DNA of 24,007 nt from a virus. The first letter of the stretch is position 1. Each line of letters begins with the position of its first letter. Under the pieces are notes generated by a model. That model had not been told where the DNA came from. It was given only the letters and a program-made list of their open reading frames with translations, and did not search any database. The stretch covers positions 1-24,007 of the IMG/VR virus record IMGVR_UViG_3300008050_004048; one strand, written 5' to 3'. This document shows positions 1-24,007 of this stretch, one piece after another. Made by a program: the position numbers and the translations under genes.

Positions 1-467
1 TCAACGACTGTTGTGGTCATGGCCTGCTCTCGGCAGATGTCGAATGCGACTTCGATGTCTTGAGCCTTCATTCGGATGACTTCTTCGGGAACCACTCGCT
101 CTCGGCGGGAATTGCGGCCAAGAGATGTTTCAAGGTCAACGATAACGAACACAAGTCGAGTGGTCATTCCTGCCTCTTCAGCCAGAAGCATATATCTGAC
201 CATGCGCTCGGAATTGGTTCCTGTGGAGTCATATACTGCATCGGTTGGGTTATCGAATAAGTTCATCATGCTCTTGTCGCATTCGTTCTGCGACCATGCG
301 TGGAGTGCTTGTGGGTTCTTTGGGTCATAGTCTGGATGAGTAGCCTTGATTGAATCACAGTCGATGAACTGGTGGGTGTCAGCGAACATTTGGTTGCCGA
401 TGTGGGATTTACCAGCGGCAGGGAGTCCCATCAAGAGGACAAGTTCGGGTTGGGTGTTGTTCGCCAT
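1..467 (-). CDS. P-loop kinase, T4 Pnk-like (AAA_33 type), partial at 3' end
   Basis: The reading frame starts at the ATG at 467-465 and stays open for 155 codons to the window edge, so the C-terminus is missing. Residues 14-21 (GLPAAGKS) form a Walker A motif that binds the phosphates of ATP. FIDCDSIK (34-41) sits where T4 polynucleotide kinase-like enzymes carry the acidic residue that activates the acceptor hydroxyl. A later stretch, VYDSTGTNSERM followed by an Arg-rich segment (GRNSRRERVVPEEV), matches the layout of the second strand plus the arginine lid of this family. Enzymes of this kind phosphorylate 5'-OH nucleic acid ends or other small acceptors; the substrate here is unknown. The gene has its own leaderless-type promoter, with the TATA box ending 22 nt before the ATG. 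A zeta-toxin-like or nucleotide kinase role is an alternative. Confidence 0.8.
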   Translation of the reverse strand, partial: MANNTQPELVLLMGLPAAGKSHIGNQMFADTHQFIDCDSIKATHPDYDPKNPQALHAWSQNECDKSMMNLFDNPTDAVYDSTGTNSERMVRYMLLAEEAGMTTRLVFVIVDLETSLGRNSRRERVVPEEVIRMKAQDIEVAFDICREQAMTTTVV

Positions 468-484
468 GTTTAATCGTAGCAGTT

Positions 485-520
485 CCCCCTATATGAAGGC
501 TTCGCAATATCAATGGTTTT
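485..520 (-). promoter_or_regulatory. Leaderless promoter P1 with upstream CCATTGA element
   Basis: Read on the minus strand, AAAACCATTGATATTGCGAAG is followed by CCTTCATATAGGGGG. The TATAG ends 21 nt before the ATG at 467. That puts an archaeal start site (about 25 nt after the TATA centre) on the start codon. The same arrangement occurs at four other genes in the window. Confidence 0.7.
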
Positions 521-559
521 AACCCCTCAAAAGGGTGTTTTTTGACTGGCCGACTCATC

Positions 560-565
560 AAAAAA
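560..565 (-). terminator. T6 tract after the 138 aa gene
   Basis: Six T residues on the minus strand lie about 10 nt after the TAA (576-578) of the 138 aa gene, without a strong hairpin. T-tracts of this kind terminate archaeal transcription. P1 begins about 40 nt further on, so the tract separates two single-gene units. Confidence 0.4.
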
Positions 566-575
566 GGCTCTGCGA

Positions 576-992
576 TTACCTTTTCCAGAACAAGCCGTGA
601 ATGCTTTGAACTGGTCGGCGGTCTCTGACTCGTGGGTCTGTATCAACAACGACTTCACCAGATTTGTTTAGAAGAAGGACATGGCCTTTTACTGCGACAA
701 CAAATCCAACCAAACCTGCTTCAACGGCTCGGTCGGCGATTGCATTCTTGAATTGTGAAACGGACTTTGCTTTGAACGCAGACTTGCGAGAGCGAACGGA
801 GAACTCGGTCATCAATGCTCTCTTCAAATCTGGGAGAGTGTGAAGGAATCGGACATTATCAGCCACACCCATCGCTTCTGCGACTTTCAAAGCGCACCAG
901 TTTTTGTTGGGGTTCTCATCGTTGTTCGAGTTTGCTTTATGCCAATCTCTCTCCGCCTTTGCAGAAGTGAACCACTTCGGTTGGTTGCTCAT
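576..992 (-). CDS. Small protein with possible papain-like (Cys-His-Asp) fold
   Basis: A 138 aa protein starting at ATG 992, where promoter P2 predicts a leaderless transcript. After a Trp-rich N-terminus, N31-W32-C33 opens a helix (CALKVAEAMGV). Later comes a hydrophobic strand with G103-H104 (GHVLLL), then GEVVVDTDPR with D117 and D119. The order Cys, then His at the start of a strand, then Asp after the next strand resembles a group of small phage proteins with a papain-like cysteine peptidase fold (pattern DCxxRA...GHxxxxxxGxxxDTW). I see this pattern by eye only. Activity, substrate and even homology are inferred. It is followed by a T6 tract and is not in an operon with the kinase, which has its own promoter. 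Possible roles are host takeover or counter-defence, but context does not decide. Confidence 0.75.
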   Translation of the reverse strand: MSNQPKWFTSAKAERDWHKANSNNDENPNKNWCALKVAEAMGVADNVRFLHTLPDLKRALMTEFSVRSRKSAFKAKSVSQFKNAIADRAVEAGLVGFVVAVKGHVLLLNKSGEVVVDTDPRVRDRRPVQSIHGLFWKR

Positions 993-1014
993 ATAACTTC
1001 GGTGGGGGTTGACC

Positions 1015-1045
1015 CTTATAATACCTTCTGAATCTCAATGGTTTT
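1015..1045 (-). promoter_or_regulatory. Leaderless promoter P2 with upstream CCATTGA element
   Basis: On the minus strand AAAACCATTGAGATTCAGAAG precedes GTATTATAAGGG. TATAAG ends 22 nt before the ATG at 992. It shares the CCATTGA-GATT-GAAG core with P1, P3 and P5. Confidence 0.7.
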
Positions 1046-1099
1046 GTTCCGACTCTTCTGGTCGACACAGTTATCGAACTCAATATCGGCTCATTCTCC

Positions 1100-1128
1100 A
1101 AGTCTAAACCCCTTTGGGGTTTAGACTT
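1100..1128 (-). terminator. Perfect 13-bp hairpin at the end of the 2318 aa gene
   Basis: Positions 1100-1112 (AAGTCTAAACCCC) pair exactly with 1116-1128 around a TTT loop. The stem starts at the last base of the TGA stop codon (1128-1130) of the large fibre-like gene. No T-run follows it on the minus strand, so it is not a classical bacterial terminator. It could stabilise the 3' end of a long mRNA, help termination, or bind a protein. Confidence 0.5.
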
Positions 1129-4100
1129 CAACCTTCAGGATAACCGGCCAAACCTTCGCCGCCACCATCAATCGAAGTTCCGAGTTCCATTTGGATTCCG
1201 CCAGCAGATGGATAGAATACTTCTGCGCCTTTGGTGTTGGTTCGATACCACGCCAGTTCGTTGGTGAACCATCTCAAGTCAATCTCGGATGCGTCATATC
1301 CCCAGAACCGTTGGAATCTCAATTGTGGGCTGTGATGTGGAAAGTCCTCTTCACCGGCCATCGTTTGAGCCGAACCGACTGGACTCCAAGTATTGTTGAC
1401 TTCATCCCATCGAAGAGAAGGAACAGATAACCATCGAATGTTCACCGACCTAAGAGTGTTGGCGGTAGTATCGAACTCGATTGATGGAACCCAACAATGC
1501 ACGAGATGTTGATGTTCACTCCCGACCGAAGAGTCCATGTATGGAGTAATTGGCGGAGTGATACTTTTTGTCCAGTTCGGGGATTCGGCGGGTTTGATGA
1601 ACCCGCCAATGTATGGAACTTCGGATGCAGCGGTTTCATCCCCTGTTGGTGTTGCCGCCCAAATGAGTGGGGATAGTGCGGATTGGCGAGCCTTCGGAAC
1701 TGTCGCATCTCGATAGACTTCTCCGAATCTCCCATCATCCGAGCCAATCATCGTGAATGACATGACAATGTGGATATTCCCTTTGCCGTCAGTAGTGAGT
1801 GAGATGTCTCGATAATTGGGATTGGTTTTGCGGAGTTCTGACACTCCATCATACACAGGACCCCGCCATAGTGTGATGTGCGCTCCAAGACCATCTGTGC
1901 TGGTGTATTGTTCCGCAAGGGTCTTGCGAGTATCAAACACCGAGATGAGCGTCTGGCGTGGCGCATAGGCAACGGGAGAGGACTCCCTATCGTCTTTGAT
2001 GGACAACACAATTGCCCTATCCCTTTCATCAATGATGGCATCATAATAGACCACATCTTTCGTCTCCATTGGATTCTTTGAATCTGGTGGGAGTCCGACC
2101 ACATGAAAGCACTTGGTTGTATCAAATGCGAATCGACCAGATGGGTCGCTGATTCGATTTGGTGATTGGCCGATGTTGCAGTATATTGCATCATAGTTTC
2201 GACTGGCATCGGCGAACGATTGAATTGGCAATCCACGATAGAACACCACAGGAATGTTGTCGCCTCTCAACACAACCTTCGGACAATCATTGTATGTTGT
2301 ATAATGTGGACCCGATGCAGGTTGATTGAGGTCGGTCTCTGCCGCATCCACAATGAGACCATTCACCACTTGATACCGATTATCGTCAGGTCGCCCCTGC
2401 AATTCTGCGTTGTCGATAGGAGTGAATGTTGGGAATGAATCTTCGCCAGCGAGTTTTGATGTGTAGTATATTCGATTGTTCTGTGGCAATCCCGTTGAAC
2501 CAACATGAGACATTGGTTGAACGAACGACAAATGAAGTCGGTCATTCCCATCTATCACAAGTGATGGGTGTCGCATATCCCACATTGTTCCACCAGCCTC
2601 AAGTCCGGTGTATGTCGCCCCGCCTTGAAGCAACACAGGTGTGTGGATTGACCAGTCCCAATCATAAATGGGGTCGGGGTTTTGAGAGGGTGATGTGCGA
2701 ACCGCTTTGTGATAATAGAATCTGTGCGCTCGATGGTTTGCCGTATCGTCTGGATTCGCATGATATTCGAGAATTGCATGAATCGTTCCCGCCGAATCCG
2801 ATGCAAATGCCGCACCCATCACTCGGCCTTTGTGATATTCTGCTGGGGTCGTGAGACCTGCTCCTATCGAGTTCAATAAGGGGCCGACTTCATCCAATCC
2901 TCCGAACACAGCGGATTCATTTTGTGGTTTCATCGCCTTCTTATTCCAAAACAAATCTCCGTGAAGTGGCTTCTTGATGTGAGTCCATTGTGGCAAATTG
3001 TCTGAACCTGATTGGCAAGAACGGCGGATGAAGAATTGATGGAGTGTGCCGTCTGGTGTTCGCAATTGTCGTTGACCCATTCCGAGATTCTGTGGGCCTG
3101 ACCCACCGGCCATTACTGCTGGGCCTGACATATCGTTGCCATCCATATTCGATTGCCGTTGAATCATATACACCCCCTTCGGGTCTTGGAATCCCATCCC
3201 GACCGCCGAAGCGATTGAACCAGAATCCCACATCGGCTTCGCCGTCTGCGACACATGAACATCAACACTCGATTGTAATTGCTCGGACAAAGCCAACACA
3301 TCGAGTTCATGAATCTCGTTGACTCTCGCCAACATCAATGGTGAATATCGACTGGATTCAATCATCGCCAAGTCATAATCGGAATTGGGGAGAATCGGCA
3401 TGGCCGAAGCGTGAAAGTGGTCAGTCGGATGGTCAGACCAAAACGCCTCAAGACCGAATGAGCCACTCACGATGGGTCCGTGAACTCTTGTTCCAATGGT
3501 GTCCATTGGTGCAATTTGCGCCCCTGACACACCACCCGAACCCCAAGTGGGCTTATCCCATAGGTTCGTTCTCAAGAAGTATTGACCGGCCACAGGTCGA
3601 GCCGCATCCGGTGGCGATTCTCCACCGAGTTCAAATCCTGTGTTGAATTGTGATGCTCCCAGCAGATGAATGTTGTCGGTTCGGTGGAATGGAGTCTCCA
3701 TCTCAAGTTCAATGGCGTTCTTTCCACCGGCTCTCGCTCGAACACTCACGGCTGGTGGAATTAACAAATGAATTGGAATGTTGTAGCCGACTCCACCGTG
3801 AACTTGTTTGAATACTCGGTCGACTCGATATGGGTGCATTTTGGTTGAGATTCCATAATGCAGGGGTCCGTGATGCGACCAACCACCAACCCGACCACGC
3901 ATCAACCGATGACCTTGAACCTCCGCACTCCCCCAAGAGAACACCCGACCACCGACAGTCAATGATGTCCATTCCATCGCCCCTATTGCTTCGAGTGGCG
4001 GTGGGAGATTTGGGTCCCAAGTCCGAACCAGATAGTTTGTTGGTTCTTCTCGCAAAGCCCTGCCATCAGATGCTTGATATTGGCTTTCATAGATGGTTGA

Positions 4101-7100
4101 CCAATCGCTCAATAATGGGTCGAGAATCGCCGCCACAATGTCGGCCACGCTCGACACACTCACAGGTGCGAAGATGCGTTCGTGGGGTCCAGTTCCCAAT
4201 TTATACACTATCATCGAATCAAGCGTGGTTGGGAATGATACTCCACGCAAGTCGACAAAGCGACCCACATTTGGAGCCCAGAGATTTGCGCCAGCACTAT
4301 CCGAATCATCTGCGACATCTCCGAATCCTTTGAAAATTGCTTGCTCGGTAGGAGTAATGACTCCACCAACGAGTGGACTTGCATCAAGTGATTCTGGTGC
4401 ATCGGAGAAGAATGTTTGGTTATCTCCATAGGATATTGGGTCGAATAAGCCTCGTGGGAATGACCAGCCTGACCAGCCGAGTTCTTGGAATGGATTCGCA
4501 CCAGAACCAAAGTCAGCAAATCCAATTGTGGTTGGAACGAACCGAGTCAATTTCACATGAGAATTGCGAATCCCCACCCACGCATCCGTGATTCTGGTGT
4601 CGTTGTCAACGAGGTCGGGGGTTGCTTTTGACATTGACTTGGCTGTGATTATCGGTTGGATGGTTGGGAATCCAGACGAGATGCGAGCCGAGTCGCTTAG
4701 AGCAGGTGTTCCATATTCATTGATTAAGAACGGGAGAGAGCGAGGGAGATTTGCATATGACATTCGACAATCTGGGTATGAACCATAGGTGATTGGGATT
4801 GCTCTTTGACCAGACTCTTGATACCAATATGAGATTCGTGCGCCACTCCACCAAGTATCGCCGTCAGTCCATGTTTGTCGAGCGATATTTTCAATTGTTC
4901 CACCAGTTCCGATTGACACCTTCTCCCATGTGATGTCGAATAATGCTCGACCACGCTTGGCGAACCCCGTATCGGGGTCGGCTTTCGCATCGGAGAACAT
5001 GAGGATGAGAGAACGGGCTTGAGTATTCGCCATCAATTTTGACCAAGTGGGATATGCCGAGAAGTTATCGCTCTTGGGTGTTGAGCCGCCAGAGCCATTG
5101 ACCGGAGTGGGAACAGAACTCGATGGTTTAGCATCTCCAGATTGTGGGTCGGGTCCGAAGCCAGCCGGATAATCTGCCGACTCACCACCGATGGGAATGC
5201 ACTTGCCGCCCGATTGATAATATCCGGCAGGACAACCGCCGGTGTCGAGGTCAGGATTCAAAGGATATTTGATGTCAACCGCCGGATAATCGTTCTCGGT
5301 TTTGATGTAGTCGACATGAACCGCCGCCATAACGAAGCGACCATCATCCATCGCTCTTAGACTGGAACAATGAAGCGTTGGGTGATAGATGGGCGCACTA
5401 CCACCACTCGCCTTTGGATGCTTCACAGCGTTCTTCTCTTCACGACCGAGATAACGCATCATCTCAATTTGAGGCATGACCCAATCATGTATCGACCACA
5501 CCGCACCATATCCCAGCGGAGTATTTGTGAGTTCACCAATTTGAGTTCGAGTGATTGAATCACAAGTCGCCGCCGAATATGGAATCGACACACCAGAACT
5601 TGGAAACCCAGAGAGTATCGGGTTCGATAAGTATGTGCTGGAACGAGTATAGAGTGGGTCGAGAGTCGGAGAATATCGCCAAACCAACAATTCACAACCT
5701 TGCGGAATTGTAGGTGTGCCGACTCCATCTGGCCAAACCTGACCATTCCCCCATATCCCGTAGTGAGGTTGCCCATCAACGGTTGTCGATGTTTGGCACA
5801 ATTGCGTTGGGTCTATGACATCTGCACCGATGAATATCTCGCCTTTGTATTCACAAGCATCCCACACATGAGAGATGCCACCCCGCTGGAATGAACCACC
5901 GCCTTCAACCGCCGCACATAGGTCGGGGATTTTGGTGTTGGTATCAGCCAAAGCAAGTGGTCGGAATGGTGTTGCTTGGTGCAATCCCCACCCCATGTGA
6001 GCCTCACCCTCTTCAATATCAGCCCATGTGTGGCGAGGCATCACAGACATCGGGCATTCATTCTCTAATGGGTCAATTCCAAGTGCGGCTCCAGCCGTTG
6101 CATCAATGAATATCTGTTCAAGAGATGTTGGGTCGATTCGGAATATGCCGTGATAGATGGTGCATGGAATATCAGAGAAGTCGCAGTTCACAGATAGGCG
6201 AGTGCCATCGGGGTTATTCCGTTGAGTCGGTGTTCCGGTTGGTGTATTCCCCACGCTTGTGTCTGCTGTTCCATCTGGCACATGAGATTCTCGCACCACC
6301 GAGACAATGACATGATAGTCAACAAGAGGCTTGCGGAATGTTTGACTCGCCGCCGATGGATGGTTGGCCAATTTTGCGGCTCCTGCCGACACTTCAATGT
6401 CAGTATAGCCGGTGATGACGGGAACAATCTGAACTTTGGTTGGAACTCCATCTGCAATCCATCGACCTGTCGAATATGTGGAGTCGATGAGTTCTGGTGA
6501 GTCATCGCCCTTTGTATTGGAGCCGATAATTTTGCCTGTTGTTCCTGCTCCGCCCTGCTTAATCTGGTTTGAGTTCACCAATTGATGTGGAACTCGACCC
6601 AACGGACCCACCATAGTCGGCTGGTCGGGTATGGCCGAAGTGTGCAAATCTCCAGACGAGAAGTTCCTAAACCAAGTGGCGTTGGCATTGACATCAACAC
6701 CGAGAGGATGAGTAGCGGCTCGACCTGCGTGGGTTGAGAGCGCATCGAACATTGGGTCAATTCGCCCCCCATCTGACCCATACAAATATGCTGGTTGTGT
6801 TGGTGTTCCTGTTGTATAGCCGTTGCGCCTGACAGGTGTGCCGGAATTGACTTGAATGTTCAACCCCGCATATCCCTTGCTCGCATCGGCGATAGACACA
6901 GGACCCAACACTCCACCAGTATCAGTCGCTTTGGTCGGTGCGAAGAATGCGGTGGCCGTGATGACTCCTTCATATCCAATTAACCCAACCGAGTCTGCGA
7001 CAACACTCGCACCCAAGTCGGCTCGACCCAGATTGGTTGCCGTCAACGGGGTCGCTCCTGTTCCATCATCGAATACATCATTCGTGAGAATCTGTTGAAT

Positions 7101-8084
7101 TGTCGACCCGCCAGCAAGCGACCATTCTGAAACGGCTTCTGCCACATCTGTTGCACCCATTGTAATTGCCCCCGTCATACCATCTGGTGAACTGATGTCC
7201 TTGCCGGTCAACAGGAATGGTTGTTGTGTTCTCATGTTCACCGACCAATGCGCCGAGAAGTCAAAAGCATCGGCATCGAACTGGATTCCCGCCGCCGTTG
7301 TCATGGTGCTTTCGATTGGGGCCGACACAACAGTCGTGAGATAATTGGAATTGTGAGCATCGTGATAAATCATTCCGATTCCGTTCGAGGGAATTGCTGG
7401 AATCGAATCGTGAACAATCGCCTCAACAATTCCCCCACCAATGAAAGTCGGTTCGGTGCAAAGTCCGATGGATGATTTTGCGACCGTAGTTCCATAGATG
7501 AAGTCATATTGAGTTCGATATTCTCCTGTGTTGGAATCCGATTCCTTCATCCACGAATGATTCGCTGGTCGAGGTGAAGCATATCGTTGGTCAGGATGGT
7601 CAGTATATTGACCACATTCCGTGATACTCAATCCAGCGAATTGAGCCGAACCTGTCAATTGAGTCGCATCCCATCTCCCCATAGACACATCTTGGCCAAT
7701 CTGACCGAACAACAACGACCCACGAGTGTGGCTCATGACGGGTGCGCTGGTGTTGATTCTCAAGCCTGTCGCTCGTGCTTCTTGATTCAAACCTGTCGGG
7801 TCCACTATCGGCCATTCGTCTTTGGCGAGATTGGTTGCCGAAGGACACACCGCTTTGGGATTGATTGTCGTTCCAGATGCGGTTGTTGCTTGAGTCGTTC
7901 GTGGTGTCCAAATGGCTTCATCAAATAACGCCATGCGAGTGGCTTGAGCATCGGCGATGTTGTCTTTGATACTATCGTTGAACACCAGCGTCAATGGGAG
8001 TCCACGAGAACCGACCGGTGGAATAGCATCAACGGTGTCCACAGGCATTCCTGTGGCGGGAGTGATTGCTGGCGCTGGCGACAC
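1128..8084 (-). CDS. Giant tail fibre / receptor-binding-like protein with C-terminal beta-propeller-like repeats (2318 aa)
   Basis: The frame opens after an in-frame TGA and the only early start is GTG at 8084. A TTAA box ends 23 nt upstream, the same spacing as the other leaderless genes. The N-terminal half has Gly/Thr/Ser-rich beta structure with little recognisable homology. Around residues 940-1010 there is a short disulphide-type loop (CPAGYYQSGGKC) and a Pro/Ser/Gly linker that seems to divide the protein. Residues about 1755-2318 contain six spaced segments of the type G-x-I/L-H-x-hydrophobic followed by an aromatic strand (near 1756, 1848, 1945, 2013, 2105 and 2195; for example GTIHAILEYH, DRLHLSFVQ, GNIHIVMSF). 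This suggests a six-bladed propeller, as in sialidase-like or lectin domains. No transmembrane segment is evident. The position after the hub gene fits a host-binding fibre; enzymatic activity cannot be claimed. Confidence 0.9.
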   Translation of the reverse strand: MSPAPAITPATGMPVDTVDAIPPVGSRGLPLTLVFNDSIKDNIADAQATRMALFDEAIWTPRTTQATTASGTTINPKAVCPSATNLAKDEWPIVDPTGLNQEARATGLRINTSAPVMSHTRGSLLFGQIGQDVSMGRWDATQLTGSAQFAGLSITECGQYTDHPDQRYASPRPANHSWMKESDSNTGEYRTQYDFIYGTTVAKSSIGLCTEPTFIGGGIVEAIVHDSIPAIPSNGIGMIYHDAHNSNYLTTVVSAPIESTMTTAAGIQFDADAFDFSAHWSVNMRTQQPFLLTGKDISSPDGMTGAITMGATDVAEAVSEWSLAGGSTIQQILTNDVFDDGTGATPLTATNLGRADLGASVVADSVGLIGYEGVITATAFFAPTKATDTGGVLGPVSIADASKGYAGLNIQVNSGTPVRRNGYTTGTPTQPAYLYGSDGGRIDPMFDALSTHAGRAATHPLGVDVNANATWFRNFSSGDLHTSAIPDQPTMVGPLGRVPHQLVNSNQIKQGGAGTTGKIIGSNTKGDDSPELIDSTYSTGRWIADGVPTKVQIVPVITGYTDIEVSAGAAKLANHPSAASQTFRKPLVDYHVIVSVVRESHVPDGTADTSVGNTPTGTPTQRNNPDGTRLSVNCDFSDIPCTIYHGIFRIDPTSLEQIFIDATAGAALGIDPLENECPMSVMPRHTWADIEEGEAHMGWGLHQATPFRPLALADTNTKIPDLCAAVEGGGSFQRGGISHVWDACEYKGEIFIGADVIDPTQLCQTSTTVDGQPHYGIWGNGQVWPDGVGTPTIPQGCELLVWRYSPTLDPLYTRSSTYLSNPILSGFPSSGVSIPYSAATCDSITRTQIGELTNTPLGYGAVWSIHDWVMPQIEMMRYLGREEKNAVKHPKASGGSAPIYHPTLHCSSLRAMDDGRFVMAAVHVDYIKTENDYPAVDIKYPLNPDLDTGGCPAGYYQSGGKCIPIGGESADYPAGFGPDPQSGDAKPSSSVPTPVNGSGGSTPKSDNFSAYPTWSKLMANTQARSLILMFSDAKADPDTGFAKRGRALFDITWEKVSIGTGGTIENIARQTWTDGDTWWSGARISYWYQESGQRAIPITYGSYPDCRMSYANLPRSLPFLINEYGTPALSDSARISSGFPTIQPIITAKSMSKATPDLVDNDTRITDAWVGIRNSHVKLTRFVPTTIGFADFGSGANPFQELGWSGWSFPRGLFDPISYGDNQTFFSDAPESLDASPLVGGVITPTEQAIFKGFGDVADDSDSAGANLWAPNVGRFVDLRGVSFPTTLDSMIVYKLGTGPHERIFAPVSVSSVADIVAAILDPLLSDWSTIYESQYQASDGRALREEPTNYLVRTWDPNLPPPLEAIGAMEWTSLTVGGRVFSWGSAEVQGHRLMRGRVGGWSHHGPLHYGISTKMHPYRVDRVFKQVHGGVGYNIPIHLLIPPAVSVRARAGGKNAIELEMETPFHRTDNIHLLGASQFNTGFELGGESPPDAARPVAGQYFLRTNLWDKPTWGSGGVSGAQIAPMDTIGTRVHGPIVSGSFGLEAFWSDHPTDHFHASAMPILPNSDYDLAMIESSRYSPLMLARVNEIHELDVLALSEQLQSSVDVHVSQTAKPMWDSGSIASAVGMGFQDPKGVYMIQRQSNMDGNDMSGPAVMAGGSGPQNLGMGQRQLRTPDGTLHQFFIRRSCQSGSDNLPQWTHIKKPLHGDLFWNKKAMKPQNESAVFGGLDEVGPLLNSIGAGLTTPAEYHKGRVMGAAFASDSAGTIHAILEYHANPDDTANHRAHRFYYHKAVRTSPSQNPDPIYDWDWSIHTPVLLQGGATYTGLEAGGTMWDMRHPSLVIDGNDRLHLSFVQPMSHVGSTGLPQNNRIYYTSKLAGEDSFPTFTPIDNAELQGRPDDNRYQVVNGLIVDAAETDLNQPASGPHYTTYNDCPKVVLRGDNIPVVFYRGLPIQSFADASRNYDAIYCNIGQSPNRISDPSGRFAFDTTKCFHVVGLPPDSKNPMETKDVVYYDAIIDERDRAIVLSIKDDRESSPVAYAPRQTLISVFDTRKTLAEQYTSTDGLGAHITLWRGPVYDGVSELRKTNPNYRDISLTTDGKGNIHIVMSFTMIGSDDGRFGEVYRDATVPKARQSALSPLIWAATPTGDETAASEVPYIGGFIKPAESPNWTKSITPPITPYMDSSVGSEHQHLVHCWVPSIEFDTTANTLRSVNIRWLSVPSLRWDEVNNTWSPVGSAQTMAGEEDFPHHSPQLRFQRFWGYDASEIDLRWFTNELAWYRTNTKGAEVFYPSAGGIQMELGTSIDGGGEGLAGYPEG

Positions 8085-8104
8085 ATCAAATGGTCATTCG
8101 TGCC

Positions 8105-8112
8105 GCTTTAAG
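8105..8112 (-). promoter_or_regulatory. TATA-like box for the 2318 aa gene
   Basis: CTTAAAGC on the minus strand, with TTAA (8108-8111) ending 23 nt before the GTG at 8084. No Shine-Dalgarno site precedes the GTG, which supports a leaderless start. The CCATTGA element is absent. The call rests only on spacing and the preceding T6 tract. Confidence 0.35.
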
Positions 8113-8129
8113 TGGTTATTGATGAAATG

Positions 8130-8151
8130 AAAAAAGACTTCAACCCCCGAA
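8130..8151 (-). terminator. T6 tract after the 97-codon ORF
   Basis: On the minus strand a weak CTTC/GAAG stem is followed by TCTTTTTTC (T6 at 8130-8135), immediately after the TGA at 8140-8142. With promoter P3 it bounds a unit of about 300 nt. Confidence 0.45.
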
Positions 8152-8433
8152 GGAGTATGAAGCGAGTCGAGATTTAAGGCAGAACAAAACCTTTGGACAG
8201 TTTAACCCCCACTCCGGTTCTCGCTCACAAGCGGTGATTTGCTTAGAACTCTGACAGGCCTTCTTGGGGGAATACGCCGCATTCACGCCTTGATATTTCA
8301 ACCACCGATATTCCGGTGGCTCTTGGTATTTCAACCCGCAAGGCGATACTCTGTTTGGCGCATCCATGAATCCTCTCGACTCAATGCCCCCATTCAAAGA
8401 AGAGGGGCGGCTTCGGTGGGGGTGTTCTCCCAC
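8140..8433 (-). CDS. Putative 97 aa Cys-containing protein, or ncRNA, with its own promoter and terminator
   Basis: The GTG at 8433 lies 22 nt after the TATAG of promoter P3, exactly the spacing of the other leaderless genes, and the frame closes at 8140 next to a T6 tract. An internal ATG at 8367, preceded by AGAGGA, would give 75 aa. The product is basic, with five cysteines (32, 60, 69, 79, 85) and a doubled LKYQ motif (34-37 and 45-48). I recognise no family. The doubled motif comes from a 15-nt direct repeat (8289-8303 and 8322-8336, one mismatch) around a perfect 6-bp hairpin, so the transcript may be a structured RNA instead. Composition is not clearly protein-like. The regulatory bounds are the main evidence. 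Confidence 0.4.
   Translation of the reverse strand: MGEHPHRSRPSSLNGGIESRGFMDAPNRVSPCGLKYQEPPEYRWLKYQGVNAAYSPKKACQSSKQITACEREPEWGLNCPKVLFCLKSRLASYSFGG
8289..8336 (-). repeat. 15-nt direct repeat flanking a 6-bp hairpin
   Basis: GGTTGAAATAcCAAG and GGTTGAAATAtCAAG (minus strand) flank the stem CCACCG/CGGTGG (8302-8307 with 8314-8319; loop 8308-8313), which overlaps the end of one repeat. Visible directly in the sequence; function unknown. Confidence 0.6.
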
Positions 8434-8455
8434 AAACCTATCGAGTCAGCATCGA

Positions 8456-8486
8456 CTATATGAACTCTTCGGAATATCAATGGTTT
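8456..8486 (-). promoter_or_regulatory. Leaderless promoter P3 with upstream CCATTGA element
   Basis: On the minus strand AAACCATTGATATTCCGAAG precedes AGTTCATATAG. TATAG ends 22 nt before the GTG at 8433. The upstream element overlaps the TAA stop (8485-8487) of the hub gene. It is almost identical to P1 and P5. Confidence 0.65.
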
Positions 8487-10296
8487 ATTGAGATATTCCA
8501 AGCGTGAACTTCAATGTCGACATCAAGTCTTGGCCTTGCCGACCCACCGTCAATGTCATTGTCGAACCTGATGGACTCATGCCCCATGTGATGTTGAATA
8601 TCCTATGGCGACCAGATAGACTCGCCTCGTTCGATGCGAACTCCATCACATCTCCGACTCTCAAATCGAATCGCTCTGGAATGCCGTTGACCACCCACTT
8701 GGTTCGTTGAAGTCCTTGAGTATTCAAGAAGTATTCGCCAACCAATTTTGCTTGAACTTCATCGGTGATTGAATCATCCTCAATTCTCTTCTCCACAGGA
8801 ATGGATGGGTATCGAGTGGAATCGGTTGCTGGAACTGACACATTTATGTCCAGTTCAGGATTCGACACTATCGCAACATTGAATCCTGTGATTTCACCGG
8901 ATTCTCTCTCAATTCCTGTTGGATAGAAGTCTTGTGGCAACGCACTTCTCGGCATTCGACCGGCGATGAATGGTTGGACTGTTGCATCATCGACTTCACG
9001 CAATTTGCGAAAATTGATGTAGCCATCCGCCGAGCAATATATCTGGTTCAAGGCGGGAGTGCTATTGATGATATTCAATATCGTTTGGATTGCCGACAGG
9101 CGAGTCTGACCAACGAAGTTCATTCCGGCTGGGAGAACGACATGGGATTGATTTGCCATGCGACCAACAGGCGGAGCATAAGTGGAGTTCGCCACAATGT
9201 CTTTGATAACGGTTGCCGCATCGGTTTGAAAATATGTCATTGACCCCTTGACCACTTCGAGATTCAAATAGCCGAGCGCACACAAACACTTGAATGAAAT
9301 GTCGCTCGATGATTCGTGAACTTCTGATACAAATCCGGTGAACACAAGTGGTGGACTCGCCCATGTTCTCGGACTCGCATACACTTGAACTGTATCGCCT
9401 CGCTTAATCCAGCCAGTTCTTCTGCCAGATGGATTATTGAGTTCGATATTGACTTCGGTGGGGCCATTGAAGTTCTGTGTGAGATTCACAGAAGTGATTC
9501 CATGCAAATCATTGAGTCCGTTGATAACAACAGTCGGGGATTGTGGTGTTGCTTCATCTCGTGCAAGGGGTCCATAGAGATTCCTGAACAACACTCTCCG
9601 TGAGCGAGCGAAGAATATCTTGTGCGCCCAGCCGTTTCTAAGCCCCCCTAAGCGCATCCTTTTGGGTCGGTTAGTCCATTGTAGTCCTTCGGGATTCCAA
9701 CCGCCGTCAGAGAAGCCCAATCGCCCCAAATTGAATACTGGTTGAGGGAGAATGGCGGTGGGATATGCACCTTCGGTGGGGCCGGTTGTCATGGAGAATC
9801 CACCACGAGGACCCCCGCCTCTTCTGGTGATTATGTCTTGTTGGTCGGGGAATCCTGTTGAACCTTGATAATTGTAGCCGAATCCGAGCGCACCCGTTTT
9901 GACATCGCCATGCAATTGAGGGTCAAACGGTCTTGGTGTGGTCAGGCTTGTGTAGCCCAGCGTGGTGTTCCTATCTCGCAACCAAACGCCACTCAAGTCA
10001 GATGGGAATGGAATCATATCCAAACCCCAATCCACCGGATAATGTGCCGGTCGATACATGAGTTCCTTTTCACTATGACTTGCATCGAGTTCGACTCCTG
10101 TGCCTTCGCTCATAGATTCGTGGGAATGTTCCAACCAGATTCGTGAAGCCCAACGAGCGATGGCGGTGCGAGGTCGGCGAGGGTCTTGACCCATCCGTTC
10201 GATTTCATCCAACAAGCCCTTCGGCGGAGTGATGATTAGTTCATCATCGCCAGACCTGACCAAGCGGTGGAATCGCTCGATACTGTCTTTGTCCAT
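8485..10296 (-). CDS. Tail baseplate hub-like protein (603 aa)
   Basis: From about residue 280 onward this reads like the hub proteins of long-tailed phages (gp27/gpD/XkdQ-type and siphophage Tal N-termini). An opening beta-barrel has GPTEVNIELNNPSG and GDTVQVYASPR ending in a PLVFTGFVSEV strand. A second domain contains the LCALGYLNL region, and the C-terminal barrel has LRVGDVMEF and a final MTLTVGRQGQD. Such hubs form the ring or trimer at the tail tip, where tube, tape measure and fibres meet. The first roughly 280 residues are unusual, with a polar helical start and a Gly/Pro-rich stretch, and may be a lineage-specific decoration. Start ATG 10296 has no Shine-Dalgarno site but has an ATAA box ending 23 nt upstream. 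Its place between the distal-tail-type protein and the giant fibre agrees. No peptidase motif is evident. Confidence 0.8.
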   Translation of the reverse strand: MDKDSIERFHRLVRSGDDELIITPPKGLLDEIERMGQDPRRPRTAIARWASRIWLEHSHESMSEGTGVELDASHSEKELMYRPAHYPVDWGLDMIPFPSDLSGVWLRDRNTTLGYTSLTTPRPFDPQLHGDVKTGALGFGYNYQGSTGFPDQQDIITRRGGGPRGGFSMTTGPTEGAYPTAILPQPVFNLGRLGFSDGGWNPEGLQWTNRPKRMRLGGLRNGWAHKIFFARSRRVLFRNLYGPLARDEATPQSPTVVINGLNDLHGITSVNLTQNFNGPTEVNIELNNPSGRRTGWIKRGDTVQVYASPRTWASPPLVFTGFVSEVHESSSDISFKCLCALGYLNLEVVKGSMTYFQTDAATVIKDIVANSTYAPPVGRMANQSHVVLPAGMNFVGQTRLSAIQTILNIINSTPALNQIYCSADGYINFRKLREVDDATVQPFIAGRMPRSALPQDFYPTGIERESGEITGFNVAIVSNPELDINVSVPATDSTRYPSIPVEKRIEDDSITDEVQAKLVGEYFLNTQGLQRTKWVVNGIPERFDLRVGDVMEFASNEASLSGRHRIFNITWGMSPSGSTMTLTVGRQGQDLMSTLKFTLGISQ

Positions 10297-10316
10297 ACAC
10301 TATCGTGCGCCCTTGC

Positions 10317-10325
10317 GGGTTATCA
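10317..10325 (-). promoter_or_regulatory. TATA-like box (TGATAACCC) for the hub gene
   Basis: TGATAACCC on the minus strand; ATAA ends 23 nt before the ATG at 10296. The same TAACCC form is found before the HNH and SAP genes. It lies just before the stop of the 90 aa gene, so readthrough from P4 is also possible. Confidence 0.35.
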
Positions 10326-10332
10326 CGGTTGT

Positions 10333-10605
10333 TCAAAAGTTCGTTTTGATGTAGCAAGATGCGAGATGGTCAATGAATCCGTGAATTGCTTCGGGGTTAT
10401 GCCATTCGATTTCACGAATGGTGTGGCGAATCTGCGCCTGTTCTGGGTATGATGCGACTTCAATAACCATGCGGATAACTTCATCAGAGTCGATGTAGTG
10501 GCACATCGACTGGTCATCAATGTATTGGATGGTTCGATTTGGCAGGTTGCGCTCTGCGAAGTATGTGGTCAAGTATTTCTGAACGAGAGTTTCTTGGGTC
10601 GCCAT
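10333..10605 (-). CDS. Unknown small protein (90 aa)
   Basis: Starts at ATG 10605, exactly at the start site predicted by promoter P4 (TATAG ending 21 nt upstream). The protein is polar and mostly helical by appearance, with acidic and His-containing segments (IDDQSMCHYIDSDE, REIEWHNPEAIHGF) and two cysteines. There is no signal peptide, membrane segment or known motif. It lies between the distal-tail-type gene and the hub gene, where small baseplate or chaperone proteins often occur in tailed viruses, but I cannot assign a role. Its own promoter with the CCATTGA-like element suggests that it is timed separately from the upstream tail operon. The hub gene 36 nt downstream may be co-transcribed. 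Confidence 0.75.
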   Translation of the reverse strand: MATQETLVQKYLTTYFAERNLPNRTIQYIDDQSMCHYIDSDEVIRMVIEVASYPEQAQIRHTIREIEWHNPEAIHGFIDHLASCYIKTNF

Positions 10606-10626
10606 GTTAAAGACGAGGGGTTTCGC

Positions 10627-10657
10627 CTATATGAACCCTTTGGTTCTCTCAATGTTT
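10627..10657 (-). promoter_or_regulatory. Leaderless promoter P4 (diverged CATTGA element)
   Basis: On the minus strand AAACATTGAGAGAACCAAAG precedes GGTTCATATAGG. TATAG ends 21 nt before the ATG at 10605. The upstream element is the most diverged of the five and is one base longer. Confidence 0.6.
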
Positions 10658-10660
10658 GAG

Positions 10661-10724
10661 AATCACAATTGAATAGTTCTCGATTATTCATAGTTCATAA
10701 AGGGTCGAGCAAACCATTGTGATT
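10661..10724. repeat. 9-bp inverted repeat in the 10606-10744 intergenic space
   Basis: AATCACAAT (10661-10669) and ATTGTGATT (10716-10724) are exact inverted copies separated by 46 nt. They lie after the stop of the 1742 aa gene (10745) and just upstream of P4. They could form a 3'-end stem of the tail mRNA or be a paired operator. Nothing else is seen in this gap. Confidence 0.4.
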
Positions 10725-10744
10725 GATAAGTATCGAAGCGAATA

Positions 10745-13700
10745 TCAAACGCCAAGACCCGCCTCTCGAACCAGATTGATTGTGTATGGAGTTTCACCAT
10801 GTCGACCACCTTCTCGATTGTAGTCGAACGATGTGATTCGACCCACGAATGTTTTGCCTGTCGGTGTTCCTACATAATTGACGGATTCCCACATGAACTC
10901 CACGAGCGAACCACTCATCAGCAATTCTTCAACGAACTCAATATCGGCATTGGCGGTTTCAGTCAGGAATGAACCGGAGAGAGCGAACTCATCATGTCTT
11001 TGACCCATATCCGTCAGTTCTGGATAGACGGCATCGAGAACAGGAGTTTGCGACCATTCTGCGCTTCGGTTGCGTTGGAATCCCTTTGGCATGATATTGA
11101 AAACGAGAGGAACCACGAGCGTTGCTGGCAGAACCTTGATAATCGCCGTTGCGGTTTGTGAGGATGCACTATCATTGTCGACAACGACCAATGTGGCTTG
11201 GTATTCACCAGCCGCCGCATAGGTGTGTTGGGCGGTTCCAGATGCGTTGGTTGTTGACCCCGACCCATCTCCGTATGTGAATGTGTATGAAGAGAGGCTC
11301 GCACCCGCATTGATGTCGAATGAATCTGTTCCATCGAGAGTGATGGGTTGCCCTGCTCTGATGAGAGATGGAACGGCTCGGAGAACTGCGACTGGTGCGG
11401 AGTTCACCACGACAACACTCATGGTCGCCGCATCCGATTCATTCCCCGCATCGTCTTTGGAATACACTTTCGCATCATAAGTTCCGGCGATGAGATATGA
11501 GTGTGCCGTATCATAAGTATTGGTTTGAAGCGTCTGGTCGGTGAATGGCAACCAATCGGTGATGACTCCATCTCCAAAGTCGAACTTGACTTGTGTGATG
11601 ATTCGGTCGATGTCAGTCGTGATTCCAGTTCCCCTGAATGACACAATATGACCGACCTTTGTGTCAATGGGGGGAGTGATGTCGCCATTGAAGGTGTTGC
11701 CTATGCAAGCAATACTGGCGGTTGGTTTGATGTCATACTCAAGCGACCACGAACGAATGATTGGGGTTGTTGACCAATCCACAGGTTGAAGCGTTGCCAT
11801 CGAACTTGTTGGAACATAGAATAAGAATCGAATCACGAATCCATTGGTTGTTGCATCGGTTGGGAGAGTGGTCAAATCAATCGAGCCGAATCCGCCGATG
11901 ACATTCAAATCCAGAGCATCAAAGTTCTCGTATGGAGTTCCACCTTCGCCTTGACGAAGAACCGTCAAATCGGTTGCGATATTGTCATTGACCGGACAGA
12001 TTGACACCTTGACATTCATGCCCTTTGACACATTGATGTTGTCGACTTCGACACTCAAGCCTGTGTATTTGCCAACACCCGCAATTTGTTGCTTGCGAGA
12101 GTCCACAGGGAATGGAATCATAGCATCGGATGGAATGTGCCGGATGGTGATTTCATCCATCTGGAACGCCGCATTCGTTTTGTTGTATGTTGGGTTCGCC
12201 ATCCACATATCGTTGCCGACTCCATCGTGAAGTGGACTTGCATTTGATTTCAATCCTTGACCACAAGACTTCTGAAACAACAATGAGAATCCCCACACAG
12301 GGTCGTTGGAGTTCAGGTCTTTGCCCTTGCTCGCACCATCTATGCTCATTGTCATGCCTTCTTCATCGAATGTCGCTCGCATGGTGTGATAACCTTCGGT
12401 CATTGTGAATGGTGTGCCGGTTCCAATGTAGTTCCCCATAGTTCCCCAGCCCACATTATTTCCTCCCATAGCGGCATACGGCCACGAGTTCTCCAATGCG
12501 ACATCAACCCAATCACCGCCCAACGATACATCGGCTTGGTTGTAATTGAACGCTGGCGGTTCACCCCACATGGCCGACCCACCCCAGACAAATATCTGGG
12601 AATTGTGCGAAGCCAATTTGGTTTGTGATTCGTTTTGAATGTTCATGCTTTTCCAGCCCAAGTCTGTCGCCGAGCCTTCTCCTGTTCCCCAAGACACTTC
12701 GTCATTCAAGCCTTCGATGAGTCCGATTCGAGTGAATCCTTGTGTCCAAGTCAACATCGAACCGTGATTGTTGTGAGCATGACGACCGAACTGGATATTA
12801 TTCACGCCAGTATCGAAGTCGATAATAGTCAACAAATCCTTCTGAACTGGCCACCACGCTTTTATCTGCAAATCCAACCAGATTGGAGAACACCCGACTT
12901 CGGTGAGTCCAGTATTTGTTGTCTCCATTCCGTATGTTCGGTCTCCAACAACGGTTGGGTTGGGTTCGAGTAATGTCCATGATGTTTGCCCGAATGACCC
13001 ATAACCACCCTTCGTGGCGACTCGCTCGTGGACTGGCCAGATTCGATTGCGACCATACGGCCACTTCTCGACACCCGTTCCGGCTGGACAATAATCCCAT
13101 GCGTGATAGCCGGTTGCTTGGTCATAGAATGAAGTGAATAGAATTGTCATTCCCTTGCTAAACCATCCTGCGGATTGGGAATTGTATGAGAACTTGCTCG
13201 CATTCTTCGACAGCACATTCGCAGGGTCGGTTTGACTCATTTCATAGACGGCGTTGTGGCCAACCGAGAAGTTCGACCATCCCATATCCGCCACCAATTC
13301 CATTCCAGAACTCGAAAGACGGTCAACATTTGTGATGCTGAAATACTGACCAGCATGGCCGAATGAGTTTGGTGCGTTGCACCGTAGCATTCCACCACCA
13401 TGCCCACCGGCTATCGGGTTCGATATGAACACATCTTGAGTGGGTGATTGGAGAGATATTCCAGCAGGGGTATTCGCATAATCCCCAAACCATCCACCCA
13501 TGTCGTTTGACCATAATGCGAGAGGGTCGAGTGTCAATCTGGTCGGGCTGGTGAAATTATGGCCACCGTATGCAGGAACATTTTGACCACCAATGTATGC
13601 GCCACCAATGAATCCGACACCCATTTCAGCATCATAAATGGGGCCTTGTGTGGTGAATATGTTGTATTTGTTGGGGGAATAACTGGCTGACCTATCTCTA

Positions 13701-15973
13701 TCTCGGCCTACTGCCGTTCCCGACCCCGCATAGAATCCTGATATTGGGTCGTATGGCCAAGTCCCACCATTCCCAATGTCGGTGTCATTGACGGATGCTG
13801 AACCATCCCAATAATTGTAGCCGCCCCATGAGAACTCCGCCCCACCCATGATGCCCTGACAGACGAATCCTTTGGCACAAGCGTATGTGGTAATGTCTTG
13901 GATTGAATTAGATTTGCTCGAAGGTGGGTCGGGCAAAGATATGCTATATCCGGTGTTGATGGTGAAGGTCAATTTGTGGCCGGTGAATGTGCCTACTGCA
14001 CCACTCACAATTGTCGACTTGGCTACGCTTGCGAGCGCATCGACAGCCGTGATAATCCACCAACCAGAACGAGATGAATAGCCACCCAATGTGTCAGTCG
14101 CTCCACCACCAAGCACCACACTCATCCAAGTGTCAGCATCCCATTCCATCCCATATTCTCGACTATTTGGACCCTGTTGCCATTGATACATCAAAGTTCC
14201 ATCGGCGGCACGAAGGCCATTCAATACACCATCCATCTCCATGTAAATTGGCATACCTGCTTTCCATTTGTTCGCCTTGCCCACTTCGGTGTTATTATCC
14301 TCAACCCACACCGTCAGAGTTCCTGTGGCAGTTCCCGAAGTGGTATGAGGATTCCCCGACCCATCACCGCTGGCTTGCCCAACCGCATAAATTGGCGCAC
14401 GAGTCGGGTTGGGTCGCACCAAACACGAACGAGGTTGTTGTTGAAGGGTTGCGGCAACGGGTGAACTCAAGGTGTTTGGTGAACTCCCACCATCTCCGGT
14501 CGCTCCATTGATGTATGCGTCATTTTGTTGACTATTCCACTCTATGTATGCAGGAAACCATTTGTATTGCACGACATCATAGTCATAGTTCCATCCTTGA
14601 CCGGCTGGGCATAAGGGGCCTTGAATGAAATCAAACAAAGGGAATATCTGTGCGGATTGACTTCGTGAGGTTGTCGGTGTGTCCAGTTCGGCTTGGGTAT
14701 TGGCGACTCCACCCTTGCCATTCCAAACCGCATAGCAAGTCGTTCCATCCGAGCCGCCAATGGTTCTCGCTGGGTCATAGATGTAGGGGATAAGTGAGCC
14801 ACCAGAGAGTGTATATGTGCCGTCTTTCAAGAAGCAAGCGAGTGCAGTTCGCATTCGATATGAGGGTCCACCATAGGCGGATGATGATGGGTCAATATCC
14901 CAATTGACATAATCCCATAGGTTGTCGGGATTCCGAACAGTATCGACCTTTTGAAATGAACCAACCTGCCCCTCTTTGAAATCTCCAGATGACTTGAACC
15001 ATTTGAATCGAGCCCCGCTAACCGTCTCAGTTTGTGGATATACTGTGTCGGTTTGAGGTTGTTGATTATGACGGGTCATTCCTTCGTCAAAGAAATTGAA
15101 ATATGTTCCCGAATCACCAATTCCAGATTCGGCTGGTCGGGCTTCTGTCCAGACGCCCCTCACAATGTCGTTGCTCACCCCCGCAGTCTCATATGATAAT
15201 TGATTGTTATCATATAGCAACGGTTGGAACATCGTGGCGATGTAAAGGCCGATGTTCGGTAATGGATTGTTGTGAGCAAGGTCAATGCGTGGGTCGAGAT
15301 TGGCCGCTGGCCAAGCGGATGATGAGGCGATTGTTCCACCGACACTTGTATCTCCCTTGAGACCCTGTGGGAGCCAAGCCGATTTAGTGGCCTGTTCGAC
15401 CGCCATTCCGGTTGTTGCCGCCCAATAGGTATCGAAGGCGAGTTTATCCCACGAATTGGCTAATCCATCCATCCAATCAATGAAGTCTTGAAGTGTTGCA
15501 TATACCGGATAGGGGCCAGCCGAGTTCTTGTGGGGAGTCAATGGTGCGATGTTCTGGTTCATCGAACCAGCCGCCGCCGAGTCTTGAGCCCCATATCCAT
15601 TCGATGTGTTCGTATCTGCGCTCGGCGAAACAAATCTCCATTCTGTGCTTGTGCCGTCAGGATGCGTCAAAATACAACGAGCATTATGAGTTCCAGAGTC
15701 GACAATCTCGATGGTCGGAGTTCCGGTTGGCTCACTCCCATCTATGTTCAAACACTCGACTCGAACACCTGCCGTATTTGCTTCGTCATTGAATCCTCGA
15801 CCTTCATCCTCAAGGGTATCTGCACCCAATTGAGTGTGGAACATCACAGGGTCAACGGATAAGCCGTTCTTGCCATCTCCCTTGATGTATGCTGGCCACC
15901 ATCGTTGCTTCTCGGCCAAGTCATTGAGAACTCTTGAGAAGCGATATGAGATGATTCGTTTGAATGATGCCAA
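10745..15973 (-). CDS. Distal-tail/adhesin fusion: long ectodomain, LamG-like part, two PKD domains, GpU-like C-terminus (1742 aa)
   Basis: The start is TTG 15973, directly after the TGA of the tape measure gene and 4 nt after GGTGAT, which matches the extended 16S anti-Shine-Dalgarno. Residues about 1-1100 are Gly/Trp/Asn-rich and beta-like, with no family recognised. About 1120-1260 resembles a concanavalin/LamG sandwich (GYHTMRATFDEEGMTMSIDG). Two PKD domains follow: about 1436-1524 with FDFGDG, and 1525-1614 with YGDGS and HTYAAAGEY. Residues 1621-1742 (PKGFQRNRSAEWSQ, then FALSGSFL, a helix FVEELLMSGS, then TFVGRITSFDY and GETPYTINLVR) match the pattern of P2 GpU/distal tail proteins that cap the tail tube. 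The gene directly follows the tape measure, where the distal tail gene belongs. The fusion suggests a tail-tip ring carrying adhesin arms. The GpU link is by pattern only. Confidence 0.9.
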   Translation of the reverse strand: MASFKRIISYRFSRVLNDLAEKQRWWPAYIKGDGKNGLSVDPVMFHTQLGADTLEDEGRGFNDEANTAGVRVECLNIDGSEPTGTPTIEIVDSGTHNARCILTHPDGTSTEWRFVSPSADTNTSNGYGAQDSAAAGSMNQNIAPLTPHKNSAGPYPVYATLQDFIDWMDGLANSWDKLAFDTYWAATTGMAVEQATKSAWLPQGLKGDTSVGGTIASSSAWPAANLDPRIDLAHNNPLPNIGLYIATMFQPLLYDNNQLSYETAGVSNDIVRGVWTEARPAESGIGDSGTYFNFFDEGMTRHNQQPQTDTVYPQTETVSGARFKWFKSSGDFKEGQVGSFQKVDTVRNPDNLWDYVNWDIDPSSSAYGGPSYRMRTALACFLKDGTYTLSGGSLIPYIYDPARTIGGSDGTTCYAVWNGKGGVANTQAELDTPTTSRSQSAQIFPLFDFIQGPLCPAGQGWNYDYDVVQYKWFPAYIEWNSQQNDAYINGATGDGGSSPNTLSSPVAATLQQQPRSCLVRPNPTRAPIYAVGQASGDGSGNPHTTSGTATGTLTVWVEDNNTEVGKANKWKAGMPIYMEMDGVLNGLRAADGTLMYQWQQGPNSREYGMEWDADTWMSVVLGGGATDTLGGYSSRSGWWIITAVDALASVAKSTIVSGAVGTFTGHKLTFTINTGYSISLPDPPSSKSNSIQDITTYACAKGFVCQGIMGGAEFSWGGYNYWDGSASVNDTDIGNGGTWPYDPISGFYAGSGTAVGRDRDRSASYSPNKYNIFTTQGPIYDAEMGVGFIGGAYIGGQNVPAYGGHNFTSPTRLTLDPLALWSNDMGGWFGDYANTPAGISLQSPTQDVFISNPIAGGHGGGMLRCNAPNSFGHAGQYFSITNVDRLSSSGMELVADMGWSNFSVGHNAVYEMSQTDPANVLSKNASKFSYNSQSAGWFSKGMTILFTSFYDQATGYHAWDYCPAGTGVEKWPYGRNRIWPVHERVATKGGYGSFGQTSWTLLEPNPTVVGDRTYGMETTNTGLTEVGCSPIWLDLQIKAWWPVQKDLLTIIDFDTGVNNIQFGRHAHNNHGSMLTWTQGFTRIGLIEGLNDEVSWGTGEGSATDLGWKSMNIQNESQTKLASHNSQIFVWGGSAMWGEPPAFNYNQADVSLGGDWVDVALENSWPYAAMGGNNVGWGTMGNYIGTGTPFTMTEGYHTMRATFDEEGMTMSIDGASKGKDLNSNDPVWGFSLLFQKSCGQGLKSNASPLHDGVGNDMWMANPTYNKTNAAFQMDEITIRHIPSDAMIPFPVDSRKQQIAGVGKYTGLSVEVDNINVSKGMNVKVSICPVNDNIATDLTVLRQGEGGTPYENFDALDLNVIGGFGSIDLTTLPTDATTNGFVIRFLFYVPTSSMATLQPVDWSTTPIIRSWSLEYDIKPTASIACIGNTFNGDITPPIDTKVGHIVSFRGTGITTDIDRIITQVKFDFGDGVITDWLPFTDQTLQTNTYDTAHSYLIAGTYDAKVYSKDDAGNESDAATMSVVVVNSAPVAVLRAVPSLIRAGQPITLDGTDSFDINAGASLSSYTFTYGDGSGSTTNASGTAQHTYAAAGEYQATLVVVDNDSASSQTATAIIKVLPATLVVPLVFNIMPKGFQRNRSAEWSQTPVLDAVYPELTDMGQRHDEFALSGSFLTETANADIEFVEELLMSGSLVEFMWESVNYVGTPTGKTFVGRITSFDYNREGGRHGETPYTINLVREAGLGV

Positions 15974-18268
15974 TCAAATCACCCCTCGCACACTTTTAAC
16001 TCGGCCACTCAACGCTCGGATAAGTGCCTTATCAAATGCGTCTTGCACTTCGACCTTATTCACATTATTCCCTGCGCCGATGTGGATGCCACCATTCACA
16101 ACAATCGTTGGCGTATTGGAGCCGATACTCGTTCCGTTCTGCGCTTTCATCATCGAAGATGCGATAATTCCGTCAATCTTCTCGATTGGGATGATTGCTT
16201 CGGGTCCGGCTTCACCAACGATTCCCATTTGAGGCTCGTTCACGATTCCACCTTCGGCGAAGAATAATCCACCGACCGCACCGCCGATGAGCGCACCAAC
16301 GGGTCCACCCATCATGAATCCAATTCCAGCGCCAGCCGCCGCCGACCCCATACTGAATCCGGTGTCCTCTTCTAAGTCATTTGAGAATCCCTCCATATCA
16401 AATCCAAGCATCTGGGCTATCGCCGACAATACTCGCCAAACCGGATTGATGACTTCAAACCAAGCACCAAAGGCGGCTCCAAGACCGTCAATGACTCCCT
16501 CGAAGTCGAGTTCGATAATCGAATTGATGACCTGTGCAATCGCACCAATCATTCGATAGACCGGCTCCATGAAAAAGAACATGAATTGAAGCGCATATCC
16601 AACCAATTTGAGAACTGGCGCAAGGAGAATGAGAACATCGGCGAAGGTTTGGAACATCGGAACCAATGCTTCGAGAAGCGGCGGCAATATCTCTCCGACA
16701 GCAACCGCAAGTTCAGCGAATGCTGGAACCATCGGTGCGAGATTCACAATCATCTCCTTGAGAGCAGGGATGACTTCTTCAACGAGCATGGGTCCGAAGT
16801 TCTCGCCGATGTCCAACAAGAACGATTCCCAAGCCGCACCCAGACTTTGGAGAGAGAACAGGGTTGAGGTCTCCATCACCTTTGTGATTTCAGCCGTCTT
16901 TCCAATCCCCTCTTGAGCCTTCTTATTGGCTTCTGTGAGTTCATTCATCCCATCGACATTCGCCAACAATGCCATCGCCGCTGTTCCACCACGAACGCCG
17001 AATAATTCCAACATTTGATTTGTGGTCGCACCCGAATCTCGCAATTGTAGGAACACATCGCTTAGGCTGGTGAGTCCGGTTGTCTGTTCCCCAACGGTTT
17101 TGTTAAGGTCGGAATATGACTCCTTTTGTGCTTGGATGGTTTCATTGACCCTCTTCTGTTCTGCGCCAGTAATTTGTTGCTCGATTCTTCGCTCGGCCAT
17201 CGTGATGTTGAGGTCGGCATTCGCTGATTCGAGTCGACTAATTTGTTCCATCTCACGCTTGTTGAGGTCTCGCCCCTCTCGTTCGGCTCTGCGCTTGATT
17301 TTCATTATCGCCAGACTGTTTTGTTGTTGGTCGATGCTCAAGTCGGAGAGTTCGGCGTTCAACGCCTTCATCTGTGCATTGGTCGCCGCCGCCGACACCT
17401 TGCTTGCTTCAAGTTCTTGAGCAACGGTTCGGAGTGCGGTTTTGGCCGCTTGGCCAGCCGGAGTGAGTGTGAAGAAGTCGAGCCCCAAGTCTGCCATCAT
17501 TTTGCGAGCATCATCGGTCGGCTTGAGCAATTTAGTGATGGCCATACGCAAGGCGGTTCCAGCCATCGAGCCTTGAAGTCCTGCATTCCCCAATTGACCA
17601 ACGGCGGATGCCGCTTCTTCAAGTGAAATCCCCGCCGCCGAAGCGGTTGGTGCGAGGAACTTCATTGATTGTCCAAGACCTTGAATGTCGGTGAAAGTCG
17701 AAGTCATTGTATTGAGCAGAATATCGTTGACATTCCGAAGTTCAGAAGTCTCCATTTGCATTCCCTTGAGGCTTGAGATTGCGACAGACGCCGCTTCGGG
17801 AATTGTGATGCCAGCCGCAATTGCGAGATTGTTGAGGTTCTCCAGAGCCTTGCCTTCGACCATCTCTTCTGAACCCAATCCCGCCAGAGCAAGAATCTGC
17901 GCCGCTTCTGCGACTTCGCTGGCGGTGGATTTGGTCGCCATTCCCAGATTGCGAACTTCGGTTGTTAATTCGGGAATGTCATCCATTCCCATTTTGCCCA
18001 TGATTGCCGCCGTCTTAATCATCTTGGCTTCAAAGTCGATGAAGGTCTTGGTTGCCTTAACCGCAAATGCCGCCACGATAGCAACACCAGCCGCCGCCGC
18101 CGCTACACCCATAGCGATGAATCCGGCTTTGGACATTCCAACGAACTTGGACATCGAGCCGCCAGATGCCGCAAGTCCGGTTTGAACCGAAGCCATGCCT
18201 TGTGAGAACCCTTTGGTGTTCGCACCGACCTTGACATTGATGTTCATATCATTATTGGGCATACTCAT
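15974..18268 (-). CDS. Tail tape measure protein (764 aa)
   Basis: ATG 18268 overlaps the frameshifted chaperone stop as ATGA and is preceded by AGGAG, so the two are translationally coupled. Near residues 48-72 there is an Ala-rich hydrophobic segment (FIAMGVAAAAAGVAIVAAF). This is followed by the tape measure core typical of the PhageMin_Tail family (residues about 75-270: MGKMGMDDIPELTTEVRNLG, GSMAGTALRMAITKL). A charged coiled coil occupies about 285-385. A second hydrophobic block lies at about 500-580, and the C-terminus has Gly-rich helices and the frequent FAEGGIV...GEAGPEAIIPI motif (about 675-705). The protein sets tail length and fills the tube lumen before DNA ejection. With the usual rule of about 0.15 nm per residue, the tail would be roughly 115 nm. 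No peptidase or lysozyme insert is visible. Confidence 0.95.
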   Translation of the reverse strand: MSMPNNDMNINVKVGANTKGFSQGMASVQTGLAASGGSMSKFVGMSKAGFIAMGVAAAAAGVAIVAAFAVKATKTFIDFEAKMIKTAAIMGKMGMDDIPELTTEVRNLGMATKSTASEVAEAAQILALAGLGSEEMVEGKALENLNNLAIAAGITIPEAASVAISSLKGMQMETSELRNVNDILLNTMTSTFTDIQGLGQSMKFLAPTASAAGISLEEAASAVGQLGNAGLQGSMAGTALRMAITKLLKPTDDARKMMADLGLDFFTLTPAGQAAKTALRTVAQELEASKVSAAATNAQMKALNAELSDLSIDQQQNSLAIMKIKRRAEREGRDLNKREMEQISRLESANADLNITMAERRIEQQITGAEQKRVNETIQAQKESYSDLNKTVGEQTTGLTSLSDVFLQLRDSGATTNQMLELFGVRGGTAAMALLANVDGMNELTEANKKAQEGIGKTAEITKVMETSTLFSLQSLGAAWESFLLDIGENFGPMLVEEVIPALKEMIVNLAPMVPAFAELAVAVGEILPPLLEALVPMFQTFADVLILLAPVLKLVGYALQFMFFFMEPVYRMIGAIAQVINSIIELDFEGVIDGLGAAFGAWFEVINPVWRVLSAIAQMLGFDMEGFSNDLEEDTGFSMGSAAAGAGIGFMMGGPVGALIGGAVGGLFFAEGGIVNEPQMGIVGEAGPEAIIPIEKIDGIIASSMMKAQNGTSIGSNTPTIVVNGGIHIGAGNNVNKVEVQDAFDKALIRALSGRVKSVRGVI

Positions 18269-18812
18269 CGTCTCCTATTCTGCTTCGCTCTCTTCGCATA
18301 CTTCTCTTCTCGCTTCTTGTGTTCAACGAAAGCATTCGCCAAGAACGCAGTATCACGAGGGTCCATCTCACGCCAGTCTTGTGGAGTGAGTGAAAAGTCT
18401 TTCAGTAAATGAAAATAGAATTGACCCTCATGGGTCTCGGAGAACCTTACGATTCCCCCAGAACACCACCACCGTCTGGTGTTGGTGAACCAACCGCCGA
18501 TACCACCGCTTGAGCGATTGCACCCAATAGTGTCAATGGCAGTTTTTGGAACTCTCCCCATTTGAGAGATGAGTCGCACTTCTTGAGCATCTCGAAAGTC
18601 ATTCGCAATCCGAGATATTCTGTTTTGTCCTCTCCAGACAATTTGAGAACTGCTGGGTCCGACTTGAGAACTTGATATTCGGCGGCTGAAATTGGTCGAG
18701 CGAGAAGGCTCGACACTTCTTTGCCATCCGCCCCAACGAGTCCAACCCCCGTCATGTCGACCTCGATGTCGGCGTTGGCTTTGTCCAGCGTGGAATCCAA
18801 CCATTGAGCCAA
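18265..18812 (-). CDS. Tail assembly chaperone, -1 frameshift fusion (G-T type)
   Basis: The G-type frame (from TTG 18812) would stop at 18447-18449, but the -1 frame stays open across that point and ends at 18265. A run of five G on the minus strand (18455-18459, CTG GGG GAA) allows the GGG codon in the P site to slip back one base and keep perfect pairing. The -1 frame after it encodes a convincing tail of about 64 residues, with a hydrophobic helix (FYFHLLKDFSLTPQDW) and a highly basic end (KKREEKYAKRAKQNRRR). Its TGA overlaps the tape measure ATG. This matches the conserved G/G-T pair of long-tailed phages, where the long form recruits tube subunits to the tape measure. The fusion would be about 182 aa. 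The site is not the classic GGGAAAG, so the exact slip point is inferred. Confidence 0.7.
18447..18812 (-). CDS. Tail assembly chaperone, unshifted form (G type, 121 aa)
   Basis: The start is TTG 18812, five nt after GGTGAT; the Shine-Dalgarno site sits directly behind the stop of the tail tube gene (18826-18828). The protein is acidic and small (ISAAEYQVLKSDPAVLKLSG, then LGLRMTFEMLKKCDSSLKWG), in keeping with gpG-like chaperones, which bind the tape measure during tail assembly and are not part of the virion. It ends in a Gly-rich PDGGGVLGES, encoded over the proposed slip site. The position between tail tube and tape measure is diagnostic. Sequence similarity alone would not be enough for this call. 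Confidence 0.8.
   Translation of the reverse strand: MAQWLDSTLDKANADIEVDMTGVGLVGADGKEVSSLLARPISAAEYQVLKSDPAVLKLSGEDKTEYLGLRMTFEMLKKCDSSLKWGEFQKLPLTLLGAIAQAVVSAVGSPTPDGGGVLGES
18455..18459 (-). other. Putative -1 ribosomal frameshift site (GGGGG)
   Basis: On the minus strand the zero frame reads CTG GGG GAA TCG TAA. Moving back one base gives GGG GGA ATC GTA and leaves the stop codon out of frame. The slip must take place here or shortly upstream to join the two open frames; downstream RNA structure was not assessed. Confidence 0.55.
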
Positions 18813-18825
18813 TTCTAATCACCCC

Positions 18826-19221
18826 TCAAGCGTCTCGGTTGAAGGTGAGTCCTTCAAACGATGCGTTCACCATCAAAGCACCTTCAGCACCAGCCTCAAG
18901 TCCTTCGATAGCAAGGTCGGTCAAAACACAACCAGATACGGTGTATGTGTCAGTTCCGGTTTGTTCTGCATCGAACTCGATTGTGTATTCTGCGCTGGTG
19001 TTGAACCATGTCCACAATTCTTCATCGGAGATTCCCCAAGCCTTCTTGAGAGTTCCGCTGACGGTCTTGACACCACGAGTGTGTGCAACATTTGTGTTTG
19101 TTCCAAGTGTGATGTATTTGCCCGTTGCTTGAGCGAGCGAAAAGTCGCCACTCACAAAGCCAATGATGGTAGTGTTGGCGGTGATTTTACCTGTGCATCC
19201 GGTGTATGAGTGAACGGCCAT
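18826..19221 (-). CDS. Tail tube protein-like (131 aa)
   Basis: ATG 19221 is preceded by AAGGGA with normal spacing. An in-frame TTG at 19239 would add six residues but leaves this site inside the gene. The sequence alternates short beta strands: TGKITANTTIIGFVSGDFSL, then VKTVSGTLKKAWGISDEELW, a strand YTIEFDAEQ, a long loop, and YTVSGCVLTDLAIEGLEAG. This is the layout of single-domain tail tube subunits of the XkdM/gpV-like fold, which stack as hexamer rings around the tape measure. The following genes (chaperone pair, tape measure) support the call strongly. No sheath gene lies in this window, which favours a non-contractile tail, although a sheath gene outside the window cannot be excluded. 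A weak TTAA box (19259-19262) may give it a promoter of its own. Confidence 0.8.
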   Translation of the reverse strand: MAVHSYTGCTGKITANTTIIGFVSGDFSLAQATGKYITLGTNTNVAHTRGVKTVSGTLKKAWGISDEELWTWFNTSAEYTIEFDAEQTGTDTYTVSGCVLTDLAIEGLEAGAEGALMVNASFEGLTFNRDA

Positions 19222-19268
19222 GTTAATCCCTTGCTTCAAACGGTATTCTTTGGGGTTCTTAACGGTGT

Positions 19269-19658
19269 TTATTCTTCTTCGGTGTTGCCAACCCTGAATC
19301 CACCCATATCTAAGCGCATTCTCTCGACTTGAAGTTTATCCAATCCTTCGACTGGTATTTGCTGGTGTGGGCTATGCTCAAATCGTTCGACCATACACTT
19401 CTTGCACCGATGTTCGCTATCTTTGCCATGTGAAGGTGCGCCCATTTTCAAAAGTTCCTTCTTGAATCGGTGTCGCTCATCCTTAACTGGCCAATCGACT
19501 TCGATTGCACATGGATTCCCATGCTTCTCACATCGAGTGTGAAAACGATGCCCACACTTGATTGGCTTCTTGAGTGGTCGAGGCTTCTTTGCCTTCGATG
19601 CCTTCGATGCCTTCTTCGGTCGAGGGATTCGTTTGCGTTGGGGATGCCGCTTGCTCAT
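19269..19658 (-). CDS. Basic Cys/His protein, possible zinc-binding (129 aa)
   Basis: Its ATG (19658) overlaps the TGA of the glycosyltransferase as ATGA, so the two are probably translated together. The first 34 residues are extremely basic (RKRIPRPKKASKASKAKKPR), including a small SKA repeat encoded by 9-bp tandem units. C35, C43, C50, C85 and C88 lie among several histidines (CGHRFHTRCEKHGNPC and HRCKKC), which could bind one or two zinc ions. The C-terminus is acidic. A nucleic acid-binding role is plausible from charge alone. It could equally be a partner of the glycosyltransferase or a minor tail component. I recognise no family. Confidence 0.75.
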   Translation of the reverse strand: MSKRHPQRKRIPRPKKASKASKAKKPRPLKKPIKCGHRFHTRCEKHGNPCAIEVDWPVKDERHRFKKELLKMGAPSHGKDSEHRCKKCMVERFEHSPHQQIPVEGLDKLQVERMRLDMGGFRVGNTEEE

Positions 19659-20989
19659 GATTGTTCACCATTCCGTTGCGTCATGAGAGTCATTGGATGG
19701 TCAGTTCCAGTTCGAGATTCAATCAAGTCGTGGAATTGTTTGGTGATGTTGTCCCAATCCAGATTATCGACAGCCCATTTGCGAGCCGCTTTGCCTCGCT
19801 TCTTGACTTCATTTGGCTTTGTATGGACTTCGACAAGTGCATCTGCGAGCAATTCACAATTGACCAATCCCATCTCGACTCCCCAACGGGGTCCGACAAT
19901 CGACTCTGAACATGGAATCAACCATCCTCGTTCGTTATCGGCTCCAATCAGTTCGGGTCCTGTGCTATTGTCAGGGAGAATGATTGGGATTCCACAAGAC
20001 ATCGCTTCGGCAGATGGGATTCCGAATCCCTCGCCGCCGGTCGCCAGCACATGAGCATCGGTGCATCCATACAAATTAGCCAAGTCCTCTCGACTAATTC
20101 CATGAAGTGGGTTGCTTGACCCATCGGAGAACATGACATTATTCGACAATCCGTAATCTTTGATGAGGTCGGGTAATTTCCACCCACCCATGTTCATCGA
20201 ATCAACAGGGTCGCCACAATGAATGACCAATCCCAGAGCATTTGGGTCATCCAATTTATCGAGCGCAATACGGAGAGCCTTGAGCAATCGAGGAATCTGC
20301 TTTCGATTTGTGTTGCGACCAACAGATGAGAACAATGTCTTGAATCCAAGACCCAATTTGTTCCGCATTATCTCTCGTTCTTGAGCAGGCATTGGCTTGA
20401 ACACATCAATATCGACACCGTGATAAATCATCGGATTCTCATCAATCGGCGTATCGGTGTATCTGTCGAGGTCGGGGAACTTCAATTGTGGATGGCCATC
20501 GCCAACCGAATTGTGTTTGGCTATGAAATCCAACCACACATTCTTGCCGAACTCACTCATCCACAGGTTGGTGTGTGTGTGGCCGAGAATGCGACTCCAT
20601 TGGTGTGAGATTGGAACACCATCAATTGGAGTGTATGCGATGTGTGGAATCCCAATACCATTACTGGATAAAACCATGTGGCCGGTGAACCAACAATCAA
20701 TCAACGAGACGAACACATCAGGCTTAATGGTTTGGAGATGATAATCCAAGACTGTGGGGGAATTACCTTCTCCGCCGCTTTGGTGTTTTTCACCACCGAA
20801 GCCACCAAGACCTGCGTGAACGAGAGTCCACCCCTCTTCATGAGTCATACTTTCGCCGTTGTAATCCCACCCCATGACATACACTTCATGGCCATAATCC
20901 TTGATGAGTCGCTTGATAATTTCACGACTCACTACTGCATAACCTGTTGGTCGAATGGGTTGCTCTGAACCCCATAGAATCTTCGCCAT
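19655..20989 (-). CDS. GT4-family glycosyltransferase (444 aa)
   Basis: The protein has the two Rossmann domains of GT-B enzymes. It starts AKILWGSEQPIRPTGYAVVS, the nucleotide-sugar domain opens with FSSVGRNTNRKQIPRLLKAL, and the donor-binding motif EGFGIPSAEAMSCGIP (about residue 320) has the E-x7-E spacing of retaining GT4 enzymes. These transfer a sugar from an activated donor to a glycan, lipid or protein. I prefer ATG 20989 because the Rossmann strand begins there. The frame also opens at GTG 21094 (+35 aa), where an ATATT box ends 22 nt upstream and would suit a leaderless start; no Shine-Dalgarno site supports 20989. The gene sits beside the tail module, so the target may be the tail fibres or the host surface, but neither is shown. 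It is coupled by ATGA to the basic protein. Confidence 0.9.
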   Translation of the reverse strand: MAKILWGSEQPIRPTGYAVVSREIIKRLIKDYGHEVYVMGWDYNGESMTHEEGWTLVHAGLGGFGGEKHQSGGEGNSPTVLDYHLQTIKPDVFVSLIDCWFTGHMVLSSNGIGIPHIAYTPIDGVPISHQWSRILGHTHTNLWMSEFGKNVWLDFIAKHNSVGDGHPQLKFPDLDRYTDTPIDENPMIYHGVDIDVFKPMPAQEREIMRNKLGLGFKTLFSSVGRNTNRKQIPRLLKALRIALDKLDDPNALGLVIHCGDPVDSMNMGGWKLPDLIKDYGLSNNVMFSDGSSNPLHGISREDLANLYGCTDAHVLATGGEGFGIPSAEAMSCGIPIILPDNSTGPELIGADNERGWLIPCSESIVGPRWGVEMGLVNCELLADALVEVHTKPNEVKKRGKAARKWAVDNLDWDNITKQFHDLIESRTGTDHPMTLMTQRNGEQS

Positions 20990-21193
20990 GAGGATGCGAA
21001 CCTTTTGCCCTGCTTCAAGGCTTCGGTGAAAACAAAGTGTCAACGACCAAAGAGCGAACATTGGCCGATGACGATTTGTCGACCACGACCCCACCTATTT
21101 GAATACCCCGAATCACAATATGGTGGGGGTTTGTATGTTTTCAATCGCAATTATTCCATTCGATAACTGTCATATCGAGGAAAATAAGGGAAC

Positions 21194-21223
21194 AAAACCA
21201 TTGAGATTCCGAAGCCTTTATAG
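21194..21223 (+). promoter_or_regulatory. Leaderless promoter P5 with upstream CCATTGA element
   Basis: On the plus strand AAAACCATTGAGATTCCGAAG precedes CCTTTATAGGGGG. TATAG ends 22 nt before the ATG at 21246. It is the only copy on the plus strand, and it holds the element in its consensus form. The 20990-21193 gap holds nothing else I can support. Confidence 0.7.
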
Positions 21224-21245
21224 GGGGAAACCCACAGGCATAGAT

Positions 21246-21599
21246 ATGAGCCGACAAAGCCCGAACCAATACGCCGACACAGACGCAACATGGAACACCA
21301 ATGTTGTCTTGCCCGAAGAAGTAATTGAAGCCTATATGGATATGCAAGCACGAGTGTTCGCAAAGCACGAAGGACACCCATCATTCAACCATGCTATGTA
21401 TTCCCAGACTCCACAAGACTTTCAAGAAGCATATTCCGCTGGATATGAACAAGCAGACCGTTGCCAAGAAGTATTCGGAACAATGTCAGTCAACAACCGC
21501 AACCGCACCGGAATCCGCAACACAACAGGAATCCGCTATGCAACCGGCGTTGCCGCAAAAGCATTCCAAGCAGGATTCAATGCTCGCACAATGGAGTGA
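21246..21599 (+). CDS. Unknown 117 aa protein, first gene of plus-strand cassette
   Basis: ATG 21246 is set by promoter P5; a longer frame from 21099 would translate the promoter itself. The protein appears soluble and mostly helical. It has VVLPEEVIEAYMDMQARVF, a His-rich loop (KHEGHPSFNHAMYS) and a long helix (DFQEAYSAGYEQADRCQEVF). The C-terminal part has a repeated TGIR/ATG pattern (RTGIRNTTGIRYATG) before a final helix, AAKAFQAGF. I recognise no family. It is transcribed against all surrounding virion genes and is followed closely by a membrane protein gene, so the pair may act together, for instance in lysis or superinfection exclusion; this is a guess from context. Confidence 0.75.
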   Translation: MSRQSPNQYADTDATWNTNVVLPEEVIEAYMDMQARVFAKHEGHPSFNHAMYSQTPQDFQEAYSAGYEQADRCQEVFGTMSVNNRNRTGIRNTTGIRYATGVAAKAFQAGFNARTME

Positions 21600-21604
21600 T
21601 TCAA

Positions 21605-21796
21605 ATGACTGAAATGACAATCTCCCAAGCATGGACCCAAGCATCTGAACAATCAGGACTCTCACAGGTTTCACCGGAGATGGGAGTCGGACTCACCATT
21701 CTTCTCGGAATCGCAGAAGTCCTTTGGTGGTTCGGCGTTGCATGGGTCTCTCGCAAGGGCTACAAATTATTCCGCCAGAAGCCTCAAGTGAACTGA
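21605..21796 (+). CDS. Small single-pass membrane protein (63 aa)
   Basis: ATG 21605 follows the stop of the 117 aa gene by 5 nt. GGAGTGAT, overlapping that stop, is a good Shine-Dalgarno site. Residues 28-49 (VGLTILLGIAEVLWWFGVAW and two more) form one hydrophobic segment with a buried Glu38, after a polar N-terminus and before a basic tail (R50, K51, K54, R57, K59). The topology would probably place the basic tail in the cytoplasm. Size and shape match small viral membrane proteins such as holin-like or exclusion proteins, but nothing identifies a function. Its TGA is only one base from the stop codon of the convergent LamG gene, so the two transcripts may overlap and interfere. Confidence 0.7.
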   Translation: MTEMTISQAWTQASEQSGLSQVSPEMGVGLTILLGIAEVLWWFGVAWVSRKGYKLFRQKPQVN

Positions 21797-21797
21797 A

Positions 21798-22943
21798 TCA
21801 AACCTTGCGAGCAAAGGTCGGTCGCAAGACTCTCACTTCTCGTGCGTCTAAGACCCCTTGAAAGGTGTTCGTGCCGATAGTGGGGTTCGACTCCATGTTC
21901 GGTTCTGCAAGCGTTCCAGATGCCGTCAATTGAGGTGTTTGGAGAGGATAGTCCACCGCACCAACAATACTGCTGGAATCGGTCTTGACTCCCCATCCAG
22001 TATAGGGATAGGGCAATAACGCCGGAGAAGCCGCCTCAAGGCTCACTCCCGACCCAAGTGCGGTTAAACCCCCAACGGTGTCTCCACGACCCCACAGATA
22101 GGCCAGTTCGGACAATCTGGTGTATGTGTTGCTTATACTGGCGGGTCTTGACGCAGAGTTCAGGATGGGGCAGGTTGACAAATTGCCAGACCATTCGAGA
22201 GTGGCATCCGTGAATGCTGGCATATTGCCGGATGATTTGGCCGGAGCGAGGAACTTTTGTGTTCCTGTGTCTGTTCCATCCCAATAAGCGGTTGTAGCGG
22301 CTCTCGCTGGATTGATGGGCGCAACAACATTTTGCGACATCGAGAATGCCGCACCGTTGTTGTATATGGTGGCCGCTTCGGGTGCTGTGGGCATCCAAGT
22401 ATTGGCGACCCAAATGTCGCTCATCAATCCCTCAAAGAAGTCGCCATCACATTCCCCCAATCGCCATTCGGTGATGGTCGACAAATCTGGAGCAGAACTC
22501 ACTTGATAAGTCCAAACGACACCGTTGACCCAGATGTCGAAGTATTGGTCATATTGCGACCACATGATATGATTCCATGTGTTCGGGGTTATCGTTTGGC
22601 CGGAGTAGCCAGTCGATGTGCCATGTTGAACGAAGATTTGATTTGTTCCTGATTTGATTTTCAATCCGATTGCGTTGTTTGTTCCATCGAAGAATGACAT
22701 CAATCCATCTGTGGTGTTGACTGTTGGTTTGAACCATCCACCGATGGTGAACTTGTAGCCTGTCGGTGTCAATGGGAATGTGGATGGGTTGACGGCCACC
22801 GCCAGTTTGTAATAATCCGAGCCTGTGATTGCTTTTGTTTTCCATTCTAACGCCGCCGGATTGAACCACGACCGAACCTGTTGCTCCCAATCTGGTGCGG
22901 TTCTCGAAAACCGAGTCAAAGCGGATGCGCCTGAAATGCTCAT
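21798..22943 (-). CDS. LamG/concanavalin-like domain virion protein (381 aa)
   Basis: ATG 22943 overlaps the HNH stop as ATGA and has GGTGA four nt upstream. Residues about 40-210 show the strand pattern of a LamG-type jellyroll: KFTIGGWFKP, then GLMSFFDGTNNAIGLKIKSG, then TWNHIMWSQYDQYFDIWVNG, then EWRLGECDGDFFEGLMSDIW, ending in an ATIYNNG strand typical of this fold. Such domains bind carbohydrates or mediate protein contacts. The C-terminal about 170 residues are Ser/Thr/Ala-rich and unassigned, ending in a charged VLDAREVRVLRPTFARKV. A role as a surface decoration or minor tail/capsid adhesin fits the context. There is no signal peptide, so it is likely built into the particle inside the cell. 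Confidence 0.8.
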   Translation of the reverse strand: MSISGASALTRFSRTAPDWEQQVRSWFNPAALEWKTKAITGSDYYKLAVAVNPSTFPLTPTGYKFTIGGWFKPTVNTTDGLMSFFDGTNNAIGLKIKSGTNQIFVQHGTSTGYSGQTITPNTWNHIMWSQYDQYFDIWVNGVVWTYQVSSAPDLSTITEWRLGECDGDFFEGLMSDIWVANTWMPTAPEAATIYNNGAAFSMSQNVVAPINPARAATTAYWDGTDTGTQKFLAPAKSSGNMPAFTDATLEWSGNLSTCPILNSASRPASISNTYTRLSELAYLWGRGDTVGGLTALGSGVSLEAASPALLPYPYTGWGVKTDSSSIVGAVDYPLQTPQLTASGTLAEPNMESNPTIGTNTFQGVLDAREVRVLRPTFARKV

Positions 22944-23674
22944 GATTCACCCTTGCCGTTCCGGTTTAACTTTGTATCGAACTCAATATCCGCATCATGG
23001 ATTTCACCCTCCATCTGCAAATGGTCAGTTCTCGCTCGCTTCAACAATCTCCGCAATCTCGCCGCCTCCGCCGCATCCAATGTTCCACCGTTCTCCACTT
23101 TGTATAGCAAGGAGTCGATGTCATTATCCATCTGTCGAGGTGGACCCGAACGCTTTGAAGTGTCGCCTTCGAGTTCTTTTTTCGCCGCCCGTTGTCGTTG
23201 TTTTCGCCTTTTTCGTCTGCGCTTCTTTTGTCGGGTCAAGGAGTCGTTGCCAAAAGTCGAACTCGCCGCACCAGCCTCACCAGCCTCAATCCAGATGGAC
23301 TTCTCACCAGATTCAACGGCTCTGCGATGGTCGGTGTAATGGTCTCGCCGGTGGCAATTGGAACAAATGACATCACACTTCTCAATCTCGGTGAGTATTC
23401 GCTTCTTGGCTAATCCAGCGGCGACCATTCCAGAGATGAGGTAATCCTTCTCTTCTGGGTTGCGATGATGGAACTCCAACGCCCATGCGTTATCCTCTCC
23501 AGATAGCCCACACACCGCACAAGAGAGAGTCTCTTTGAGTTTTCGCATCCACTCTCGGATTCCCCTCTTTCGACTCCGAACCTGCTCAATTCGAGAGCCA
23601 CGATTTTGTTGATACCATTTGCGATGATACTCCCGTTGATACGCCGCCCGTTTCTCTCGGTCTTTGTGTGGCAT
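22940..23674 (-). CDS. HNH endonuclease with basic C-terminal extension (244 aa)
   Basis: Residues about 50-115 form a Cys4 HNH module: C52-x2-C55, then LEFHHRNPEEKD (H69/H70, N72), then CDVICSNCHRRDH with C104, C107 and H108. The catalytic HH, the Asn and the final His are present, so it should be an active metal-dependent DNA nicking or cutting enzyme. The N-terminus is a basic helix (REKRAAYQREYHRKWYQ), as in homing-type HNH proteins. After the domain there is a Lys/Arg-rich linker (KKRRRKRRKQRQRAAKK) and an acidic helical end (MDNDIDSLLYKVENGG...) that could once have been a separate protein. Such genes in tailed viruses are either packaging helpers or free-standing homing endonucleases; position does not decide. 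A TTAA box ends 23 nt before the ATG. Confidence 0.85.
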   Translation of the reverse strand: MPHKDREKRAAYQREYHRKWYQQNRGSRIEQVRSRKRGIREWMRKLKETLSCAVCGLSGEDNAWALEFHHRNPEEKDYLISGMVAAGLAKKRILTEIEKCDVICSNCHRRDHYTDHRRAVESGEKSIWIEAGEAGAASSTFGNDSLTRQKKRRRKRRKQRQRAAKKELEGDTSKRSGPPRQMDNDIDSLLYKVENGGTLDAAEAARLRRLLKRARTDHLQMEGEIHDADIEFDTKLNRNGKGES

Positions 23675-23693
23675 GAATCGCCATCATACTGTG

Positions 23694-23704
23694 AGGGTTA
23701 AGAA
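23694..23704 (-). promoter_or_regulatory. TATA-like box (TTCTTAACCCT) for HNH gene
   Basis: TTAA followed by CCC on the minus strand ends 23 nt before ATG 23674. The CCATTGA element is missing. The same form lies before the SAP and hub genes. Confidence 0.4.
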
Positions 23705-23802
23705 AGAATGGGTGGTGGGAGAATGACGGATTATGGAATGCGGCGACTGGCCGTCATCCCCCCGATGTTCGGTGGAGGCTCCAGCCGCATCTCAATGTCA
23801 GT

Positions 23803-23853
23803 CTTTGGGGTTTATCACTATTTCACACACCGATACGCCTTTTAACCCCAAAG
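23803..23853. promoter_or_regulatory. 10-bp inverted repeat over the SAP gene promoter (possible operator)
   Basis: CTTTGGGGTT (23803-23812) and AACCCCAAAG (23844-23853) are exact inverted copies 31 nt apart. The right arm overlaps the TTTTAA box (23840-23845, ending 22 nt before ATG 23868), so a bound repressor or activator would act on that promoter. An AAAGGAG also lies 11 nt before the ATG. Confidence 0.4.
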
Positions 23854-23867
23854 GAGTCAGCACAACC

Positions 23868-24007
23868 ATGACTGAACTCGCTGGTCTATCGAAAAAAGAA
23901 TTGGTCGCTCTGGCCGAAGAACATGAATTGTCCATCAAGGGGTCAAAGGCAGATTTGATTGGTCGCATCGAACGACACATCGCTTTGCCGGTCGAAGAAG
24001 TGGTCGA
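23868..24007 (+). CDS. SAP-domain protein, partial
   Basis: Only the first 46 residues are present; the frame is open to the window edge. LSKKELVALAEEHELSIKGS followed by KADLIGRIERHI is the helix-turn-helix pattern of the SAP/HeH DNA-binding motif: leucines at the spaced positions, a Gly in the turn, and a K-x-D-L-I second helix. Such modules occur at the termini of viral structural and DNA-handling proteins, so the main domain is unknown. It diverges from the HNH gene and has a TTTTAA box ending 22 nt before the ATG. Confidence 0.7.
   Translation, partial: MTELAGLSKKELVALAEEHELSIKGSKADLIGRIERHIALPVEEVV

Follow-up and report, generated by a model that had tools for sequence, protein, structure and literature searches.

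A probable two-layer promoter class in tailed viruses, probably of marine Euryarchaeota

Scattered genes in a lineage of viral contigs are preceded by one and the same element, which keeps its sequence and its distance from the start codon, is often partly repeated, and is rare in the genomes of Poseidoniales. This element probably represents a two-layer promoter class, in which a host-type core is joined to a virus-specific regulator site, in tailed viruses that are themselves probably viruses of marine Euryarchaeota. The core would consist of a BRE (CCGAAG), two free bases and a TATA box (TTSATATAG, TTTATAG or TTGATAAGG) about 22 nt before the start codon; it is presumably read by the TBP and TFB of the host and would give rise to leaderless mRNAs. 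The putative virus site, CATTGAKAT, would lie directly upstream of the core at about -49 to -40 from the start codon.

The stretch of DNA that was analysed, referred to here as the window, is a complete IMG/VR record of 24,007 bases. It equals bases 31,363-55,369 of IMGVR_UViG_3300025133_000060 (G001, 81,530 bases) with 6 mismatches. G001 encodes a Phage_capsid-family protein, a portal, a tail tape measure protein, a family B polymerase, a clamp loader and a helicase, and has weak matches to a GpA-like terminase and to primases. Two further contigs, G003 (65 kb) and G009 (78 kb), contain 46 and 50 of its 85 predicted genes. The top-ranked matches of the polymerase and clamp loader in a phage collection are haloarchaeal tailed viruses, and the best matches of the portal, capsid, terminase and CbbQ-like ATPase are bacterial phages. 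The lineage bearing the element probably consists of tailed dsDNA viruses with a host among marine Euryarchaeota of the Poseidoniales type.

Which clues bear on the host? The G001 clamp loader is 40-45% identical to most clamp loaders of Poseidoniales (56 of 60 genomes) and about 42% identical, over a shorter stretch, to those of haloviruses; this clue is not decisive. No tRNA genes were found in 13 pieces. The portal had no match in 292 Poseidoniales genomes and TerL none in 389 Thermoplasmatota genomes, empty search answers that prove little. The host-type promoter core described below supports a Poseidoniales-type host, short of proof.

Five promoters in the window

The preliminary description had listed five sites at which the element stands before a TATA box, and all five are present where it placed them. 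A scan of the window with CCATTGAGATTCCGAAG at up to three mismatches gave six matches against 0.14 expected, and none of 100 shuffles reached six. Four of these are regular sites, at 500-516 (-), 1025-1041 (-), 8467-8483 (-) and 21198-21214 (+); the other two, at 1309-1325 (-) and 17724-17740 (+), have three mismatches and fall within long genes, and no TATA box follows either. The fifth site, 10627-10657 (-), is missed at this threshold: it reads ACATTGAGAGAACCAAAG-GG-TTCATATAG, with one extra base and an unchanged architecture. The promoters and what follows them are listed here, with scores from the motif model.

489-516, minus strand: promoter 1, with element CCATTGATAT (516-507), BRE-like TGCGAAG (506-500) and TATA box TTCATATAG (497-489), before ATG 467; score 43.4
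3-467, minus strand: gene behind promoter 1, encoding a P-loop kinase / zeta-toxin-like AAA_33 protein, truncated at the window edge (163 aa in G001)
1015-1041, minus strand: promoter 2, CCATTGAGATTCAGAAG (1041-1025), then GTATTATAAG, before ATG 992; score 37.9
576-992, minus strand: gene behind promoter 2, with a product of 138 aa that PHROGs and Pfam do not match at E 0.01
8456-8483, minus strand: promoter 3, CCATTGATATTCCGAAG (8483-8467), then AGTTCATATAG, before GTG 8433; score 39.0
8105-8433, minus strand: region behind promoter 3, either a 97-aa GTG ORF (8140-8433) of doubtful status or a structured RNA with a hairpin and then a T run at its end
10627-10655, minus strand: promoter 4, variant with one extra base, ACATTGAGAGAACCAAAG (10655-10638), GG, TTCATATAG, before ATG 10605; score 4.3
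10663-10669, minus strand: extra ATTGTGA copy upstream of promoter 4, 16 bp from its ATTGAGA
10333-10605, minus strand: gene behind promoter 4, 90-aa protein, phrog_6004 of unknown function (E 1.5e-6)
21198-21223, plus strand: promoter 5, CCATTGAGAT (21198-21207), BRE-like TCCGAAG (21208-21214), CC, TTTATAG (21217-21223), before ATG 21246; score 43.9
21246-21599, plus strand: gene behind promoter 5, 117-aa protein with homologues in G003 (68%) and G009 (44%) that share the promoter type

The four regular sites, at 37.9-43.9, stand out from a next-best score of 11.5 among 1202 start codons (ATG, GTG or TTG of window ORFs of at least 40 aa), in a model that the window sites themselves had helped to train. 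The low score of the fifth site results from its 1-bp insertion, which shifts the model. At all five sites TATAG or TATAAG ends 21 or 22 nt before ATG or GTG, as first reported: 21 nt before ATG 467, 22 before ATG 992, 22 before GTG 8433, 21 before ATG 10605 and 22 before ATG 21246. One hundred second-order Markov simulations of the window held a mean of 0.35 motif hits and none with a TATA box and start codon in place, under a strict filter whose spacing tolerance was too small and which caught only two of the real sites.

The TATA boxes of the window promoters are without the repeat sequence, and the distal copy is seen alone. The exception is 10627-10669, where further half-sites lie upstream; just downstream of the extra ATTGTGA copy, TTCTCAA-ACA-TTGAGAG forms a near-palindrome with 6 of 7 pairs, as judged by eye. 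The product of promoter 4 has a 52% identical homologue in G003 with the same promoter type. The P-loop kinase at 3-467 (-) resembles zeta-toxin and polynucleotide kinase proteins.

The region at 8105-8433 folds with z = -2.64, and 3 of 100 shuffles fold equally well. Rfam gave no match at gathering score for the window, L029, L023 or L032, and for the stretch between promoter 3 and the tail gene blastn found nothing below E 0.9 in G003 or G009. Two promoter-led gaps near tail genes of G003 resemble it (L029 5275-5690, z -2.52; L029 8155-8640, z -1.40). The window region and these two gaps may encode non-coding RNAs.

The element across three contigs

At up to three mismatches the motif occurs in 18 places in G001, 13 in G003 and 10 in G009, and the reversed pattern in none of the three. 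A start codon (of an ORF of at least 40 aa) follows 31-34 nt after the motif in 18 of the 20 places with at most two mismatches (11 of 11, 3 of 4 and 4 of 5, respectively); start codons played no part in picking these places, and the count is therefore a free test of the spacing. The motif is thus not placed at random in the genome. A matrix search, seeded with 19 hand-picked promoters and allowing shifts of up to two bases, so that its fixed spacing is partly by construction, returned 35 start codons. One of these, G001 33608 (score 11.5, inside a gene), was dropped; ATG and GTG alone were tried as starts. The remaining 34 promoters (12 in G001, 11 each in G003 and G009) compare with 5 of 5766 random positions at the same threshold. 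Two are poor members: G009 75147 has no real distal site and G009 72715 no real TATA box. The element overlaps another predicted gene by at least 15 nt in 2 of the 34.

In these promoters the BRE (CCGAAG) and TATA box lie at about -30 to -22 from the start codon, which is archaeal core spacing. All but one start at ATG (33/34), and a Shine-Dalgarno-like word (GGAG, GAGG or AGGA) is found at -16 to -5 in only two. The proposal of an archaeal-type promoter at leaderless distance has therefore held up, and such genes would be transcribed into leaderless mRNAs. A bacterial -35/-10 promoter was rejected on the TTGATA-TATA gap of about 14 bp, a box 22 nt before the start codon and the scarcity of SD-like words (2/34).

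Column counts over the 34 promoters give an A-rich flank, CATTGATAT at -48 to -40, TCCGAAG, two free bases, and then TTGATAAG, TTTATAG or TTCATATAG. T-46 and G-44 are present in every one. The distal heptamer is ATTGATA in 21, ATTGAGA in 4, ATTGTGA in 3 and another word in 6. The TATA box itself reads ATTGATA in register in 13 promoters, and in 18 if a shift of one or two bases is allowed; those 13 promoters are thus direct repeats, and tandem repeats overlapping BRE/TATA, a feature of F55-type operators, are found in this part of the promoters. The spacing of ATTGAKA pairs peaks at 16 bp, and their distance to the ATG at 30-31 and 46-47. Pairs of ATTG[AT][TG]A placed 15-18 bp apart number 12 in G001, 13 in G003 and 8 in G009, against simulated means of 0.2, 0.075 and 0.0 (40 runs per contig, with a maximum of one pair in any run). 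Three arrays with three copies occur in G003 and G009.

How much of the conserved block is then unusual? The preliminary description took about 17 bp beside the TATA box as a single element. The conservation is there, but some 7 bp of it are the BRE itself, which leaves an unusual part of roughly 10 bp. Nor is the block a single unit. Its left half (CCATTGAKAT) often stands in tandem at about 16 bp, a repeat that the preliminary description does not mention, and the TATA box can be formed by the copy closer to the gene. Between distal and core scores there is an anti-correlation (rho -0.48, p 0.004), as though a strong distal site made up for a weak core; selection on the summed score may contribute.

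A good core without a good distal site was found at 13 of 49 start codons, several of which look false (shifted control, 5), so not every core comes with the element. Among them is a VWA/CobT-like gene, before which another conserved type of promoter, CATAAGTSGAAGTGYTTATATG, lacks the distal element (G001 upstream of 7346 (-), G009 upstream of 60207 (+)). Repeat pairs at G009 56388 (+), G003 5755 (-) and L176 8690 (+) lead into similar CATTGATAARCCGWCAGCCC stretches and seem to have no ATG where one would be expected; the first of them lies inside the polymerase gene. Exact scans of virus contigs with three motif forms found 11, 8 and 4 stretches. Of nine contigs from the first exact scan, shared sites place six in this lineage, and the other three are low in GC. 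The low-GC contigs were discarded as chance: G004 and G006 have no start codon at the motif, and G007/L013 has no model promoter (L013).

Many of the genes behind the promoters are small; the median products are 128, 116 and 125 aa in G001, G003 and G009, against 170, 150 and 166 aa for all predicted genes, whose starts were set as far upstream as possible. The products of different promoter genes in one genome do not resemble each other at E 1e-3, which means that the common element is not accounted for by gene duplication. Between contigs there are nine pairs of homologous promoter genes (28-71% identity), one of them at different genome places (G001 15197 and G009 25823, 71%); the comparison covered promoter-bearing genes only and does not give how often homologues lack the promoter. 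The G003 promoter gene 61545 has a 74% identical homologue in G001 (1773-2105) that is outside the list of 34. No promoter stands directly before a polymerase, clamp-loader, primase-like or helicase gene (0/34). The 15197 promoter of G001 has the clamp-loader gene downstream of it on its own strand, and may control that gene through an operon. An operon of packaging genes is among the promoter targets.

Host comparison and distant relatives

Is the element a host feature? Genomes of Poseidoniales were gathered with a 16S probe, which gave 67 stretches with titles naming Poseidoniales, its members or wider groups (Euryarchaeota). The full element was found at 7 places in 20 Poseidoniales genomes, each with three mismatches (reversed control, 4), and at 68 places in 292 genomes, three times the 22 of the reversed control, 4 of them with two mismatches and none better. 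The same pattern finds 16 places in the 81.5 kb of G001 alone. One Poseidoniales place, G079:C75:16302-16325 (L120), reads AATTGATATTACAAAGCATTGATA and resembles a viral repeat pair; it could be a viral contig in the bin.

For the position of the core, 323 intergenic upstream regions were taken from 600 kb of G013, a chromosome titled Poseidoniales MG-II, and 3 with N were dropped to leave 320. Peaks of AT content lie at -34/-33 and -26/-25, and TTCATA, TTGATA, ATATAG and GAAGGG are among the words enriched between -38 and -20. The viral BRE+TATA matrix peaks at -36 (z 4.2), one base off its viral position, and the BRE matrix by itself gives a weaker signal (z 2.8 at -38). The TATA matrix has 17 hits at -29 and a small second bump of 4, 3 and 7 at -46 to -44. 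The distal matrix (CCATTGAKAT) has none at -50 or -49, and its best mean score is at -32, over the host TATA box. In smaller samples of two other Poseidoniales genomes (57 and 45 ORFs) a clear core was not seen. The BRE/TATA core thus looks host-type, in a comparison that rests on G013, and the distal site appears to belong to the virus itself.

How far does the element extend among relatives? A scan with the terminase found 80 loci, 67-100% identical, of which 6 were dropped as lying on, or being near-identical to, the training contigs; many of the remaining 74 are near-duplicates of each other. Model promoters are present in 19 of the 74 (39 rows, 22 distinct upstream sequences by our own count) and were not found in the reversed control; reversed sequences, used also for the inverted copies, have fewer ORFs and make lenient controls. 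The other 55 loci gave no model promoter. For the gene that precedes the terminase, 22 distinct upstream regions were compared and 9 have the promoter, some of them with proteins no more than 32-34% identical (L197, L201, L207); in G009 (L199) and L247 (54%) this gene lacks it. Thus, one promoter element stands before several transcription units and is conserved in the closer relatives only. In L208, L212, L214, L217 and L218 a different conserved segment, TCACAAAACT ... TTATATA with variation in L208 and others, precedes the terminase-upstream gene.

Some relatives carry the distal site in other orientations. Before the terminase-upstream gene of L250, L255, L257/L258 and L263, the distal element appears in reverse complement, as tandem TCTCAAT/TCTCAAC, upstream of an ordinary core. 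In L234 and L263 a palindrome, TCTCAAT-N-ATTGAGA, was noticed by eye upstream of a start codon. The inverted form is one promoter family in six contigs, with a weak positional signal over all distant loci.

What reads the distal site?

The distal variants ATTGAGA and ATTGTGA, together with the inverted and palindromic versions in distant relatives, point to a regulator rather than TBP. For a site that is flexible in orientation, can be repeated and stands beside a host-type core, binding by a regulator is the best explanation, and this reading fits the distal site best, a second TATA box being less likely. CATTGAKAT, often in direct repeat at about 16 bp with a nearer copy that can coincide with the TATA box, and inverted or palindromic in some relatives, would be bound by a sequence-specific DNA-binding protein, more likely encoded by the virus than by the host. 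From its place beside the BRE and TATA box, this protein would control the recruitment of TBP and TFB, with activation at the upstream copy and possibly repression when a copy over the TATA box is filled. One switch would in this way cover scattered small genes and the packaging operon. A virus-specific activator and a phase-specific promoter class were among the earlier suggestions: the extra segment does look specific to the virus when compared with Poseidoniales and would suit a regulator, which may be an activator or a repressor. We lean towards activation, given the anti-correlation and the position upstream of the BRE, and leave open repression through the copies over the TATA box.

A candidate regulator is a protein of 161 aa encoded at G001 3185-3670 (-), with counterparts of 161-162 aa in G003 (2875-3363, 73-75%) and G009 (63716-64204, 62-63%). 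Its predicted structure is a winged helix, confident in part (mean pLDDT 77, pTM 0.57). Foldseek places MarR regulators and SSV1 F-93 near it at E 0.012 and above, which is not significant, and no significant family or structure match was found. By eye, its C-terminus is RHH-like (KQITVNLP...). Relatives with 43% identity (L268, L269) have altered strands at this C-terminus and come from loci without the motif; these two cases are suggestive and may be read either way. A second, weaker candidate is a 172-aa protein (G001 71330-71848) with a winged HTH_45 match at E 0.0038, below the curated cut-off.

Could the site instead be an operator, at which a viral repressor of the F55 or Aca kind binds ATTGAKA over the BRE and TATA box and shuts off early or accessory genes? 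This is possible but somewhat doubtful. The nearer repeat copy falls on the TATA box in many promoters (13/34, or 18/34 with a shift), F55 of SSV1 is described as binding tandem repeats that overlap the BRE and the transcription start site, and many targets are small genes like the early set reported for SIRV2. However, the five window promoters keep the distal copy while their TATA box lacks the repeat sequence, no part varies less than the distal copy (T-46 and G-44), and packaging genes are among the targets. Alternatively, the distal ATTGATAT might be a second TATA box with its own start site about 16 nt upstream. It resembles the viral TATA variant ATTGATATA, the 16-bp spacing and the ATG distances of 30-31 and 46-47 would suit two cores, and in G013 there are both the small TATA-matrix bump (4, 3 and 7 of 320, against 17 at -29) and the best mean score of the distal matrix over the host TATA box. 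Such tandem cores are nevertheless unlikely: ATTGAGA and ATTGTGA (7/34) are not TATA-like, G-44 is invariant, the site is reversed or palindromic in relatives, and none of the 320 G013 upstream regions passes the distal matrix at -50 or -49. A viral factor that reads ATTGAKA both at the TATA position and upstream of the BRE, replaces or displaces TBP and redirects the host RNA polymerase to viral promoters seems quite improbable.

The earlier suggestion of a modified TFB recognition site, in which a TFB of the virus, or an alternative one of the host, would read the whole 17-bp block as an extended BRE, draws on the fact that the block adjoins the TATA box and has a BRE-like right half. It has become very hard to sustain, because the viral BRE+TATA part matches Poseidoniales upstream regions near its own position (the BRE alone more weakly), the distal part can be missing or reversed, and no TFIIB-fold protein was found in the six viral records searched, which are possibly fragments. 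Chance, or the duplication of genes that carried along copies of one upstream region, can be given almost no credence. The motif is short and some homologous proteins in different contigs share it, but promoter-gene products within each genome are dissimilar at E 1e-3, and the shuffles, random positions and pair simulations speak against it. A host-type core with a regulator site is thus the reading we prefer.

Additions of viral origin to archaeal core promoters are already known from the accounts of HF2, SIRV2, the SIRV GTC element and the F55 operators. In the available part of PMC8707807, the intergenic repeats of HF2 (class I of 58 bp, class II of 29 bp) have a TATA box at -26, a BRE and segments alpha, beta and gamma; virus-encoded factors were proposed, and mutation of the BRE or alpha had no effect, while gamma around the start site mattered. 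HF2, as described there, is a tailed archaeal virus, as the present ones would be, with repeated intergenic elements that combine TATA/BRE with further conserved segments. It differs in sequence, and the extra segment of the present promoters is a repeat of 16-bp period directly upstream of the BRE, at leaderless distance. The HF2 words given in that part, TCTTTAAGTC, CGTCTNNTAGAG and CCCTTTAC, show by eye no resemblance to the present element (PMC8707807).

The early genes of SIRV2 (anti-defence, Aca8) are small, and each has a near-identical extended BRE/TATA promoter for which a regulator was proposed, according to the consulted portion of PMC11065993. The likeness lies in small genes behind such promoters; SIRV2, by contrast, is a rudivirus of Sulfolobales with another sequence, and the present targets include a packaging operon. 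The F55 operators of SSV1 are tandem repeats of ATAGATAG, bound by an RHH repressor, in several viral promoters, where they overlap the BRE or the transcription start site (excerpts of PMC9608457 and PMC5569661). They share with the present element short tandem repeats in several viral promoters; they differ in sequence, the main copy here lies upstream of the BRE, and the present protein is a candidate only. The GTC element of SIRV1 and SIRV2 is, in the same excerpt, a proposed virus-specific cis element added to a host-type TATA/BRE (PMC5569661); unlike the present element, it is placed downstream of the TATA box.

What is new here is the sequence and the 16-bp repeat that is able to absorb the TATA box, and the host group is probably different. 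Among archaeal activators, Ptr2 and TFB-RF1 bind upstream of the BRE, and they are host regulators of host genes. Both enhance the recruitment of TBP and TFB, in the account excerpted from PMC5569661, as is proposed for the protein that would bind the present element.

Little seems to be known about gene control in viruses of uncultured marine Euryarchaeota. In the literature searched, outside which most subscription papers fall, no paper joined magrovirus, promoter and TATA, or Poseidoniales, promoter and leaderless, and the text of a profile of a Poseidoniales virus family (PMC13108676) holds no promoter data. A promoter class recognised from sequence alone is an annotation tool, which can mark true start codons, transcription units and small genes. 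Its host-type core hints at the host group, and the analysis supplies a specific candidate for the regulator. Should the small genes under these promoters prove to be early and to counter host defences, as has been proposed for SIRV2, the motif would be a bait for finding them.
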